From Seongchinamella unica (lineage in GTDB: Bacteria > Pseudomonadota > Gammaproteobacteria > Pseudomonadales > Halieaceae), in assembly GCF_004354085.1 (NCBI RefSeq), contig NZ_SMSE01000002.1:744001-808000 (forward strand): DNA of 64,000 nucleotides. Reading direction: 5' to 3'. The notes below the pieces were generated by a model that did no database searches, was not told the origin of the DNA, and saw nothing but the letters and a program-made list of their open reading frames with translations. Position 1 is the stretch's first letter, and each line of letters starts with the position of its first letter. Below are positions 1 to 64,000 of the stretch, in pieces. The position numbers and the translations under genes were made by a program.

Positions 1-1676
1 CGCGGCCCATCCTCCCCGGCTTCCCGGGTGGGCAGCGGCTGTTCATTGACAGCCATGATGCGGCCCCGAATCATCGGGTACAGTGCCTCACTGGCCACGC
101 CCTCCTCTCGCAGCATCTGCTCTACCGACTGCAGTTCTTCAGGGCCGATGTTGATAACGAAGTGGTTGGGGGCATCCTCCGGTAACTGGGTCTGCCATTC
201 GTCGATCAGTGAAGTCCGCACCAGCACCAGAACCAGCAGCAGCATGATAGCCATCGCGAAAATCACCACTTGCAGCGCGTTGGCAGCGCCCCTGCGCTGC
301 AGCCCCGCCAGAGCCAGTCGCCAGATACTGCCGGCGCTCATCCCCACCATACGTCCGCCCTTGAGCAGGGTCAGCGCCAGCAGCATGCCCAGCCCCACGG
401 TAATGGCCAGACCGGCCAACACGGCCCCGGTCAGGGTCCAGTCGCCGGAGTACCACAGCATCAACGCGCTCACCGCCAGCAACCCCAACAGGTAGTCACG
501 GATGGAGCGACGGGTCTCCAGGGGCATATCCCGGCGCAACACCCGCAGGGGGCTGGCCGAACTGAGCCGCCGCAGGGGCGGCCAGGCAAAACACATCAGG
601 CAGGTCAGCGCCGTGGCACTGCCGATCAGGTAGGGCCGCGGCCCCCCAGGGCCGGGCTGTACCGGTAACTGCTCGGCGAAGACGCTGAAAAACAGCGCCT
701 GGATGCCCCATCCCAGCAAACAGCCTGCTGCCGTGGCCAGGGCACCGAGCAGCAGCAGGCTGCGCCCATACAGCAGATTGATGCTCGCGGAGGTGGCGCC
801 GAGGCTTTTCATGATCGCCACGTAGTCATTGTGCCGCTCGCTGAAGCGCCCTGCCGCAAGCGCGATCGCCACTCCGGCGAGAACGACCCCGAGACTGCCC
901 GCCAGCAGCAGAAAACTTTCGGCACGCTCCAGCGCCTTGCCGATACCTGGCTGCCCCTGGTTTATGTCGAGCAGGCGCTGGCCCGGCTGCAACTGTGACT
1001 CAAGCAGTGCCCGGTGACGCTGCAGCGCGGCGTCCTCGCCGGCGTAAAGCTGGCGGAACTCCACCCGACTGCCCGGCTGCACCACCCCGGTGGCGTCGAT
1101 ATCCTCGTAGTTCATCAGCAGGCGGGGACCATAGCCGTACATACCCGCGGCCTGGTCCGGTTCCGCCCGCACTGCCCCGGCCACCCGGAAGCGGGCATCA
1201 CCGATGGCCACGGTACTGCCAACCGATACGTCCAGCAGCGGGAACAAACGGGAGTCCAGCCAGACCTCGCCGGGGCCCGGGCCGGACAGCACCTTGCGGG
1301 CCTCACCGAACGGCTCACTGCTGAAGCTGAGTTCACCCCGCAGCGGATAGGATTGCGACACCGCCTTCACCGAAACCAGCTGCATACTGTCTTCCGCGGC
1401 GTAGACCATGGACGGGAAAGCGAGAGTGGTAGCCGTGTCGAGACCGACAGCCTGTCCCTCGAGTAACCAGTCCACGGCCATCTCTCGGCTACTGCGAACG
1501 ACCAGATCGGCGGCGAGGAAGCGATGGCTTTCCTGCTCCAGCGCGCTTTGCAGCCGGGTCGTGAACGCGCTGATTCCCGACACCACACCTACCGCCAGCA
1601 CCAGTGCCATCACCAGTATGCCCAGTTCTCCGCCACGCCAGTCACGGGCCAGCATCCGGGTTGCAGTTATCGACAC
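1..1676 (-). CDS. ybbP: YbbP-like ABC transporter permease (FtsX family), 3' part off the window
   Basis: Membrane subunit of the YbbA-YbbP type ABC exporter, a poorly characterised MacB/FtsX-superfamily system of the inner membrane. The frame is open from a GTG at 1676-1674 down to base 1, so the C-terminus is missing. The N-terminus has a short basic stretch, then a hydrophobic segment, then a large periplasmic region, as in E. coli YbbP; the wording LAADLVVRSSRE near residue 55 is typical. Further hydrophobic segments follow around residues 260-290 and 305-330. The start lies three bases after the ybbA stop, so the two are one operon. An internal ATG at 1655 is the alternative start. Family assignment is firm; substrate is unknown. 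Confidence 0.85.
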   Translation of the reverse strand, partial: MSITATRMLARDWRGGELGILVMALVLAVGVVSGISAFTTRLQSALEQESHRFLAADLVVRSSREMAVDWLLEGQAVGLDTATTLAFPSMVYAAEDSMQLVSVKAVSQSYPLRGELSFSSEPFGEARKVLSGPGPGEVWLDSRLFPLLDVSVGSTVAIGDARFRVAGAVRAEPDQAAGMYGYGPRLLMNYEDIDATGVVQPGSRVEFRQLYAGEDAALQRHRALLESQLQPGQRLLDINQGQPGIGKALERAESFLLLAGSLGVVLAGVAIALAAGRFSERHNDYVAIMKSLGATSASINLLYGRSLLLLGALATAAGCLLGWGIQALFFSVFAEQLPVQPGPGGPRPYLIGSATALTCLMCFAWPPLRRLSSASPLRVLRRDMPLETRRSIRDYLLGLLAVSALMLWYSGDWTLTGAVLAGLAITVGLGMLLALTLLKGGRMVGMSAGSIWRLALAGLQRRGAANALQVVIFAMAIMLLLVLVLVRTSLIDEWQTQLPEDAPNHFVINIGPEELQSVEQMLREEGVASEALYPMIRGRIMAVNEQPLPTREAGEDGP

Positions 1677-1679
1677 GGC

Positions 1680-2342
1680 TCAGTCCTCAACCAGCTCACC
1701 GGCTTCCAGTACCAGCCGGCGCTGGCAGCGCTCCGCCAGTTTCAGATCGTGGGTGACCAACACCAGGGTGGTCCCTTCCTCCCGATTGAGGCCAAACAGC
1801 AAGTCGATAATATGGGCGCCGGTGCGGGTATCCAGGTTGCCCGTGGGTTCGTCTGCGAACAAGATGGTGGGACGGGCGGCAAAGGCCCTGGCGATAGCCA
1901 CCCGCTGCTGTTCTCCGCCGGACATCTGCCGCGGGTAGTGCTGCATGCGCTCGGTGAGTTCCACTCGCTGCAGGTATTGCTCCGCTTCCTGCCGGGGGTT
2001 GTCCTGCCCCATCAGTTCCAGCGGCAGCATCACGTTCTCCAGGGCAGTGAGGGCCGGCAACAACTGGAACGACTGGAATACGAAGCCGATTTCCCGGCCG
2101 CGGAACAGCGCCCTGCCATCCTCGTCCAGTTCGGCCAGGTCGGTGTCGCCGATAAGCACCCGACCGCCACTGGCTTCATCGAGCCCTGCCAGCAGCCCCA
2201 GCAGGGTCGACTTACCCGAACCAGAGGCGCCAACGATAGCAACCGTTTCCCCCGACTTGATTTCCAGCGTAATCCCTTTCAGTATCTCCAGCTCGCTCCC
2301 ACCCATGGGCACCCGCTTCTGGAGATTTTCGGCTTTAATCAT
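1680..2342 (-). CDS. ybbA: ABC transporter ATP-binding protein YbbA
   Basis: Cytoplasmic ATPase of the YbbA/YbbP exporter, 220 aa, the usual length of LolD/MacB-type subunits. Visible motifs: Walker A GASGSGKST (residues 38-46), signature SGGEQ (141-145), Walker B ILFADE (160-165) and the H-loop in VTHD near 190. It sits upstream of the permease with three bases between them. Its ATG (2342-2340) overlaps the ATG of the divergent tesA by two bases, so there is no intergenic space for promoters; each promoter must lie inside the other gene. E. coli has the same divergent tesA/ybbA pair, which supports orthology. Confidence 0.93.
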   Translation of the reverse strand: MIKAENLQKRVPMGGSELEILKGITLEIKSGETVAIVGASGSGKSTLLGLLAGLDEASGGRVLIGDTDLAELDEDGRALFRGREIGFVFQSFQLLPALTALENVMLPLELMGQDNPRQEAEQYLQRVELTERMQHYPRQMSGGEQQRVAIARAFAARPTILFADEPTGNLDTRTGAHIIDLLFGLNREEGTTLVLVTHDLKLAERCQRRLVLEAGELVED

Positions 2343-2976
2343 GCATCGTTCCCTCTACCGCCTGATACGCGCGTTCGCACCGCTTGGATTGCTCTTGTTG
2401 ATCCTGGCCAATCCCGTCCCGGCGCGGGCAAACACGCTGCTCGTCGTGGGCGATAGTATCAGTGCTGCCTTGGGCATGTCGCTGGAACAGGGGTGGGTGG
2501 CGTTGCTGGCCGGACGAATGGCCGAATCGCACCCGGGCTACAGCGTGGTCAATGCCAGCATTTCGGGAGAGACCACCGATGGCGCCCTGCGTCGGCTCGA
2601 CAGGCTTCTGCAACAGCACCAGCCCTCTGTCGTGCTCATAGAACTTGGTGGTAACGACGGCTTGCGCGGTTTTCCCATCAATCGCTTCCGCAACAACCTC
2701 AGGCAGTTGGCGCTGCGCAGCCAGGAAGCCGGTGCAAAGGTAATTATCGCCGCCATCCGCATTCCCCCCAACTACGGCAGTCGTTACGCGACCAGCTTTT
2801 ATGACAGCTTCGGCCTGGTCGCGGAAGAAACCGACAGCATTCTCGCCCCGTTCATACTGGAGAATATCGCCACCGAGCCGGAGTTAATGCAGGGTGACGG
2901 AATCCATCCCACGGCGGAGGCCCAGCAAACCCTGCTCGACAACCTGTTTCCCTCTATTGAAAAGGCACTGCAATGA
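2341..2976 (+). CDS. tesA: Arylesterase / acyl-CoA thioesterase I, SGNH hydrolase
   Basis: Periplasmic multifunctional esterase (thioesterase I / protease I / lysophospholipase L1), 211 aa. Residues 1-30 form a signal peptide ending in ARA. The SGNH blocks are present: GDS with nucleophile Ser39, a Gly block, GGND (oxyanion hole), and DGIHP with the catalytic Asp/His near the C-terminus. The start at 2341 keeps the signal peptide intact; the frame is open further upstream but that part lies antisense inside ybbA. It ends in an ATGA overlap with bioA, so the two are likely translated together. TesA can release fatty acids from acyl carriers, so a link to biotin precursor supply is possible, but that is inference. 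Confidence 0.93.
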   Translation: MHRSLYRLIRAFAPLGLLLLILANPVPARANTLLVVGDSISAALGMSLEQGWVALLAGRMAESHPGYSVVNASISGETTDGALRRLDRLLQQHQPSVVLIELGGNDGLRGFPINRFRNNLRQLALRSQEAGAKVIIAAIRIPPNYGSRYATSFYDSFGLVAEETDSILAPFILENIATEPELMQGDGIHPTAEAQQTLLDNLFPSIEKALQ

Positions 2977-4268
2977 CCGGCGGCAACACGCTCTTCCAAG
3001 AGCTTCAGCATCAGGACCGAGATCATGTATGGCACCCCTATGCCGCCTCCCCCCCTGACAGCGAGATCTATCCCGTTGTCAGCGCCGAGGGCGTCCGCCT
3101 TACCCTGGCAGACGGTCGCCAGCTGATCGATGGCATGGCCTCCTGGTGGTGCGCCATCCACGGCTACAATCACCCGCTGCTGAACCGTGCCGTCGAGGAA
3201 CAGTTGGGGAAAATGTCACACGTTATGTTCGGGGGGCTGACCCATCCGGCGGCGGTAAAACTCGCCAGGCTGTTGGTCAAGTTGACGCCGGAACCCCTGT
3301 CGCGGGTTTTTTTCAGTGACTCCGGCTCGGTTTCGGTGGAGGTTGCCCTGAAAATGGCCATCCAGTTCTGGCAGGCCAGCGGCAAGGCTGACAAGCAGAA
3401 AATTGTCGCCCTGCGCAGCGGTTATCACGGCGACACCTTTGGCGCCATGTCCGTCTGCGACCCGGTGACCGGTATGCATCACCTGTTTGGCGATGTACTC
3501 AGCAAACAGCATTTCGTGACAGCACCAAAATGCCCCTTTGACGGCAACTGCCCGGAAAGCGACATGGCGGAAATGGCAGATCTGCTGAGCCTGCACCACC
3601 AGGAAATCGCAGCGGTCATCGTGGAGCCGGTCGTCCAGGGCGCCGGCGGGATGCGATTCTATTCTCCTGACTACCTGCGCAAATTGCGCGCCCTCTGTGA
3701 CGCCTTCGATGTCTTGCTGATTTTCGATGAAATTGCCACCGGCTTTGGCCGCACCGGCAAACTGTTTGCCCTCGAGCACGCAGAGGTGACACCGGATATC
3801 CTGTGCCTTGGCAAGGCACTCACCGGGGGTTACATGACGCTGGCGGCAACGCTCTGCAGCGATCACATTGCCGAGGTGATCAACTCCAGTGAAGCCGGCG
3901 CTTTCATGCACGGCCCCACATTTATGGCTAACCCGCTGGCCTGCGCGACGGCAATCGCCAGTATCGAGCTGCTGTTGTCACAGCCCTGGACGCGCACCGT
4001 GCAGCGGCTGAACCTGCAACTGGAACAGGGCCTCAGCCCGGCGCGCAAACTTCCCGGCGTCAGCGATGTGCGGACCCTCGGAGCGATCGGTGTCATTGAA
4101 CTCCGGGAGCCGGTGAACATGGCAAGCATCCAGCCCATGTTTGTCGAGCGCGGTGTCTGGATACGCCCCTTCGGCAAACTGGTCTACACCATGCCGCCGT
4201 ACATTATCAACGAACAGGACCTGGCCGGGCTTACCGCGGCCATGGTGGAGGTCGTGGCAGCGCTTTAG
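2973..4268 (+). CDS. bioA: Adenosylmethionine-8-amino-7-oxononanoate aminotransferase
   Basis: PLP enzyme of biotin synthesis: converts 7-keto-8-aminopelargonate to 7,8-diaminopelargonate using SAM as amino donor. 431 aa, normal length. Class III aminotransferase marks: DEIATGFGRTG (252-262) and the PLP-binding lysine Lys281 in GKALTGG. The motif MASWWCAIHGYNHP near residue 55 is characteristic of BioA rather than of other omega-aminotransferases. Starts inside the tesA stop (ATGA) and its 3' end overlaps the 3' end of the convergent PhzF-family gene by four bases. No other bio gene is visible here, so the biotin pathway is split in this genome. Confidence 0.95.
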   Translation: MTGGNTLFQELQHQDRDHVWHPYAASPPDSEIYPVVSAEGVRLTLADGRQLIDGMASWWCAIHGYNHPLLNRAVEEQLGKMSHVMFGGLTHPAAVKLARLLVKLTPEPLSRVFFSDSGSVSVEVALKMAIQFWQASGKADKQKIVALRSGYHGDTFGAMSVCDPVTGMHHLFGDVLSKQHFVTAPKCPFDGNCPESDMAEMADLLSLHHQEIAAVIVEPVVQGAGGMRFYSPDYLRKLRALCDAFDVLLIFDEIATGFGRTGKLFALEHAEVTPDILCLGKALTGGYMTLAATLCSDHIAEVINSSEAGAFMHGPTFMANPLACATAIASIELLLSQPWTRTVQRLNLQLEQGLSPARKLPGVSDVRTLGAIGVIELREPVNMASIQPMFVERGVWIRPFGKLVYTMPPYIINEQDLAGLTAAMVEVVAAL

Positions 4269-5059
4269 TCCGGCAGGAAGACCTCACCCTGCATGAACGT
4301 GACCGCCTGCCCGGTCATACTGACCCGCCCGTCTCCATAGCGGCACTCGAGTTCACCGCCGCGGGCAGATATCTGCCTCGCAGACAGTGCGTTCTGCCCC
4401 AGGCGTTCCGCCCAGTAGGGCACCAGAGCACAGTGCGCGGACCCGGTAACCGGGTCTTCATTGATACCCACCTGCGGACCAAAGAAACGAGATACAAAGT
4501 CGCAGCCGTTGCCCGGTGCGGTGGCGATAATGCACTTGTCGGTCGTTGTCTTCAGCGCTGCAAAGTCCGGCTCCAGGGTACTGACGTCCTCCTCAAACTC
4601 AAACACATGCAGCTGTTTGGCCGCGCCGTGGACATTCACTACCTCCGAGGCGGTGAGTCCAAGGGCGTCACTCACGGCGATATCCACCACGCCCGGATCC
4701 AGTCGGTAGCCCGGGAAATCCAGCGTGTAGCCCTCCACTGCGCGGCTTACCCGAAGTTCGCCGGCGCGGGTGTGGAAGCGAATCTGCCCCGCTGTATAAC
4801 CCAGGTGCTGGTACAACACATGTGCTGAGGCCAGCGTCGCGTGGCCACACAGATCCACCTCTACCTCAGGAGTAAACCAGCGAAGCTCGAAGTCTTCCTC
4901 CCGCGGCACCAAGAATGCCGTTTCCGACAGATTGTTTTCCAGGGCGATGGCCTGCAACAGTGCGTCCTCGAGCCATGCTTTCAAGGGCATCACCGCAGCC
5001 GGATTGCCGCCAAAGGTTTTCCGGGTAAATGCGTCTACCTGGAATATTCTGAGATTCAC
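4265..5059 (-). CDS. PhzF family isomerase/epimerase
   Basis: 264 aa protein of the PhzF family (diaminopimelate-epimerase-like fold, two similar halves). The catalytic glutamate of the family is present as Glu46 in NLSETAFL, and the C-terminal half has the conserved EDPVTGSAHC block near residue 195. Such proteins occur widely outside phenazine clusters as isomerases of unknown substrate. No phenazine genes are nearby, so a role in phenazine synthesis is not supported. Monocistronic here, convergent with bioA and divergent from the channel gene. Confidence 0.88.
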   Translation of the reverse strand: MNLRIFQVDAFTRKTFGGNPAAVMPLKAWLEDALLQAIALENNLSETAFLVPREEDFELRWFTPEVEVDLCGHATLASAHVLYQHLGYTAGQIRFHTRAGELRVSRAVEGYTLDFPGYRLDPGVVDIAVSDALGLTASEVVNVHGAAKQLHVFEFEEDVSTLEPDFAALKTTTDKCIIATAPGNGCDFVSRFFGPQVGINEDPVTGSAHCALVPYWAERLGQNALSARQISARGGELECRYGDGRVSMTGQAVTFMQGEVFLPD

Positions 5060-5079
5060 AAACTGGTCCCTTCCTGCCG

Positions 5080-5108
5080 TTGTACATAACTGTTCGAACT
5101 AATATAGT
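5080..5108 (+). promoter_or_regulatory. Predicted sigma-70 promoter of the channel/TonB-receptor operon
   Basis: TTGTAC at 5080-5085 and TATAGT at 5103-5108 are separated by exactly 17 bases, close to the sigma-70 consensus. It lies 40 bases upstream of the channel ATG at 5148 and is the only good match in this divergent gap. Confidence 0.55.
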
Positions 5109-5147
5109 GGCTGTAGCCAGATAGCGACAGGAATAACAACGCCGGGC

Positions 5148-6026
5148 ATGTCTATTAGAGAACAAACCCCGCTGCAACTCCGGTTTTACCGCGTCATATT
5201 CGGCACCGAGACGCCGGCCGGTAAGTGGTTCGACATCTGCCTGATCCTGGTGATCCTGGCCAGTGTCCTGGTGGTGATGCTCGATTCCATCCCCCGCTAC
5301 CACACCAGTTACGCGCGGCTGTTCCTGCAGATCGAATGGGGATTCACTCTGCTGTTCACAGTGGAGTACCTGGTGCGACTGTGGTGTGCCCCCAATCGTA
5401 AAGGCTACGCAACGAGTATTTACGGTGTTGTCGATCTGCTTGCCCTGATGCCGACCTATATTTCCCTGCTGGTACCCCAGGCCGCTCCCCTGTTGATTAT
5501 CCGGTTACTGCGTATCCTGCGCATCTTCAGGGTCCTGCGCCTGTTGACGCTGCTGGACGAAGCCAACGGCCTCGCCCGGGCGCTGCACAACTCCGCCCGT
5601 AAGATATTCGTTTTCTTCTCGTTGATGATCATCCTCGCCACCATCTTCGGCTGCCTGATCTATGTCATCGAGGGCCCGGAACATGGTTTCAGCAGCATCC
5701 CCCACAGTATCTACTGGGCGATCGTGACCATTACCACGGTCGGTTACGGTGACGTGACACCGATGACACCACTGGGGCAGGCCCTGGCCTCAGCCGGCAT
5801 GCTGATCGGCTACGCCGTGATCGCCGTGCCAACCGGCATCGTGACCGCTGAACTGACCCTGTCACAACAACTGAACAAAGAACGCCTGATTCGCTCCTCA
5901 CGCAACTGCACCACCTGTGCCCAGGTGGAGACGGACGCGGCCGCACACTACTGCCGGCACTGTGGCAGTCACCTGCCCCTGCCTGGCCACCAACCAGAAA
6001 CCAATAATAAGGAACACACAACATGA
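5148..6026 (+). CDS. Voltage-gated K+ channel-like protein with C-terminal zinc ribbon
   Basis: Inner-membrane ion channel of the six-transmembrane VIC superfamily, 292 aa. Hydrophobic segments run through residues 28-45, 62-80, 92-112, 153-175 and 212-235. An S4-like segment with regularly spaced arginines lies at 119-133. The selectivity filter TTVGYGD is at 196-202, which indicates K+ selectivity. After the last helix comes a four-cysteine knuckle, Cys254/257 and Cys269/272 (C-x2-C-x11-C-x2-C), a zinc-ribbon-like tail that many bacterial channels lack. The stop codon overlaps the ATG of the TonB receptor gene (ATGA), implying coupled translation. Confidence 0.88.
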   Translation: MSIREQTPLQLRFYRVIFGTETPAGKWFDICLILVILASVLVVMLDSIPRYHTSYARLFLQIEWGFTLLFTVEYLVRLWCAPNRKGYATSIYGVVDLLALMPTYISLLVPQAAPLLIIRLLRILRIFRVLRLLTLLDEANGLARALHNSARKIFVFFSLMIILATIFGCLIYVIEGPEHGFSSIPHSIYWAIVTITTVGYGDVTPMTPLGQALASAGMLIGYAVIAVPTGIVTAELTLSQQLNKERLIRSSRNCTTCAQVETDAAAHYCRHCGSHLPLPGHQPETNNKEHTT

Positions 6027-8353
6027 AAAGTTTCAGTCGCCAACAAGCCCTTGCCGCTGCAATTGTCTCGATCTTCGGCCCTGCTTCGCCTGCCCTGTTC
6101 GCCCAGGGCGTGCTAGAGGAAGTCCTGGTTACGGCGCAGAAACGGGAACAGAACCTGCAGGATGTGCCGGTCGCTGTCTCAGCATTCGACGCCGCGGCAC
6201 TGGAACAAACAGGGGTCAAGGATATGTTTGACCTGCAAAACAACGCCCCGAGCCTGATCGTTTCCCAAAGCCAGACTTCGACCACCACCAGCTTCTCCAT
6301 TCGCGGCATCTTTACCAGTTCCCAGAATTTCGGACTGGAGCCCTCAGTGGGACTGTACGTCGACGGTGTTTATCGCGCTCGCCAGGGTTCGATGATCAAC
6401 AACATGGTGGATATCGCCAGTGTGGAAGTGCTGCGAGGGCCCCAGGGCACGCTGTTTGGCAGAAACACACCCGCCGGCGCCATCACCATGACCACGGCCT
6501 CCCCTGATTTCGAAGGCTCCGGGTTTCTCCAGGGAACCGCTGGTAACTACAACCTGATCGACATTAACGGCGCCAAGTCATTCACCCTGATCGATGACAC
6601 CCTGGCCATGCGTGCTACCGGCTTCTACATGGAGCGCGACGGCTATGTGGATATCGTCGGCGGTAAGGATGACATCATTAATGACCGGGATCGCTGGGGC
6701 GTGCGACTTTCCGCACTATACGAGCCCAATGACCAGTTGACGGTGAAGGTTATCGCCGACTATTCAGAAGTCGAGGAGCTCTGCTGCGCAGCCGGGTCCT
6801 GGAAAAACAACTTTTTCGCCCAGGACCTGCCTCCCGACTCTGCGCCCAAGGCAGGGACCGACGGTAACACGGTGGCCGCTGGCGGCACGGTGGTGGACCA
6901 GCGGGATTTTTACGACTACGCGGTGAGCGTGGCGCGTCCGCCACGGTCAGAAAACGAGGACGGCGGTATATCGGTACAGCTTGACTGGGCCACCGATACC
7001 TTCCTGTTTACCAGCATCACCGGCTACCGTCAGCACGATTCCTATGACGATGCCGACATCGTATTCAATGACCTGGGCGGTGCATTTCGCATCAACGATG
7101 CCAGCCAGGACCAGTTCACCCAGGAATTGCGGATAAGTGACAGCACGGAAACGCTCAATTACGTGGCGGGCCTGTATTACTACGAACAGTCACTGGACAA
7201 CGACCGTCAGACGACCGTGGGCGGTGCGCTGGGCAGCATCGTCGGCTTGCCGCCGAATGCCTTTATTGAAGGTACAGGCTCAAGGGATACCAATACGCAG
7301 GATCACACCAGTTACGCCGCCTTCGGCCAGGTCGACTACAACCTGAGCGAGAGTCTGGTGTTAACCGCCGGTCTGCGCTGGACCTATGAAGACAAGGACC
7401 TGGGCACCACGTTCACCCAGGAGGCACCGGACGTCTTCAATCCCCTGCTGCCCAACTGGGGCTTTTACCTGTTCCCGCCCCTGTCTCCCCAGCCCGACGT
7501 GGAGGAGAAGTTCGACGATGATCGCGTCACCGGCACGCTCAAGCTGAGCTGGTTCCTGAATGACCTGACCATGTTCTACGCTTCCTACGGTACTGGCTAC
7601 AAGTCCGGCGGCATCAACGCCGATCGCATCGAACAACAGTTTGACGTGGCTTTCGACGCCGAAAACTCCGAATCCTACGAAGTCGGCCTCAAGGCTGAAT
7701 TCCCCGACCAGGCGATGCGCCTGAACGTGGCCCTGCATTTGACCGACACCGAGGACCTGCAGACCGTCTCTTTCCAGGGTGGTGGTTTCGCCCTGACCAA
7801 CGCCGGCACGGCTGAAACCTATGGAGCGGAAGTGGATCTGTTCTGGCTGCCTACCGACAGCACCACCCTTACCCTTGCCTACGCCTACAATCACGGCGAA
7901 TACGCCGATTTCGAGGGCGGCCCCTGCTGGACCGGCACCCCCTGGCATACTGACCAGCCGGACCCGGGACAGCTGGAGGACGGCAGCTGTGATCGCAGCG
8001 GTGGCGATATTTCAGGCAATCCGGAAAACGTCCTGGTGCTCACCGCCAACCAGGACTTCCAGCTCACTGACGGGATCAGCGGCTTTGTATACGGTGAATA
8101 TGTCTACACCGATGAGCGCATGACCGATGTGAACAACGACCCGGTCAAGTACGATGACGCCTTCAACCTGCTCAACCTGCGGGCGGGAATTGTTTTTGAG
8201 CGCCATAACACCCAGCTGACCCTCTGGGGACGCAATGTCACCGATGAGGAATCCACCGACACCATCACCGACACGCCGGGACAGACCGGTCGCTTCATTG
8301 CCTACTACAAGGAACCTGCCACCTGGGGACTCACCCTGAGAAAGGATTTCTAG
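6023..8353 (+). CDS. TonB-dependent receptor
   Basis: Outer-membrane active transporter of 776 aa. It starts with a signal peptide (about residues 1-28), then a TonB-box-like EEVLVTAQKR, a plug domain (roughly 40-160, including VEVLRGPQGTLFGRN) and a beta-barrel ending in an aromatic residue (Phe), as expected for BAM-assembled barrels. The NLQDVPVAVSAFD wording is typical of the large subfamily annotated for sterols, aromatics and polysaccharide fragments in marine gammaproteobacteria. Substrate cannot be told from sequence. Coupled to the upstream channel by a four-base overlap; followed by a long hairpin. Confidence 0.93.
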   Translation: MKSFSRQQALAAAIVSIFGPASPALFAQGVLEEVLVTAQKREQNLQDVPVAVSAFDAAALEQTGVKDMFDLQNNAPSLIVSQSQTSTTTSFSIRGIFTSSQNFGLEPSVGLYVDGVYRARQGSMINNMVDIASVEVLRGPQGTLFGRNTPAGAITMTTASPDFEGSGFLQGTAGNYNLIDINGAKSFTLIDDTLAMRATGFYMERDGYVDIVGGKDDIINDRDRWGVRLSALYEPNDQLTVKVIADYSEVEELCCAAGSWKNNFFAQDLPPDSAPKAGTDGNTVAAGGTVVDQRDFYDYAVSVARPPRSENEDGGISVQLDWATDTFLFTSITGYRQHDSYDDADIVFNDLGGAFRINDASQDQFTQELRISDSTETLNYVAGLYYYEQSLDNDRQTTVGGALGSIVGLPPNAFIEGTGSRDTNTQDHTSYAAFGQVDYNLSESLVLTAGLRWTYEDKDLGTTFTQEAPDVFNPLLPNWGFYLFPPLSPQPDVEEKFDDDRVTGTLKLSWFLNDLTMFYASYGTGYKSGGINADRIEQQFDVAFDAENSESYEVGLKAEFPDQAMRLNVALHLTDTEDLQTVSFQGGGFALTNAGTAETYGAEVDLFWLPTDSTTLTLAYAYNHGEYADFEGGPCWTGTPWHTDQPDPGQLEDGSCDRSGGDISGNPENVLVLTANQDFQLTDGISGFVYGEYVYTDERMTDVNNDPVKYDDAFNLLNLRAGIVFERHNTQLTLWGRNVTDEESTDTITDTPGQTGRFIAYYKEPATWGLTLRKDF

Positions 8354-8364
8354 CCCAGACCCGA

Positions 8365-8399
8365 GCTGCTCCGGACACCCTGTGGGTGCCCGGAGCAGC
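8365..8399 (+). terminator. Strong hairpin after the TonB receptor
   Basis: Two 16-base arms (8365-8380 and 8384-8399) pair with one A-C mismatch around a 3-base loop. There is no clear T-run, so it may act as an mRNA-stabilising 3' end or a factor-assisted terminator. A TATAAT box (8426-8431) for ygiQ follows. Confidence 0.5.
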
Positions 8400-8460
8400 C
8401 CCTCTCCAGGCCCGGCCATTCCTGCTATAATACGCGGCCTGATTGCCCGTGTAGCAGACC

Positions 8461-10581
8461 ATGCCAACCCCGATTCACTCCTACCGCAAATACTGGGCCG
8501 AATGCTTTGGCCCGGCGCCGGAACTGCCCACCTCGCGGGCGGAGATGGACGCCCTCGGCTGGGACAGCTGCGACATTATTATCGTTACCGGCGACGCCTA
8601 CGTGGACCATCCGAGCTTTGGCATGGCGGTTATCGGTCGCCTGCTTGAAGCACAGGGTTTCCGGGTGGGCATTATCGCCCAGCCTGACTGGACCAGCGCC
8701 GATCCCTTCAAGGTCCTCGGCAAACCCAATTTGTTTTTCGGTGTTTCCGCCGGCAACATGGATTCCATGATCAATCGTTACACCGCGGACCGCAAGCGGC
8801 GTAACGATGATGCCTATACCCCCGACAACGAGGGCGGCAGGCGCCCCGACCGGGCGGTCATCGTGTACAGCCAGCGAGTCCGGGAGGCCTACCGCGATGT
8901 GCCCTTGATCATCGGCAGTATCGAGGCCAGTCTGCGGCGTATCGCGCACTACGATTACTGGAGTGACAAGGTCCGTCGCTCGGTGCTGCTGGACAGCCGC
9001 GCCGATCTCTTGCTGTACGGGAATGCCGAGCGCGCCATCGTCGATGTGGCCCATCGCCTGGCCGCCGGGGACTCCATCCACGACATTCGCGACCTGCGCG
9101 GCACCGCCTTCGTGCGCAAGCGCATACCCGATGGCTGGCGTGAGATCGACTCCACTTCCATCGATACGGTAGGCCGGGTAGACAGGATTGCCAACCCCTA
9201 CCAGGAAGTGCGCACCGCCGAGTGTTCCAACGACGAGGTAGCGGTACAGCAGGGCGAGGACGTGGTGCGCATCCTCGACCGGGTGGACGACACCCGTCCG
9301 GCGGTCATCCGCATACCGTCCTACGAACAGGTAAAAGACGATCCCGCCCTCTACGCTCACGCCTCGCGGATACTGCACAAGGAAACCAATCCGCACAACG
9401 CCCGGCCGCTGATACAGGCCCACGGTGACCGCGAGGTCTGGCTGAACACGCCGCCGATCCCGCTGGAGACCGACGAACTCGACTGGCTGTTCGAGTTGCC
9501 CTATACCCGGCTGCCCCACTCCAGTTACGGCGATGCCCGACTCCCCGCCTATGAAATGATCCGTCATTCGGTCAACATCATGCGCGGCTGCTTCGGCGGT
9601 TGCACGTTCTGCTCCATCACCGAGCATGAGGGACGCATCATCCAGAACCGCTCGGAAGACTCCATCCTGAGGGAAGTGGAAAAGATACGCGATACCTCTC
9701 CGGCGTTTACCGGTGTTATCTCCGATCTGGGAGGCCCCACCGCCAATATGTGGCGACTCGCCTGCAAGAGCCGGGAGATCGAGGCCAAGTGCCGCAAGCT
9801 CAGCTGCGTGTTTCCCGGTATCTGCAAGAACCTGAACACCGACCAGAAGCCGTTGGTGGAGCTGTACCGGAAAGCACGGGAACTGCCCGGCATCAAAAAA
9901 GTCCTGATAGCCTCGGGGCTGCGCTATGACATCGCGGTAGAAACCCCGGAGTACGTGGAGGAGCTGGTGACCCATCATGTAGGCGGTTACCTGAAAATCG
10001 CCCCGGAACACACCGAGGAAGGCCCGCTGGACAAAATGATGAAGCCGGGCATAGGCTCGTATGACCGCTTCAAGGCCATGTTCGAGAAGTACTCAAAAGC
10101 GGCGGGTAAGGAGCAATACCTGATTCCCTACTTTATCGCCGCCCACCCCGGCACTTCAGACAGGGACATGATGAATCTCGCGCTGTGGCTCAAACGCAAT
10201 AAATTCCGCGCCGACCAGGTACAGACCTTCTACCCCTCGCCCATGGCCAGCGCCACGGCGATGTACCACAGTGGCAAAAACCCCCTGAAACGCATTACCC
10301 GCGACAGCGACACCATGCCCACGGTAAAAGGCTTGTCGCAGCGCCGTCTGCACAAGGCCTTCCTTCGTTATCACGACCCTGACAACTGGCCCATCTTGCG
10401 CAAGGCGCTGAAGAAACTGGGCCGCAGCGACCTGATCGGCAATGGCAAAATGCACCTGGTCCCCCCGCGCCAACCCGGCAGGCGTCACGCGGTCGTTGAG
10501 CCGGGACAGCCCTTCGCTACCCAACACAACGGCCTGCCGCGAACACCCAAATCCGGCAAGAGACTGCGGAAGGGCCGCTAG
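8461..10581 (+). CDS. ygiQ: YgiQ family radical SAM protein
   Basis: 706 aa member of the YgiQ (UPF0313) family. The radical-SAM cluster motif is CxxxCxxC at Cys377, Cys381 and Cys384 ([10 protein letters not shown]). The large N-terminal region resembles a B12-binding-like domain fused to radical SAM, as in other YgiQ proteins, and the C-terminus is basic. The reaction is not known for the family. A TATAAT hexamer at 8426-8431 lies 30 bases upstream of the ATG. The next gene (ytfJ) starts at the base right after the stop. Confidence 0.93.
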
Positions 10582-11157
10582 GTGAGATATACCGCTTCCC
10601 TGTTATTGCTGGCCCTCGTCCAACTGTCGCCGGTTCAGGCGTCTTCGTCCGGGGCCGGCCTGCCGCCGCTGACGATCACCCGCCTGGGCGAACTGGTGCT
10701 CGCTGGCGATGAATTCGACTACCGGCACTGGCACAGTGGGCGGGCCGTCGACAAGGTGCACGTACTGCAATATTTTCCCGGCACCCTGTCTGCGAGCAAA
10801 ACCTTCGAGCCATTTACTGATTTACTGCAGGAAAAGTACCAGCCAGACAGCTACCACGTCACCACCATTATCAACCTCGATGCTGCGCTGTGGGGCACCG
10901 GGGGTTTTGTGGTGTCAGAGGTCAAAAAGAACAAGCGCCGCTTCCCGGGGGCAACCATGGTGCTGGACAAGACCGGTGACGCGGTCAGTGCCTGGGAACT
11001 GGGGGAACAGGGAGTGGGTCTCTTCATACTGGATGCCCAGGGCAAGGTCCATTTCCAGGTTCACGATGCAATGAGCGAGGATGTTCAGGCACAGGCTGCA
11101 GCCGTGGTCAGCTCACTGATCAGCAGCCAGCGGGGCCAGGCCCCACCGGCCCGGTAA
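10582..11157 (+). CDS. ytfJ: YtfJ family protein (thioredoxin-fold, periplasmic)
   Basis: 191 aa, GTG start directly after the ygiQ stop with no gap. Residues 1-20 are a signal peptide ending in VQA. The body matches the YtfJ family: GELVL near residue 36, VLQYFPG where E. coli has VLQHIAG, TTIINLDAALWGTGGFV, and a late GLFILDAQGKV. YtfJ proteins have a thioredoxin-like fold but no CxxC, and none is present here. Role unknown. Operon with ygiQ is likely. Confidence 0.85.
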   Translation: MRYTASLLLLALVQLSPVQASSSGAGLPPLTITRLGELVLAGDEFDYRHWHSGRAVDKVHVLQYFPGTLSASKTFEPFTDLLQEKYQPDSYHVTTIINLDAALWGTGGFVVSEVKKNKRRFPGATMVLDKTGDAVSAWELGEQGVGLFILDAQGKVHFQVHDAMSEDVQAQAAAVVSSLISSQRGQAPPAR

Positions 11158-11173
11158 ACCGGGAAATAGCCCC

Positions 11174-12157
11174 CTAAAGCCAGCGTTTGAAGCGAAACAC
11201 CAGGGCCAGTAAACCGGTCAGCCCCAGGCAGGCTGCAACCACAATCCAGAACGCGCTAGCGTTCTCGACACCGGGCATGCCGCCCACGTTGATACCCATC
11301 AGTCCGGTAAAAAACCCCAGCGGCAGGAAAATTGTCGCTACCACGGTAAAAATATACGAGCGCTCATTCATTTGCTCCGATACCCGGGTGAACAGTTCTT
11401 CCTGGGCCAATGCGGCGCGATCCCGGATTTCGTCAAGGTCTTCAATGTAGCGCATCTGCCGGTCGTTGGTTTCCCGCAGGCGCAGGCGGTTAATCTCATC
11501 CAGCCAGCTCAGGTTTTCACTGGCCAGCCGGTTCATCGCTTCTCGCTGGGGCGCCAGGTAACGCCGCAGTGAAATGGTTTTCTTGCGCAACTGGGCTATC
11601 TGCACCCGGAGACCGGAGGTCTCGCCGCTGAGGATTTTCTCTTCCAGCGCCAGCACTTCTTCCTCCAGTTGCTCGATGGTGTCGTTCATCCGCAGCACCA
11701 CCCGATCGATCCAGGTCACCAGTAACTCGGCGGCATTTTGAGGACCATGTCCGGCCTCCAGTTCCTCGATCACATCCTGGGTAGAAACCAGTTTTCTGCG
11801 GCGAGTGCTGACCACCCGCCTGCCGTCCGTCCAAAGGCGCAGCGACACCATGTCTTCCGGATCGTCTCCCGGCGCCAGGTTAACCCCACGCAGGGCAAGT
11901 AGCAGGTTATCACCGCGATTGAGGGTGCGCGGCCGGGTCTCGTCGGTCACCAGTGCGCTCACCGCGATTTCACTCAGGCCGCTATGTTGCTCCAGCCAGA
12001 CCTGGCTCTGGGGGTCTTCAAAGTAGAAGTGAAGCCAGAGGCAGCCCTGTTCCGGCTGCCAGCGGGCAACGTCTTCCCAGGGTAAGTGTACACAGCCGCC
12101 TTTACCATCAAGCAGAATCGCATGCAGCAAACCTTTCGGTGCTGTTTGTTCAGGCAT
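11174..12157 (-). CDS. zntB: Zinc transporter ZntB (CorA superfamily)
   Basis: Inner-membrane CorA-type metal transporter, 327 aa, the same length as E. coli ZntB. A long cytoplasmic alpha/beta and coiled-coil region is followed by two C-terminal transmembrane helices (about 266-286 and 300-320) joined by GINVGGMPG. The GIN in place of the GMN of CorA magnesium channels, followed by GGMPG, points to ZntB. The start at 12157 has a GAGGAG Shine-Dalgarno seven bases upstream; a GTG two codons earlier is less likely. Zinc as substrate is taken from the family. Confidence 0.9.
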   Translation of the reverse strand: MPEQTAPKGLLHAILLDGKGGCVHLPWEDVARWQPEQGCLWLHFYFEDPQSQVWLEQHSGLSEIAVSALVTDETRPRTLNRGDNLLLALRGVNLAPGDDPEDMVSLRLWTDGRRVVSTRRRKLVSTQDVIEELEAGHGPQNAAELLVTWIDRVVLRMNDTIEQLEEEVLALEEKILSGETSGLRVQIAQLRKKTISLRRYLAPQREAMNRLASENLSWLDEINRLRLRETNDRQMRYIEDLDEIRDRAALAQEELFTRVSEQMNERSYIFTVVATIFLPLGFFTGLMGINVGGMPGVENASAFWIVVAACLGLTGLLALVFRFKRWL

Positions 12158-12202
12158 TAACACGCTCCTCTTCTGGGTCCTGTTGCGCTACCGGCAGAAA
12201 GA

Positions 12203-14767
12203 TCAAGCCTGCTCCAGACGTTTCCGGGTGTGCCGGGTCGGCACGGCCTGCAGGGGATCGTCTGGCCACGGGTGCTTGGGATAGCGCCCTTTCATTTCCT
12301 TTTTCACATCCTGGTAACTGCTGCGCCAGAAGCCGGCGAGATCCTGGGTCACCTGCAGCGGGCGTTGGGCGGGCGACAACAGATGAACCTGCAGGGCCAC
12401 CCTGCCCCCGGCTATGACAGGTGTTTCCTCGCAGCCGAACATCTCCTGCAGCTTGACCGCCAGCACCGGGGGACGCTGGCTGTAGTCCACGGCAATACTG
12501 GAGCCAGAGGGCACAGTGATTCGTTCCGGAGCGAGGCGCTCCAGTTCCAGGGGTAGTGGCCATGGCAACAGTGCCTGGAGCATCGCTTTCAGGTCCAGCT
12601 GCTGGAAATCCTCCAGCCGGCTCACCGGCCCCAGATAGGGCAATAGCCAGTTTTCAAGAGAGCCCAGCAGACCGTGATCGGAAAGATCCGGCCAGGGATT
12701 TTGCGGATCACCCCTGCAGGCTTCATGCATCAGGCGGACCCGCTCTCGCCACTGTTGCAGGGCTTTAGTCCAGGGAAGAATGGCCAGTCCACGGCGCCGG
12801 ACAACGCCGAGCAGGGCCCGGCTGCGAGCGTCTTCGGACACGTCCGTCAGCGGCTCTACCGCCACCTGCAACTGGCCACACAGGGTCCTGCTCTGGGCGA
12901 CGAACCTCTCCAGTCGATTATCCCAGTCCACCACCTCTTCTGTGCGCACCAGCGGCGAAAGAATGTCACTGAACCGGTCGGGATTGAGTTCAACAGCACT
13001 GTATATCCGGTCCGTGCTGTGGCCAGCCTGGCTGCCAAGATCCGCGACCGCCAGCCAGACCTGACTGGCCAGTGAATCCTCTGCCGGCAGGATGGCGCTG
13101 CGGCCATTACCCAACTGGTAGACGCCGCTCTTGTCACGGCGACGGGCGACACGGTCAGGATAGGCGCTGGCAAGCAATACCCCCAGTACATCCGCTGAGT
13201 CGATCGAAATCGCAAAGCGCCGGGGTTTGTGAATGTCGCTGGCGATTCGGGCAAAACGTCGAGCCTGCTGCCAGATGCGCCGGAACCAGCCCTGGGCCTC
13301 CGCCGGACAGCGTTGTTCACCCAGCAAAACCGCCAGCGTAACGGCAAGATCAGCGCCGGCATTGGCCAACGGGTTACGTTCGGAGAGCACCGCAGCCAGC
13401 AGGCAGGCGGTTTCCGTCGCATGAATATCACAGCCCACCAGGAGCATATGTGCCAGCCGCGGATGCAACGGCATTTGTGCCAGCCGCACTCCGTGGGGCG
13501 TCAGCTGCGGCGTATTGGCCTCGTTGTAAAACAGGACACCACAGCGTTCGAGAATATCCAGGGCCTGTTGCCAGGGCACTGCGGGGGGCTCATTCAGCCA
13601 GGCGAGCTCCCCGGGATCGTTCACGCCCCAGGCCAGTAGCTGCAGCGCTAACGGGGCCAGATCTGCCTGCAGGATCTCCGGGCTGGACTGGGCCACCAGC
13701 CGACCCTGCTGTTCTTCAGACCAGAGTCGATAACAATGGCCGGGGCCCAGTCGCCCTGCCCGACCCTGGCGCTGTTCTGCGGAAGCCCGGGAAATACGTC
13801 GGGTGGTCAGGCGGGTCATGCCAGTGGCCGGATCAAACAGGGCTTCGCGCACCAGCCCGGAATCCACCACCACGCTGATGCCCTCTATCGTCAGGCTGGT
13901 TTCGGCAACATTGGTGGCCAGAACCACTTTACGCTTTCCCGCCGGGGCCGGAGCGATGGCACGCTGCTGTTTTTCCAGGCTCAGGTTACCGTGCAGGGGA
14001 GTCAGCAGAACTTCCTCGCCGACAGTAGCGGCCAGGGATTTCGCCAGTTCCCGGCCGGTGGCATTGATTTCCCGTTGCCCGGGCAGGAACACCAGCACGC
14101 TGCCGCTGTGTTCCTGCAGCGCCCGCCGCACCGTGGCGGCCACCGGCGGCGCGATGGGATCCTGTAGCCGATGGGTCGGACCGAAATGCGCCTCCACGGG
14201 AAACTGGCGACCGGCAGAAGTCACCACCGGTGCATTATTGAGCAGCCCGGCAACGGCGTCCCCATCGAGGGTGGCCGACATTACCAGCAGGCGCAGGGCG
14301 GTGGACTCACGGAACAGCTCCCTGCCCTGCAGGCACAGTGCCAGGCAGAGGTCGGAATCAAGGCTGCGTTCGTGAAACTCATCAAAGATCACCAGACCAA
14401 CATCTTCCAGCCCCGGGTCGCTCTGCAGCCGCCGGGTCAGGATCCCTTCGGTTATGACTTCAATACGGGTCTTGTCGCTGGTTCGACTTTCCAGGCGGAT
14501 GCTGTAACCGACGGTTTCGCCCACCTCCTCACCCAGCATTTCCGCCATCCGCGAAGCCGAAGCCCTGGCCGCCATGCGCCGTGGCTCCAGCATCACGATC
14601 TTGCGAGCCTCCAGCCAGGGTTCACGCAGCAACGCCAGGGGAACAGCGGTCGTCTTGCCGGCGCCCGCAGGGGCCTGCAGCACCGCCTGGCCGTGTTCAG
14701 CCAGGGCGGCGCGCACTTCCGGGAGAGTTTCAAGTACCGGGAGTTCTGAAAAATCGGTGGTCGACAT
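12203..14767 (-). CDS. hrpB: ATP-dependent helicase HrpB
   Basis: DEAH-box-like helicase of 854 aa. N-terminal helicase core: Walker A GAGKT (residues 35-39), DEFH box (129-132) and SAT motif near 165; the second RecA domain has the arginine-finger block QRQGRAGR. The C-terminal HrpB domain is complete (wording YQDVKKEMKGRYPKHPWPDDP near the end). Cellular role of HrpB is not settled; RNA or DNA remodelling is proposed for the family. Single gene, with zntB 45 bases downstream on the same strand. Confidence 0.93.
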   Translation of the reverse strand: MSTTDFSELPVLETLPEVRAALAEHGQAVLQAPAGAGKTTAVPLALLREPWLEARKIVMLEPRRMAARASASRMAEMLGEEVGETVGYSIRLESRTSDKTRIEVITEGILTRRLQSDPGLEDVGLVIFDEFHERSLDSDLCLALCLQGRELFRESTALRLLVMSATLDGDAVAGLLNNAPVVTSAGRQFPVEAHFGPTHRLQDPIAPPVAATVRRALQEHSGSVLVFLPGQREINATGRELAKSLAATVGEEVLLTPLHGNLSLEKQQRAIAPAPAGKRKVVLATNVAETSLTIEGISVVVDSGLVREALFDPATGMTRLTTRRISRASAEQRQGRAGRLGPGHCYRLWSEEQQGRLVAQSSPEILQADLAPLALQLLAWGVNDPGELAWLNEPPAVPWQQALDILERCGVLFYNEANTPQLTPHGVRLAQMPLHPRLAHMLLVGCDIHATETACLLAAVLSERNPLANAGADLAVTLAVLLGEQRCPAEAQGWFRRIWQQARRFARIASDIHKPRRFAISIDSADVLGVLLASAYPDRVARRRDKSGVYQLGNGRSAILPAEDSLASQVWLAVADLGSQAGHSTDRIYSAVELNPDRFSDILSPLVRTEEVVDWDNRLERFVAQSRTLCGQLQVAVEPLTDVSEDARSRALLGVVRRRGLAILPWTKALQQWRERVRLMHEACRGDPQNPWPDLSDHGLLGSLENWLLPYLGPVSRLEDFQQLDLKAMLQALLPWPLPLELERLAPERITVPSGSSIAVDYSQRPPVLAVKLQEMFGCEETPVIAGGRVALQVHLLSPAQRPLQVTQDLAGFWRSSYQDVKKEMKGRYPKHPWPDDPLQAVPTRHTRKRLEQA

Positions 14768-14892
14768 GCGCTCATCTTAGCGAAGGGCGAGAGGCCAGGC
14801 CATGAAAAACAGCGCCGATCGCGCACCAGTTTAGTGCAGACCTGTCCGCCATGGCGCACCACTCCCAAATCTAACACCTGCCTGTAGCACAG

Positions 14893-14920
14893 TTGTCACA
14901 GTCCCGAGGCAAAATATAGC
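14893..14920 (+). promoter_or_regulatory. Predicted promoter of the HAD/PlsC gene
   Basis: TTGTCA (14893-14898) and TATAGC (14915-14920), spacing 16. A small palindrome GCAAG-AAT-CTTGC follows at 14926-14938. The rest of the 249-base gap between hrpB and the next gene shows no coding sequence. Confidence 0.45.
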
Positions 14921-15016
14921 GACTGGCAAGAATCTTGCTGTCTATTTTTTAAGCAATTTTTTAGCACGGTCCGGTGCAAAAAAGCCGGATTCCAAGCCCC
15001 GACGGAGTGACCCAAC

Positions 15017-16480
15017 ATGACAGTCCTGGAGACACACCTGCAAACCATCGCCAGCAGCCCAAGGCCGGGCAGCGGACGCATCGCCTTTTTCGATCTCGAT
15101 CGCACCCTGATCGCCGGCTACTCCATCCTGGCGCTGGCCGTAGAGACCGCCCGCTACGGCGCAGCGCGGGGCAAGCTCAAGGAGGCGGCAGGCCTGTTAC
15201 GGGATGTGTCCAGGCAAAAACGCGCGGGCAAGGGACCCCAGTATCATCAACTGGTCACGCGGGTCGCCGGCGCCCTGACCGGCCTGCCCGAATCGACCCT
15301 GTCGGAACTCGGCGAAAGGGCCTGGAAGAACAGCGTCGCCCGCAGTCTGTACCGGGAGGCGATCACCCTGGTCGAAGCCCATCGCGCCGCCGGGGACCAT
15401 CTGGTTATCGTGTCCGCCGCCAGTCGCTACCAGGTTGAGCCCGTTGCCAGGGCCCTGGGCATAACAGATATCTGCTGTACGCAACTGGAAGTACAGGATG
15501 GCCTTTTTACCGGCCAGGTCATTGCCCCGTTGTGCTATGGCGAGGGCAAATCACTGGCGGCGCGGCGCATGGCCCGCAAGTATCGCTGCTCGCTGGCCGA
15601 CAGCTGGTTTTACAGTGACTCCAGTGCTGACCTCCCGCTACTAAAAAAAGTGGGTATGCCGGTCGCGGTCAATCCCTCGGAAAAGCTCGCGGTGCACGCA
15701 CGCAACAACCAGTGGCCCCAGCTTCGTTTCGACAGCCGGGGTATGCCGCAACTGGAGAACATCGCCCGCACCCTGCTGGTGGCGGAATCGATGGTCGCCA
15801 CTACCGCGTTCGGGGCTATCAGCCGCCGGGTCGGGGTCAGTCCCAACCGCAACGCCAACCGGATCACCCGCCTGCTGGGTGATATCGGCAGCGGGTTTGC
15901 GGGGCTCGATTTCGAGATAGAGGGCCATGACAAGCTGCGCCGCGACCGCCCCTGCGTCTATGTGTTCAACCATCAGAGCCTGCTGGACTCGCTGGTACTG
16001 GCCCACCTGCTGCGGGAGGATGTGGTTGCCCTGTGCAAGAAGGAAATGGCCGACAAACCTGTATTCGGCCAGATGCTGCGCTTGGTGGACACGATATTCG
16101 TGGACCGGGACGAAAAAGACCAGGCAGAGGTGCTCAAGCAGTCATTGCAGACCCTTGCCAGCGGTCGGTCGCTGGTCATCGCCCCCGAGGGTACGCGCAG
16201 CACCCTGGGTGAAATCCAGCCCTTCAAGCACGGCGCTTTTCTGCTGGCCAAACGGGCGGGTGTGCCGATCGTTCCCATCGTCCTGCACAATGTGAAGGAC
16301 GCCCTGCCCAAGGGGGGACTAATGCTGCGCCCGGCGACGATCAGGGTCACGGTCATGGATCCCATCCCGGCACAGGCGATCGGCAGTATACGGGCCTGCT
16401 GCCGTGAGCTGGAGGACCGCTACAGCCAACTGCTGGGAGCCTCCGACCAGGCGGCCCTGCCCTACAGTGCTACCGCCTGA
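15017..16480 (+). CDS. HAD-IB phosphatase / 1-acyl-sn-glycerol-3-phosphate acyltransferase fusion
   Basis: 487 aa two-domain protein. Residues about 20-235 are a HAD-IB (SerB-like) hydrolase: FDLDRT (25-30) carries the nucleophile and acid Asp pair, and there is a late DS-x3-DLPLL metal block. Residues about 285-480 are a PlsC acyltransferase: FNHQSLLD (HX4D, near 318) and APEGTRS (near 389). A fusion of this kind could acylate lysophosphatidate and dephosphorylate a lipid phosphate at the membrane; that coupling is inference. Similar fusions are known in other bacteria. Convergent with the DHOD-like gene, whose stop follows immediately. Confidence 0.9.
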   Translation: MTVLETHLQTIASSPRPGSGRIAFFDLDRTLIAGYSILALAVETARYGAARGKLKEAAGLLRDVSRQKRAGKGPQYHQLVTRVAGALTGLPESTLSELGERAWKNSVARSLYREAITLVEAHRAAGDHLVIVSAASRYQVEPVARALGITDICCTQLEVQDGLFTGQVIAPLCYGEGKSLAARRMARKYRCSLADSWFYSDSSADLPLLKKVGMPVAVNPSEKLAVHARNNQWPQLRFDSRGMPQLENIARTLLVAESMVATTAFGAISRRVGVSPNRNANRITRLLGDIGSGFAGLDFEIEGHDKLRRDRPCVYVFNHQSLLDSLVLAHLLREDVVALCKKEMADKPVFGQMLRLVDTIFVDRDEKDQAEVLKQSLQTLASGRSLVIAPEGTRSTLGEIQPFKHGAFLLAKRAGVPIVPIVLHNVKDALPKGGLMLRPATIRVTVMDPIPAQAIGSIRACCRELEDRYSQLLGASDQAALPYSATA

Positions 16481-17494
16481 TTACCACTGCACCCCGGGAG
16501 GGGGTTGGTAGCTGTCCAGCACGCTGACATAATTGGCGCGCAGGAAGGCCGATGAGTCGGTGGCATTACGCTGGCTCACACTGCCTTTCATCTGGCTGAC
16601 CGACTCGTACTCTTTCTCTTCCAGCCACTCAGCCAGGGCCTTGAGCACCGTGGCAATGTGCCCGGGGCCGCGGCGCAGCAGGGCGCTGCACATGTGTGTT
16701 ACATCGGCCCCTGCCAGCAGGGACTTGAGCACGTCACGCAGATTGTGTACGCCTCCGGTTATCGCCAGCGAACAACGGGTGCGCCCATAAAGAATCGCCA
16801 GCCAGCGAATGCGCATCAGTGACTCTTCCGAGGTCGACAGCGCCAGCCTGGGGGTCACCTCGAGGGTGTCCAGGTCGATATCGGGTTGGTAGAAACGATT
16901 GAATACCACCAGGCCATCTGCCCCGGCTTCCTCCAGCCGCAGGGCGAAATTGAAGGGCGAAGAAAACTGCGGGGACAGTTTCATGGTGATGGGTATGTCG
17001 ACCTGCTCCCGCACCGCGGCCAGTACTTCCACATAGCGGTTCTCTACCGCACAGCAGTCCTCCCTGGGACCGGCGGGAATGTAGTACACGTTAAGTTCCA
17101 GTGCGTCTGCACCCGCCGCCTGCAGGGATTCGGCGTAGCTGACCCAGCCGCCGGGAGTGGTTCCGTTGAGACTGGCAATCACTGGAATTTCCAGTGACCC
17201 CTTGAGCGCCTCCAATTGCTCCAGATACTGTTCCTCGTAACTGGTATAGCTATCGGGTATGGGGTGAAAGCTGTCGGCCTCGCCGTGACCCAGCGACTGC
17301 TGGTGAAAAAAGCGGTCCAGCCTCGCGTCCTCCTCCTCGATCTTCTCTTCGAACAGCGAATGCATGACCAGCGCGGCGGCGCCTGCGTCCTCCAGCCTGC
17401 GGGCTGAATCCAGGTGCTTGCTCAGCGGGGAGGCGGACGGCACCAGTGGATTTTTCAGGTCCAGTCCCAGATACCGTGTTGCAAGATCGACCAT
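16481..17494 (-). CDS. Dihydroorotate dehydrogenase-like FMN protein paired with NifJ
   Basis: 337 aa TIM-barrel protein of the dihydroorotate dehydrogenase superfamily. FMN-barrel wording is visible: NPLVPSASPLS near the start, ELNVYYIP near 130, and ITGGVHNLRDVLKSLLAGAD near 260. The open frame extends further upstream, but the start is set at 17494: GGAGGGCAG precedes this ATG and the nifJ stop is one base before it. DHOD-like proteins next to nifJ are annotated as putative dihydroorotate dehydrogenases; a role in electron transfer with NifJ rather than pyrimidine synthesis is inferred from the context. Confidence 0.85.
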   Translation of the reverse strand: MVDLATRYLGLDLKNPLVPSASPLSKHLDSARRLEDAGAAALVMHSLFEEKIEEEDARLDRFFHQQSLGHGEADSFHPIPDSYTSYEEQYLEQLEALKGSLEIPVIASLNGTTPGGWVSYAESLQAAGADALELNVYYIPAGPREDCCAVENRYVEVLAAVREQVDIPITMKLSPQFSSPFNFALRLEEAGADGLVVFNRFYQPDIDLDTLEVTPRLALSTSEESLMRIRWLAILYGRTRCSLAITGGVHNLRDVLKSLLAGADVTHMCSALLRRGPGHIATVLKALAEWLEEKEYESVSQMKGSVSQRNATDSSAFLRANYVSVLDSYQPPPGVQW

Positions 17495-17495
17495 C

Positions 17496-20400
17496 TTACT
17501 GCCCTCCTTGAGTGGCTGTTTCGCCTTTGACATTGGGTCTCGCTGCCCGGGCTTCCGCCAGGGCCTGGCCATCCGACCAGTCCAGTTCGGACAACTGACG
17601 GTAGAAGTGGTAACGATGATTGACAAACTTCTGCTCTTGTTCCAGCAGGGTTTCCGCAACCTCCGGGTGACTGTGCCACAGCATGTTGAAGCGGGTCTCA
17701 GTCTGCACGTAGTCACGATAGGGAATACTGGGGGCTTTGGAATCCATTTTCATCGGCGGCTTACCACTGGCAATGTGCTGCGGATTGAATCGAAACAGTG
17801 GCCAGTGACCACTTTTTACCGCCAGGTCCTGCTGCTGGTGATTGCGGGACATATCGACACCGTGGGCAATGCAGGGCGACAGGGCCAGAATCAGGCTGGG
17901 ACCGTCGTGGGCTTCCGCCTCGAGAAAGGCATTGAGTGTCTGGGTGTCCTTGGCCCCGTAAGCCACCCGCGCGACGTAGACGTTTTCGTACTCCATGGCC
18001 AACAGTGCGAGGTCTTTCTTGCTGGTCGCCTTGCCGCCGGAGGAGAACTTAGCCACTGCCCCCCGGGGTGTCGCCTTGGAGGTCTGACCGCCGGTGTTGG
18101 AATAAACCTCGGTATCCAGCACCAGCAGGTTCACATTCTCACCGGTGGCCAGGACGTGGTCCAGGCCACCATAGCCAATGTCATAGGCCCAGCCATCTCC
18201 ACCGATAATCCACACGCTCTTACGACACAGGTTTTCACTGAGGGTGAGCAGGCGTTGCGCTTTTTCGTCATCGATGTCCGCAAGCGCCTGGTCGAGCGCG
18301 GCCACCCGCTGCCGCTGTTCGTAGATTTCCGCTTCATTAGCCTCGCTCGCCTCGAGGATCTCTGTCACCAGTTGAGCGTCCAGTTGATCACGCAATTCTT
18401 CCAGCAATTGCCGGGCCATTTGCCGCTGCTGGTCGACAGCCAGGCGCATACCCAGGCCAAATTCGGCGTTATCTTCAAACAGGGAGTTGTTCCAGGCAGG
18501 CCCCCTGCCCTCCGGGGTGGTGGTCCATGGCGTGGTCGGGAGGTTTCCGCCGTAAATAGACGAGCATCCAGTCGCATTTGCCACCAGCATGCGATCCCCG
18601 AACAACTGGGAAGCCAGCTTCACATAGGGCGTTTCTCCGCAACCGACGCAGGCGCCGGAGAACTCGAACAGGGGCTGCAGGACCATGGAACCGGCAATGG
18701 TGTTGGTTTTCAATTCACCACGGTCAAACTCGGGGAGTGATTCGAAGAACTTCCAGTATTCCCGCTCGGCTTCCCGCCGCGGTGCCTGGGGTGCCATGTT
18801 GAGCGCCTTGCGGCTGACATTCGATTTATCCCGAATGGGGCAGATGTCCACGCACAGGGTACAACCGGTGCAGTCCTCCGGCGCCACCTGGTAACTGATG
18901 TGATATCCCTCGGGGTATCCCTTGGCCTTGACCGGTGCCGACTTGAAACCCTCCGGTGCCGTAGCCAGCGCAGACTCATGGAAGACCTTTGAACGAATGG
19001 CGGTGTGCGGACAGACGAAGGGGCATTTACCGCACTGGGTGCACAGATCGGTTTCCCAAACCGGGATTTCCAGCGCCAGGTTACGCTTTTCGTAGGCGGC
19101 GGTTCCCAGCGGGAAACTGCCGTCCGCCGGCATTTGGCTCACCGGAATGAGGTCGCCCCGCCCGGCAATAATCTCGCTGGTAACCTTGCGCACAAAGTCG
19201 GACACCGGTTCCGGCACGACTTGTCTGGTGTCCGTCTCTGCGCCCGGCGAACCTGCCTCGACCTGGTGCAGGCAGGCGAGCGTTTCATCTATGGCCTTGA
19301 AATTGAGTTCAATAATTCGCTTGCCCTTGCGGCCATAGGTGTTCTCCACGGCGCGCTTGATCGAGGCGATGGCCTCATCGGCGGGGAAAATTCCTGAGAT
19401 CGCAAAAAAGCAGGTCTGCATAATGGTATTGATGCGCTTGCCCATGCCACAGCTGGCAGCGACGCCGTAGGCGTCAATGCAGTAGAAACTGACATTCTTT
19501 TCGACAATCTGGCGCTGGACGCCGGCAGGCAGGGCGTCCCATGCCCGCTCCGGAGGTTCGGACGTATTCAACAGGAAAACCGCCCCCTGACGCGCGTAGG
19601 CCAGCACATCGTACTTCTCCAGGAAAGTGGGTTGATGGCAGGCGACAAAACCTGCATCACCGTGACCAATGAGGTAACTGGAACGAATACGGTCGGGGCC
19701 AAAACGCAGGTGGGAAATGGTTACCGCGCCGGATTTCTTGGAGTCATAAACAAAATATCCCTGGGCATGGAGGTCGGTGTTCTCACCGATAATCTTGATA
19801 CTGTTTTTGTTCGCGCTGACCGTACCGTCACTGCCCAGGCCATAGAACACGGCCTGGAAGGTGGCATCATTAGCGGCAGTCCGGAAACCGTCATCCCAGT
19901 CCAGGCTGGTGCCGCTGAGATCGTCGTGGATGCCTATCGTGAAATGATTTTTCGGCTGCGGTCGAGTCAATTCCGCGTAAACGGCCCTGATCATGCCCGG
20001 GGTAAACTCCTTCGATGACAAACCGTAACGGCCGCCGATGACGCGCGGCATGGTTGCAAACCGTCCCTGGCCGGAGAGGCTGTCCTGGGCCAGGGCGGTG
20101 ACCACATCCTTGTACAGCGGCTCGCCGTCAGCGCCCGGTTCCTTGGTGCGGTCGAGCACGGCCAGCGAGCGAACGGTATCCGGCAGGGCCGCGACCAGCG
20201 CGTCGGCACTGAATGGGCGGAACAGGCGTACCTTGATGAGGCCCACCTTTTCACCGTTGGCGACCAGGTAGTCCACAGTCTCATGCACCGCCTCGGCGCC
20301 GGACCCCATGACGATGACAGCCCGCTCTGCCTGCGGATCGCCCACATATTCGAACAGCCGGTATTGCCTCCCTGTCAGCGTGGCAAACTCGTCCATGACG

Positions 20401-21137
20401 TCCTGGACGATTCCTGGCAGGGCCTGGTAATAGGGGTTCACCGTTTCCCTGGCCTGGAAATAGACGTCCGGGTTTTGTGAACTGCCCCGCAGCACGGGGT
20501 GCGCGGGCGACATCGCCCTGGCCCGGTGCGCCTGCACCGACGTCTCGTCAATCATCTGGCGGACCACGGAGGTCTCTACCAGCTGCAGTTTGGCGACTTC
20601 GTGGGACGTGCGGAAACCGTCAAAAAAGTGCAGGAATGGCACTCGCGACCTGAGGCTGGCGGCCTGGGCCACCAGGGCCAGATCCATAACTTCCTGGGGA
20701 CAGTTGGAGGCCAACATGGCAAATCCGGTCTGCCGGGTGGCCATCACATCGGAGTGATCACCAAAAATCGAAAGACCCTGGCAGGCAAGAGAACGGGCGG
20801 CAATGTGGAATACCGTGGGGGTCAGTTCACCGGCAATCTTGTACATGTTGGGAATCATCAACAACAGCCCCTGGGAGGCAGTGAATGTTGTTGCCAGCGC
20901 CCCCGCCTGCAGGGCGCCGTGAATGGCCCCGGCCGCCCCTCCCTCGCTCTGCATTTCAATGACCCTGGGCACACTTCCCCACAGGTTGGTCTGGCCGTTG
21001 GCGGACCAGTCATCGGCGAATTCGCCCATATTGGAAGATGGCGTGATCGGGTAAATGGCGATCACTTCGTTGGTCAGGTGGGCGATCGTCGCCGCCGCCT
21101 GGTTGCCGTCTATGGTTGCGGTGTTAACTGAACTCAT
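17496..21137 (-). CDS. nifJ: Pyruvate:ferredoxin (flavodoxin) oxidoreductase NifJ
   Basis: 1213 aa single-chain PFOR: pyruvate + CoA + oxidised ferredoxin or flavodoxin gives acetyl-CoA + CO2. All domains are present: N-terminal pyruvate/TPP domain (IYPITPSS), domain II-III, EKR block, two 4Fe-4S motifs (CTQCGKCPFVCP and CTGCTLCVDICP, about residues 690-760), the CVGCGE cluster residue set, and the TPP/Mg site GDGWAYDIG...NTGGQTSKATP. The start is put at 21137 (MSSVNTATIDGN), matching other NifJ proteins, instead of an in-frame ATG 12 codons upstream. An FNR-type site precedes it. PFOR is oxygen-sensitive, so this gives the cell an anaerobic or microaerobic branch. Confidence 0.94.
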   Translation of the reverse strand: MSSVNTATIDGNQAAATIAHLTNEVIAIYPITPSSNMGEFADDWSANGQTNLWGSVPRVIEMQSEGGAAGAIHGALQAGALATTFTASQGLLLMIPNMYKIAGELTPTVFHIAARSLACQGLSIFGDHSDVMATRQTGFAMLASNCPQEVMDLALVAQAASLRSRVPFLHFFDGFRTSHEVAKLQLVETSVVRQMIDETSVQAHRARAMSPAHPVLRGSSQNPDVYFQARETVNPYYQALPGIVQDVMDEFATLTGRQYRLFEYVGDPQAERAVIVMGSGAEAVHETVDYLVANGEKVGLIKVRLFRPFSADALVAALPDTVRSLAVLDRTKEPGADGEPLYKDVVTALAQDSLSGQGRFATMPRVIGGRYGLSSKEFTPGMIRAVYAELTRPQPKNHFTIGIHDDLSGTSLDWDDGFRTAANDATFQAVFYGLGSDGTVSANKNSIKIIGENTDLHAQGYFVYDSKKSGAVTISHLRFGPDRIRSSYLIGHGDAGFVACHQPTFLEKYDVLAYARQGAVFLLNTSEPPERAWDALPAGVQRQIVEKNVSFYCIDAYGVAASCGMGKRINTIMQTCFFAISGIFPADEAIASIKRAVENTYGRKGKRIIELNFKAIDETLACLHQVEAGSPGAETDTRQVVPEPVSDFVRKVTSEIIAGRGDLIPVSQMPADGSFPLGTAAYEKRNLALEIPVWETDLCTQCGKCPFVCPHTAIRSKVFHESALATAPEGFKSAPVKAKGYPEGYHISYQVAPEDCTGCTLCVDICPIRDKSNVSRKALNMAPQAPRREAEREYWKFFESLPEFDRGELKTNTIAGSMVLQPLFEFSGACVGCGETPYVKLASQLFGDRMLVANATGCSSIYGGNLPTTPWTTTPEGRGPAWNNSLFEDNAEFGLGMRLAVDQQRQMARQLLEELRDQLDAQLVTEILEASEANEAEIYEQRQRVAALDQALADIDDEKAQRLLTLSENLCRKSVWIIGGDGWAYDIGYGGLDHVLATGENVNLLVLDTEVYSNTGGQTSKATPRGAVAKFSSGGKATSKKDLALLAMEYENVYVARVAYGAKDTQTLNAFLEAEAHDGPSLILALSPCIAHGVDMSRNHQQQDLAVKSGHWPLFRFNPQHIASGKPPMKMDSKAPSIPYRDYVQTETRFNMLWHSHPEVAETLLEQEQKFVNHRYHFYRQLSELDWSDGQALAEARAARPNVKGETATQGGQ

Positions 21138-21168
21138 GACCCTGTCCCGGAATGCTGTGACATTGTCC

Positions 21169-21210
21169 AGCATAGGACCGAATGGGTTCCGGCGTATTGA
21201 TCCGAATCAG
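21169..21210 (-). promoter_or_regulatory. FNR/Anr box and -10 element of nifJ
   Basis: TTGAT-CCGA-ATCAG (21197-21210) matches the FNR consensus TTGAT-N4-ATCAA in nine of ten positions. On the minus strand a TATGCT -10 box lies at 21174-21169. If transcription starts at 21162, the box is centred at -41.5, the exact position of class II FNR-activated promoters, leaving a 24-base leader before the nifJ ATG. Confidence 0.65.
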
Positions 21211-21255
21211 TAACCCGGGATTGAGCTGCGGTTGACAACGGTCACAGGGGGCAGT

Positions 21256-22218
21256 TCAACCCGGGTCGAGCTCCCGGAATGAAAATTCGGTCTCCAGGTC
21301 GACCTTCCAGGGAATGCCGCCCACCTCGACGTGGGGATAGATGAAGTAGTTGAGCGGCTGTGACTTGCTCGCCTCACTGAGCACAAGATCCCTGCCCGTG
21401 CTCAGGTGAATGCGGTCCGCCGGATGAGTACCATAAAATAACTCGCGCTTTTCCGGGTGTTTTGCCGCCTCGGACGCGTCTATGGGTATCCATCCCTGAC
21501 CGGGCAGATAGAACTGCACCCAGCAGTGGTAACCGTCGATCCGGCCCCGGGGTTTGTCCTCGGGAACGGGGAAACCGATCTCGAACCGGGCGGGAATGCC
21601 CTCGCTTCGGGCCAGGGCAACAAACAGGGCATGGAAATCAGTACAATTGCCGTAACGCTCGCTGCAGGCCCAGAAGGTGTCGCCATTGCCCCATCCGGTG
21701 CCAACCTTCTTGTACTCAACATTGTCGACAATCCAGTCATATATTGCCCGGGCAGTGGCACTCGCTGAATCGTCGCCGCGCATGGCGTGGATTTCCGCCT
21801 GAATCGGAGCGAGAATCTCGTGCCCTACCGGCACCAGGAGGTTCGGTGCCAGGTAGCGTTGACGTTCCTCTTCACTCAGGGTGCCGGCACTGGCAGTTAC
21901 CACCCTGCGCTCGACGACCCAGGTGAACTCAGCGTCAATGGGCCCGTTTATGTTTGCCGGTCGGCGAATCTGGTAATAGCGATTACCGTGCACGGCTTCG
22001 CTGAGTTCCTCGCCGGGCATTGACGTGCGGAAACGGGTCTCGAGGATTTGCTGGTCGCTGTTCTCCACCGGCAACGGGATGAAGATATCCACGGCATCGT
22101 GATTGGGGAACTGCCCCGCCAGCACACGGTAGCTGAATTCGAATTTCCGGGTGGAGTGATCGGCCACGGCGGTAGCCGAAAAAAGCACAATAGCGAGGAT
22201 CAATGACAACTTTTGCAT
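21256..22218 (-). CDS. Secreted transglutaminase-like domain protein
   Basis: 320 aa with a signal peptide (about 1-19, ending in AVA). The C-terminal half carries the transglutaminase-like catalytic set: Cys in YGNCTDFHALFVALARS (near 191), His in DGYHCWVQFY, and Asp in WIPIDASEA. The N-terminal half is beta-rich and typical of secreted transglutaminase-core proteins. Enzymes of this group are mostly unstudied proteases or amidases. Single gene between nifJ and an acyltransferase transcribed away from it. Confidence 0.85.
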   Translation of the reverse strand: MQKLSLILAIVLFSATAVADHSTRKFEFSYRVLAGQFPNHDAVDIFIPLPVENSDQQILETRFRTSMPGEELSEAVHGNRYYQIRRPANINGPIDAEFTWVVERRVVTASAGTLSEEERQRYLAPNLLVPVGHEILAPIQAEIHAMRGDDSASATARAIYDWIVDNVEYKKVGTGWGNGDTFWACSERYGNCTDFHALFVALARSEGIPARFEIGFPVPEDKPRGRIDGYHCWVQFYLPGQGWIPIDASEAAKHPEKRELFYGTHPADRIHLSTGRDLVLSEASKSQPLNYFIYPHVEVGGIPWKVDLETEFSFRELDPG

Positions 22219-22320
22219 TGTGGTTTCCTGGTCTGCTGGGGATTGTTTTCCGGACTGGTATAGCCCTTGGTCCGCGAACCGCTATAATAGCCGCTTACTT
22301 ATCCCCATTCCGAGTACCCG

Positions 22321-23202
22321 ATGTCCGTTTTTGACAAAGATAACCAGCCCCTGGATGAGCAGGAGGCACTGGAGCGCCACATTCAGCTGGCCCTGGAAAC
22401 ACAGCAGCCCGCCGGGCTGCAACTGGAGCTTGCCTACCGCGCGATCAAGAGCCTCTTCAACCCGGTGATCATGGGGGCGGAAAACCTGCCAGACAAGCCC
22501 TGCCTGTTTGTCGGCAACCATTCGCTGTTTGCCCTTGACGGCTGGATACTTGGTCCGGTGTTTATTCATGAGTTGGACCGCTTTCCCAGAGGCATGGGTG
22601 ACAGGTTCCTGTTCGCCAACGACAAGGTAGGTAATGCGCTGCTGCGGGCCGGCGGGGTGATGGGACATCCCGAGGTTTGTGCGGCACTCATGGAACATGG
22701 ACAGGACCTGCTGGTGTTCCCGGGGGGCGCCCATGAGGCCGTCAAACCGGCGCGGGATATGTACGAATTGCAATGGAAGGAGCGTTACGGCTTCGTCAAA
22801 CTGGCGGCAAAACACGGCTATACCATCATGCCCTTCGGTATAGTGGGGCCGGATGAATTTTACGGCCACCTGATGGAAGGCGAGGAGCTGCCGGATTCGG
22901 CGCTGGGTCAACTGCTGAAGCGGCTGGGTATCATTAACGAGAATACCCGGTCCGACATGTTACCGCCCATCCCCGTGGGCGCCCTGGGTACCCTGTTTCC
23001 AAAACCGCAGCGCTGTTATATCGGCTTTGGCGAGCCCATCGACCTGTCGCACATGAAGGGCAAGAACCCGACCAAGCGCCAGCAGGAGAAAATACGCGAT
23101 CAGGTCGCGGAACAGATAGAAACCCAACTGGCGGAATTGCTGTTTGCCCGGGCCCAGAATCGAGGCCAGGATGGTCTGCTCAGGCGGCTGCTGACTATAT
23201 AG
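22321..23202 (+). CDS. DGAT2/phytyl-ester-synthase-like acyltransferase
   Basis: 293 aa lysophospholipid/diacylglycerol acyltransferase-superfamily protein. The histidine motif is spaced HX5D (His67, Asp73 in NHSLFALD) rather than the HX4D of PlsC, and the second block is FPGGAHEA (133-140). Both features, and KLAAKHGYTIMPFGIVG near 165, match the TMEM68/DGAT2/plant phytyl ester synthase branch. It may make neutral lipids (wax or triacylglycerol), but acceptor and donor are not shown by the sequence. A TATAAT-like box lies at 22283-22288. Ends two bases from the convergent MATE gene. Confidence 0.8.
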   Translation: MSVFDKDNQPLDEQEALERHIQLALETQQPAGLQLELAYRAIKSLFNPVIMGAENLPDKPCLFVGNHSLFALDGWILGPVFIHELDRFPRGMGDRFLFANDKVGNALLRAGGVMGHPEVCAALMEHGQDLLVFPGGAHEAVKPARDMYELQWKERYGFVKLAAKHGYTIMPFGIVGPDEFYGHLMEGEELPDSALGQLLKRLGIINENTRSDMLPPIPVGALGTLFPKPQRCYIGFGEPIDLSHMKGKNPTKRQQEKIRDQVAEQIETQLAELLFARAQNRGQDGLLRRLLTI

Positions 23203-23203
23203 G

Positions 23204-24571
23204 CTATTCCTGCATCACCCGGGCCAGGCGTTCGGGTTGCCGCCAGCGGCCCCGATAAAGCCTCACCCAATAACATGCGGCAATAGCCAGCAACATCGCC
23301 ACAAACACCCACCAGGACACCAGCGGGTCCAGTTCCCAGACAATGATGACAAAGTACTGGGCCAGTAGCATTGCCCAGTGCAGGGTCGTCGATGTCCACA
23401 TCACCCACCGGGTGTCGCCCGCCCCCCGGAGCGCGCCACCGGCAATCAGCAGCACTGCGTCGGCCATCATGTAGGTTGTCAGGCCAATCATCATCGCAGA
23501 GGCCAGCACCCGGATTTCGGCGAATTGGGCATCGTCGGTGGCGAACACATCCACCAGTTCCACCCGGAAAAGCAGAAACAACACAGCGAGCGTGCCGGAA
23601 TACCCCAGGGCCAGGATAAACCCGGAAGCAATCACCTGGTTAGCACGGGTCATGTCGCCGGCTCCCACGAAACGGCCGATCAGGCTCATAACGCCGATGT
23701 TGAGCCCCATCATCGGGACAAAAGACACCATGTCCCAGTTGAACACGATCGCCATGGACGCACCCTGCACCACCCCGTAACCCTGGAACAGCAACAGGAA
23801 GACGTTGAAGGTACCGTTATTCATGAAGCTTTCCAGCGCCGAGGGCACGCCGAGCCTCAGGTAGCGACGCATCACACCACGGTCGAACACCAGCGACTCG
23901 CCCACGGAAAACTGGTGTCGGTGCTCGCGGGCGAGATAGAAACACAGAAACAATAGAATGGTTATAAACTGGGCCACCACCGTGCCGGTGGCAGCCCCGA
24001 CGATGCCCAGCTCAGGCAGGCCAAATTTACCGAAGATGAGCATCCAGCTCAGCGGCACGTTGATACAGATACCGGCGACATCCACCGCCATCACCACCCG
24101 GGTCCTGCCAATACCCACAAAGTAGGTTGCGAGACTGGCCTTGACCAGGTGAAAGAAGCCACCTCCCATGAGCGTGTAAAAGTAAATTCGTTCCAGTGGC
24201 ACCTGCCGTGGATCGTGCCCCAGGTGACTGAATGCCTGGCCCATGCCATAAGCGGTCACCGCCAGCAGTGGCAGGGACGCGGTAGCAATGATCACACCCT
24301 GGCTCACGACCCGGGTACAGCGGGGATACATCCCCGCGCCGTAGTATTGGGCAACCAGGGCATTGCCGTAGCTGATCAGTCCGATAAACAGTGACAGGCA
24401 GAAAAACGAGGCCACCCCGCCACCCATGGCGGCGGCTATGTGAACAGAGTCGATTTGCGACATGAACCAGCGATCAGTAAATACCATGACCGCAAACGCC
24501 CCCTGGGATATCACCATGGGCAGGGAAAGGCGGAACAGTTCCCGCAGGGTTGTCAGTGACAGGTAGTGCAC
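23204..24571 (-). CDS. MATE family efflux transporter
   Basis: 455 aa, twelve predicted hydrophobic segments in two similar halves, the normal layout of MATE drug or metabolite/Na+ (or H+) antiporters. N-terminal LFRLSLPMVISQGAFAVMVFTDRWF and the internal repeat near residue 240 (LGVPSALESFMNN) mark the family. Substrate unknown. A perfect 14-base palindrome lies about 100 bases upstream of the start and could be an operator. Confidence 0.9.
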   Translation of the reverse strand: MHYLSLTTLRELFRLSLPMVISQGAFAVMVFTDRWFMSQIDSVHIAAAMGGGVASFFCLSLFIGLISYGNALVAQYYGAGMYPRCTRVVSQGVIIATASLPLLAVTAYGMGQAFSHLGHDPRQVPLERIYFYTLMGGGFFHLVKASLATYFVGIGRTRVVMAVDVAGICINVPLSWMLIFGKFGLPELGIVGAATGTVVAQFITILLFLCFYLAREHRHQFSVGESLVFDRGVMRRYLRLGVPSALESFMNNGTFNVFLLLFQGYGVVQGASMAIVFNWDMVSFVPMMGLNIGVMSLIGRFVGAGDMTRANQVIASGFILALGYSGTLAVLFLLFRVELVDVFATDDAQFAEIRVLASAMMIGLTTYMMADAVLLIAGGALRGAGDTRWVMWTSTTLHWAMLLAQYFVIIVWELDPLVSWWVFVAMLLAIAACYWVRLYRGRWRQPERLARVMQE

Positions 24572-24673
24572 GATGCGTGCTCTGACTCCGGATTGAACAG
24601 GGGCCGCATTATACGCCGGTGCCGGCCCGGGTCAGTGGTGCCGGGAATGCCGGGGCGGGTACTACTTCACAAC

Positions 24674-24687
24674 ACGGTGATCACCGT
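24674..24687. promoter_or_regulatory. 14-base perfect palindrome upstream of the MATE gene
   Basis: ACGGTGATCACCGT is perfectly self-complementary. It lies in the 144-base gap between the M28 peptidase stop and the MATE start, where a repressor site for the pump would be expected. No regulator gene is adjacent. Confidence 0.35.
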
Positions 24688-24715
24688 CATCAGCCCGATG
24701 AGGCCACCGCCGGCG

Positions 24716-26107
24716 CTAACGATAGTAACCGTCGGCATTTGCCGCCAGAAAGATAAACGAGCTCCAGGCAGCGACATTGTGGGCGATGTCGGCGGGGTCG
24801 ATCTTATCCAGGGTGTCATTGGGTGTGTGGTGCAGGTCGAAGTAGTCCCAGCCATTCTGCTTGAGGCCAACCACCGGCACGCCTGCCTCGCGGATGTATT
24901 TCATGTCGGGACCGCCACTGGCGTTATTGCCGCCCCGGGCCGCGCCCAGGCTGCGGACAACGCTACCCAACGCCTGGGCTGCATCGATTTTATCCTCGGC
25001 GACATTGGTCTCAAAGCGCCAGATACGCCCTGCGCCAAAATCCGATTCCGAGGCAACGATGTGCTTCTCCAGTTCGTCGGCATGAGCCTGGGCATAGGCC
25101 TGTGCGCCCACCAGACCCACTTCTTCCGCACCGAAAAGCACGATTCTCACGGTGCGTCTTGGTCCCTCGGGCATGGCATCCATCACCTGTTTGGCCGCTG
25201 CGACTACAATGCCGACCCCGGCGCCGTCATCCACCGCGCCGGTACCGAGATCCCATGAATCCAGATGAGCACCGACCAGGACAATTTCGTCGGCCGCTTC
25301 AGTGCCCGGAATTTCGGCGATGACATTGCCGGACATGCCCGCCGGGCGCTGCTGCGGGGTCAGCACCATGCGCAGGGTAACACTGCCCCGGCTGGCCAGT
25401 ATGCGCTGCAACTGGTCGGCATCCGGTGCCGAGAGAGCCGCTGCCGGCACCCCGCGCACTGCCCCGTCCTCCGTCAGGCGGCGCATCTGGCCGGTATGGG
25501 CAAAACGGTGCTGACTGGTACCCACGGAACGAATCAATACCGCTACCGCGCCTTTCTCCTCGGCGATGTAAGCCGCGGCCCGGCGCTTGCCGGCCGCCAC
25601 CCCGTATCCGGAACCATCCTGGGTGCGGGTCATGACCTCATCGACAAAAACAATCTTGCCCTTCATGTTTTCCGGCGGCGCCGCGCTCAATTGCTCCAGC
25701 GAGGCAACAGCGGTGACCTCTGCCTCAACACCGTCCGGCCCGGTGGGCGTGCTTCCCCCCAGCGCAGTGATCACCAGTGGCTGTGGATAGGGGTCGGTGA
25801 TCTGTGCCCACTCGACACCGCGCTCCCATACCGGCAGCTCAAAGGGCTCCACCCGCACATGGCTGAACCCCAGTGACCTGAGCCTGTCCACCGCCCATTC
25901 CCGGGCGCGCGCCTCGGCCTCGGTGCCGGCAAGACGAGGACCCACCTCCGTGGTGAGGGACTCTACCAGCGCGTAGCCGAGGTTGTCCTCACCCGCTTTA
26001 CCAGCGAGGGCGGCGGCGCGCTGTTCCAGCCGGGGGCTGATCGGTTGGGCATAAGCGAGACTGGTGGCAAACAGCAGGGTGAAAACGAGTGAAAAGCGCG
26101 AGGACAA
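24716..26107 (-). CDS. Secreted M28 family zinc peptidase (carboxypeptidase Q-like)
   Basis: 463 aa exopeptidase exported by a signal peptide (1-20, SLAYA). A protease-associated insert lies at about 125-265. The two-zinc M28 site is complete: His281 and Asp283 (HLDSWD), bridging Asp in AVDDGAG (292-295), catalytic Glu328 and Glu329 (FGAEEVG), Asp356 (ESDFG), and the late His in HHTPNDT. It probably trims peptides in the periplasm or outside the cell. Divergent from the WYL regulator across a gap carrying an inverted repeat. Confidence 0.9.
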   Translation of the reverse strand: MSSRFSLVFTLLFATSLAYAQPISPRLEQRAAALAGKAGEDNLGYALVESLTTEVGPRLAGTEAEARAREWAVDRLRSLGFSHVRVEPFELPVWERGVEWAQITDPYPQPLVITALGGSTPTGPDGVEAEVTAVASLEQLSAAPPENMKGKIVFVDEVMTRTQDGSGYGVAAGKRRAAAYIAEEKGAVAVLIRSVGTSQHRFAHTGQMRRLTEDGAVRGVPAAALSAPDADQLQRILASRGSVTLRMVLTPQQRPAGMSGNVIAEIPGTEAADEIVLVGAHLDSWDLGTGAVDDGAGVGIVVAAAKQVMDAMPEGPRRTVRIVLFGAEEVGLVGAQAYAQAHADELEKHIVASESDFGAGRIWRFETNVAEDKIDAAQALGSVVRSLGAARGGNNASGGPDMKYIREAGVPVVGLKQNGWDYFDLHHTPNDTLDKIDPADIAHNVAAWSSFIFLAANADGYYR

Positions 26108-26130
26108 GGCGGAATTCTCCGAAAAACAGC

Positions 26131-26169
26131 AAGTTTACCCGGAAGTCGCAAGCAACGACATGTAAACTT
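26131..26169. promoter_or_regulatory. Inverted repeat in the M28/WYL divergent gap
   Basis: Arms AAGTTTAC (26131-26138) and GTAAACTT (26162-26169) are perfect inverted copies 23 bases apart. A TATACT -10-like box (26186-26191) for the WYL gene lies 16 bases further on. The position suits an autoregulatory operator. Confidence 0.4.
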
Positions 26170-26218
26170 TACCTACACGGATACCTATACTGGGATCAGA
26201 GAGCCACCGGATAACACC

Positions 26219-27094
26219 ATGAGCGACACTACCCCATCAAAATGGCCCTTTCGCTGGGATCTCCTGCTTCGCTATCGCTACATCGAGACCATCGCCCTTT
26301 GGGAAGGCCGCCTGACCACCCGCCACCTCTGCGACACCTTCGGCATCGGTCGCCAGCAGGCGAGCAAGGACATCAATACCTACCTTCGGGAAGTGGGTAT
26401 CGGTAACCTGGAATACGACAAGTATCTCAAGGGCTACAAGCCCACCGCCGGATTTCAGCCACAAGTGACCCGGGGCCTGGCGGACGAGTACCTGCACCTG
26501 ATGGCGCGCAACAACGAACTGATGAACATGTTCGAATCGCTGGCCCTCAACGTCAGTAACGTGGAAGTGCTCAGCCACCCGGTGCGAGACGTAAAACCCG
26601 GGGTGCTGCGCCCGATTATGCAGGCGGCGCGGCAGCAGAAGCGCCTGGACTGCGACTACGTATCCCTGAACCACCCTGATCGGGAAGGCCGGATCATTGT
26701 TCCCCATACACTCGTCTATACCGGGCTGCGGTGGCATGTCCGCGCGTGGTGCGAAAAAAACCTCGAATACCGTGACTTCGTACTGAGCCGCTTTCGGGAC
26801 ACGCCGGAAATCATGGGCGAATCGGAGCACGGGATAGCAGGTGATAGTGAGTGGAATACTGAAGTAACCATCCGCATTACCCCCGATCCCAGGCTGGCCC
26901 GGGAGCAGCGGGAGGTCATCGAGATTGACTACGGTATGAGCGGAGGCGCACTGTGCATCACCACCCGGGGCAAACTGGTGCCCTATGCCCTGCGGCTGCT
27001 ACACATCAATCCCCGGGAATCGCTCGATGACCCGATGGCCCAGCAAATCGTGGTGGCCAATCGGAACGAACTGGAACCCTGGCTATTTGGATAA
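26219..27094 (+). CDS. WYL-domain transcriptional regulator
   Basis: 291 aa. Residues about 12-75 form a winged helix-turn-helix (LLLRYRYIETIALWEGRLTTRHLCDTFGIGRQQASKDINTYL), and about 120-200 a WYL ligand-sensing domain, followed by a WCX-like C-terminal part. WYL regulators bind nucleotides or nucleic-acid products and often repress their own and neighbouring genes. Some (CapW/BrxR) sit in phage-defence loci, but no defence genes are next to this one. Followed after four bases by the DUF1232 gene. Confidence 0.87.
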   Translation: MSDTTPSKWPFRWDLLLRYRYIETIALWEGRLTTRHLCDTFGIGRQQASKDINTYLREVGIGNLEYDKYLKGYKPTAGFQPQVTRGLADEYLHLMARNNELMNMFESLALNVSNVEVLSHPVRDVKPGVLRPIMQAARQQKRLDCDYVSLNHPDREGRIIVPHTLVYTGLRWHVRAWCEKNLEYRDFVLSRFRDTPEIMGESEHGIAGDSEWNTEVTIRITPDPRLAREQREVIEIDYGMSGGALCITTRGKLVPYALRLLHINPRESLDDPMAQQIVVANRNELEPWLFG

Positions 27095-27098
27095 CAGC

Positions 27099-27470
27099 AT
27101 GAGCAGTAACAACGAATATGAGAACGCTTTCAGCGAGCAGGGATTCCGGGACAAGCTCAAGCGCTACGCCAGAACCGCCGGGCGCGAAGTCGTGGAGAAA
27201 GCCCTGCTCCTTTACTACGCAATGCAGGAGGATCAGGCGCCAGCCTGGGCCAAGGCAACCATTGCCGGCGCCCTGGGGTATTTCATCGTACCCCTGGATG
27301 CCATCGCCGACCTGACCCCCGCTGTCGGGTATGCCGATGACCTGGGTGTGCTGGTACTGGCCATCGCCGCGGTAGCTACCTATATCAATGACGACGTGCG
27401 GGCCAAAGCCACCGGCAAACTGGACGCCTGGTTCGGTCCGCAAAACGAGCGCGAAAGCGACAGTGACTGA
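27099..27470 (+). CDS. DUF1232 (YkvA-like) small membrane protein
   Basis: 123 aa. The DUF1232 signature is at about 45-100: hydrophobic GALGYFIVPLDAIADLTPAVGYADDLGVL, with the conserved P-x-D-x3-D pattern. Function unknown; a membrane-associated helix pair is likely. The start at 27099 follows the WYL stop by four bases. The 3' end overlaps the GTG start of the methyltransferase by eight bases, so the three genes form a tight operon. Confidence 0.85.
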   Translation: MSSNNEYENAFSEQGFRDKLKRYARTAGREVVEKALLLYYAMQEDQAPAWAKATIAGALGYFIVPLDAIADLTPAVGYADDLGVLVLAIAAVATYINDDVRAKATGKLDAWFGPQNERESDSD

Positions 27471-28215
27471 ACTGGAACTGCTGGTCGACCTGCACCGGCG
27501 ACAGGCCCGGCTGGGTCCGGGCAGTGATGCTCACACCCTGCTCGCGCTGCAGCTTGCGGGACTGTCGCCAGCTCCCGACCTGTGTGTCGCCGACATCGGC
27601 TGTGGCACTGGCGCCAGTACCCTGGCCCTGGCCGACGCCCTGCACTGCCCGATTAGCGCGGTGGATTTTCTGCCCGGCTTTCTCGAGGAATTAGGCTCCC
27701 GCGCCACCGCCAAGGGGCTGGCTGAGTATATCCGGCCAGTGGTCGCCGATATGACCTGCCTTCCCTTTGCCGAGGGGGAGTTCGACCTGATCTGGTCGGA
27801 GGGCGCGATCTACAGCATGGGATTCGAGAACGGCATTGCCAGCTGGAAGAGCTTGCTCAAGCCCGGGGGCGTACTGGCGGTCAGTGAAATCACCTGGCTC
27901 ACCCGTGACAGGCCCAAAGCGATTGAAGCGTTCTGGTCCGCCAACTATCCCGGGATCGATACCGCTTCCGGCAAGTTGCGGATTCTGGAGAGTCAGGGCT
28001 ATACCCCGACTGGCTATTTCACCTTACCCGCCAGCTGCTGGCTGGATAGCTACTATCGTCCCCTGGCGGCGGGCTTCGACGCCTTTCTGGCCCGCCACGA
28101 CAACAGCGAGGCTGCCGGTCACATTGTCGAGGAACACCGGCGGGAACAGGCCCTGTATGAAGCGTACAGCGACCAGTACAGCTATGGTTTTTACATAGCC
28201 CGCAGAGACAACTAG
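27463..28215 (+). CDS. Class I SAM-dependent methyltransferase
   Basis: 250 aa from the GTG at 27463. SAM-binding motif I is ADIGCGTGAST (about residues 42-52), motif II/III is AVDFLPGFLEEL, and the post-motif LLKPGGVLAVSE is clear. An open frame continues upstream but inside the DUF1232 gene, so the GTG with the eight-base overlap is preferred. Substrate unknown; the tight linkage to the WYL regulator and DUF1232 protein suggests common control. Confidence 0.85.
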   Translation: MTELELLVDLHRRQARLGPGSDAHTLLALQLAGLSPAPDLCVADIGCGTGASTLALADALHCPISAVDFLPGFLEELGSRATAKGLAEYIRPVVADMTCLPFAEGEFDLIWSEGAIYSMGFENGIASWKSLLKPGGVLAVSEITWLTRDRPKAIEAFWSANYPGIDTASGKLRILESQGYTPTGYFTLPASCWLDSYYRPLAAGFDAFLARHDNSEAAGHIVEEHRREQALYEAYSDQYSYGFYIARRDN

Positions 28216-29033
28216 ATGCCCCGGTAGGCTCGGTAGGCGGCGGCGTAATCGATGGCATCCTTGTTATCGATCAGGGAGCCGGAGGCCAGTTCATCGGTTC
28301 GTGCACTGATTTCCAGCATCGCCCGGCCCAGGTCAATGCCCCTGATAACCAGATGCCCGGGTTTCAGCAGAATTTCGCCAAGGTACATGCCGGCATTGGC
28401 ATTTTCCGCCGTCGGCATTATCCATCCGGAGCGATGGCCGAAGCTGCGCAAGCCGGTACCACGGGACATCTCTGCAATCCTGCGCTCGGCACTGCCCTTG
28501 TCTTTCGCCCACTGGGCACTTTGGTCTTCGCCGGTACCCATGCCCGTCACGTAGTGAAATGCCATTGGCCCCTGCTGGCGAACCGCCAGCCACTGCTCGA
28601 CAAACGCCAGGGGAAAGTCCACATGAATATGTCGGTAGAGTTCGGGTTCCATACCGATAGAGCTGGTGCCCAGTCCCCACAACACGGTATTTACGGCCGC
28701 CAGCTCTTCTGCGATGTTGGCGTAATCGGTGAAGTCCTGTTGCTGGATCACCTGTACCCTCCCCGTTCGCTCCCCTGCTTCGAGTCGCGGTGACATTCTG
28801 CGGGTGACCGCATAGATTTTCTCCACCGCCGGATCTGCCATCGCCGCCTTCAACAGGCCGTCTCCCACCGAGCCGGTGGCACCGAATACCATCACCACCC
28901 GGTTGGCCGCCGGGTCGCGAACAGCAGCAGGGTCAGGCTCATGGCTGCCCAGGGTCAGGGCACCCCAGAGGTTGAGGCCGAGTAGCAGCGCGACAGGCGC
29001 AGCAAGGACAAACAGCAGGACTTTTTTCAACAT
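28212..29033 (-). CDS. Membrane-anchored NAD(P)-binding Rossmann protein
   Basis: 273 aa. Residues 5-27 are a hydrophobic anchor or uncleaved signal. The Rossmann nucleotide loop is [13 protein letters not shown] (about 49-61). The rest resembles NAD(P)H-binding, NmrA/SDR-like epimerase proteins. No clear catalytic YxxxK is visible. Its start overlaps the stop of the PCD gene by seven bases, so the two are cotranscribed. Confidence 0.78.
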
Positions 29034-29323
29034 GGCGACTGGCGCTCCAGCAGTGAGTCGATCTTTGCGGCCAAGGCAAAGTCCTGTTCGGAAATCCCGC
29101 CCGCATCATGCGTGGTCAGAAAAATTTCAACGGTGTTATACACGTTCCTCCACTCCGGATGATGATTCATCGCTTCTGCCAGCAGCGCTACCTGGCTCAT
29201 GAACCCGAAGGCAGCGACGAAGTCGGGAAAAACACACTGGCGGTAGAGCTTGTCCTCGACAAGTGTCCACTGGGGCATGGATGGCAGTCTCTGCTTGATC
29301 TGGTCCACAGCAATTGTGCTCAT
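29027..29323 (-). CDS. phhB: Pterin-4a-carbinolamine dehydratase
   Basis: 98 aa, full length for the PCD/DCoH family. It dehydrates 4a-hydroxytetrahydrobiopterin after aromatic amino acid hydroxylation. The active-site block is complete: [28 protein letters not shown], with the His-His-Pro and the distal His. The start at 29323 gives the expected N-terminus; the open frame extends further upstream without support. No phenylalanine hydroxylase gene is nearby. Confidence 0.9.
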
Positions 29324-29466
29324 TAAACTCGTCTCCTGAATAGGGGGTTCAACGCATTGTAGCGCAGCTTCACGCTGACCATGGTCTACACTTACTGACC
29401 TCCACCACCTTCCGACGCCATTACCGGACACATCACTTCCCCGTTTCTTAGACTGAGGACAAACTC

Positions 29467-30420
29467 ATGAAACTGACAACAACGATGCTGCTGGCCGCAA
29501 GCCTGGCGTTTTCGGCCAGCGCCCTCTCCTCCTCGGACGACGTCTGGTGGCCCTCAGAATGGGGGCCTGATGATGAGCGAGGTGCTGCCAACCGGTTGAC
29601 ACCGGAGAAAGTGATTGCGGCCACTTCGCTGATACAGCGTGGCCAGATATATCAATTGGGGCGGGTCTATGAAGCCGGCATGCCACTGTTTCCCGGCAGA
29701 CACTACAGCCTGACCATACCCGGCTCCCCCACGGGTGGGCCCTTCGGTAACAACCAGACCGTCTACAACGATGAAGTGGTCAGCGCGCAAATCGGTCAGG
29801 TCGGCACCCAGTTTGACGGTCTGGGCCATATCGGTACCCGGGTCGACAAAGAGGATATTTTCTACAATGGATTTAAACAGAGTGAGTTTGCGACCGCGGC
29901 TGGATTACAGAAACTGGGCATTGAGAACGTCGGGGTCTTCCTCACCCGCGGTGTTCTGATCGACGTGGCGGCGTATAAAGGCATGACGCGCTTGCCTGTC
30001 GGGACAGCAATAAGCGCCGAAGATTTGCAGGGCGCGCTGCGCCAGCAAGGGGTCACAATAGGTGAAGGAGACGTGGTGCTGATCCACACCGGTCACGGTC
30101 AATTGTGGATGGTCGACAATGAGGAATACAGTCGTGGTGGCCCCGGTATAGGTCTGGAGGCCGCACGCTGGCTGGCCGAGCAGAAAATTGTCATGACGGC
30201 GGCGGACACCTGGGCTGTCGAGGTTATACCGACTGAAAACGAAAATCTGGCATTTCCGGTACACCAGGAGTTGCTCGGCAAGCGCGGAATCTACAACCTC
30301 GAGAACCTGGATTTGTCCTCGCTGGCCGCGGATAAAGTCTATGAGTTTGCTTTTATGTTTGCGCCGGTAAAGTTCAAGGGGGCTACCGGATCTCCGGGTA
30401 ACCCAATCGCCGTCAGGTAG
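29467..30420 (+). CDS. Secreted cyclase-family protein (kynurenine formamidase-like) with altered metal motif
   Basis: 317 aa with a signal peptide (1-22). It belongs to the cyclase family (kynurenine formamidase fold). The usual metal motif HxGTHxDxPxH reads QVGTQFDGLGH (111-121): two of the three histidines are glutamine while Asp117 and His121 remain. Later blocks IHTGHG, SRGGPGI and HQELLGKRGIYNLENLD are intact, so the gene is not decayed. It probably belongs to a GTQ subfamily with a different metal site or substrate. Single gene. Confidence 0.82.
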   Translation: MKLTTTMLLAASLAFSASALSSSDDVWWPSEWGPDDERGAANRLTPEKVIAATSLIQRGQIYQLGRVYEAGMPLFPGRHYSLTIPGSPTGGPFGNNQTVYNDEVVSAQIGQVGTQFDGLGHIGTRVDKEDIFYNGFKQSEFATAAGLQKLGIENVGVFLTRGVLIDVAAYKGMTRLPVGTAISAEDLQGALRQQGVTIGEGDVVLIHTGHGQLWMVDNEEYSRGGPGIGLEAARWLAEQKIVMTAADTWAVEVIPTENENLAFPVHQELLGKRGIYNLENLDLSSLAADKVYEFAFMFAPVKFKGATGSPGNPIAVR

Positions 30421-30486
30421 GCTCGCCCGGCGCGTCTACGGCGATGCCCCCAGGCGGGGGGAAACCTGGTTCAATTCGCCCGGCTT

Positions 30487-31206
30487 CTAGTCGACGCCCA
30501 CTTGCATCCGCCGGCGACACAGGCTCAGGAATAACGCCGTGGAAATGCCGGCGGACGCGAAAATCATACACATCACCATGATCTGGTAGCGAGATGCTAC
30601 CAGCGGTGATACGCCGGACAGAATTTGCCCGGTCATCATACCGGGCAACGATACCAGCCCCACAGCAAGCAGCGAATTGATCACCGGAATCATCGCCGCC
30701 TGGTAGGCCTTTATGCGGGCCTCTTCCCAGCCCATACCGTGGGCCAGTTCACTGTAGAGCCGCTCCGCAGCAAGGCTGACTGCTGTCATTGCATTGGAAA
30801 ACACCATGCCGGCCAGGGGAATCATGTAGCGAGGAAGGTACCAGGGGTCGACCTGTAACACTCCCTGGGTGATCATCGCCAGCGTCAGTCCGCCCCCCAG
30901 CAGGATGGAGAGGAAGGAAGCCAGCAGCAGTTCCCGGCGGTGCTCCCGCGCTGTGCCCAGCGCGATCCAGGCCGATGCCGATAACATGATGGCGAGCACC
31001 AACAGGATCAACACCCCATTGTTGGCACTGAATATCCACGCCAGGACATAGCCAATGGCCATGAGTTGTATCACCATGCGCCCCAGGGCGTAGGCGGCGT
31101 TGCCGATGCCGTAAGACCAGCGGAACAGGATTGCCAGGGTGACAGCGACGGGAATAAAGGCCAGGGCCAATTGCGCCAGCGACAGGGTTATAACCGGATT
31201 ATCCAT
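30487..31206 (-). CDS. fetB: FetB-type ABC permease (iron export family)
   Basis: 239 aa inner-membrane protein with about seven hydrophobic segments. Wording such as RMVIQLMAIGYVLAWIF, PLAGMVFSNAMTAVSLAAERL and LVSLPGMMTGQILSGVSPLVASRYQIMVM is characteristic of FetB/YbbM. FetB works with the ATPase FetA in iron homeostasis and oxidative stress resistance. No FetA gene is next to it on either side, which is unusual. Confidence 0.87.
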   Translation of the reverse strand: MDNPVITLSLAQLALAFIPVAVTLAILFRWSYGIGNAAYALGRMVIQLMAIGYVLAWIFSANNGVLILLVLAIMLSASAWIALGTAREHRRELLLASFLSILLGGGLTLAMITQGVLQVDPWYLPRYMIPLAGMVFSNAMTAVSLAAERLYSELAHGMGWEEARIKAYQAAMIPVINSLLAVGLVSLPGMMTGQILSGVSPLVASRYQIMVMCMIFASAGISTALFLSLCRRRMQVGVD

Positions 31207-31327
31207 ACGCTCGCCGCTCCAATGTCTTCACGCTCCATGCTACACGCTCCACCTGCGAGTACCTACGGCCCTTTGACCATACCCTATAAACTACTTTAGC
31301 TATAATTTCTATTTATCTGAATATATT

Positions 31328-31936
31328 ATGTTTAATGTGAATGAATTTATCGAAGAACTGGAGTATCAGGGGCATACCCCTCGGCTGCAGAATCCCTACC
31401 TGTTGCCGCACCGCAGCGCCAACCTGCGCGCCTACCTGGACGTCCTGTTTCGCCAGCAGGGCCGCAGAGTGCTGATCGTGGGTGAGGCCCTGGGCTACCG
31501 TGGCGGACTGCACACCGGTATTCCCTTCTCCAGCGCCCGACTGGTGCATGAATCACCCCACCCGTTCTGGCGCCAATTACGGAAGCGGCTGGTCGTCAAC
31601 GGGAGCGTCAGCGAGGCCACGGCCAGTATTGTCTGGGACTACCTCGCGCCGAGACGACGCCTGCCGCTGTTCTGGAACGCCCTGCCCTTTCACCCGCATA
31701 TCGCTCACGACACTGCCAGCAACCGCACGCCGACCGCAGGGGAAATCAATGCCGGGCAGATATACCTAAAGACCCTGGCCGACGCCTGGCAGCCAGGCAT
31801 CGTCGCCGGGGTCGGCTCCAAGGGATACCGCGCCGCGTGCCAGGCCTTGCCGGATACCCCCATCGTCGCACTGCGCCATCCGTCCTATGGTGGCAAGCAG
31901 GCCTTCTGCCAGGGCATGGACCGCCTGCTACGCTGA
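31328..31936 (+). CDS. Uracil-DNA-glycosylase-like protein
   Basis: 202 aa. The UDG-superfamily active-site block is recognisable: VGEALGYRGGLHTGIPFSS (about 50-68), then WNALPFHPH near 117, and the late motif LRHPSYGG near 187. The family removes uracil or related bases from DNA, but this branch may have changed specificity, as the first motif lacks the usual Asp/Asn pair of classic UDGs. A TATAAT box (31301-31306) lies 22 bases upstream. The 3' end overlaps the small gene on the other strand by nine bases. Confidence 0.78.
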   Translation: MFNVNEFIEELEYQGHTPRLQNPYLLPHRSANLRAYLDVLFRQQGRRVLIVGEALGYRGGLHTGIPFSSARLVHESPHPFWRQLRKRLVVNGSVSEATASIVWDYLAPRRRLPLFWNALPFHPHIAHDTASNRTPTAGEINAGQIYLKTLADAWQPGIVAGVGSKGYRAACQALPDTPIVALRHPSYGGKQAFCQGMDRLLR

Positions 31937-32152
31937 TCTGCTAGCGCCCCCCATGGCCCAGACCGCACTGCCGGCGATACCCGCGACTACCAGTTCGGGA
32001 AAATAGCTGCCAAACAGCAACAGGCCACTGGCAATCGCCGTTATGGCAATCAATTGCTCTGCCAGCCGGTGACGTGTCCGCGGTTGCCGCTGCGGTGCGC
32101 CCTCTGTCAGCTGGCGAGTGATTCGGTATTCTATTGCTCGCGCTGATGTCAT
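31928..32152 (-). CDS. Small hypothetical membrane protein
   Basis: 74 aa. Basic N-terminal half (residues 4-30) and one hydrophobic segment at about 36-62 ending in GGASRSA. The start at 32152 follows a GAGGGAG ribosome-binding site at good distance. I do not recognise a family. Convergent with the UDG-like gene. Confidence 0.5.
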   Translation of the reverse strand: MTSARAIEYRITRQLTEGAPQRQPRTRHRLAEQLIAITAIASGLLLFGSYFPELVVAGIAGSAVWAMGGASRSA

Positions 32153-32463
32153 CACGTATCTCCCTCAGGTGGTGTTGGCAACCATTTTGAGTGGCCATTG
32201 GTGGCGCGGCCATCTGTCGCCTCGCGGACGTGATTGAAAAAGTGACAGGTGGCGGGCGGCGAACGGTTCCCGCGTCTCTCAGACGGTTTCCCTGCAATCT
32301 GGCAGTCCAGAGAAAGCTGGCGCGCAGGTAGTCTGCGGATACGCTTTTGGTAAGCATCGAGATTCACGGGGACGGACTATGGGCCTACTGATCGGGTGCC
32401 TCCCCGCGCCCTGTTGAGGTGGCCAATATGACCTGAAACCCGCCCCGGCTGCCACTGAGGGGC

Positions 32464-32493
32464 TTGGAAATAGACCCCCATCACGTGTATATT
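32464..32493 (+). promoter_or_regulatory. Predicted promoter of the DUF885 gene
   Basis: TTGGAA (32464-32469) and TATATT (32488-32493), spacing 18. The rest of the 448-base gap from 32153 holds no gene that I can support. Confidence 0.45.
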
Positions 32494-32600
32494 GCCCGCG
32501 CTGACAGCCAGTGACCCTGGCTTTACCCACGGAGACAGCCCGTCGTTCGCGCCTTACCCAGGCCCTGTGACCCCCTGACTCCCACAACGATGGTAATGAC

Positions 32601-34463
32601 ATGTACAAAGCAATCTTCGGAGCAGCTTGCGCTGCGCTGATAAGCACCTCTGTGCTCGCAGTAAGCCAAAAGGCTGACATCCGTACCCCGTCCAGGCCCC
32701 CGATTCAGACCGAATCCGCAAAGGCCAATGCCCTGTTTGATGATATTTTCGACCGCCAGGTCGCCCGCGATCCGGTACGCCAGACCTACCTGGGCATCAA
32801 GTGGGACTACGACCAGTGGAACGATCTTTCTGAGGAAGCCCAGGCCCGGGAACTTGCCCACGACAAAGCTGACCTCGCCCTGCTCCAGGCCATTGACACT
32901 CGCAAGCTCAACGCAGAAACCCTGGTCAGCTACCAGTTGCTGGAGCAGAAACTGCACAATGATATCGCCGACTACAAGTGGCGGCACCACAGCTACCCGG
33001 TGAACCAGATGTTCGGCGAACACGCCGGCATTCCCGCCTTCCTGATCAACCAGCACAGCATTGCCGACAAGGCAGACGCAGAGGCCTATATCGCTCGCCT
33101 CGACGGAGTCGAGGCCCGTCTGGACCAGGTGATCGAGCAGCTCAGAATCCGCGCAAAAAAGGGCATCATTGCCCCTGACTTTGTGTTTCCCCACGTGCTG
33201 CGGGACTCCAGAAATATCCTCAAGGGAGCACCCTTCGACGGCGGCGAGCCCAGCACCCTGATCGCCGACTTCAGCGACAAGATCGGGTCGCTGGCTATCA
33301 GCGACGCCGAACGGACAAAACTGCTGCGCGAAGCCGAGCTGGCCCTGTTAAACAGTGTGCAACCCGGCTACCACAAGCTCATCGCCTGCCTGGAGGACCT
33401 GCAAGCCAGGGCGACAGCCGATGCAGGGGCCTGGAAACTGCCCGAGGGTGAGGCGTTCTACCGCAACCGGCTGCAACGCATTACCACCACCGACCTGACT
33501 GCCGGGCAGATCCACCAGATCGGCCTTGACGAAGTGGCACGCATCCACAACGAGATGCGCGACATCCAGGCCAAAGTCGGTTTTGAAGGCAGCTTGCAGG
33601 ACTTTATGACCTTCATGCGCACCGACGAGCAATTCTACTACCCCAACACCAATGCAGGGCGCGAGCAATACCTGGAAAGAGCGGACGCGGTGCTGGCGGA
33701 AATGGATTCACGACTCGATGAATTGTTCCGGGTACGGCCCCGGGCTGCCCTCGACGTCAAAGCGGTGGAGGAGTTCAGGGAGAAGTCAGCCGGAAAGGCC
33801 TTTTACCAGCAGCCGTCAGCGGATGGCTCCCGCCCCGGCCGCTACTATGCGAACCTCTACGACATGAGCATGATGCCCACCTACCAGTTGGAGGCGCTCG
33901 CCTACCACGAGGGTCTGCCCGGGCACCACATGCAGATCGCGATCAAGCAGGAGCTGGAAAACCTGCCCAAGTTTCGTCGCTTTGGCGGAGTGACCGCCTA
34001 CAGCGAAGGCTGGGGACTTTACTCCGAGCTGCTGCCCAAGGAAATCGGCCTCTACGAGGATCCCTACTCGGACTTCGGTCGATTGGCCATGGAACTGTGG
34101 CGCGCGATACGCCTGGTGGTCGACACCGGCATGCATGACAAGGGCTGGACAAGGGAACAGTCCATTGCGTTTTATGCGGACAATACGCCCAATGCGCGCA
34201 TTGACGCGGTCAAAATGGTTGAGCGCCACGCGGTAATGCCCGGCCAGGCCACAGCCTACAAGATAGGCATGTTGAAAATACTGGAAACTCGCAGCAAGGC
34301 GCAGTTGGCGTTGGGCAGCGAATTCGATATCCGGGAATTTCACGACGCGATCCTCAAGAACGGCGCTGTCCCGATGAACCTGCTGGAAGCGCAGGTGGAT
34401 GACTACATCGCCCAAAAGCAGGCCCTCGCCCTGGGCGAATCGCATCGGGATGACGCCGGCTGA
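32601..34463 (+). CDS. DUF885 family secreted metallopeptidase-like protein
   Basis: 620 aa with a signal peptide (about 1-21). DUF885 proteins are zincin-like. The motif AYHEGLPGHHMQ (about 433-444) gives an HExxxxH-type metal site, and a downstream glutamate lies in YSEGWGLYSE near 472. Length and the late block RHAVMPGQATAYKIGM fit the family. Probably a periplasmic or secreted peptidase; substrate unknown. Single gene. Confidence 0.86.
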   Translation: MYKAIFGAACAALISTSVLAVSQKADIRTPSRPPIQTESAKANALFDDIFDRQVARDPVRQTYLGIKWDYDQWNDLSEEAQARELAHDKADLALLQAIDTRKLNAETLVSYQLLEQKLHNDIADYKWRHHSYPVNQMFGEHAGIPAFLINQHSIADKADAEAYIARLDGVEARLDQVIEQLRIRAKKGIIAPDFVFPHVLRDSRNILKGAPFDGGEPSTLIADFSDKIGSLAISDAERTKLLREAELALLNSVQPGYHKLIACLEDLQARATADAGAWKLPEGEAFYRNRLQRITTTDLTAGQIHQIGLDEVARIHNEMRDIQAKVGFEGSLQDFMTFMRTDEQFYYPNTNAGREQYLERADAVLAEMDSRLDELFRVRPRAALDVKAVEEFREKSAGKAFYQQPSADGSRPGRYYANLYDMSMMPTYQLEALAYHEGLPGHHMQIAIKQELENLPKFRRFGGVTAYSEGWGLYSELLPKEIGLYEDPYSDFGRLAMELWRAIRLVVDTGMHDKGWTREQSIAFYADNTPNARIDAVKMVERHAVMPGQATAYKIGMLKILETRSKAQLALGSEFDIREFHDAILKNGAVPMNLLEAQVDDYIAQKQALALGESHRDDAG

Positions 34464-34486
34464 ACCGGCGTGCTGCTGCGGGTGCG

Positions 34487-35404
34487 TCAGGCCCGCTGCT
34501 TTTTAGCCCCCTCGACCACCGCCACCACCAGCCCGCCGGCCACCAGACCCACAAGCATGCCGGCGAGGGTTGGCGTAATCTTCGCCAACAGCGGTTGCAG
34601 GCCATGGGCGAAGTGCTCCACAGCCTCTCCCAGTGGATGTATGTTATGCAGCAGTATGCCGCCACCGACCATGAACATGGCCACGGTGCCGATGACACCC
34701 AGTGCTTTCATCAGCCAGGGCGCAAAGTCGATAAGTCGCTGGCCGAACCAGCGCTGCAGCCGGGTCCAGGAGCCCTTCCCCTGTCGTTGATAAAGGTATA
34801 ATCCGGCGTCATCAAGCTTGACGATACCGGCGACCAGCCCGTAAACACCGATTGTCATGACGGTGGCAATACCCGCCAGCACGCCGACCTGGGTGATAAA
34901 TTCCGAGTCAGCGACCACGCCCAGGGTTAACACGATAATTTCTGCCGACAGGATGAAGTCGGTGCGTATCGCCCCCTTGATTTTCTTTTTCTCGAAAGCC
35001 ACCAGGTCTACCGCGGGATCGGCCAGCTTCTCCACCAGATCCTCGTGCTCCTCGGCTTCCTCGCTGCCGTGGAGAAATTTGTGGGCAACTTTTTCGAACC
35101 CCTCAAAACAGAGATAGAGACCACCCGCCAACAGCGCGGGTGTAATCAGCCAGGGCGCAAACAGCGATGCCAGCAAGGCCAGCGGCACGAGGATAAGTTT
35201 GTTGATGAAGGACCCGCGGGCAACCGCCCACACTACCGGCAGCTCGCGTTCGGCACGGACTCCGGCGACCTTTTCGGCATTGACCGCCAGGTCATCTCCC
35301 AGCACCCCGGCAGTCTTTTTTGCTGCGACCTTGGTCATCAATGAGACATCGTCCAGCACGGCGGCGATGTCGTCGATCAGTAACAGCAGGCTACTGCCAG
35401 CCAT
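34487..35404 (-). CDS. DUF808 family membrane protein (YedI-like)
   Basis: 305 aa from the ATG at 35404 (MAGSSLLLLIDDIAAVLDDVS). The N-terminus with its DDIA repeat and the VAAKKTAGVLGDDLAVNAEKV block are diagnostic of DUF808. Several hydrophobic segments follow, including about 65-95 and two more in the last 120 residues. Function unknown. It lies downstream of ppk1 on the same strand, 88 bases away. Confidence 0.85.
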   Translation of the reverse strand: MAGSSLLLLIDDIAAVLDDVSLMTKVAAKKTAGVLGDDLAVNAEKVAGVRAERELPVVWAVARGSFINKLILVPLALLASLFAPWLITPALLAGGLYLCFEGFEKVAHKFLHGSEEAEEHEDLVEKLADPAVDLVAFEKKKIKGAIRTDFILSAEIIVLTLGVVADSEFITQVGVLAGIATVMTIGVYGLVAGIVKLDDAGLYLYQRQGKGSWTRLQRWFGQRLIDFAPWLMKALGVIGTVAMFMVGGGILLHNIHPLGEAVEHFAHGLQPLLAKITPTLAGMLVGLVAGGLVVAVVEGAKKQRA

Positions 35405-35492
35405 AGGGTTCTCCCGCACACACAGATGTGGGGAAGTTTGCCCGCTTCCGGCGCAAAACACTAGTTGAGCCCAGGTGCGTCAATCGCTGCGG

Positions 35493-37655
35493 CTACCCTA
35501 TACCCGGCTGCACCAGCCGCTTTTTGCGTCGCCGCCGGGCTGGCACGTTCATCCTCGACTTGGGGTATCGGGGCAGCTTACCCGTTTGCAGGTAACGATG
35601 AATTGATTCCTGGGAACGAATCCGGGTGGCCTTCTTCTTGCCGGGCACGTAGGCGTTGTCCTGGTCCTGGTCCAGTACCCGGGCCTTCACATTGTCGTGC
35701 CACTGCTGGTCGAGTATATCCTGGATAGTCTGCTGGGCGTCCTGGTCGAAAATGGGCACCAGCACCTCTACCCGGAAGTCCAGGTTTCGGGTCATCAGGT
35801 CGGCGGAACCAATCAGGTAGCGGGGGTTACCCCGATTGTAAAAAACATAGGCCCGCGGATGTTCCAGGTAGCGATCGACAATACTGATCGCCTGGATGTT
35901 TTCCGACAGGCCCTTCACCCCGGGCAGAAGCGAACACATGCCGCGAACAATCAGGTTAACCTTGACTCCAGCCTCACTCGCCTCGTACAGCTTCTTCACC
36001 AGGTCCCGGTCCACCAGGTTGTTGCATTTCAGGGTCATTTCGGCCCGGTAGCCCGCCCGCGCATTGGCGATCTCCGTCTCGACCAGCTCGGTCAGGCCGG
36101 GACGACTGCTGTGGGGCGAAACCAGCAACAGGCGGTACTCGGGACGGCGATAGGTGTACTGCAGGAAGTCAAACACGTTGTAAACGTCCTTGCCCACATT
36201 CTGGTCATAGGTGATCAGGGTGAAGTCGGTATACACCCGCGCGGTTTTCTCGTTGAAATTACCGGTGCCGATGTGGCTGTAATAGCGCATGCCGCCTTTC
36301 TCCTTGCGCTCGATCAGCACCAGTTTGGAATGCACCTTCAGGCCCGGAATGCCGAAAATCACATTGATACCGCTTTCCGTAAGACGCTCGGCCCAGCTGA
36401 TATTGGCCGCCTCGTCGAAACGCGCCGCCAGTTCCACCACCGCCAGTACCCGCTTGCCATTGTCTACCGCGTTGACCAGCGCATCGATTACCCTTGAATT
36501 TTTGGCCACACGGTACAGGCAGATTTTGATGTCGGTAACATCGGGATCCAGCGCCGCCGTTTTCAGCAGGTCTATTACGTAGTCAAAGGGGTGATAGGGA
36601 TAGTAGAGAAAGACATCTTTCTCGCGAATGGCGTCAAAGATACTCCCCGGCTGATCCAGCCTCTCGAGGCGAATTGGCGGCAACGGCTTGAATTCAAGGT
36701 ACTTGGGTCCCACGTTGGGGAAACCCATGAAATCCTTGGAGTTGTGATAACGTCCGCCGGCGATCAGGCTGTCATACTTGCTGAACCCGAAACGGGCGCA
36801 AATGTAGTCCAGCAGCCGCGTCGGGATTTGCTCGTCATAGACCATGCGCACCGCATCCGCCTTGCGACGTTGCTTCAGGCTCTTGGTCATTTTATCGATC
36901 AGGCTTTGTGAAATACCGGTATCAATTTCCAGCTCCGCATCGCGAGAAAACTTGAAACAATAAGCCTGTGCCTCGTCCACCTGGATTACGCCGCGGAACA
37001 TCTGTGGCAGGCATGCCCTGATGATGTTATCGAGTACGATAAAAACCTTGCCTCCCTTGCCCCTGCGCCGCGGTATTTCAACAAAACGGTCGAGGCGGTC
37101 TGTTGGCACCTCCACTACCGCGTAGTGGTAATCGTCGCCCGAGCGAATGTCTACTGCCAGGTACAGGGACTCGTCGTTAAGTGCGGGGATCGGCCTGCCC
37201 TCCACCACCAGTATGGGTTCCAGCTCCGGCAGTACCCGTTGGGTGAAGTAGCGCTGCACGAAAGCCATCTGCCCCTCGTCCAGTTGCTGCTCGTTAATCA
37301 GGTAAATCTTGCGCAGGGCGAGCTCTTCCATGATCTGGATGTAAATCCGGTCGAACTCCTTTTGCAGCCGCACCACGCCCTCGAGGATTGCGGCCAGAAG
37401 GTCCCTGAAATGCTGCCGGTTGGTGCCGCTGGCTACCGAGATCAGGCGCTGCACCTCCGCCACCCGCACCCGGAAGAACTCATCGGAATTGTTGGAAAAA
37501 ATGCCGAGGTAACGCAGCCTCTCGATGAGTGGCACGGTCTGGTCAGCCGCTTCCTGCAGTACCCTGGCGTTGAAAGACAGCCAGCTCAGTTCTCTCGGGT
37601 AGAACAGTTCGTGCTCGCGCAAATCCGCTGCACGTGTCTTGATGGGGTTTGCCAT
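35493..37655 (-). CDS. ppk1: Polyphosphate kinase 1
   Basis: 720 aa, full length. PPK1 makes polyphosphate from ATP. The phospho-acceptor histidine is in VHSKLVLIERK (near 441), followed by YSHIGTGNFNEKTARVYTDF. The N-terminal ELSWLSFNARVLQEAAD and the second HKD-like part (KCNNLVDRDLVKKLYEAS) complete the family pattern. No ppx exopolyphosphatase is next to it. Basic C-terminal tail (ARRRRKKR). Confidence 0.95.
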   Translation of the reverse strand: MANPIKTRAADLREHELFYPRELSWLSFNARVLQEAADQTVPLIERLRYLGIFSNNSDEFFRVRVAEVQRLISVASGTNRQHFRDLLAAILEGVVRLQKEFDRIYIQIMEELALRKIYLINEQQLDEGQMAFVQRYFTQRVLPELEPILVVEGRPIPALNDESLYLAVDIRSGDDYHYAVVEVPTDRLDRFVEIPRRRGKGGKVFIVLDNIIRACLPQMFRGVIQVDEAQAYCFKFSRDAELEIDTGISQSLIDKMTKSLKQRRKADAVRMVYDEQIPTRLLDYICARFGFSKYDSLIAGGRYHNSKDFMGFPNVGPKYLEFKPLPPIRLERLDQPGSIFDAIREKDVFLYYPYHPFDYVIDLLKTAALDPDVTDIKICLYRVAKNSRVIDALVNAVDNGKRVLAVVELAARFDEAANISWAERLTESGINVIFGIPGLKVHSKLVLIERKEKGGMRYYSHIGTGNFNEKTARVYTDFTLITYDQNVGKDVYNVFDFLQYTYRRPEYRLLLVSPHSSRPGLTELVETEIANARAGYRAEMTLKCNNLVDRDLVKKLYEASEAGVKVNLIVRGMCSLLPGVKGLSENIQAISIVDRYLEHPRAYVFYNRGNPRYLIGSADLMTRNLDFRVEVLVPIFDQDAQQTIQDILDQQWHDNVKARVLDQDQDNAYVPGKKKATRIRSQESIHRYLQTGKLPRYPKSRMNVPARRRRKKRLVQPGIG

Positions 37656-37783
37656 GATAGCCCTGTTTCAGTCTGGTAGCCCGCACGGTCAGGCCTGTAT
37701 TCAGTCACCGCATCAGCATAGTACAGGATTATGACAGCTGCGGGACGCAGCTGGTCCAGAGCCCCGTCAACCAGGAAAAGGAT

Positions 37784-37807
37784 AAAAAAACCCGGCGTTA
37801 AGCCGGG
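37784..37807 (-). terminator. Rho-independent terminator, distal copy
   Basis: CCCGGC/GCCGGG stem with a 5-base loop (37791-37807), followed on the minus strand by seven T. It ends transcription of the 134-aa gene before ppk1. Confidence 0.8.
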
Positions 37808-37877
37808 TAAGGTAGGGATTACCTACAGGGGATAGGGGTGCCGCTGCGCAGACAGGGTGTTGCCAGCCGCTGTGTTT

Positions 37878-37918
37878 AAAAAGAGCCCGGTTGCTCTCCG
37901 ATACCGCTGGAGCCGGGC
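37878..37918 (-). terminator. Second, looser terminator-like hairpin
   Basis: GCCCGG (37885-37890) pairs with CCGGGC (37913-37918), with an inner CTCC/GGAG stem and five T after it on the minus strand. A near-identical 18-19-base segment abuts both hairpins (37802-37819 and 37912-37930), so the unit looks duplicated. Confidence 0.5.
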
Positions 37919-37954
37919 CAAGGTAGGGATCTCCAGTCCTACAACTCTTTGGCT

Positions 37955-38359
37955 TCAGGCAGCCGCCTGTTGAATCTCATCGCCATAAGTTTTGGCTACC
38001 GCGTCAAAGCTGTAATCTTCCATACCCAGCTCTTTCAGCACAGCCATGATGTTGTCGCCGCTGCGGGAGTCTATGCGCTTCTGGATCGCCGCCAGCAGGC
38101 CGTAGCGGTTGACCATTTGCCAGGTGCCTGTGGCCCGGGTGCGCTTACCCTTGCTGTAACCCAGTGCCTCTTCGTAGGCGTAGATTGCCCTGACCGCGGC
38201 AAATTCGGCTTCAGTGTCTGTGCCGTGTTGCTCTGCCCGCAGGTCAACTGCCCGGCGGTAGGCTTGCAGGGCCAGTTCCGGGTGACCGCGCTTTTTGGCA
38301 TTGCGCGCAAACACGTAACACAGCTCCGGTTCCTTGATTCGTTCCACTAATTCGTGCAT
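37955..38359 (-). CDS. Conserved 134-aa hypothetical protein, TPR-like
   Basis: 134 aa from the ATG at 38359, which has GGGAG upstream. Residues 10-40 resemble a TPR-like helix pair (YVFARNAKKRGHPELALQAYRRAV). The middle part KGKRTRATGTWQMVNRYGLLAAIQKRI recalls an uncharacterised domain seen in many short bacterial proteins. Cytoplasmic, no signal peptide. Its promoter region carries a 21-base direct-repeat pair also found before the 84-aa gene at 39798-40052. Function unknown. Confidence 0.75.
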   Translation of the reverse strand: MHELVERIKEPELCYVFARNAKKRGHPELALQAYRRAVDLRAEQHGTDTEAEFAAVRAIYAYEEALGYSKGKRTRATGTWQMVNRYGLLAAIQKRIDSRSGDNIMAVLKELGMEDYSFDAVAKTYGDEIQQAAA

Positions 38360-38415
38360 GTCGTTCTCCCTATTGCAGTTCGCGCTTTTTGGCTTGCGCG
38401 CTCGGTATGAGAGAC

Positions 38416-38484
38416 ATATTAGGGATCGGCAGGCAATTTCCACATGGCCGGAAGCGCCAACTGCATGGCCGCGGGCGTCACTCC
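38416..38484 (-). promoter_or_regulatory. 21-base direct repeats and -10 box of the 134-aa gene (site A)
   Basis: Units at 38443-38463 and 38464-38484 share the pattern CATGGCCGnnnnCGyCA in head-to-tail order. Read on the minus strand, a TAATAT -10-like box (38421-38416) follows after exactly 21 bases. The same layout occurs at site B (40082-40150). Tandem units two helical turns apart suit an AraC-type activator. Confidence 0.6.
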
Positions 38485-38596
38485 CTGACGGGGGTTAGAA
38501 AGATTCCAGGTTTAAGCCCTATTACCATGATTCTTATAGGTTTTCAGTAAGCATTAACGATGGCTTGAGGCGCAGGGGCAGGCTGATAAAAGTGAC

Positions 38597-38628
38597 AAAA
38601 AAGCCCGCTTCACAGAGTGAGGCGGGCT
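38597..38628 (-). terminator. Rho-independent terminator of the Usp gene
   Basis: AGCCCGC (38602-38608) pairs with GCGGGCT (38622-38628), and a T-run follows on the minus strand. Between here and the Usp stop there is also an inverted repeat AGCACGT/ACGTGCT near 38675-38698 and a short tandem repeat of GGGACGCCC near 38774. Confidence 0.8.
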
Positions 38629-38791
38629 AACAGCCGTATGTTTCGGGGCAGAAACATCGGCCAGGGGACGTGTTAGCACGTGCAGGGAGCAACGTGCTTC
38701 TTGAAAAATAGACGCCCACGGCCAAAATGCAAACTTTTCACACAAAAGAATTCTGCCGGATTGAGGGACGCCCGGTTCCGGGACGCCCAAT

Positions 38792-39661
38792 TCAGGGTTT
38801 GAGGGCGAGAACGTCCGTTTTCAACTGCCCGAGCACCCGCTCGGCCGTATTGCCGATCAACTTCGCCCTGACGCCCTTGCGCCCTACCGTGCCCATTACG
38901 ACCATCTGCGCCCGCATGCTGGCCGCCTGGCTGGTGATGACCTTTTCAACGGGCCCTCGCTTGACCACAAACGCTTTCAGCGGGAGATCGAACTGGCGGG
39001 CAAGGGCCTTGATGTGTGGCGCCATCGCCTGTTTTGCCTCGGCCACGTAGCTGCGACTGTCAATGAGATCCAGGTCTTCCAACAGGGTCGGCACCTCTAC
39101 CGCACAGATGATATGGAGTTGTTCATCCATGGCCTCGGCCAGCGCTATGGCCTGGGAGAGAATTGTCGCGTTAAGTTGTTTCTTGGCGGCGATGCGGCTG
39201 GACAGGTCAAGCGCAGCCATCACCGGCTGGGTGCGTCGCCATTTTTTCTTCGCCACAATGAGTACCGGCGCCGGGCACTCACGTAATAGCTGCCAATCAG
39301 TGGAGGTATTGGCGATACTCTCCGAGCGGCGCCCGGTTTTCACCACCATCTCGTAGGCGGTTTTGCCACAATGCCCGACAACCCATGGGGCCACATCCTT
39401 TTGCCATACCACCTTGAGCTTCACCTTCTGGCCTTCGCGCGACAACTTGTCTATCCGAGCCTGGACTTCCGCCTCCCGATCTTCCAGCAGGCGCTGCTTC
39501 AGGGCGTTTCGTTCCGCAGCCGTCTGCTTGAGGCGACCCAGGGGGGCGTAGACAAAGGCATAGACGTCCACTGAATAACCCAGTCTCGCAGCCAATTCCA
39601 GGCCGCGCCCGGTCGCAATGGCACTGTCTTTTTGGTCAGCGATTACCAGAATTTTACCCAT
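38792..39661 (-). CDS. Double-domain universal stress protein
   Basis: 289 aa with two tandem Usp domains (about 1-140 and 150-289). The C-terminal domain has the ATP-binding pattern G-x2-G-x9-G-(T/S): MGTVGRKGVRAKLIGNTAERV. The first domain lacks a clean copy. Start at 39661, nine bases after AGGGG; two ATGs just upstream are alternatives. A TATAAT -10 lies at 39697-39692 on the minus strand. Usp proteins promote survival under starvation, redox or membrane stress. It sits between two genes that share a promoter layout, but I see no such repeat before it. Confidence 0.88.
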   Translation of the reverse strand: MGKILVIADQKDSAIATGRGLELAARLGYSVDVYAFVYAPLGRLKQTAAERNALKQRLLEDREAEVQARIDKLSREGQKVKLKVVWQKDVAPWVVGHCGKTAYEMVVKTGRRSESIANTSTDWQLLRECPAPVLIVAKKKWRRTQPVMAALDLSSRIAAKKQLNATILSQAIALAEAMDEQLHIICAVEVPTLLEDLDLIDSRSYVAEAKQAMAPHIKALARQFDLPLKAFVVKRGPVEKVITSQAASMRAQMVVMGTVGRKGVRAKLIGNTAERVLGQLKTDVLALKP

Positions 39662-39797
39662 GGGCATCATCCCCTGTTGTTTGAAGCATGGATTATAGGG
39701 ACTTGCGGAAGGGAAAAAAGTAACCGAGGTCAATAAGTGGTGAAAAAAAGCGGGCGGCCACCGCGACGAGCGGTGGCCGAAAAGGAAAACAATAATG

Positions 39798-40052
39798 TCA
39801 GTGGGCGATCCCGACCGGATACCAGCGCGCGCCCGCTTGTTCCACCCGTCCTTCCTGTTGCAATTCAGCAAGCAGTCGCTCCACCAGACCCTCGTGGTAG
39901 AAATCACTCTTGTCCGGAGCCCATTCTGCCAGGAACCCGGACACCTCTTCGGTGGTGGCCCCGCGCCTGTAACTGACGCGCATGGACATATAGACCATTG
40001 ACTTGATCATGCGCATGACTTTGTCGGTAATCGCGATAATGGGGTTGTTCAT
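39798..40052 (-). CDS. Conserved 84-aa hypothetical protein
   Basis: 84 aa. The ATG at 40052 follows GGAGG at good distance; the open frame upstream is not used. Composition is mixed helical with Met-rich MVYMSMRVSYRRGATTEEVSGFL and a Trp/Tyr-rich C-terminus. The C-terminal two thirds look like a small winged-helix-like fold, which is a guess. No family recognised. Its promoter (site B) overlaps the end of the AraC-type regulator gene. Confidence 0.7.
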   Translation of the reverse strand: MNNPIIAITDKVMRMIKSMVYMSMRVSYRRGATTEEVSGFLAEWAPDKSDFYHEGLVERLLAELQQEGRVEQAGARWYPVGIAH

Positions 40053-40081
40053 GACACATCCTCCTTTTTGGGAATGTGTCC

Positions 40082-40150
40082 ACAATAGGCCCCGAACGGC
40101 GAGTTTGGCATGGCCGGCAACGCCAGAGGCATGACTGCTGGCGCCAGTGT
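40082..40150 (-). promoter_or_regulatory. 21-base direct repeats and -10 box of the 84-aa gene (site B)
   Basis: Units at 40109-40129 and 40130-40150 match site A (CATGGCCGnnnnCGCCA; the second unit is weaker in its first half). A TATTGT -10-like box (40087-40082) follows after exactly 21 bases, the same spacing as at site A. The outer unit touches the stop codon of the AraC-family gene. Confidence 0.6.
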
Positions 40151-41175
40151 CAGTCCCGGGTTGGAGAATCCCGGAAATCGGCCGGTGCCATACCGGTCCA
40201 GCGCTTGAACGCACGAGAAAAGGTACTGGGCTCGGAAAACCCCAGTAGATAGGCAGTTTCCACCACTGATCGGTTGGGGTGTTGGAGGTACTTGCGCGCC
40301 ATTTGCAGTCGCGTGTCCTGCAGCAGGTCCATGAAACTGGTGCCCTCTTCCTTGAGCTTACGCTGCAGGGTGCGATTGCTGACGTGCAGGGCCTCTGCGA
40401 TCTGTTGCTGGCTTGGGGGACCGTCAGGCAGGTGCTCCACAATTTTGTCGACTACATCCCTGGCGGTGGAATGCATGAGGAAGCTGTCCAGGTACGCCTG
40501 GGTCTGCTCATCATTAGCCCTGGCCAGCGCCGGGTCGCCGGTAACCAATGGCTCTAATATGTCTGAGCGGTACCAGCCCATACAGGTTCGCTCACAGGAA
40601 AAACTGACCCGCGATGCCAGCATCGATTCCCAGCGTTCAGGCTCTTCGGGCGGGGGGCGCTCCAGTTCCACCTTGACCGGCGCCAGGAAATCGCCCAGGG
40701 CGAGAGAGCACATCCGCGAAACCATCCCGATGGCATAATCCCGGCTGGCGAAATGATAACCGCCGGTGAGTGGCACCGTGCCAAGGTCCAGCAGGACCAG
40801 GTCACCCTCCTCTGCCAGCCGCATTACCGCCGCGGTGTTGACCAGCTTGCTGAACCGCGCCAGTCGCTTGAGCCCGTCGTACACCGTATCGCTGGCCAAC
40901 CAGGCAAAGCCAAGCCCATGCAGCGTCTGCGGTTGCACCTGCTCCGCCGCCAGCAGGCCAAACGCCTCATCTTCGGTGACGGCGACACAATGGGCCATCA
41001 GGGCTGTGAACATCGGCTGGGGCACCCGCCAGTCCGGGTTGGCGATTTTGGCCGGATCGATGCCCACCTCGGCCATTGTTTCCAGTGGGTCCAGCCCGCG
41101 CAAACGCAGCGCCTGGGCGATTGGCAGCAGAAAGGTGCCCAGCACAGAATGCTGTAGTGACAGGTCGTCGCTCAT
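40150..41175 (-). CDS. AraC family transcriptional regulator
   Basis: 341 aa. The N-terminal 200 residues are the arabinose-binding-like domain of the OruR/ArgR-type branch. The C-terminal AraC DNA-binding domain has both helix-turn-helix units: IAEALHVSNRTLQRKLKEEG (about 255-275) and the conserved ETAYLLGFSEPSTFSRAFKRWTG (about 305-328). It lies directly upstream of the 84-aa gene, whose promoter holds tandem 21-base repeats, so it is the prime candidate to bind sites A and B. The start codon lies inside a hairpin. Confidence 0.9.
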   Translation of the reverse strand: MSDDLSLQHSVLGTFLLPIAQALRLRGLDPLETMAEVGIDPAKIANPDWRVPQPMFTALMAHCVAVTEDEAFGLLAAEQVQPQTLHGLGFAWLASDTVYDGLKRLARFSKLVNTAAVMRLAEEGDLVLLDLGTVPLTGGYHFASRDYAIGMVSRMCSLALGDFLAPVKVELERPPPEEPERWESMLASRVSFSCERTCMGWYRSDILEPLVTGDPALARANDEQTQAYLDSFLMHSTARDVVDKIVEHLPDGPPSQQQIAEALHVSNRTLQRKLKEEGTSFMDLLQDTRLQMARKYLQHPNRSVVETAYLLGFSEPSTFSRAFKRWTGMAPADFRDSPTRD

Positions 41176-41203
41176 ATTGACTCCGGGAACACCTCGTCAA
41201 TAT
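41174..41203 (-). promoter_or_regulatory. Hairpin over the start codon of the AraC-family gene
   Basis: ATATTGAC and GTCAATAT arms (41196-41203 and 41174-41181) are perfect 8-base inverted copies around a 14-base loop. In the mRNA the second arm contains the first two bases of the ATG and the loop contains the Shine-Dalgarno region. It could block translation, or be a protein-binding operator in DNA. Confidence 0.45.
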
Positions 41204-41238
41204 ACCACTGCGCCGGGCATTGTCTGTAGCCACGCGGG

Positions 41239-41763
41239 CTACAGTCGGGAAAACTCCTTGTTCAGGTTATAGCGACGGGAGGTGACATAGGATTCCATGT
41301 CCTCCACTCTGCGCAGGGCCGCGTCGAGACGTTCCCGGGCTCGCTCCAGGCGTACGCTGCTTGACTCGCTGTAACGGAATACCTTGCGTGGCCGATAGTC
41401 GTGGTAGCGCTCGTCGTATTCCATCTCTACCTCGACATCCTCGAATTCCGGCTCGTCGTAATAATCGCCATCGCCGCCGCGACGGGTGGGCCTGGGCGCC
41501 AGCAATACCCATGCGCCCAGGTACACCCATAGCGCCAGGGTACCGGTGAACAGAAAGCCGCCGATCCAGATCAGCCGCACGACCCAGTGGGCGATGTCCC
41601 AGTGGTCCGCCAGACCGGCACAGACACCGGCGATTTTTCCGTCGCGGGTATTACGGTAGAGGCCCATGCCCCAACCACCGCGTTTGTTGTTGCGAAAACG
41701 TCGGCTTTCGCGCCGGTAGGTATCGCGATAGTCGTGGTGTTCATGTCTGCGTCTTCTACTCAT
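41239..41763 (-). CDS. pspC: PspC domain envelope-stress protein
   Basis: 174 aa. Residues 32-90 are a PspC domain (MGLYRNTRDGKIAGVCAGLADHWDI, then a transmembrane segment to about 86). The N-terminal 30 residues are very basic, and the C-terminal part is an acidic linker plus a coiled-coil. PspC with PspB senses inner-membrane damage and recruits PspA. Last gene of the psp operon, three bases after pspB. Confidence 0.92.
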   Translation of the reverse strand: MSRRRRHEHHDYRDTYRRESRRFRNNKRGGWGMGLYRNTRDGKIAGVCAGLADHWDIAHWVVRLIWIGGFLFTGTLALWVYLGAWVLLAPRPTRRGGDGDYYDEPEFEDVEVEMEYDERYHDYRPRKVFRYSESSSVRLERARERLDAALRRVEDMESYVTSRRYNLNKEFSRL

Positions 41764-41766
41764 GAT

Positions 41767-42024
41767 TTACTCCTCGCCCCTGCTCTTGTGGCTGGACTGG
41801 GCACGCCATTCCGGGTGGTCTGCGTCCAGCAGCGATTCCAGCGCCTCGATACGGTCGGTCAGTTTATCCACGGTCACCAGCATCTGCTCGACCGTTTCCC
41901 GGTCTTCCCGCGACAGGCTTCGCGAGGAGCGATTAAGACTGCGATAGTGCATGGTGATCCACATGGGCGCCACGATCACCATGAACAGAATGGTGGGGAC
42001 GAACATGAATTTCCAGAATTCCAT
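41767..42024 (-). CDS. pspB: Phage shock protein B
   Basis: 85 aa, slightly longer than E. coli PspB. A single N-terminal transmembrane helix (about 6-24) is followed by a coiled-coil-like SLSREDRETVEQMLVTVDKLTDRIEALESLLDADHPEWR; the HPxWR end is conserved in PspB. Membrane partner of PspC. Lies between pspA and pspC. Confidence 0.9.
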   Translation of the reverse strand: MEFWKFMFVPTILFMVIVAPMWITMHYRSLNRSSRSLSREDRETVEQMLVTVDKLTDRIEALESLLDADHPEWRAQSSHKSRGEE

Positions 42025-42094
42025 TAACTCTTTCCTTGGGCGGCCCGGTCAGTAACAACCATGCTGCCATTGATGATTCCAATTACCAAACCCT

Positions 42095-42775
42095 TCAGGA
42101 CGGATCCGGCTTGCCCTGCATTTCCGATTTGAGCCGCTCCAGCTCGTCGCTGATCCGTTCATTCTCTGCCAGCGCATCGATTTCCGCGGCGAGGTCCGCA
42201 GGCACCTCGCGGCCGATGTCCATGGACTCCAGCTGACTTTCCAGCGTATCCATACGACGCTCGAACTGGTCGAAGCGCTGGAAGGCGCCATCGAGGGCTT
42301 CGCGGTGCATCTGGCGCTTGACCTTGATGCGCGATTCAACGGTTTTACTGCGCATTAACAGCGCCTTCTGCTTGGCCTTGGCGTCAGTGAGCTTCTGCTG
42401 GAGCTTTGCGACTTCCTCGTTGAGCTGGCTGATATGGTCGTCTGTTGCCTTCAGTTCCGCCTCCACCGCAGCCACTTCGTCCTCTATCGCGTGCTTCTCC
42501 TGCAGTGCCGCTCGGGCCAGATCCTCGCGACCCTTGCTGATAGCGAGCTTGGCCTTCTGCTCCCAACTTACAGCTTCAGCCTGCACCTGCTCCAGGCGTC
42601 TGGCGGCGGTTTTACGGTCCGCCAGCACCCGGGCCGATGATGAACGCACCTCTACCAGGGTGTCCTCCATCTCCTGGATGATCAGGCGGATCATTTTTTC
42701 CGGATCTTCCGCCTGGTCCAACAGGGAATTTATATTGGAGTTGATGATGTCTGTCATGCGGGAAAATATACCCAT
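42095..42775 (-). CDS. pspA: Phage shock protein A
   Basis: 226 aa PspA/IM30 protein, almost entirely coiled coil after the amphipathic N-terminus MGIFSRMTDIINSNINSLLDQAEDPEKMI. PspA forms rods on damaged inner membrane and inhibits PspF when free. Normal length. Second gene of the operon after a 60-aa membrane protein. Confidence 0.95.
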   Translation of the reverse strand: MGIFSRMTDIINSNINSLLDQAEDPEKMIRLIIQEMEDTLVEVRSSSARVLADRKTAARRLEQVQAEAVSWEQKAKLAISKGREDLARAALQEKHAIEDEVAAVEAELKATDDHISQLNEEVAKLQQKLTDAKAKQKALLMRSKTVESRIKVKRQMHREALDGAFQRFDQFERRMDTLESQLESMDIGREVPADLAAEIDALAENERISDELERLKSEMQGKPDPS

Positions 42776-42793
42776 TGCCGTTCTCCTGTTTGC

Positions 42794-42976
42794 TTACCAG
42801 CCGCGGGTCTGGGGCTTTTCCCCGGGGCTGGCTATCCAGTAAATAATCTCGATCACCGCAACAATCTGCACAAAACTCCACAGGCCGGCGGCGGTACCGA
42901 CCACCGCTGCCGTCAGTGCACAAAGCACCGCCAGCGCGGCATAAATCAAAAATCGTTCGCCCAGTTTGCTCATCAT
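42794..42976 (-). CDS. 60-aa membrane protein leading the psp operon
   Basis: 60 aa with two hydrophobic segments (about 9-27 and 31-49). It ends 18 bases before pspA and is the first gene after the sigma-54-like promoter, so it must be in the psp transcript. It does not resemble PspB, C, D, E or G as I know them. GGAAG precedes two adjacent ATGs; either may be used. A new small psp partner is possible. Confidence 0.65.
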   Translation of the reverse strand: MMSKLGERFLIYAALAVLCALTAAVVGTAAGLWSFVQIVAVIEIIYWIASPGEKPQTRGW

Positions 42977-43027
42977 TCTGCTTCCCTACGTGGATGATCG
43001 ACTTCTTTGCGTCGTACAACCCGATAA

Positions 43028-43044
43028 ATACAGAAATCGTGCCA
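43028..43044 (-). promoter_or_regulatory. Sigma-54-type -24/-12 promoter of the psp operon
   Basis: On the minus strand TGGCACGATTTCTGTAT: a perfect TGGCAC -24 block, a 5-base spacer and CTGTA at -12 (consensus TTGCA/T; two mismatches). It lies about 50 bases upstream of the first psp gene and downstream of the AT-rich region where PspF would bind. The divergent pspF gene, an enhancer-binding protein, supports it. Confidence 0.55.
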
Positions 43045-43179
43045 ACCACTTTATCTGATTGAATTCAAACGGTTTTTTTTGTAAAACCAAGGGTGCCAGT
43101 GTCTACCTGGGTCTAATATTTGGGTATATTCTACCTAGATAAGGTTATATACACCTGCTTATATAGGTATATTTAACCC

Positions 43180-44199
43180 ATGAAGCGACCGACTGAGAGC
43201 ATTATCGGCAATTCCGCTGCCCTGGCCCTGTCCCTGGAACGCATTTCCCAGCTGGCCCCTATCCAGCGGCCGGTACTGGTGGTGGGTGAGCGAGGCACGG
43301 GCAAGGAACTGGCCGCCGACCGCATCCACTTTCTTTCCAGCCGCTGGGACGCGCCGCTGCTGAAAACCAACTGCGCCGCGCTTGCCGACGCGCTGCTGGA
43401 ATCGGAACTGTTCGGTCACGAGCAGGGAGCCTTCACCGGGGCAACCCGAGCCCACAAGGGCCGCTTCGAGCGGGCCGACGGTGGCACACTGTTTCTGGAC
43501 GAACTGGCTACCATGTCGCTGCGACTGCAGGAAAAACTGTTGCGGTTAATCGAGTACGGGGAATTCGAACGCCTGGGCGGACAGCAGACCTTGCAGGTCG
43601 ACGTGCGCGTGGTGGCGGCTACCAACGCCGACCTGCCCGCTCTGGCCAAAGCGGGTAAGTTCCGCCCGGATCTGCTGGACCGGCTCAGCTTCGACGTGGT
43701 CCACCTCCCCGCCCTGCGCCAGCGTCCGGAGGATATTCCCGAACTCGCCCAGCACTTCGCCGTGCAGATGAGCGCCGAATTGGGCTGGGAACTGTTCCAG
43801 GGTTTTACTGACGAGGCCATGCAAACCCTGTGCAGGCACCCCTGGCCAGGCAATATTCGGGAACTGAAAAATGCGGTGGAACGCTCCCTTTATCGCTGGG
43901 AGGACAACACGACCCCGGTGGCGGAGATTATCCTTGATCCCTTTGCCAACCCCTATGCCACGGTGACGGGACCGGCCCCAGTGCAGCTACCGGGGCCGGA
44001 CCAGCCAGGACCTGAAATCACCGATTTCAACGCTCACATGGATAGCGTGGAGAAAGCGCTGCTGCAGGACACGCTGACCCGTCATGGCCATCATCAGCGA
44101 CACACGGCCGAGGCACTGGGACTCAGCTACGACCAGATGCGCGGGCTGGTGCGCAAGCATGGACTGTCCCGACGCCAGCGCCGCACTCAGGCGTCCTGA
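43180..44199 (+). CDS. pspF: PspF sigma-54 enhancer-binding protein
   Basis: 339 aa AAA+ activator without a receiver domain, as in PspF. Walker A GERGTGKE (36-43), sigma-54 contact loop GAFTGA (83-88), Walker B GGTLFLDEL (near 104), and a Fis-type helix-turn-helix at the C-terminus (HTAEALGLSYDQMRGLVRKHGL). Activates the divergent psp operon; PspA restrains it. The AT-rich 5' region (43110-43175) carries TATATAGGTATAT-like repeats that may be its enhancer and its own promoter. The 3' end overlaps the SRPBCC gene by 13 bases. Confidence 0.93.
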   Translation: MKRPTESIIGNSAALALSLERISQLAPIQRPVLVVGERGTGKELAADRIHFLSSRWDAPLLKTNCAALADALLESELFGHEQGAFTGATRAHKGRFERADGGTLFLDELATMSLRLQEKLLRLIEYGEFERLGGQQTLQVDVRVVAATNADLPALAKAGKFRPDLLDRLSFDVVHLPALRQRPEDIPELAQHFAVQMSAELGWELFQGFTDEAMQTLCRHPWPGNIRELKNAVERSLYRWEDNTTPVAEIILDPFANPYATVTGPAPVQLPGPDQPGPEITDFNAHMDSVEKALLQDTLTRHGHHQRHTAEALGLSYDQMRGLVRKHGLSRRQRRTQAS

Positions 44200-44642
44200 T
44201 GAAGTGATTCGGCCCGGGCTTTCAGATTGCGGGCGCAGAGATTGAAACCCTGGCGAACCCGCTCACCCAATTGCTCGACCATGGCTGCAGCGAAGTCACC
44301 ACTGAAGTCATCGTAGGTCACGTAACTGCAGCGATGCCCGTCAAGGGCGGTAACGAGCTGGCTGCGGTCCGCATGCACCGGGTCGCCGGGTTTGTTTTCC
44401 ATTGACCAGGTGATCCGGTGCGGCGCCTCGATACAGGTAATGTACTCAACCTGTTCCTGCAGCCCTTCACCCAGATTCACCTGCATCTTCACCGGGGAGC
44501 CGATTTCCAGCTCAGCCTCAATGGCAGGACAGAACTCATTCCAGTGCGGGTATTGGGCGAAATCGACAATCACCTGCCAGACCAGTTCGGCCGGCGCCTC
44601 GATCTCCACCGTATCCGAACTGATCCTGATGGTATCGCTCAT
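44187..44642 (-). CDS. SRPBCC family (polyketide-cyclase/START-like) protein
   Basis: 151 aa, helix-grip fold: VEIEAPAELVWQVIVDFAQYPHWNEFCPAIEAE near the start and a C-terminal long helix. Such proteins bind hydrophobic ligands in a central cavity. Third gene of an operon with the sulfotransferase and DUF1214 genes; ten bases separate it from the sulfotransferase. Confidence 0.85.
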   Translation of the reverse strand: MSDTIRISSDTVEIEAPAELVWQVIVDFAQYPHWNEFCPAIEAELEIGSPVKMQVNLGEGLQEQVEYITCIEAPHRITWSMENKPGDPVHADRSQLVTALDGHRCSYVTYDDFSGDFAAAMVEQLGERVRQGFNLCARNLKARAESLHQDA

Positions 44643-44651
44643 AATGCATCC

Positions 44652-45818
44652 CTACTGGCTGATGGGCCAGCGCTGGTCATCGGTGTAAAAAGCAAAACGC
44701 CGGGCGATCAGCTCACGGGTCAGGCCGTACTCTTCCAGCCGATACTCGTGTTTGCCGTGCTTGCCCTTGGGGTTGGCCTCGATATGGGCGGTGAATGCGG
44801 CCCGGGCGGCACAGTCCAGCTCCATGCCGAATTGCCCATACACCCGCTCAACCACCCCCATCGGATCGTCCACCAGCTCCTGCTGGGAGCAATCCACAAA
44901 CAGCGCCGGGTCCAGTCTTGCCCGCGCCGCCAGCCCGCGCTCCAGGCTCAGGGCGTACCATTCCATCACCGCCCGGCCCATGTCTCCCGCGTCCAGGTGA
45001 CTGCAGTCACCGGCATACATGCCCATCACCACTTTGTTCATACTGTTAATGGAAGGCACTACCGCCTGCGGGTCCCGGTGGCACCAGACAAAACGCGCGT
45101 CGGGAAATACCTTAATGATGGCGTCGATGGCCAACATGTGCGCCGGCGCCTTGAGCATCCAGTGTTTGCCGGGCATACGCCAGTTGAGCAACTGCATTAT
45201 TTTCTTCTGGTAACGGTAGAGCGGCTCGAGGTCCTGGGCCAGCACCCAACTGTGATAGGGTTCCAGCATGATCTCGAACCCCAGCTGCACTCCGCCAAAG
45301 GCGAAGGCATGCAGTAACACGCACTCTTCCGGCGTGTCGGCATCGATGTAGTGAATTTTGGCGAAATCCGAATCCCGGGACTCTTCCAGTGCCCTGGCCA
45401 GGTAATCGTAGCGTGGATCCTTGTCTCCCGGGGCACTCCCCGGCCAGGGATCAGGAAACTGCACCTCCCACTGCAACAGCCCGCGATTGTCCGGGGCAGT
45501 CTCCAACAGATTGAGCAAAGCCGAGGTGCCGGAGCGCGGCAGACCGGTCACAAATACCGGTGCCACTATTTCCTGCTGCTGCCAGCCGGAAATGGTGTTG
45601 AAGGCGTTTTCCAGCTTGAGCCGGGTGGCCAGTTGAAATACTACCCGGTCGCGACAGCGTTTACGACCCTCCGGATCCCGGACGTGGCGGTCGTAGGTCG
45701 CCAGCAACGCGTCGAGACCTTCGCGATAAGGCAGGTCACCAAAATCACTGAACCCGGTCTGCTCCATTGCCTCGGCAATCAGCTCACCGGCGACAAAAGC
45801 TACCGTCTCTTCGCTCAT
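44652..45818 (-). CDS. Sulfotransferase family protein (PAPS-dependent type)
   Basis: 388 aa. The 5'-phosphosulfate-binding loop is VTGLPRSGTSALLNLL (about 90-105), and FVWCHRDPQAVVPSINS near 260 fits the 3'-phosphate motif. Related to the Stf/long sulfotransferase group common in marine gammaproteobacteria and mycobacteria. It may sulfate a lipid or sterol-like molecule; substrate not visible. The ATG at 45818 overlaps the DUF1214 stop (ATGA). Confidence 0.87.
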   Translation of the reverse strand: MSEETVAFVAGELIAEAMEQTGFSDFGDLPYREGLDALLATYDRHVRDPEGRKRCRDRVVFQLATRLKLENAFNTISGWQQQEIVAPVFVTGLPRSGTSALLNLLETAPDNRGLLQWEVQFPDPWPGSAPGDKDPRYDYLARALEESRDSDFAKIHYIDADTPEECVLLHAFAFGGVQLGFEIMLEPYHSWVLAQDLEPLYRYQKKIMQLLNWRMPGKHWMLKAPAHMLAIDAIIKVFPDARFVWCHRDPQAVVPSINSMNKVVMGMYAGDCSHLDAGDMGRAVMEWYALSLERGLAARARLDPALFVDCSQQELVDDPMGVVERVYGQFGMELDCAARAAFTAHIEANPKGKHGKHEYRLEEYGLTRELIARRFAFYTDDQRWPISQ

Positions 45819-46915
45819 TTCAGATCCGCCAGCTTCATCACCCGGGTGTTGAGCAGGGGATGCCTGTCGGCGCCAATCCAGCGCCAGCACATGGTACCCA
45901 TGTTGTGTCCTGCCGTTTCAATCCAGTTCGGTACGCCCGGGTCGGTGTGAGAGACCACAACCCGGACACCGCCGTCGGGCTCGTAGTGGGCGGTGTGTTT
46001 GTTGACGTGAATCTGGTGATGACGGTAGTCCAGTGACTCCATCCACCAGTTATCGAGCTGGAAGTTCCACGTCTGGCACTCGGGAATTTCCGGCGCCTCG
46101 ATCACGAACACTTCATCGTCGGCCAACTGCCAGGCACTGTGGAAATAGAAAATATTGGGATCACCGCCAATGGATTGACAGTAGTCCTGGTCTGCGGGAG
46201 GCAGCTGGTTCAGCGTTGGCAGGAAGCTCTCCGACCAGTTTTCGAACAGGGTGGCCGAGCCCAACACAAACATGGCGGCTCCCTGCAGTCCACGCTCCAG
46301 CTTCTCCGGGGTAAGGGGCTCGGGCCTGTCATCGCTGGCACCGATGCGCTCTATTTTCAACTCGGCAGCTTTCTCGTTGATCCGGTCCTGGAAGGTCTGG
46401 CGCACGGTGATCGAGTTGGTGTCCGCGCCCATGGGCAGCCAGTTTCCGGGCTGTTCTCTTTGGCTGATGATAATCTCGATCTCGCCGTGGGGACCCAGCT
46501 CCATCTCCCTGTGGTCGATATGCCCGGTCACTTCCATGGTGCCACCGGAGGCGTACTTGTTGATGACGGTGCTGATTCCCAAATAATCGACAGTGCCCCG
46601 GGTACCATAGATACGATACGAATGCCGTGGATTGATGCTGGCACTTTCGTAGCGATTATCCGGGTTGTCGGCACCCAGCTTGATGGTTTCGTGGGCGCCG
46701 CAGCGCAGCTCGGGGAACAATGGGTCGCGAAACTCCAGAAAGCTCTCCAGACCACCGCGCAACAACCGTGACAGATAACGGTAACCTTCTGCCTGGTTGA
46801 AGGCGTCCCCCGGTGCTTTCTCGCTGCGGACGATTTTGCCGGCTTCCTTCAGGGCGTCGCAAAATTCATCCCAGACCCGGCCATCGAGTACTTTCTGTTC
46901 AGCTTCCGTTGTCAT
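45815..46915 (-). CDS. DUF1214 domain protein
   Basis: 366 aa. The C-terminal DUF1214 region is clear: PECQTWNFQLDNWWMESLDYRHHQIHVNKHTA...VVVSHTDPGVPNWIETAGHNMGTMCWRW. The N-terminal part has a related beta-rich domain. Function unknown, though the family often sits with lipid or steroid genes. First gene of the DUF1214-sulfotransferase-SRPBCC operon. Start at 46915; the longer open frame has no support. Confidence 0.85.
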   Translation of the reverse strand: MTTEAEQKVLDGRVWDEFCDALKEAGKIVRSEKAPGDAFNQAEGYRYLSRLLRGGLESFLEFRDPLFPELRCGAHETIKLGADNPDNRYESASINPRHSYRIYGTRGTVDYLGISTVINKYASGGTMEVTGHIDHREMELGPHGEIEIIISQREQPGNWLPMGADTNSITVRQTFQDRINEKAAELKIERIGASDDRPEPLTPEKLERGLQGAAMFVLGSATLFENWSESFLPTLNQLPPADQDYCQSIGGDPNIFYFHSAWQLADDEVFVIEAPEIPECQTWNFQLDNWWMESLDYRHHQIHVNKHTAHYEPDGGVRVVVSHTDPGVPNWIETAGHNMGTMCWRWIGADRHPLLNTRVMKLADLK

Positions 46916-47124
46916 TATTGTCTCCTGGGCGACTGTTACCGCGTTTACCGAGCACCTGTTATAGCGGCTCCGGGAAGACAATTCACCAAAAATCCCGCGC
47001 AGGGAGCAGCGACCGGCCCGGTGTGCCAAAAAGGTCCGATCTATTGAACCAAATGTTCAGCTTTCGTCAGGAAAATGCAGGATTTTCAGGGGCATACCCA
47101 CACAAAATTCGAGCCTTTGGGCCC

Positions 47125-47153
47125 TTTAAATTTGAACTTTGCACCCTTATTAT
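47125..47153 (+). promoter_or_regulatory. Possible yccA promoter
   Basis: TTTAAA (47125-47130) and TATTAT (47148-47153), spacing 17, 50 bases before the yccA ATG. The -35 match is weak. Confidence 0.35.
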
Positions 47154-47203
47154 CTGTCATAACGATACCCGCACATCCCGTGCGTCGCATTATGGAGTGA
47201 ACA

Positions 47204-47878
47204 ATGCAAGACAAGAGTTTGTACAACACGAACACCGCCGGTATGGAGAGTGTCATCAGCACCAACAAGGTCCTGAAAAACACCTACATGCTGCTGGGAA
47301 TGACCCTGGCGTTCAGTGCAGTGTGCGCCGGGATTTCCATGGCCGTGGGCCTGCCTCACGGCGCGGCACTCATACTGAGCCTGGTCGGCTTCGGATTGCT
47401 GTTCGTCGTGCACAAGATGGCTGACAGCAGTAAAGGCCTGCTGGCCATTTTCGCGTTTACCGGCGTAATGGGCGCATCCATTGGCCCGATGCTGAACTAC
47501 TACCTGTCCATGCCGGGCGGGCCTGCGCTGGTCATGCAGGCGCTGGGCGGCACTGCACTGGTGTTCTTCGGCCTTTCCGCCTACGCACTCACCACCCGTA
47601 AGGATTTTTCCTACATGGGCGGCTTCCTGATGGTGGGCCTGCTGGTCGCCGTGGTGGCCATGATCGCCAACATCTTCCTGGCGATACCGGCGCTGTCGCT
47701 GACCATCTCCGCTGCGTTGGTGATGATCATGTCCGGTCTCATCCTGTTTGACACCAGCCGCATCATCAACGGAGGCGAGACCAACTACATTCGTGCAACC
47801 GTGTCGCTGTACCTGAGCATTTACAACCTGTTCATTCACATGCTGCACCTGTTGACCGCCTTCGGTGGCGACGACTGA
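47204..47878 (+). CDS. yccA: Bax inhibitor-1/YccA family membrane protein
   Basis: 224 aa with seven hydrophobic segments. N-terminal SVISTNKVLKNTYMLLGMTLAFSA and the late block LFDTSRIINGGETNYIRATVSLYLSIYNLFIHMLHLL are characteristic. YccA modulates FtsH proteolysis of membrane proteins in E. coli; the superfamily also conducts calcium. A GGAG ribosome site precedes the ATG, and a strong terminator follows. The gene order yccA-tusDCBE is also found in pseudomonads. Confidence 0.93.
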   Translation: MQDKSLYNTNTAGMESVISTNKVLKNTYMLLGMTLAFSAVCAGISMAVGLPHGAALILSLVGFGLLFVVHKMADSSKGLLAIFAFTGVMGASIGPMLNYYLSMPGGPALVMQALGGTALVFFGLSAYALTTRKDFSYMGGFLMVGLLVAVVAMIANIFLAIPALSLTISAALVMIMSGLILFDTSRIINGGETNYIRATVSLYLSIYNLFIHMLHLLTAFGGDD

Positions 47879-47900
47879 ACCGTTGATAACGCTCTTCAGA

Positions 47901-47924
47901 CCCCGGTTAAAGCCGGGGTTTTTT
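47901..47924 (+). terminator. Rho-independent terminator after yccA
   Basis: CCCCGG (47901-47906) pairs with CCGGGG (47913-47918), followed by six T. Confidence 0.88.
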
Positions 47925-47944
47925 GTTTCTGCTGGCAACCAGCC

Positions 47945-48337
47945 ATGAATTACGCGTTGCTGGTCTTGTCTGCTCCGGTATCCGGGCACGGCGCACGCAC
48001 CGCCGTCCGTTTTGCCCAGCGTGCGATCGCCCGCGGGCATCGCATCGAACGCGTATTTTTTCTCGACGAGGGGGTCAGCACCGGCTCTCAAGTGGCCGTG
48101 TTTCCGCAGGATGAGGAGGATCGGCTGGCGCCCTGGATTGAACTCGCCCGCCAGCACGATGTGGAGCTGGTGCTGTGCATCTCCTCGGCGTTGAAACGCG
48201 GTATGCTCGACGCCGCCGAGGCCGATCGCTTCGACAGGCCCGGCCCCACCGCGCATCCCGCCTTCGTGATCTCGGGACTGGGGCAGCTGGTAGACGCGGC
48301 AGCGAGCGCTGACCGCCTGCTGACGTTCGGCGGCTGA
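47945..48337 (+). CDS. tusD: Sulfurtransferase complex subunit TusD
   Basis: 130 aa DsrE-family protein. The catalytic cysteine of the relay is in LVLCISSALKRGMLD (near residue 79). TusBCD takes persulfide sulfur from TusA and passes it to TusE for 2-thiouridine formation at tRNA position 34. First gene of tusDCBE, after the yccA terminator. One base separates it from tusC. Confidence 0.93.
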   Translation: MNYALLVLSAPVSGHGARTAVRFAQRAIARGHRIERVFFLDEGVSTGSQVAVFPQDEEDRLAPWIELARQHDVELVLCISSALKRGMLDAAEADRFDRPGPTAHPAFVISGLGQLVDAAASADRLLTFGG

Positions 48338-48338
48338 A

Positions 48339-48710
48339 ATGAACACGGCGGAGCGTAAGCGCAGTCTTGTCGTCATGCGCCACTCACCCTACGGCAGCAG
48401 CCTCGCGCGGGCCGGTATAGACCTGGCGTTGGCCATGGGGGCCTTTGAACAGGACTTCGACCTGCTGTTCATGGGGTCGGGGGTCCTTCAGTTACTGAAA
48501 GACCAGGACAGCAGGCAACTGGGCAGCAAAAACGCGGGTAAAACCCTGAGTTCCCTCCCCCTCTATGAGCTTAGCGCCGTTTACGCCGATGCGGCATCAT
48601 TACAGGCATTCGGCATTGGCGAAGAGGACCTGGTGCTGCCGGTAAAACTGCTGGACGAGACGCAGCTGGCTGCGTTCCTCAACGACTGCGATCACGTGAT
48701 AAGCTGCTGA
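48339..48710 (+). CDS. tusC: Sulfurtransferase complex subunit TusC
   Basis: 123 aa DsrF-like subunit: SLVVMRHSPYGSSLARAGIDLALAMGAFEQDFDLLFMGSGVL matches the family's P-Y-G-x5-G-D-like start and hydrophobic core. Structural subunit of the TusBCD hexamer. One base before tusB. Confidence 0.92.
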   Translation: MNTAERKRSLVVMRHSPYGSSLARAGIDLALAMGAFEQDFDLLFMGSGVLQLLKDQDSRQLGSKNAGKTLSSLPLYELSAVYADAASLQAFGIGEEDLVLPVKLLDETQLAAFLNDCDHVISC

Positions 48711-48711
48711 C

Positions 48712-49002
48712 ATGTTGCTTCACACACTCAATTGCTCCGCTGACAGCGACGCCTTCCGGGACTGTCTCCGCGTCGCCGGTGAAAACGACACCATCGTTCT
48801 AATCGGTGACGGCGTTTATCTCGCATTGCCAAACACCTCACCGCGCCTCGCCCTGGACGCCAATCCCGCGCGGATAGTTGCCCTCGATACAGACACCGCC
48901 GCAGCCGGGTTGGCTCATCGCCTCACTGGCATTGAGCGAATCGACATGGACGGCCTGGTCAGCCTGACCGAGGTCTATCCCCGGCAAGTGGCCTGGTACT
49001 GA
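48712..49002 (+). CDS. tusB: Sulfurtransferase complex subunit TusB
   Basis: 96 aa DsrH-like subunit, normal length. LLHTLNCSADSDAFRDCLRVAGENDTIVLIGDGVY matches the conserved N-terminal half. Completes the TusBCD complex. Three bases before the tusE start. Confidence 0.9.
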   Translation: MLLHTLNCSADSDAFRDCLRVAGENDTIVLIGDGVYLALPNTSPRLALDANPARIVALDTDTAAAGLAHRLTGIERIDMDGLVSLTEVYPRQVAWY

Positions 49003-49005
49003 GCC

Positions 49006-49323
49006 GTGGTAGCACCCGCCGCCTTCGACAAGGAAGGTTTCCTGCTGAACCTGAGTGATTGGAGCCCGGAAGTGGCGGAGCAAATCGCCCGCGCTGAAGG
49101 CATCCAGTTGACGGACGAACACTGGGAAATCATCGAATTGCTACGCAGCTATTACCGGGAATTCGATGCCTCCCCCGCCATGCGTCCTCTGGTAAAATAC
49201 TGCGCACTGAAACTGGGCGCAGAAAAGGGCAAGAGTATTCACCTGATGCGACTGTTTCCCGGCTCCCCGGCCAAGATTGGCAGCAAGATAGCCGGACTGC
49301 CCAAACCCGAAAACTGCCTGTAA
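49006..49323 (+). CDS. tusE: TusE / DsrC-like sulfur carrier
   Basis: 105 aa, GTG start. The C-terminus is LPKPENCL: the penultimate-type Cys104 that carries persulfide is present, while the second cysteine ten residues earlier (found in true DsrC) is a lysine. That pattern marks TusE, the tRNA-thiolation carrier working with MnmA, rather than dissimilatory DsrC. Confidence 0.93.
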   Translation: MVAPAAFDKEGFLLNLSDWSPEVAEQIARAEGIQLTDEHWEIIELLRSYYREFDASPAMRPLVKYCALKLGAEKGKSIHLMRLFPGSPAKIGSKIAGLPKPENCL

Positions 49324-49333
49324 CCGAGGCCCC

Positions 49334-50350
49334 GTGACGCAGACATCATTCCAGGCTCCTGCCGCAGAGCACCCTTTCGCTCGCTACGTGCGCATACTCG
49401 GCAAGGGCAAAACCGGCAGCCGCTCCCTCGACCGGCAGGAAGCCGCTGACGCTCTGGGTATGATCCTCAGGAACGAGGTGGACCCCCTGCAGCTGGGCGC
49501 TTTCCTGATGCTGTTGCGGGTCAAGGAGGAGACCGGCGAGGAACTGGCGGGTTTCGTCGACGCCTGCCGGGGCCAGATGCTGCCGCCGCCCGCAAACCTG
49601 CAGGCGCAACTGGACTGGTCCAGTTATGCCGGCAAGAAACACCAGCATCCCTGGTATCTGCTGAGCATGCTGTTGCTCGCAGGTGCGGGTTACCGGGTAT
49701 TTGTTCACGGTGGTGACGGCCACACGGCGGGCCGTCTTTACACCGAACAGGCCATGCTGGAGCTGGGATTGCCGGTTGCCGACAATTGGGAGACCGTCGC
49801 GCTGCAGCTGGACCGACACAAGCTGAGTTACCTGCCGCTGAGAAAATTCTGCCCCCGCCTACATGACATCATGCAACTGCGCCCCCTGCTGGGCCTGCGC
49901 TCACCGGTCAATACCCTGGTACGTATGCTCAACCCACTGCAGGCTCCGGCGAGCATCCAGAGTATTTTCCATCCCGCCTATGGCGGCCTTCACCAGCAGG
50001 CGGATCGTATACTGCAGCAACCGCGCTCACTGGTTTTCAAGGGTGACAGTGGTGAGGTAGAAATCAAGCCACAGGCCGATACCCGCCTGCTGCTGCTGGA
50101 AGATGCCCTGGAACGCGAGCTGTCGCTCCCGCGGACGCTGCCCGGCAAGGTGGCGCCCGTAGAACACCCCCGCTGTGAACCGCTGCGGGCGCTATGGAAT
50201 GCCACAACCGAGGACCTGTACGGCAGCAACGCGGTGATCGCAACCACCACTGCCGCCCTGCTGGTCCTTGAACCCGGATGGGATCTGCAGCGCTGCCAGC
50301 GGTGCAGCGAGCAGCTATGGCATGACCGCGATCGGGAGCGGCTGGACTGA
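49334..50350 (+). CDS. Glycosyltransferase family protein, TrpD2/YbiB-like
   Basis: 338 aa (GTG start) with the fold of anthranilate phosphoribosyltransferase: N-terminal helical part with LDRQEAADALGMILRNEVDPLQLGAFLMLLRVKEET and a Rossmann-like part with VFVHGGDGHTAGR. E. coli YbiB, its closest named relative, binds nucleic acids and lacks TrpD activity. No trp genes are near, and the position between tusE and trmA suggests an RNA-linked role. Confidence 0.83.
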   Translation: MTQTSFQAPAAEHPFARYVRILGKGKTGSRSLDRQEAADALGMILRNEVDPLQLGAFLMLLRVKEETGEELAGFVDACRGQMLPPPANLQAQLDWSSYAGKKHQHPWYLLSMLLLAGAGYRVFVHGGDGHTAGRLYTEQAMLELGLPVADNWETVALQLDRHKLSYLPLRKFCPRLHDIMQLRPLLGLRSPVNTLVRMLNPLQAPASIQSIFHPAYGGLHQQADRILQQPRSLVFKGDSGEVEIKPQADTRLLLLEDALERELSLPRTLPGKVAPVEHPRCEPLRALWNATTEDLYGSNAVIATTTAALLVLEPGWDLQRCQRCSEQLWHDRDRERLD

Positions 50351-51495
50351 TGCCCCTGTCCAGCGTGACACCCGCGCAGTACGAGGACCTGCTGGCTGCC
50401 AAGGTGGCCCGGGTCAGTGAGTTACTGGCGCCCTGCGATGTGCCGCAAGCACAGGTATATACTTCGCCCTCCACCGGCTTTCGCATGCGCGCCGAGTTCC
50501 GGATGTGGCACGACGGCGACGAGCTGGACTATGTCATGTTCCGGCGGGATGATCCGAAAACCCCCGTCCCCGTTCGGGAATTTCCCATCGCCTGCGAGAC
50601 CATCCAGCGGCTGATGCCGGCTCTGCTTGCCGAGCTCAAGCCCAACCACACGCTGCGCCACAAGCTCTTCCAGGTGGAGTTTATATCCACCCTGGCCGGT
50701 GAATCACTACTCACACTGGTCTACCATCGCAAACTCGACGGGGCCTGGGAAACGGAAGCGAGACATCTGCGCTCACAATTACGGAACCTGTGCGGGGATT
50801 TGTCCATCATCGGCCGCAGCCGCAAGCAAAAGCTGGTACTCGGCAGGGAGTGGGTATGGGAAGAACTGGATATCGATGGCCGCTGCTACCGCTACCAGCA
50901 GTACGAACAGGCGTTTACCCAGCCCAACGCCAGGGTGAACATACAAATGATCCAATGGGCGTGCCACCAGGCATCGACGCTGGACGGCGACCTGCTGGAG
51001 CTCTATTGCGGCAACGGTAATTTCACCCTGCCCCTGGCGCGGGAGTTTGACCAGGTGGTCGCCACCGAGCTCGCCAAGGTATCGGTGCGGGCCGCTCGGG
51101 AGAACATGCGCGAAAACGGCGTGGATAATATCCAGATCATCCGCCTGGCGGCAGAGGAAGTCACCCAGGCGATGAACGGGGAGCGGGAGTTCCGGCGCCT
51201 GGCGGACCTGCCCAAACCACTGCACGAATATGATTTGAGGACGGTGTTTGTCGACCCGCCACGGGCGGGTCTGGATGCGCAGACGGTGCAAATGGTGAGT
51301 CGTTTCGAGACCATCATTTACATTTCATGCAACCCGCAGACGCTGGCGGACAATTTACACGAACTCGGGAACACCCACGAGGTCAAGCAATTCGCCCTGT
51401 TTGACCAGTTCCCCTATACCGAACACATGGAGTGCGGGGTCCTGCTTTGCCGCAAGAACCAGTCCTCCTCAGCAGCGAATACCCAGCGCGAGTAA
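50350..51495 (+). CDS. trmA: tRNA (uracil-5-)-methyltransferase TrmA
   Basis: 381 aa. Makes 5-methyluridine 54 in the T-loop of tRNAs with SAM. SAM motif ELYCGNGNFTLPLA (about 216-229), FVDPPRAGLD (about 299-308), nucleophile cysteine in YISCNP (near 326), and the late E in HMECGVL. Length is near that of E. coli TrmA (366). Its ATG shares one base with the previous stop. The 3' end overlaps the opposite-strand gene by 27 bases. Confidence 0.94.
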   Translation: MPLSSVTPAQYEDLLAAKVARVSELLAPCDVPQAQVYTSPSTGFRMRAEFRMWHDGDELDYVMFRRDDPKTPVPVREFPIACETIQRLMPALLAELKPNHTLRHKLFQVEFISTLAGESLLTLVYHRKLDGAWETEARHLRSQLRNLCGDLSIIGRSRKQKLVLGREWVWEELDIDGRCYRYQQYEQAFTQPNARVNIQMIQWACHQASTLDGDLLELYCGNGNFTLPLAREFDQVVATELAKVSVRAARENMRENGVDNIQIIRLAAEEVTQAMNGEREFRRLADLPKPLHEYDLRTVFVDPPRAGLDAQTVQMVSRFETIIYISCNPQTLADNLHELGNTHEVKQFALFDQFPYTEHMECGVLLCRKNQSSSAANTQRE

Positions 51496-52362
51496 GCCCC
51501 TGCCCAGGACCTCATCCAGGTTATCCGCGTCCGTCGCATTAACCTCCAGTGAATGCAGGCCCAGGTCGCGATAGACCTCGCGCTTGTTCAACCTCTCCCG
51601 CAGGTCGCTGGCCGAGCCCTCCTCTTCCCAGCAGTCGATATACACGTTGCCCGCGGGCAGGTAGAAATCCGCATGGACCAGTTCCTCGATCGGCAGCGCG
51701 CGCCGATAGGCATGAGCCAGTTGCGCCAGGTAAAGCCAGTTGCACACCCGCATCTGCAGCGGGGTCTGCAGCAGGTGGCCGTCAATACCGTCGCAGTTGA
51801 GTTGTTTTTCGGTATTGGCGAACAGATCCGGCTCGGCACTGGGATCGCCGGGTTCAGGCGTCGGGATCTGGTCGGACTGGCGGGTCAGTTCGCGATGAAC
51901 AACCGGGTGATCAATAATCTCGTGAGGCCAGGTGACGTAAAAAGCGCCCGAGGATTCGCTCTCCTCCTGCTGACCGCCCATTGAGCGCCCCAGGTCGGTG
52001 AGCTCCCAGCCGAGGATGCTATGGTGCTGCAAGCCCATCTCCGCCAGCGCCCGGTTGATCTGCCGGGCATGCAGACGGGGGTAATAACGGCGCATCGATG
52101 CCGCGGTAATGCGCTGGTTGGATTCGATGGCCGCCAGCAGTGGGTGGTGATCCAGCGTTTGCGGCCAGACGATATAACGGCCAAAGCGCCGGCTGTTCTG
52201 GTAGGTACCCCCTTCGAACTCACCTTTGGGCAATAGCACCCAGGTGTCACCCGAGCGACGAATCCAGCCGTAGTCCCGCAGGGTGGCGAACAGTTGCTGA
52301 ACGGGAATATCCAGCTTTCGCGCCAGCGCGGTGGTGGAGAGTTTGCCGTCTTCCTGTGACAC
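51469..52362 (-). CDS. Winged-helix protein with a PD-(D/E)xK-nuclease-like C-terminus
   Basis: 297 aa. Residues 5-45 form a helix-turn-helix (LSTTALARKLDIPVQQLFATLRDYGWIRR), and 75-130 look like a second winged helix. Residues 205-295 read like a small restriction-type nuclease: ADFYLP with Asp232, YIDCWEE with Asp243, then Lys260 and Arg261 before VYRDLGLHSLEV. That spacing (D, short hairpin, D/E, K/R helix) is shared by several PD-(D/E)xK families, but the usual ExK is altered to D-C-W. I know no named homologue. Operon with the dUTPase gene (17 bases apart). Confidence 0.65.
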   Translation of the reverse strand: MSQEDGKLSTTALARKLDIPVQQLFATLRDYGWIRRSGDTWVLLPKGEFEGGTYQNSRRFGRYIVWPQTLDHHPLLAAIESNQRITAASMRRYYPRLHARQINRALAEMGLQHHSILGWELTDLGRSMGGQQEESESSGAFYVTWPHEIIDHPVVHRELTRQSDQIPTPEPGDPSAEPDLFANTEKQLNCDGIDGHLLQTPLQMRVCNWLYLAQLAHAYRRALPIEELVHADFYLPAGNVYIDCWEEEGSASDLRERLNKREVYRDLGLHSLEVNATDADNLDEVLGRGLLALGIRC

Positions 52363-52379
52363 ACGGTGCCTCTTTCAAT

Positions 52380-53045
52380 TCAATTGAGCACGGTTTCTCG
52401 GTAACGCTTTTCCAGCGCCGCGTAGACCTGTTCTGCAAACAGGGGGTCACTGGCCTCCAGCGACTCAAGCAGGTCCACCAGGTGTTCGTTGTCCTCCTTG
52501 CCATCCCAGTTCTTGATGTAGCTGCCTTCCTTGTAGCCGTGGTCCTGGCGGAAAAAGTTAAGCACGTTTTTACCGACGTAGGAACGGTACAAGCCGTCGA
52601 AATCGAGGCCTGAGGCCAGCATGAGATCCCAGAACAGGGAGGGGGAAAAGCCCCTGGATTGCAGACAGTCCAGCGCCAGGGCCTCGGTCGCCTCCCTGAC
52701 TCCGAGGCCGGAAGGCTGGTGGGCCTGCAACTCTGCAGCCATCTCACCGGCAATCTCCTCCACGGTTTTGCCCGGCTGAAACAGCGCCGACATCCCGAAG
52801 TGCCAGATATCAATGGCCTCCAGCCGCACCTGCTGCAGATCCGGATCCTGCTTCTTCCACCACTTGAAACCGTAGTGGTCTATCAGTTCACCGCACTCGA
52901 TCCACGCTGCCCGATACCATTCAAAGTTCTGTTCCACCCAGTTTTCATGCACCCGGGTGTTCATTTTGTCCTGCATGGTCAGCATGTTGATCAGGGCCTG
53001 TTCCAAGGGATACCTCGCGACTAATTCATCCTTCCAAAGAGGCAC
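52380..53045 (-). CDS. dUTP diphosphatase, dimeric all-alpha type
   Basis: 221 aa. Hydrolyses dUTP (and dUDP) to dUMP. The metal-binding helices are visible: E50-x2-E53 in WIECGELIDHYGFKWWKK and E76-x2-D79 in RLEAIDIWHF, plus YVGKNVLNFFRQDHGYKEGSYIKNW near 160, all typical of the dimeric dUTPase family. Unlike the trimeric Dut enzyme. It lies upstream of the nuclease-like gene, a possible DNA-uracil link. Confidence 0.88.
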   Translation of the reverse strand: MPLWKDELVARYPLEQALINMLTMQDKMNTRVHENWVEQNFEWYRAAWIECGELIDHYGFKWWKKQDPDLQQVRLEAIDIWHFGMSALFQPGKTVEEIAGEMAAELQAHQPSGLGVREATEALALDCLQSRGFSPSLFWDLMLASGLDFDGLYRSYVGKNVLNFFRQDHGYKEGSYIKNWDGKEDNEHLVDLLESLEASDPLFAEQVYAALEKRYRETVLN

Positions 53046-53164
53046 AGAGCATAGCAGCGCCAGGGGGTGAATGGCTACGGAAAGCGCCCTGCACCTGGCC
53101 CAATCAGCCCCTGCTCAGGACGCCTGCCGGTGACTGGTGAAAGCCCTTTGCAACAGCGCAGCGC

Positions 53165-54580
53165 TCAGCTTTCCGGCGTGCACCAGACTGGCGAACTCCA
53201 GGCTCGTTCGCGGATAGTGGCAGGTAAATCCGCGGGATGCTCGACGCCGGCTTTTTTTGCATCGTACCTGCTCCAGCGACAGACAGGATTTTCCAGCACC
53301 CGCGCATAGTAGAAAGCGTCTTCCTGTGGATCAAAATCCGGGTCGGTCCAGAGGGAGGACAGTTCAGCGGCACCCTTGTTGACGCTGATCTCACAGGTAT
53401 CAGGATTCACCGTGGCGCCATTGTCGGGGCAGCGGTGCATTTTGGGATCGGGCTTGCCGTCATCGGAACAGGCGATATCGTAGGTTTGCTCTTTCAACTC
53501 CCCCGACGCGGTTTTCCAGCCCTTGATGACCTGCAGCCTGGCCAGCGGGGCACTCAGCGGATCGCGGACTGCCCAAACGGCCAGTTGCGGGGCCTGCCCG
53601 GCCTTCGCACCCGGCAAGTCACCCCCCTGCGGCACACCCCTGGCGGCAGCCGCCGACTGCCAGTCGCTGCGGGTCAGTAACGCGGCGTCGTGGCCATAGC
53701 CGGCAAACATCCGGATACGGGTGCGGGTGCCGCTGGTGGCGAATGTTTCCCTGCGGTAGAGCGCGTCCCAGATCGACTCCCGGTCATTCCTCACTGCCCA
53801 GACGCCAGTGATTGCGCCGGGATTATACAGCCGGGTAGGATCATCATCTCCGGACATGCCCATGGCCTCAGCGGTCGGATTGGGCTTGAGGCCAGGCCGG
53901 ATGTCAGGCGTGCCGTCATTGAAGGCGTAATGCCCCTCGAAGTTGCCCTTGATCTGCATGATTTCCACCAGTCGATCCATGCGCGCCCGGCGTTGCAGGA
54001 TATCCTCGGTGAACGGGGTACCATCACTGTTTCTGCCCCAGTACAGTCTGCCCCAATAGAAGTTGGGGTTGTGGGGAATGGTCAGCACCTGGCAATCGTC
54101 GGTGCACTCGCGTTCCAGCCAGGCGTGCAACTCCTCTGCGGTGCCCTCGAAAGCGGAAAACACGGTTTCAGGCACATTGTCGCTGCGGAAGATGACATTG
54201 CGGTGCATCATGCCACCCTTGCCTTCCGGGGCCCCGGCGGAAAGTTCGTAAGCCACGAAACTGGTAAATTTTCCAGGCTCATAGCTGTCCGCCGCCGCCT
54301 GCTGGACCTCTTGCCAGGGTCCGGACAGTGCATTACGGCAGGTGGCGCCGTCCGCGCCACAGATTTCCTCTACCCGCGAGGGTGGCGAATTGGCCATGCC
54401 GGCAAATATCTCCTGGAAAATCTGCATTTCGCTATTACGTATGCCCTCACAGGTGGAGGTCTGGTAACCCGCCCTGTCCGGGTTGGTGCAGATCTCGTAC
54501 TCACCCAGGGCTTCCGCGTGATCGGTAATGGCAGTGAAGTCCAGCGGCGTCCTGATGTGCCTTGTGCAGTTTATGAGCTG
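53165..54580 (-). pseudogene. 5'-truncated DUF3604 gene
   Basis: The longest ATG frame gives 420 aa (from 54427), but the same frame continues upstream to a TGA at 54581-54583 and still reads as DUF3604 (PLDFTAITDHAEALGEYE). Complete DUF3604 proteins start with a signal peptide and a PHP-like metal motif of the GDLHVHT type about 100 residues earlier. Those are absent, and the next gene begins 40 bases on. No start codon with a good ribosome site restores them. The C-terminal part to SSPVW is intact, so the loss looks recent. An N-terminally short active form is not excluded. Confidence 0.72.
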
Positions 54581-54622
54581 TCATTGTCGCCACCTCGGTC
54601 AGCGCGATGGTTGTCGGAAAGC

Positions 54623-55606
54623 TCAGGGTACCAGCACCCCGGCGCCACTGAAGCGCCCGGCTCGCAAGTCATCCAGGGCCTCGTTGGCCCGTTCCAGCGG
54701 GTATTCATGTACGGTAGTACAAACCGGAATGTCCGCCGCCAGGGGCAGGAATTCCTCGCCGTCGCGGCGGGTCAGGTTGGCGACCGAGACGATCTCGCGC
54801 TCACCCCACAGTATGTCGTAGGGGAAAGATGGTATGTCCGACATATGGATACCCGCGCACACCACCCGACCGCCACGGCGAACAGACCGCAAGGCCTGGG
54901 GAACCAGTTCTCCCGCAGGCGCAAAAATTATCGCGCCTTCCAGCGCTTCGGGGGCGTCCAGGGTAGAGTCCCCTGCCCATTCCGCCCCCAGCTCGAGGGC
55001 AAACTTCTGTGCCTCCGAATCCCCCTCGCGAGTGAAAGCAAAGATGCGCTGCCCCCGATGCCGGGCCACCTGGATGATGATGTGGGCGGCGGCGCCAAAG
55101 CCGTAGAGCCCGATACTGTCACAGTGCTCCACCAGTCGATAGGAACGATAGCCGATCAGACCGGCACAGAGCAGCGGTGCAGCCTGGGTGTCACTGTAGT
55201 TCTCCGGCACCGTAAAACAGTAGCGGGCATCGGCAACCGTATATTCGGCAAACCCGCCGTTGATCTGGTAGCCGGTGTAGCGCGCCTCATCGCACAGGTT
55301 TTCCCTGCCGCGCCGGCAGTACCAGCACTGATTGCAGCTACCACCCAGCCAGGGTACGCCGACGCGCTGCCCCGGACTGAAGCCCTTCACCCCCTCTCCC
55401 AGCGCTGTCACCTCGCCGACTATCTGGTGCCCCGGGACCAGAGGAAGCCTGGGCTCCCTGAGGTCGCCATCCACCACGTGCAGGTCAGTACGGCAGATAC
55501 CGCAGGCAGTAATCCTGAGCTGGATTTGGCCTGCGCCGGGTTGGGGAATCGGGAGATCGCGAAGTTCCAGAGGTTTCCCAACGCCTTCAAAAACCATGGC
55601 ACGCAT
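54623..55606 (-). CDS. Zinc-dependent alcohol dehydrogenase family protein
   Basis: 327 aa MDR enzyme. Catalytic zinc residues: Cys in CGICRTDLHVVDG (36 region) and GHQIVGEV; structural zinc cysteines in CNQCWYCRRGRENLC. The NAD(P) loop is modified: YGFGAAAH near residue 170, where most have GxGxxG. The start at 55606 has AGGAGGGAG just upstream; the TTG at 55624 is not used. Substrate unknown. In line with the SnoaL-like gene. Confidence 0.88.
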   Translation of the reverse strand: MRAMVFEGVGKPLELRDLPIPQPGAGQIQLRITACGICRTDLHVVDGDLREPRLPLVPGHQIVGEVTALGEGVKGFSPGQRVGVPWLGGSCNQCWYCRRGRENLCDEARYTGYQINGGFAEYTVADARYCFTVPENYSDTQAAPLLCAGLIGYRSYRLVEHCDSIGLYGFGAAAHIIIQVARHRGQRIFAFTREGDSEAQKFALELGAEWAGDSTLDAPEALEGAIIFAPAGELVPQALRSVRRGGRVVCAGIHMSDIPSFPYDILWGEREIVSVANLTRRDGEEFLPLAADIPVCTTVHEYPLERANEALDDLRAGRFSGAGVLVP

Positions 55607-55620
55607 TGGAAACTCCCTCC

Positions 55621-56130
55621 TCAATCAGCCAGTGACCGGGCGGCCGTCTGCACCTGCAGGCTACCGGGCGCATACTCACAGTGCAGTACCGTTCGGTACT
55701 CCGTTCGTGAGCGAGTCACCTTCCACTGCCCCGCCAGGCGCCGATACTCGTCATGGTACAGGGCTGACATCAGGGTCAGTGTCTGGTCCCTGGTGTTGAT
55801 ATTACGATAATTCAACGACCAGACACCCCGGGCCCGGTCGCCTCCGAGAATCTCGATTTCGGGATTGGCACCATGATGCATGTCGAGCACATAATCGTGG
55901 CAGCCCCGTGGCACAAAAATACCGTCGACGAACTCGTCCCGATTCTGGCAGTGACCAAAGTAGGACATATCGATTACCACCTCACCCTCGGCAAAGCAGT
56001 CGCGAACTGCCTCGGGGTCCTGGCAATCACAGGCATTGAGGTAATGGGCTTTTAACTGGCGGATGGCTTCGATGTCCTTCAGCCGCTGTAGCTCAAGCTC
56101 GAGCCGTTCTATTCGCTGCTCCAGGGCCAT
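55621..56130 (-). CDS. SnoaL/NTF2-like protein
   Basis: 169 aa, cone-shaped alpha+beta barrel family with an N-terminal coiled helix (LEQRIERLELELQRLKDIEAIRQLKAHYLNACDCQD). These act as isomerases, hydratases or binders of polycyclic compounds. The start at 56130 is chosen because GGAGGG lies seven bases upstream; an earlier in-frame ATG at 56169 has no good site. Confidence 0.82.
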   Translation of the reverse strand: MALEQRIERLELELQRLKDIEAIRQLKAHYLNACDCQDPEAVRDCFAEGEVVIDMSYFGHCQNRDEFVDGIFVPRGCHDYVLDMHHGANPEIEILGGDRARGVWSLNYRNINTRDQTLTLMSALYHDEYRRLAGQWKVTRSRTEYRTVLHCEYAPGSLQVQTAARSLAD

Positions 56131-56248
56131 GGACCCTCCAGGATGTTGATCAAATTCCAGTGAGCTCATACTTTCACCAAACAGAAAAACAAATGCAATG
56201 GGACGCGCTACGCCAGCACCAGAGCCCGATCCGCATTGACTTCCGGAC

Positions 56249-57379
56249 TTACCTTGGCGCCGGAGAATATGCGGGACTGCCACCCTCGACGAGACTCACC
56301 AGGTTCAGGCGGGCGGAGATCATTCTGCGCACTTTCGGGTTTGGATGGTTAACCTCGGCGTCCAGCAGCATGCTTTTGGCTTCTTCACTGCGCAGCCCGA
56401 TCAAGGCATACACTGCAGCGTAGTTCAAGCGTTGGCTTCTGCTGTCGAGTAGCGGCTCCAGAGATAATTCTGTGCCCGTATATACGGGGTGCCCCAAAGC
56501 CCTGGCAGCTGCCTCAACTATCATCTCCGAGGGGTTCTTCAGCAGGCGTACCAGATGTGGCGTGAACAGCTGACTCTCATACCCCTCCGTTGACCTGATG
56601 ACCAATATGAGATTGTCATCGGGCTCATGCTGGAACAGGTATGTCCACGCGGTATCGTCCACCAGTTGTTTACGATACATGGTTCGCAGGATGGCGAGCC
56701 GCAGGTTTACCGGCCTGGAGGGGTTTCGCGTCAATGACAGCAGTTCAGCAACTTCCGCCTGGGTAAGTTGAACGCCGCTGCCCGCGTACTCCCAGTCGAG
56801 CAGACCGGATTCCACAATGCCTGTCGAACTCGACTCCAGCATGCGCAATATGAGCCCTTTGATCTGCTGGGCACGCTGCGCCGCAGCGACAGTGGTTGCA
56901 CTGCCGAGGGCGGCATAAGCCGAAAGTATCCCGTCATAATCTGGCAATTCACCAGGCTCAATGCGGTGCTCGGTATTCCTCACCTGCCCGGAGACATAGT
57001 CAACACCGGCTGCCTTGCCGAGCTCGGCCAGCACATGGCCACGGCCCAGGGTCTCCAGAAAGAGCACGGCGGTATCACCGACCACATAGTGCGCATGCCC
57101 ATGACCCTCCTGGAAGAACTCAACAAAGGTCGCCGCACTTCCCTTGTATTGGGTCAGAACCCGCGCGCTGACCACCGGTTTTAACGTTGGTGTTTCGTCG
57201 AGCACAAAGCGTCGTTCAGCGAGGCTTTCTATACGCCCGATCACCACAACATCGGCACCCAGAAACAGTTGTGACAGGGAAACGCGCTGCGCATCGAGAT
57301 GCGCAGCCGCGCCCCGCATCCAAAAAAACGAGGCTATAGTAAACCCGATCAGGGCCAAAGGGCCCATTTTAGCGCACAT
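56249..57379 (-). CDS. Secreted HEAT-like repeat protein
   Basis: 376 aa with an N-terminal signal or anchor (about 5-26). Residues 35-120 look like a beta-rich domain (VVVIGRIESL...VVGDTAVLFLE). From about 215 to the end there are helical HEAT-like repeats (RPVNLRLAILRTMYRK; VRLLKNPSEMIVEAAARALG; RLNYAAVYALIGLRSEEAKSMLLDAE; NPKVRRMISARL). I do not recognise a family. It starts three bases after the stop of the ceramidase-like gene, so the two are very likely translated together. Confidence 0.75.
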   Translation of the reverse strand: MCAKMGPLALIGFTIASFFWMRGAAAHLDAQRVSLSQLFLGADVVVIGRIESLAERRFVLDETPTLKPVVSARVLTQYKGSAATFVEFFQEGHGHAHYVVGDTAVLFLETLGRGHVLAELGKAAGVDYVSGQVRNTEHRIEPGELPDYDGILSAYAALGSATTVAAAQRAQQIKGLILRMLESSSTGIVESGLLDWEYAGSGVQLTQAEVAELLSLTRNPSRPVNLRLAILRTMYRKQLVDDTAWTYLFQHEPDDNLILVIRSTEGYESQLFTPHLVRLLKNPSEMIVEAAARALGHPVYTGTELSLEPLLDSRSQRLNYAAVYALIGLRSEEAKSMLLDAEVNHPNPKVRRMISARLNLVSLVEGGSPAYSPAPR

Positions 57380-57382
57380 CTA

Positions 57383-58981
57383 TCAGGGGTGGGTCTGGTT
57401 GATCTGCTCTATAAGTGGCATCAACGCTCCGCTAATGGCCGGGTCGAGACCCGGCCCAACATTATTCTGGAACACTGTGCTGCAATCGATATCGGGATAC
57501 AGCGGGCAGAATTGCGGAACACCAGCCAATACAAATGGCGCGCATATCATGCAACTCTGGTCAAACTTGCTCTCCAGCACCTGATACCCGATATGGTCAT
57601 TGCCAAGCCCAACGATCAGCTTGTCCCGCACGCCGGTCATGGCCGCTCGGTACTGGGCGCCAATCTGCGGATCGAGTTCGGTAGGCACAACAATCAGGCC
57701 GGCATCTCCAACGCGCGCCGCACCTACCTCCGTTTGCAGGTCATCGCCCAATGACTGCGGTATCACATCGAACGGCGGAGGGAGGGGAAAGCCCACTGAA
57801 GCATCAGGTAATCCATTGGTATAAAGGGTTCTGCCTTGCCCGAGCACGCCGACGGCGAAGAAGAAGCGAAAAAAACTATTGTCGAGGCTGACTGGCACCG
57901 GATTTTCCCGGGCAAAGGCGACAACCGGGGCAGGATGTCCCGGCCTGTTATCAAGGGCAGCGATAGCACGTTCTGCTAGTTGCCGGCCGTGAACCTCTGC
58001 GAACTGGAATGACCTGCGCGGTAAAACGGGGTTTACCCCGTCTTCGGTAACATCGATCCGGTCGGGGCCCTGAAGAACTCCCAGTGCGCCGCTGACCCAA
58101 ATCGCGGTACCGCCATATTCCTGCTCGAGGCGCTCCCGCACAAAGTGGGGAAAATCGGAAGTCAACAGCGTATTCTGTGACCAGAGTGCCTCTGGATGAC
58201 TGCCAAAGTTAACAATTGTGGCGATGACATCTTTTGCTGCTTCGCGTTCAGTGAACTGGAGCACCACCAGGTTGGGATCCACAATTCTGCCGTTTGTGTC
58301 CGGTGAGAGAATGTCGTCGCCTGCAAGCACTTTCTGGTCAGCCACGCCATAGCCGTCGTCGTCGGATCGCATGCCCGTGCTCAGTCCTGCGGTACTCGTG
58401 GTAACCGACTTGACGCGCGCCGCGCGCAAATTAGCGGTCGCATCATTGACGCAATCGGCTATCGCGTCGTTTACAAAATCGAGGTAGCCCGCGTCAACCC
58501 CGGTGGTTAGCGGATCTGGCCCCCAGATGCCCAGCGTATCGGGACCCTCGTGCGAGTGGGTGCTCTGGACAATCAGGTAGTCCACATCGCTTCCCACCAT
58601 TTCACGCGCGATTTCTATCTGGTTGTTGAAATAACCGACGAGATCCAGGGCGACCAGCGCTATGCGACCACCGCGACCGTCTATGACTACACCCCGCGCC
58701 CACAGCCGGTCGTGATAACCGGTAGCCTGGCGGTTATTGCCGAAGCCGGCCATAAAGATCGGGTCAGTATGATTGACTGTCTTTGCCTCTCCAAATGTAT
58801 CCTCGTAAGCCTGCGCAAGAGACGCGCTGACGGGGGTTATATCCTGCTTGCAAACACCCACACTCAGGTCTCCAGGACCTCCAGGGGCAGCGGTTGCCGT
58901 GGTCAACCAGCACGCGGAAAACAGGAACAGGCACAGGCGGTGCGAAATCAGTGAGCCAAAAAACGAACGTATTGTGGTCAT
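57383..58981 (-). CDS. Neutral ceramidase-like secreted hydrolase
   Basis: 532 aa from the ATG at 58981, with a signal peptide (about 1-31, ending in TAA). The family block IVQSTHSHEGPDT (near 130) with its His pair and the GVCKQDITPV start belong to the neutral/alkaline non-lysosomal ceramidase type. It lacks the long C-terminal domain of full ceramidases, so it may act on another amide or lipid. First gene of a group with the HEAT-like, SnoaL-like and ADH genes. Confidence 0.78.
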   Translation of the reverse strand: MTTIRSFFGSLISHRLCLFLFSACWLTTATAAPGGPGDLSVGVCKQDITPVSASLAQAYEDTFGEAKTVNHTDPIFMAGFGNNRQATGYHDRLWARGVVIDGRGGRIALVALDLVGYFNNQIEIAREMVGSDVDYLIVQSTHSHEGPDTLGIWGPDPLTTGVDAGYLDFVNDAIADCVNDATANLRAARVKSVTTSTAGLSTGMRSDDDGYGVADQKVLAGDDILSPDTNGRIVDPNLVVLQFTEREAAKDVIATIVNFGSHPEALWSQNTLLTSDFPHFVRERLEQEYGGTAIWVSGALGVLQGPDRIDVTEDGVNPVLPRRSFQFAEVHGRQLAERAIAALDNRPGHPAPVVAFARENPVPVSLDNSFFRFFFAVGVLGQGRTLYTNGLPDASVGFPLPPPFDVIPQSLGDDLQTEVGAARVGDAGLIVVPTELDPQIGAQYRAAMTGVRDKLIVGLGNDHIGYQVLESKFDQSCMICAPFVLAGVPQFCPLYPDIDCSTVFQNNVGPGLDPAISGALMPLIEQINQTHP

Positions 58982-59382
58982 TTTCTTATCTCTTGAACTG
59001 CTCAACATGGGTGTAAACGTAGTCCATGGATCAGCCAGTAGCAAGAAAAGTGGTTCAATCCGCCGTAGACGTCCGACCAGCAGAACGCCATCAGGCGCCA
59101 AACTGTGGTTAGTACCTAACCCGTCCGGGCGTTTAGCGCCGCTTGCCCCTGAGGATTCAATCGGTGGATGTGAAATCTTAAATGAACAACCGGAAGGTGA
59201 GAGCAGATTTTATTGGTCATGGACGGTGCTGGAGAGGAAGCCGCACCCCGAACCCGTTGTTACATTCGCCGCTCAGCTATCTTGCAGCCGTTCAGGCTCG
59301 CCAAAACTCGCTTAGTACTGTGGTCTGCTATACTTCCCTGCTATGACTTGACTGGCAAGTCACCTCGATGAGGGCTTCTGCC
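58982..59382. other. Gap of 401 bases without a gene
   Basis: No coding region I can support. It should hold the promoter of the ceramidase-like gene (minus) and of the rhodanese (plus; TATACT at 59329-59334). A perfect hairpin, TGACTTG/CAAGTCA with a 5-base loop (59344-59362), lies just before the rhodanese ribosome site. Confidence 0.5.
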
Positions 59383-59850
59383 ATGGCCATATACCGAAGT
59401 ATTGCTTTGATATGGATAACGTTGCTCAGCGCAGGAGCAGTAAGTGACATCACGAGCAAGCAAGAGATCGTGCAAGAGGCCAAATCGAAAGCTTCCCACA
59501 TCTCCTCTGAGCAGCTTGCGAATTATCTTTCTGGCACGGAAAGTATTGTCCTGCTGGATGTTCGGACAGAAGCAGAGTACCAGGCCGGGCACATCAAGGG
59601 TGCGCAGTGGTTTCCCAGAGGGAAAATCGAATTCTATATCCAGGGGCTCGTTGAAGACCCTGCGGCAAAAATTGTCCTTTACTGTCGCAGCGGGGGGCGA
59701 TCTGCATTAAGCGCACTGACTATGAAGGAAATGGGTTATACCAACGTTGTCGATCTCGACGGCGGTTTTAGGGAGTGGGTTGCTCAGGGAAACACGTTCT
59801 ACAACCTTCATGGCGAACATAAAGTTGTCTCTTATCAAAAAAAGGAATAG
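59383..59850 (+). CDS. Secreted or membrane-anchored rhodanese domain protein
   Basis: 155 aa. Residues 1-21 are a signal peptide. The single rhodanese domain has the active-site loop CRSGGRS (nucleophile Cys near 106) and the start LDVRTEAEYQAGHIKGA. Family members move sulfane sulfur. The start at 59383 is preferred because GAGGG lies eight bases before it; an in-frame ATG at 59368 is possible. More AT-rich than the genes before it, so it may be acquired. It borders the tRNA fragment. Confidence 0.85.
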   Translation: MAIYRSIALIWITLLSAGAVSDITSKQEIVQEAKSKASHISSEQLANYLSGTESIVLLDVRTEAEYQAGHIKGAQWFPRGKIEFYIQGLVEDPAAKIVLYCRSGGRSALSALTMKEMGYTNVVDLDGGFREWVAQGNTFYNLHGEHKVVSYQKKE

Positions 59851-59907
59851 TCGGCGCCCCAGATAGCGAAAACGGCACTCGTGCCGGTTCGTGCTCGACA
59901 TCAGGGA

Positions 59908-59965
59908 TGGTGCCCGGAGCCGGAATCGAACCGGCACGGCCGCAATGGCCGGGAGATTTTAAGTC
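59908..59965 (-). tRNA. tRNA-Leu(TAA) 3' fragment (integration scar)
   Basis: Read on the minus strand: anticodon loop CTTAAAA with TAA, variable arm, T-arm GCCGG-TTCGATT-CCGGC, acceptor strand TCCGGGC, discriminator A and CCA. The 5' half (acceptor GCCCGGA, D-arm) is absent; upstream sequence is foreign and AT-rich. This is the duplicated 3' part left at one end of an element that integrated in the anticodon loop. The intact gene should lie at the other end of the element. Confidence 0.85.
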
Positions 59966-59972
59966 TTAAAAT
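59956..59972. repeat. Palindrome at the integration crossover
   Basis: ATTTTAAG-T-CTTAAAAT is a perfect 8-base inverted repeat around one base. It contains the anticodon-loop sequence and marks where tRNA identity stops, as expected for the core site of a tyrosine recombinase. Confidence 0.65.
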
Positions 59973-60106
59973 AGCCCTTTTTGTAACCAATTGATCTAAC
60001 TCACCTTTTCCCATAATACCGCGCTAACACACTGATTTTACTTGTTTTATGGTGTTTTCTCACATTGCTTGAGATTCATTGACAGAATGCCCGTATTGCG
60101 CCAATA

Positions 60107-60126
60107 ATGTGCACCAGATGTGCACC
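60107..60126 (+). repeat. Tandem ATGTGCACC repeat
   Basis: ATGTGCACC at 60107-60115 and 60118-60126, period 11, in the gap between the att scar and the first element gene. Each holds the palindrome GTGCAC. Possible integrase arm sites. Confidence 0.5.
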
Positions 60127-60160
60127 GGGATTTAGAGAGATTTCTGAGCCATCTAAAACA

Positions 60161-60192
60161 AAGCCCCAGGGTGCGGTAACACCCCAGGGCTT
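60161..60192 (+). promoter_or_regulatory. Leader hairpin before the first element gene
   Basis: AAGCCC/GGGCTT outer stem and GGGTG/CACCC inner stem, with CA/CA internal bulge and a 6-base loop; 31 bases before the ATG at 60224. No T-run, so more likely a translation or RNA-stability element than a terminator. Confidence 0.45.
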
Positions 60193-60223
60193 CTAACCAC
60201 AACCGATAGCAAAGGTATCAATT

Positions 60224-60508
60224 ATGGCTACTCCCAATACTACCAAAACTCCGATGGAACTCGTTGACGCAGTTGAAAACTTGGAATTGAAGATTTCCCT
60301 GCTGAAAACACTGCACTCTCTGGAGGCAGAAGTTGAGTCTGAAGACGATCGTGAAAGCGTCAACTACATACAAGGCAGCTATATCCGTGAATGCCATGCT
60401 GACGCAACTGCGGCACTGAATGACCTTATGGATTACCTGAGGGCCACTGGGGCGCTGAATACCCCTCCTGAGGTACTGGCACAGCTAGAAAACCTCGGCA
60501 ATGCCTAA
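60224..60508 (+). CDS. Small acidic protein before the integrase
   Basis: 94 aa, acidic, predicted mostly helical (ELVDAVENLELKISLLKTLHSLEAEVESEDD). Family not recognised. Its end overlaps the integrase start by eight bases, so translation is coupled and it may control integrase. Confidence 0.7.
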   Translation: MATPNTTKTPMELVDAVENLELKISLLKTLHSLEAEVESEDDRESVNYIQGSYIRECHADATAALNDLMDYLRATGALNTPPEVLAQLENLGNA

Positions 60509-61712
60509 GTCCCTCAACTTCACCAAAGCAGCACTGGAGAATATAGACGCTCCCGAAAGGGGGCGTTTGTACATCCACGACACCAAGATTCCCTCGCTAG
60601 GAATCGCAGTCACCGATAAAGGCTCAAAATCGTTTTATGTCCGTGGGACCGTGGGAGGAAAGACCAAGCGCGTCACTCTCGGCAGATTCCCCGCCATGAA
60701 GGTTGAACAGGCCCGAAAACAAGCGAAGAAGAAGCTCTCCGAAATGGTTGACGGGGTAGACCCCATTAAGGAGAAACGCGCTGAGAGAGCCGCTGAGAAC
60801 GTCTCAGAGCTGACCGTGAAACAGGCGGTTGAGGTGTACCTCAAAGAGAAGCGGAAAGGTAAACAGAAGCTCCCACTCAAGGACTCCACAAAAGACAGCT
60901 ACCGGGACAAGATCAAGTATCTGCTGGGTGATGACTACGAGGAGCCGCTGGTATCCATTACAGAGGAACTGATAGCCAAGAAGATCGCTGACATCACCCC
61001 TTCCCAAGGCGCAACGGGCTGTAGAAGCCTCTCTGCTGTCTGGAACTGGACCAGGAAGCGAAAGGGCAACCGGGGGCTAATCCCCGAGAATCCCGTGAGG
61101 CTGTGGTCAGAAGACAATGATGGGCTGTACGTCCCTCCCCCGCGCAAGGGTCATATTCGCAAGGAGTACCTGGAGGACTGGTTTAACGCAGTAGAGGCAC
61201 AGAAGCACGGCGATTGTCTGGCGTGGTTGATCTTGACCGGGAACCGCCTGGAGGAAGCCAGGGGTCTAGAGTGGGCTGATTTCGACTTCAGGACGGGCCT
61301 ATACACGCTCAGGGACACCAAAAACCGCACAGAGGTAGAGCTACCCATCCCCGAGTATTTCAAGGACAAGCTGAAAAAGCGTAAGTCCAAGGAAAAGACC
61401 GGACCAGTATTCACCATGCCCGCGCAAAACAGCCGTATCAGGACAGAGATAACCAAGGCGGCGGAACTCCCTGAGAGGTTCACAAACCACGACCTCCGGC
61501 GCACCTTTGCCACTATTGGCAGGACTGTATGCGATCACACAATGGTCAAGCAGCTTATGAACCACCTGATTAGCGACATCACTTTTGATTACTCCCAGTT
61601 GGACGGCTCAGACCTTGCTCAACAGTTACGGAAGATAGAAGCGGCAATCCTCGAACATGCAGGACGCCCCCTCCCCTCTGAGAATGTGGTGAAGCTGGAG
61701 GTGGTGGGATGA
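60501..61712 (+). CDS. int: Tyrosine integrase
   Basis: 403 aa site-specific recombinase of the P4/phage type with an N-terminal DUF4102-like arm-binding part (about 1-95), a SAM-like core-binding part and a catalytic domain. Active-site residues: Arg250 (TGNRLEEARGLEW), His330-x2-Arg333 (HDLRRTFA), His355 (MNHL) and nucleophile Tyr364 (DYSQ). It points away from the tRNA scar at 59908, whose anticodon-loop core it presumably recognises. Confidence 0.95.
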   Translation: MPKSLNFTKAALENIDAPERGRLYIHDTKIPSLGIAVTDKGSKSFYVRGTVGGKTKRVTLGRFPAMKVEQARKQAKKKLSEMVDGVDPIKEKRAERAAENVSELTVKQAVEVYLKEKRKGKQKLPLKDSTKDSYRDKIKYLLGDDYEEPLVSITEELIAKKIADITPSQGATGCRSLSAVWNWTRKRKGNRGLIPENPVRLWSEDNDGLYVPPPRKGHIRKEYLEDWFNAVEAQKHGDCLAWLILTGNRLEEARGLEWADFDFRTGLYTLRDTKNRTEVELPIPEYFKDKLKKRKSKEKTGPVFTMPAQNSRIRTEITKAAELPERFTNHDLRRTFATIGRTVCDHTMVKQLMNHLISDITFDYSQLDGSDLAQQLRKIEAAILEHAGRPLPSENVVKLEVVG

Positions 61713-62419
61713 GCTACGAGACAAAAAAAATGCTTTCATCATTGGAAAAGTTCAAATTTTTGAAAGAGGTTATTGATAACTCGAAGACAGCGGATGATGC
61801 ACAGGTATACATTCGAGAGCAGCTAGGCCGCCAGCCTACCGAAAAGGAAATTGAATTATTTAATGACCGCCGCAAGATAGCCATCTCAACCTTTGATGAC
61901 GGTTTTAAAAACGTTATCGGATTGAATGCACAAAATGCGGGTTATGTGGTCGAATATTTCCCCAAGGCATCTCGCCAGTATGCACCAGCAGAAGCACTTT
62001 TCTGGACGACAGCTATAGCAAGTTGGGACTACGGCGATGGAGAGGAGTTCTACAAATTACTGGGAGGCGATAAACCTATACCCACACCACTTCGGCCAGT
62101 CATCGCAGGTATTGCCAGAGGAGATCGGAGGCCCGCAAATATGAAAAATGCGAAGATCAAAGGCATTAAGCGCGCCATCTACGGCTTTTCTCTATGGTCT
62201 TCCAGTGGAGTTCTAAAGAAGGCCACAGAACAGAACCAAGTTATCGCAATGAATGTGGGGCGCGAACCAATGGACACGCTTGCAGATTCCAGGGCTTGCC
62301 ATAAGTTCGTTATGGGATTCATAAAGATTGCTCATAACTACTCAGACACGCAGATTAAGAACCTAAAACGAGAGTTTGGAGATAAATTTGAGGAAATATG
62401 GAGTCATGGCAAGTCTTAG
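61709..62419 (+). CDS. Unknown 236-aa protein of the element
   Basis: 236 aa, start overlaps the integrase stop (ATGA). Rich in Lys, Asp and aromatic residues, with no signal peptide or transmembrane segment. I see no known motif; a patch of Trp/Tyr (LFWTTAIASWDYGDGEEFY, near 93-112) is distinctive. It sits where satellites carry accessory or interference genes. Confidence 0.7.
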   Translation: MSYETKKMLSSLEKFKFLKEVIDNSKTADDAQVYIREQLGRQPTEKEIELFNDRRKIAISTFDDGFKNVIGLNAQNAGYVVEYFPKASRQYAPAEALFWTTAIASWDYGDGEEFYKLLGGDKPIPTPLRPVIAGIARGDRRPANMKNAKIKGIKRAIYGFSLWSSSGVLKKATEQNQVIAMNVGREPMDTLADSRACHKFVMGFIKIAHNYSDTQIKNLKREFGDKFEEIWSHGKS

Positions 62420-62508
62420 CCCGTTCTAAACTTGCCCTACCCTTTTTTAAATCCTCGCAAACATGCGTAAATTCAACTGTAACCCGAAGCAACCCGGAGT
62501 TACAGAAA

Positions 62509-62727
62509 ATGAAAGTTACGCCAATCCAATCAATGCAGGACTGGGAGGCCCGTAAGACCTCCCTTTCCGAAGCCGCCTCAATCCTCGGCTATTCCAAACC
62601 CAATTACCTGAGCGCTGCCCTTAGTCGCGGCGATCTCAGGTTGTCTCGCTATAGGCTGGGCAAGTACACCTACCTGGATAGAGACGAGATTCTAGAGGTC
62701 ATCAAGAGCCGCCGGATACCGGCCTGA
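62509..62727 (+). CDS. Excisionase / AlpA-like helix-turn-helix protein
   Basis: 72 aa. SLSEAASILGYSKPNYLSAALSRGDLRLSRYRLGKYTYLDRDEILEVI has the MerR/excisionase-like helix-turn-helix plus wing. The ATG at 62509 has GGAG about ten bases upstream; the open frame begins earlier at 62398, which overlaps the previous gene. Likely controls excision or transcription of the element. Confidence 0.75.
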   Translation: MKVTPIQSMQDWEARKTSLSEAASILGYSKPNYLSAALSRGDLRLSRYRLGKYTYLDRDEILEVIKSRRIPA

Positions 62728-62981
62728 TGTTCGTCTACCGCATCGTTCTGGCAGATGGCCGGTCTAGTACCTGTCTGTCTGATGAACGCATATATGACCC
62801 CCTGTGTTACTTCAGAGAACGCTTTGGCTTTGACCAGGTAGTGACAGCCAGCGAAAGGAATGAAAGCGGGGACTGGGTGGACTCTGGGTTTCTACCCACG
62901 TGTTCAGATGAAGCGGAGTCAATAAATGAACTGGACTTCGATAATCTAGATTTTGATGGAGACTACGATGGTGCTGCGTGA
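62727..62981 (+). CDS. Hypothetical acidic 84-aa protein
   Basis: 84 aa, ATG shares one base with the previous stop. The C-terminal 20 residues are very acidic (NELDFDNLDFDGDYDG). Family not recognised. Its end overlaps the primase start. Confidence 0.6.
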   Translation: MFVYRIVLADGRSSTCLSDERIYDPLCYFRERFGFDQVVTASERNESGDWVDSGFLPTCSDEAESINELDFDNLDFDGDYDGAA

Positions 62982-63774
62982 ACGAGCCAGGGGACGCTGG
63001 CGGGGCATCCTATCAGCAGTTGGGATTAATGATCGCTTTCTTAGGAACAGGCACGGCCCTTGCCCAGGCTGCGGTGGTCGGGACAGGTTTCGCTGGGATG
63101 ACAAGGACGGCAGTGGGAGCTTCTTCTGTGGAGGCGGTGGTGACAGCCTCGCGGGAGATGGTTTCACGCTCATTCAACACGTTTTCAATAGTAATTTTGC
63201 GGAGGCAGCGACAATGGTCGAGGACGCATTAGGTGGTAAGGAAAGCCCGAGGATTCCCATACAGGCACCTCCCCCGCCGATCAGTGACACCTACTCCAAA
63301 GCACGGCGAATCTGGCTAGAGGCTAATACGGATGATGCCTTTGTAGCGTCCCATCCATACGCAAAGCTCAAGCGCATTGATAGGAGCTACGGAGCGGGCC
63401 GTGGCTTTGTTTCAGGCTCACTGCTGGGTCAACACGAGGACTGCATTATCGTGCCTCTCAAGACGCCTGGAGGCCAGTTCAAGGGCATTGAGTGCATAGG
63501 CCGCCCCGTATGGAATGCCGAAAAGAAGAAGTGGGAAACGACCAAGCAAACCTTTGGCAGCAAGGGCTGTTTGATCCTGGGTAATACCTTGGACAAGTCC
63601 CTCCCCGTTTACATCGTGGAAGGGTTTGCCGATGCCGTTTCAATGTGGCGCATGGTGGGCAATTGCGTTGCCGTGGCCGTATTTGGGCCTAAGAAGCGAC
63701 AAGAGTTCTACGCCAACCTATTTGAACAGAAAAATCCAGATCGTCGATACATTATCGTTGAGGAGGCTGCGTGA
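62968..63774 (+). CDS. P4-alpha-like primase with incomplete zinc finger
   Basis: 268 aa from the ATG at 62968, six bases after GGAG. N-terminal zinc-binding block as in phage P4 alpha: CPGCGGRDRFRWDDKDGSGSFFC, but the fourth cysteine is Gly (FFCGGGGD in place of a C-x2-C). A TOPRIM-like block PVYIVEGFADAVSMW (near 210-224) follows. It is shorter than P4 alpha and lacks the helicase; the next gene may supply it. Overlaps the previous gene by 14 bases. Confidence 0.85.
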   Translation: MVLRERARGRWRGILSAVGINDRFLRNRHGPCPGCGGRDRFRWDDKDGSGSFFCGGGGDSLAGDGFTLIQHVFNSNFAEAATMVEDALGGKESPRIPIQAPPPPISDTYSKARRIWLEANTDDAFVASHPYAKLKRIDRSYGAGRGFVSGSLLGQHEDCIIVPLKTPGGQFKGIECIGRPVWNAEKKKWETTKQTFGSKGCLILGNTLDKSLPVYIVEGFADAVSMWRMVGNCVAVAVFGPKKRQEFYANLFEQKNPDRRYIIVEEAA

Positions 63775-64000
63775 TCGAAACAATTCCAATAACACCCATC
63801 GAGGTGAACGGGGAAATGGTGAAAGACCCAAACGATCTTGAGAGACACGGCATTGGCTTGGAGAACAAGCAACGCCTCACCATTAGCATTGAGGAGGTTT
63901 TAAGGCAGGCAGAGGAGCCTATCCCCTGGGTGATAGAACACACCCTGATTGCCGATACGCTAACGCTGATCTATGGCCCGCCCAAGCAGTACAAGACATT
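63771..64000 (+). CDS. RepA/AAA-25-like ATPase, 5' part
   Basis: GTG at 63771 overlaps the primase stop (GTGA) and follows GAGGAGG. The visible 76 residues end in LIYGPPKQYKT, a Walker A variant (GPPxxxKT with Tyr before Lys). Probably the helicase partner of the primase. Cut off at the window end. Confidence 0.7.
   Translation, partial: MIETIPITPIEVNGEMVKDPNDLERHGIGLENKQRLTISIEEVLRQAEEPIPWVIEHTLIADTLTLIYGPPKQYKT

Follow-up and report, generated by a model that had tools for sequence, protein, structure and literature searches.

Conserved tandem repeats beside an AraC-family gene point to a small regulon with a candidate small RNA in Halieaceae

Two promoters in the window, the 64-kb stretch of Seongchinamella unica DNA analysed here, carry the same tandem repeats at the same distance from the -10 box, and an AraC-family gene adjoins one of them (Table 1). 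Judging from the sequence, we consider it highly probable that this AraC-family protein acts as an activator at both promoters and that its regulon includes the RNA elements behind the 134-aa gene. Such a regulon would be of a known kind but is probably new, as probably is the candidate small RNA. The initial annotation had called the regulon undescribed; among the papers listed in literature searches none described it, and none dealt with a defined AraC regulon in Halieaceae.

Table 1 Features of the locus, in positions of the window
Feature	Position	Strand	Description
ppk1	35493..37655	-	conserved downstream neighbour, context
E2	37784..37833	-	second copy of the element, CCCUGUAGGUAAUCCCUACCUU + GC stem + U7
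E1	37876..37930	-	UCCCUACCUU + terminator-like stem, just past the 134-aa stop codon; candidate 3'-UTR small RNA
134-aa gene	37955..38359	-	all-helical, weakly TPR-like protein, function unknown; in 20/78 genomes (own included)
-10 box, site A promoter	38416..38421	-	TAATAT, 21 nt past the site
Site A	38443..38480	-	two 17-bp half-sites (38480-38464, 38459-38443), 4 bp between, 21-bp period
Universal stress protein	38792..39661	-	UspE-like, conserved in the locus, context
84-aa gene	39798..40052	-	predicted long helix + winged-helix-like fold; in 8/78 genomes (own included)
-10 box, site B promoter	40082..40087	-	TATTGT, 21 nt past the site
Site B	40109..40146	-	two 17-bp half-sites, 21-bp period, 3 nt past the AraC stop codon
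AraC-family regulator	40150..41175	-	341 aa, PF12625 + PF12833; proposed activator

Read directly from the sequence, site A consists of CATGGCCG at 38443 and again at 38464, and site B of CATGGCCG at 40109 and CATGACTG at 40130, the two copies lying 21 apart in each case; the gap on the minus strand from the end of the last repeat to the -10 box is 21 bases at both promoters, whose boxes are TAATAT (38421-38416) and TATTGT (40087-40082), respectively. These readings agree with the initial annotation, which had described tandem 21-base repeats at both promoters with a -10-like box exactly 21 bases after them, had set the AraC gene directly upstream of site B, and had placed the 134-aa, 84-aa and AraC genes where they were found. 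Its repeat consensus, CATGGCCGnnnnCGCCA, proved slightly too strict against 50 half-sites, whose invariant or nearly invariant letters give a 17-bp unit, TGNCGNNNNNNGNCATG on the minus strand, directly repeated with a 21-bp period.

Within the 64-kb window, the two-repeat pattern at up to three mismatches matched only twice, at sites A and B, against 0.01 matches expected from shuffles, and the same two sites were the only exact matches in the whole genome. At one mismatch or fewer it was matched in 22 of 78 genomes (own included), with one match overall for the reversed control, while the composite of site and -10 box at the same stringency occurred in 24 of 100 family genomes (completeness at least 85%), with none for the reversed control; the genomes in these counts are related and hence not independent. 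With shuffle and reversed-pattern controls near zero, a chance origin of the repeats was rejected. Two checks suggested alongside the initial annotation came out in its favour: the whole-genome search for the repeat pair returned few random matches, and 17 of the 20 orthologues of the 134-aa gene have the repeat no more than 300 nt upstream, while all eight of the 84-aa gene are preceded by it (78 genomes, own included). From these 28 orthologous promoters, leaving out the 134-aa orthologues of G013, G015 and G038, the -10 box was counted in the 25 that have a site: TANNNT stands at offset 21 in every one and occurs just once in total across the other offsets from 10 to 35, and the spacers diverge, whereas the repeats and the -10 register are kept. 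In G013 the site lies further upstream of the 134-aa orthologue, before small ORFs, and in G015 and G038 no site was found within 300 nt upstream. Controls at up to two mismatches without the -10 box gave as many as six matches in one genome (G014), which makes weak regulon members uncertain, and a motif search with GATCCCTACCTT... in the window's genome was swamped, with 32 matches against 14 control matches.

The putative regulator scored 84.2 bits against HTH_18 (PF12833; cut-off 33.6), which gives it the C-terminal double helix-turn-helix of the AraC/XylS family, 38.0 bits against PF00165 (cut-off 26.6) and 124.1 bits against the N-terminal Arabinose_bd domain (PF12625; cut-off 27.6), which marks its subgroup. 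By NCBIfam equivalog cut-offs it is neither QhpR (195.4 bits versus 250) nor GliR (138.4 bits versus 570), and its alignments to both models span most of its length. VirS of M. tuberculosis controls genes unrelated to those here; as a protein it is the best solved relative (PDB 8rcx), distant and matched over nearly the full length at 5.1e-15. A plasmid search with the AraC protein returned 1004 records, none above 60% identity, and no site was noticed in the gene's own upstream region.

Across the 100 family genomes, the AraC orthologue and the composite occurred together in 24, the AraC orthologue alone in five, the site alone in none and neither in 71. The five (G015, G027, G038, G045 and G087, out of 29 AraC-bearing genomes) lack the composite at one mismatch or fewer; G045 has the repeats with the -10 box off register. 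Individual genera show the same pattern: the g6 genomes with the AraC gene and those with the composite are the same three (G037, G119 and G126), in g2 both are found in G035, G089 and G090 and neither in G008, and in g25 both are found in G031 and neither in G091. Gene order is conserved in the named loci, of which 16 of 23 have a detected AraC gene ahead of the 134-aa gene, and G001 has a second AraC protein, 54% identical, likewise with an adjacent site.

An alternative interpretation is that a different AraC-type paralogue, or some other regulator that binds direct repeats, occupies the sites and that the adjacent AraC gene is a chance neighbour. A first look at the window's genome yielded 27 AraC-like candidates, so another paralogue could bind the sites; the five AraC-bearing genomes without the composite also fit this interpretation, as does G006, where the site adjoins a different AraC protein of 34% identity. 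We consider it improbable, however, because the composite tracks this particular orthologue both across the family and inside genera, site B begins just 3 nt behind its stop codon, locus order is conserved and AraC-type regulators have similar motifs. That the repeats merely reflect chance or shared ancestry and have no regulatory function is harder still to credit: the 134-aa promoters are mutually orthologous and so not independent, and the strongest sites come from the two gene families, but the controls gave one match in 78 genomes and none in 100, the spacers diverge where repeats and -10 register stay, and unrelated genes carry the composite. The core of the initial annotation, activation of both promoters by an AraC-type protein through the tandem sites, is thus supported at the level of sequence by conserved repeats, few random matches and a site that tracks the AraC orthologue.

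At E. coli pBAD, araI1-I2 comprises two direct half-sites. All 25 promoters with a site have pBAD-like class II geometry (tandem half-sites, 21-bp period, fixed -10 distance), start sites being assumed. We infer that the AraC-family protein would act as a transcription activator, possibly under ligand control, a dimer occupying both direct half-sites and the promoter-proximal one overlapping the -35 region, so that RNA polymerase would be recruited as AraC does at pBAD. With a start site assumed 7 nt past the -10 box, the proximal half-site would lie over the -35 region at about -34 to -50, and in the accessible part of the source I2 of E. coli AraC lies at -35 to -51 (PMC11434276). The half-site sequence and the N-terminal domain (PF12625 here) differ from those of the pBAD system, and arabinose is not implied. 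Site B would then switch on the 84-aa gene, and site A the 134-aa gene together with its 3' RNA elements.

Two Pseudomonas aeruginosa systems offer further comparisons, within the accessible parts of their sources. SphR sites consist of TGNCCSNNRNNSNCC directly repeated once, with 6-8 bp between the two copies (PMC3900636); they resemble the sites here in being direct repeats that begin TGNC and end SNCC with a 21-23-bp period, in having few genome matches and in -35 elements far from consensus, but their half-site is TGNCC... rather than TGNCG...GNCATG, and no sphingosine genes are among the targets seen here. GliR recognizes motif A, YYGGCGHTDTYSGMC, one copy of which overlaps the -35 (PMC8151288); the likeness extends to that motif, to a site overlapping the -35 and to protein similarity over residues 22-336 (138 bits), whereas the score is far below the model cut-off of 570 bits and no glycerolipid genes are among the targets seen here.

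Naming the 134-aa protein by fold was rejected, since its AlphaFold model (pLDDT 94.5) had no Foldseek match at E ≤ 0.001; in Pfam its resemblance to TPR falls short of the cut-offs. The winged-helix resemblance of the 84-aa model (pLDDT 88.6) likewise had no match at E ≤ 0.001, and the universal stress protein scores below the UspE model cut-off. This last gene and ppk1, pointed out as neighbours in the initial annotation, are both conserved in the locus. Beyond A and B the window's genome has two further candidate sites, before a 40-aa peptide (contig C3:527986), which is probably also activated, and before a 156-aa protein (C3:233305), which possibly is; the 156-aa promoters have T-NN-AAT (CCAAAT in the window's genome) instead of TANNNT at offset 21. 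The small two-gene regulon first proposed was undersized, with two further candidate promoters here and more in relatives.

What the initial annotation had missed is a conserved RNA element: behind the 134-aa gene stand UCCCUACYUU and a terminator. Of 23 named loci, 21 have CCCUACY no more than 130 nt from the stop codon of the 134-aa gene, where 0.02 occurrences would be expected in a stretch of that length, and 11 carry at least two copies of the motif within 450 nt. Among 29 aligned elements out of 34 (E1 and E2 of G021, E2 of G016 and those of G038 and G015 were left out), the sequence outside the stem has six invariant bases and a further three that reach 90%; in the core CCCUAC, CCCU and the second C are invariant and A reaches at least 90%. 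RNAalifold predicted no base pair on the mixed element alignment, so the covariance model of the elements is sequence-only. None of 4227 Rfam families passed its gathering score between positions 37500 and 41300; the best, SorX, was rejected for E2 on its score of 19.9 bits versus 46.6, and across six loci the sole passing match was a tRNA outside the element. A literature search on the motif letters gave no bacterial-RNA paper by title among the matches listed. The Rhodobacter CcsR 'cuckoo' RNAs are small RNAs tied to a stress regulon, carried behind a small protein gene and marked by a short C-rich, anti-Shine-Dalgarno-like motif, CCUCCUCCC. The element here comes from another class of bacteria and has UCCCUACYUU in place of that cuckoo motif.

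In five genomes (G004, G031, G037, G044 and G126) the promoter leads to the element with no ORF of at least 10 codons behind GGAG, GAGG or AGGA, which suggests a small RNA. We lean slightly towards this reading, any phage-shock (psp) loop left aside: the same regulon would probably yield small RNAs in the form of the UCCCUACYUU-terminator elements, released from the 134-aa mRNA by processing or, in certain relatives, transcribed directly. It is quite possible that the element is instead only a conserved terminator, or a processing or stability signal at the 3' end of the 134-aa mRNA, since it ends in a terminator-like stem, remains beside the 134-aa gene in loci lacking the site (L184-L187) and matches no Rfam family above cut-off. 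Against this, in the five genomes with an ORF-less copy the promoter leads to the element, the conserved bases outside the stem exceed what a terminator needs, and the element is often doubled. Element and regulator are not tied everywhere, because L184-L187 have the element without a nearby site and L183 has the site without the element.

A bolder extension of the small-RNA reading, which we regard as doubtful, is that the regulator has as its lasting output a family of small RNAs whose UCCCUACYUU seed is anti-Shine-Dalgarno-like; these RNAs would in some cases follow the 134-aa gene and in others be produced on their own, and in the window's genus they would close a psp feedback loop. There, psp induction would also raise the AraC gene, 63 nt behind pspC; AraC would raise the small RNA, and the small RNA would cover the ribosome site of the first psp operon gene, which encodes 59-60 aa. 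At this ribosome site, six of the seven genus members in which the gene was found carry GUAGGGA, which is exactly complementary to UCCCUAC, and G002 carries TTAGGGA; G004 lacks the gene, and GUAGGGA is absent in the two other genera found to have it (G014 and G044). A target search with AAGGTAGGGA before ATG gave at least 13 matches in eight of ten genomes; one match (G006) is the psp gene, and some are the element itself on the opposite strand.

Halieaceae (the OM60/NOR5 clade) are abundant coastal marine bacteria, according to the accessible part of PMC10100682. The proposed regulator, its site, the promoter geometry and a list of candidate target genes of unknown function are ready for testing in cultured relatives (Seongchinamella, Parahaliea, Pseudohalioglobus and Halioglobus). 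Should the UCCCUACYUU element be a small RNA, it would represent a family without an Rfam match, under an AraC-type activator and beside the phage-shock operon.

Both tandem repeats next to the AraC-family regulator gene, sites A and B, were read in the window sequence where the initial annotation had placed them, each with the layout TGNCGNNNNNNGNCATG-N4-TGNCGNNNNNNGNCATG, then 21 nt, then a −10 box, on the minus strand and thus in gene direction. At ≤3 mismatches, the two-repeat pattern matched the 64-kb window at these sites only (2 matches versus 0.01 expected), and exact matches in the whole 4.19-Mb genome were again sites A and B alone. Relaxing the pattern added three further places in the same genome at one mismatch, and ≤2 mismatches gave 10 matches versus 2 for the control.

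Features in the window (strand given) and elsewhere in the same genome (contig:position)
Feature	Position	Strand	Remark
ppk1	35493..37655	-	
RNA element, copy E2	37784..37833	-	
RNA element, copy E1	37876..37930	-	
134-aa gene	37955..38359	-	
Site A	38443..38480	-	before 134-aa gene
usp (universal stress protein)	38792..39661	-	
84-aa gene	39798..40052	-	
Site B	40109..40146	-	before 84-aa gene
AraC-family regulator	40150..41175	-	
pspC-AraC gap	41176-41238	-	63 nt
60-aa membrane-type gene	42794-42976	-	between pspF and pspA
GTAGGGA ribosome site	42989		60-aa psp gene
GTAGGGA before start codon	44655	-	151-aa gene adjoining pspF
One-mismatch place	C3:527986		before plausible gene, 40-aa peptide MKKFVPFVFIAIMSGLIGAK...
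One-mismatch place	C3:233305		before plausible gene, 156-aa protein
One-mismatch place	C5:51854		relaxed pattern match
Third RNA element	G000:C1:1492362		locus L147, position 1502

The arrangement is conserved in relatives from Seongchinamella, Parahaliea, Pseudohalioglobus, Halioglobus and other Halieaceae. The 134-aa and 84-aa proteins have matches in 20 and 8 of 78 genomes, respectively (own included), and a two-half-site match (≤300 nt before the start codon, scoring above all of 200 shuffles) precedes 17 of the 20 and 8 of the 8 genes. Across 50 half-sites, positions 2, 4, 12 and 15 are invariant and positions 1, 5, 14, 16 and 17 change at most four times. The initially noted 21-base spacing also recurs: TANNNT starts at offset 21 in 25 of 25 sites, with just one other start within offsets 10–35, at offset 24. 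The sequence between site and −10 box is unlike between the two gene families.

Among 100 family genomes (completeness ≥85%), 24 carried the composite pattern of site plus −10 box (≤1 mismatch) and 29 carried the AraC orthologue (E ≤ 1e-70), every composite-bearing genome belonging to the 29 (both/AraC only/composite only/neither, 24/5/0/71; Fisher P = 1.5e-18, inflated by relatedness); the reversed control pattern had no match in these genomes. Because of that inflation, within-genus contrasts carry more weight: in genus g6 the three AraC-bearing genomes are the three composite-bearing ones, in g2 three genomes carry both and one carries neither, and g25 splits into one genome with both and one with neither. 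The exceptions, with AraC and no composite at ≤1 mismatch, are genomes G015, G027, G038, G045 and G087. In the 78-genome set, the site alone (≤1 mismatch) gave 20 genomes with both, 4 with AraC only, 2 with site only and 52 with neither; at ≤2 mismatches, 23 of the 78 had the composite, and the control matched once.

Gene order at 23 named loci is, with variations, psp-AraC-(site-84 aa)-usp-site-134 aa-element-ppk1-DUF808. AraC was detected at 16; contigs of L179 and L180 start at or just before usp, and AraC was not found at L182 and L184–L187 (contigs of L184–L186 end 0.7–2.8 kb upstream of the 134-aa gene); four of these five loci show no site either. At L132/L166 (G007) the AraC match covers residues 151–337 only, in one frame, which may point to a disrupted gene or to a different reading of it in that genome. 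At L251 and L252 (G043, G021) a site and −10 box lie between AraC and usp with no 84-aa homologue found there, and may mark another ORF-less or diverged target.

The regulator combines PF12625 with an AraC HTH domain, resembles QhpR and GliR while scoring under both model cut-offs, and has VirS as its best solved relative. AraC-type tandem sites are already a known kind. SphR binds two direct repeats of TGNCCSNNRNNSNCC with 6–8 bp between them (PMC3900636), one copy of GliR motif A, YYGGCGHTDTYSGMC, overlaps −35 (PMC8151288), and the pBAD I2 site spans −35 to −51 (PMC11434276). The SphR and GliR formats support the AraC-type assignment, and the proximal half-site here would lie at about −34 to −50 (assuming a start 7 nt after the −10 box), much like I2; both promoters are therefore read, by analogy, as putative class II activator promoters. 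The AraC protein itself would bind the sites and activate both.

Directly after the 134-aa stop codon stands UCCCUACCUU with a terminator-like stem, and a second copy of this element follows 111 nt farther on. CCCUACY occurs within 130 nt of that stop codon at 21 of 23 named loci (0.02 background per such stretch) and is absent at L183; 11 of 23 have at least two copies within 450 nt. An alignment of 29 elements shows CCCU and two more motif bases as invariant, three further bases reaching 90%, and stems that vary in sequence. Of 78 genomes, 25 contain TCCCTACYTT with a nearby T6 run, including a few that lack AraC and show no evident stem. Rfam gave no match for the element. A further UCCCUACUUU-terminator element, the third in the window's genome and matched by a copy in G006 (L144), lies behind what is presumably an acyl-CoA dehydrogenase gene; no AraC site lies near it in the stretch examined. 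In several genera a 70–80-aa ORF (for example, MKTVALQKSHGESAV...) without a Pfam match above cut-off follows the first element (L026, L028, L029, L030, L032); in G013 an ORF resembling it lies upstream of the 134-aa gene.

In five genomes from four genera (G004; G031, contig 252; G044, contig 193; G037; G126), a site and −10 box are followed by 74–217 nt ending in the element, with no ORF of at least 10 codons behind GGAG, GAGG or AGGA. The G031 and G044 copies are additional to 134-aa genes on other contigs, the G037 element is at the syntenic place (AraC-usp-site-element-DUF808) and the G126 site follows AraC at a distance of 1.2 kb, with both on the same strand. We take these copies as evidence that the promoter would serve the element itself, not just the 134-aa protein, although L184–L187, which keep the element beside the 134-aa gene without the site, count against this, as does the absence of an Rfam match.

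The UCCCUACYUU motif is similar to the anti-Shine-Dalgarno tail of 16S rRNA, which makes pairing with ribosome sites an obvious conjecture. A complement search before start codons gave the 59-aa first psp operon gene in G006; its 60-aa counterpart in the window, preceded by the sigma-54-like TGGCACgatttcTGTA, has the ribosome site GTAGGGA, the exact complement of UCCCUAC. GTAGGGA is kept in six of the seven genus members in which this gene was found (the window's genome, G001, G003, G005, G006 and G007); G002 has TTAGGGA, G004 lacks the gene, and the ribosome sites of G014 and G044 are different. Since two of its seven occurrences in the window directly precede start codons, GTAGGGA may simply be a ribosome-site variant in this genome. 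We consider a psp feedback loop through the element unlikely. The short pspC-AraC gap holds an 8-bp hairpin (CTGTAGCC/GGCTACAG) with no T-run, and thus, judging from sequence, AraC may be cotranscribed with psp in this genus.

The proposed regulon of two uncharacterised proteins is supported at both promoters but was drawn too small, as sites in relatives also lie before further uncharacterised small-protein families: a 156-aa family (G000–G003, G005–G007) with 144–159-aa relatives (G022, G029, G044, G045), a 38–47-aa peptide (G000–G003, G005, G006), a 106–107-aa protein (G001, G002), a G001 protein scoring 71.7 bits with the Pfam Beta_helix model (similar protein in G035) and others; some of these sites fall outside the composite limits. 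Promoters of the 156-aa family depart from TANNNT at offset 21, with T-NN-AAT or, in the window's genome, CCAAAT. At L062 (G006:C39), the gene behind a site encodes an HMG-CoA reductase (411 bits) and is divergent from a different AraC gene that has 34% identity to the one in the window. A Pfam scan of six small proteins (four site-adjacent, the 59-aa psp protein and a 72-aa ORF) gave none above cut-off, and neither regulon nor element was found described in the open-licence literature searched. The initial observation is confirmed and its interpretation stands, enlarged.
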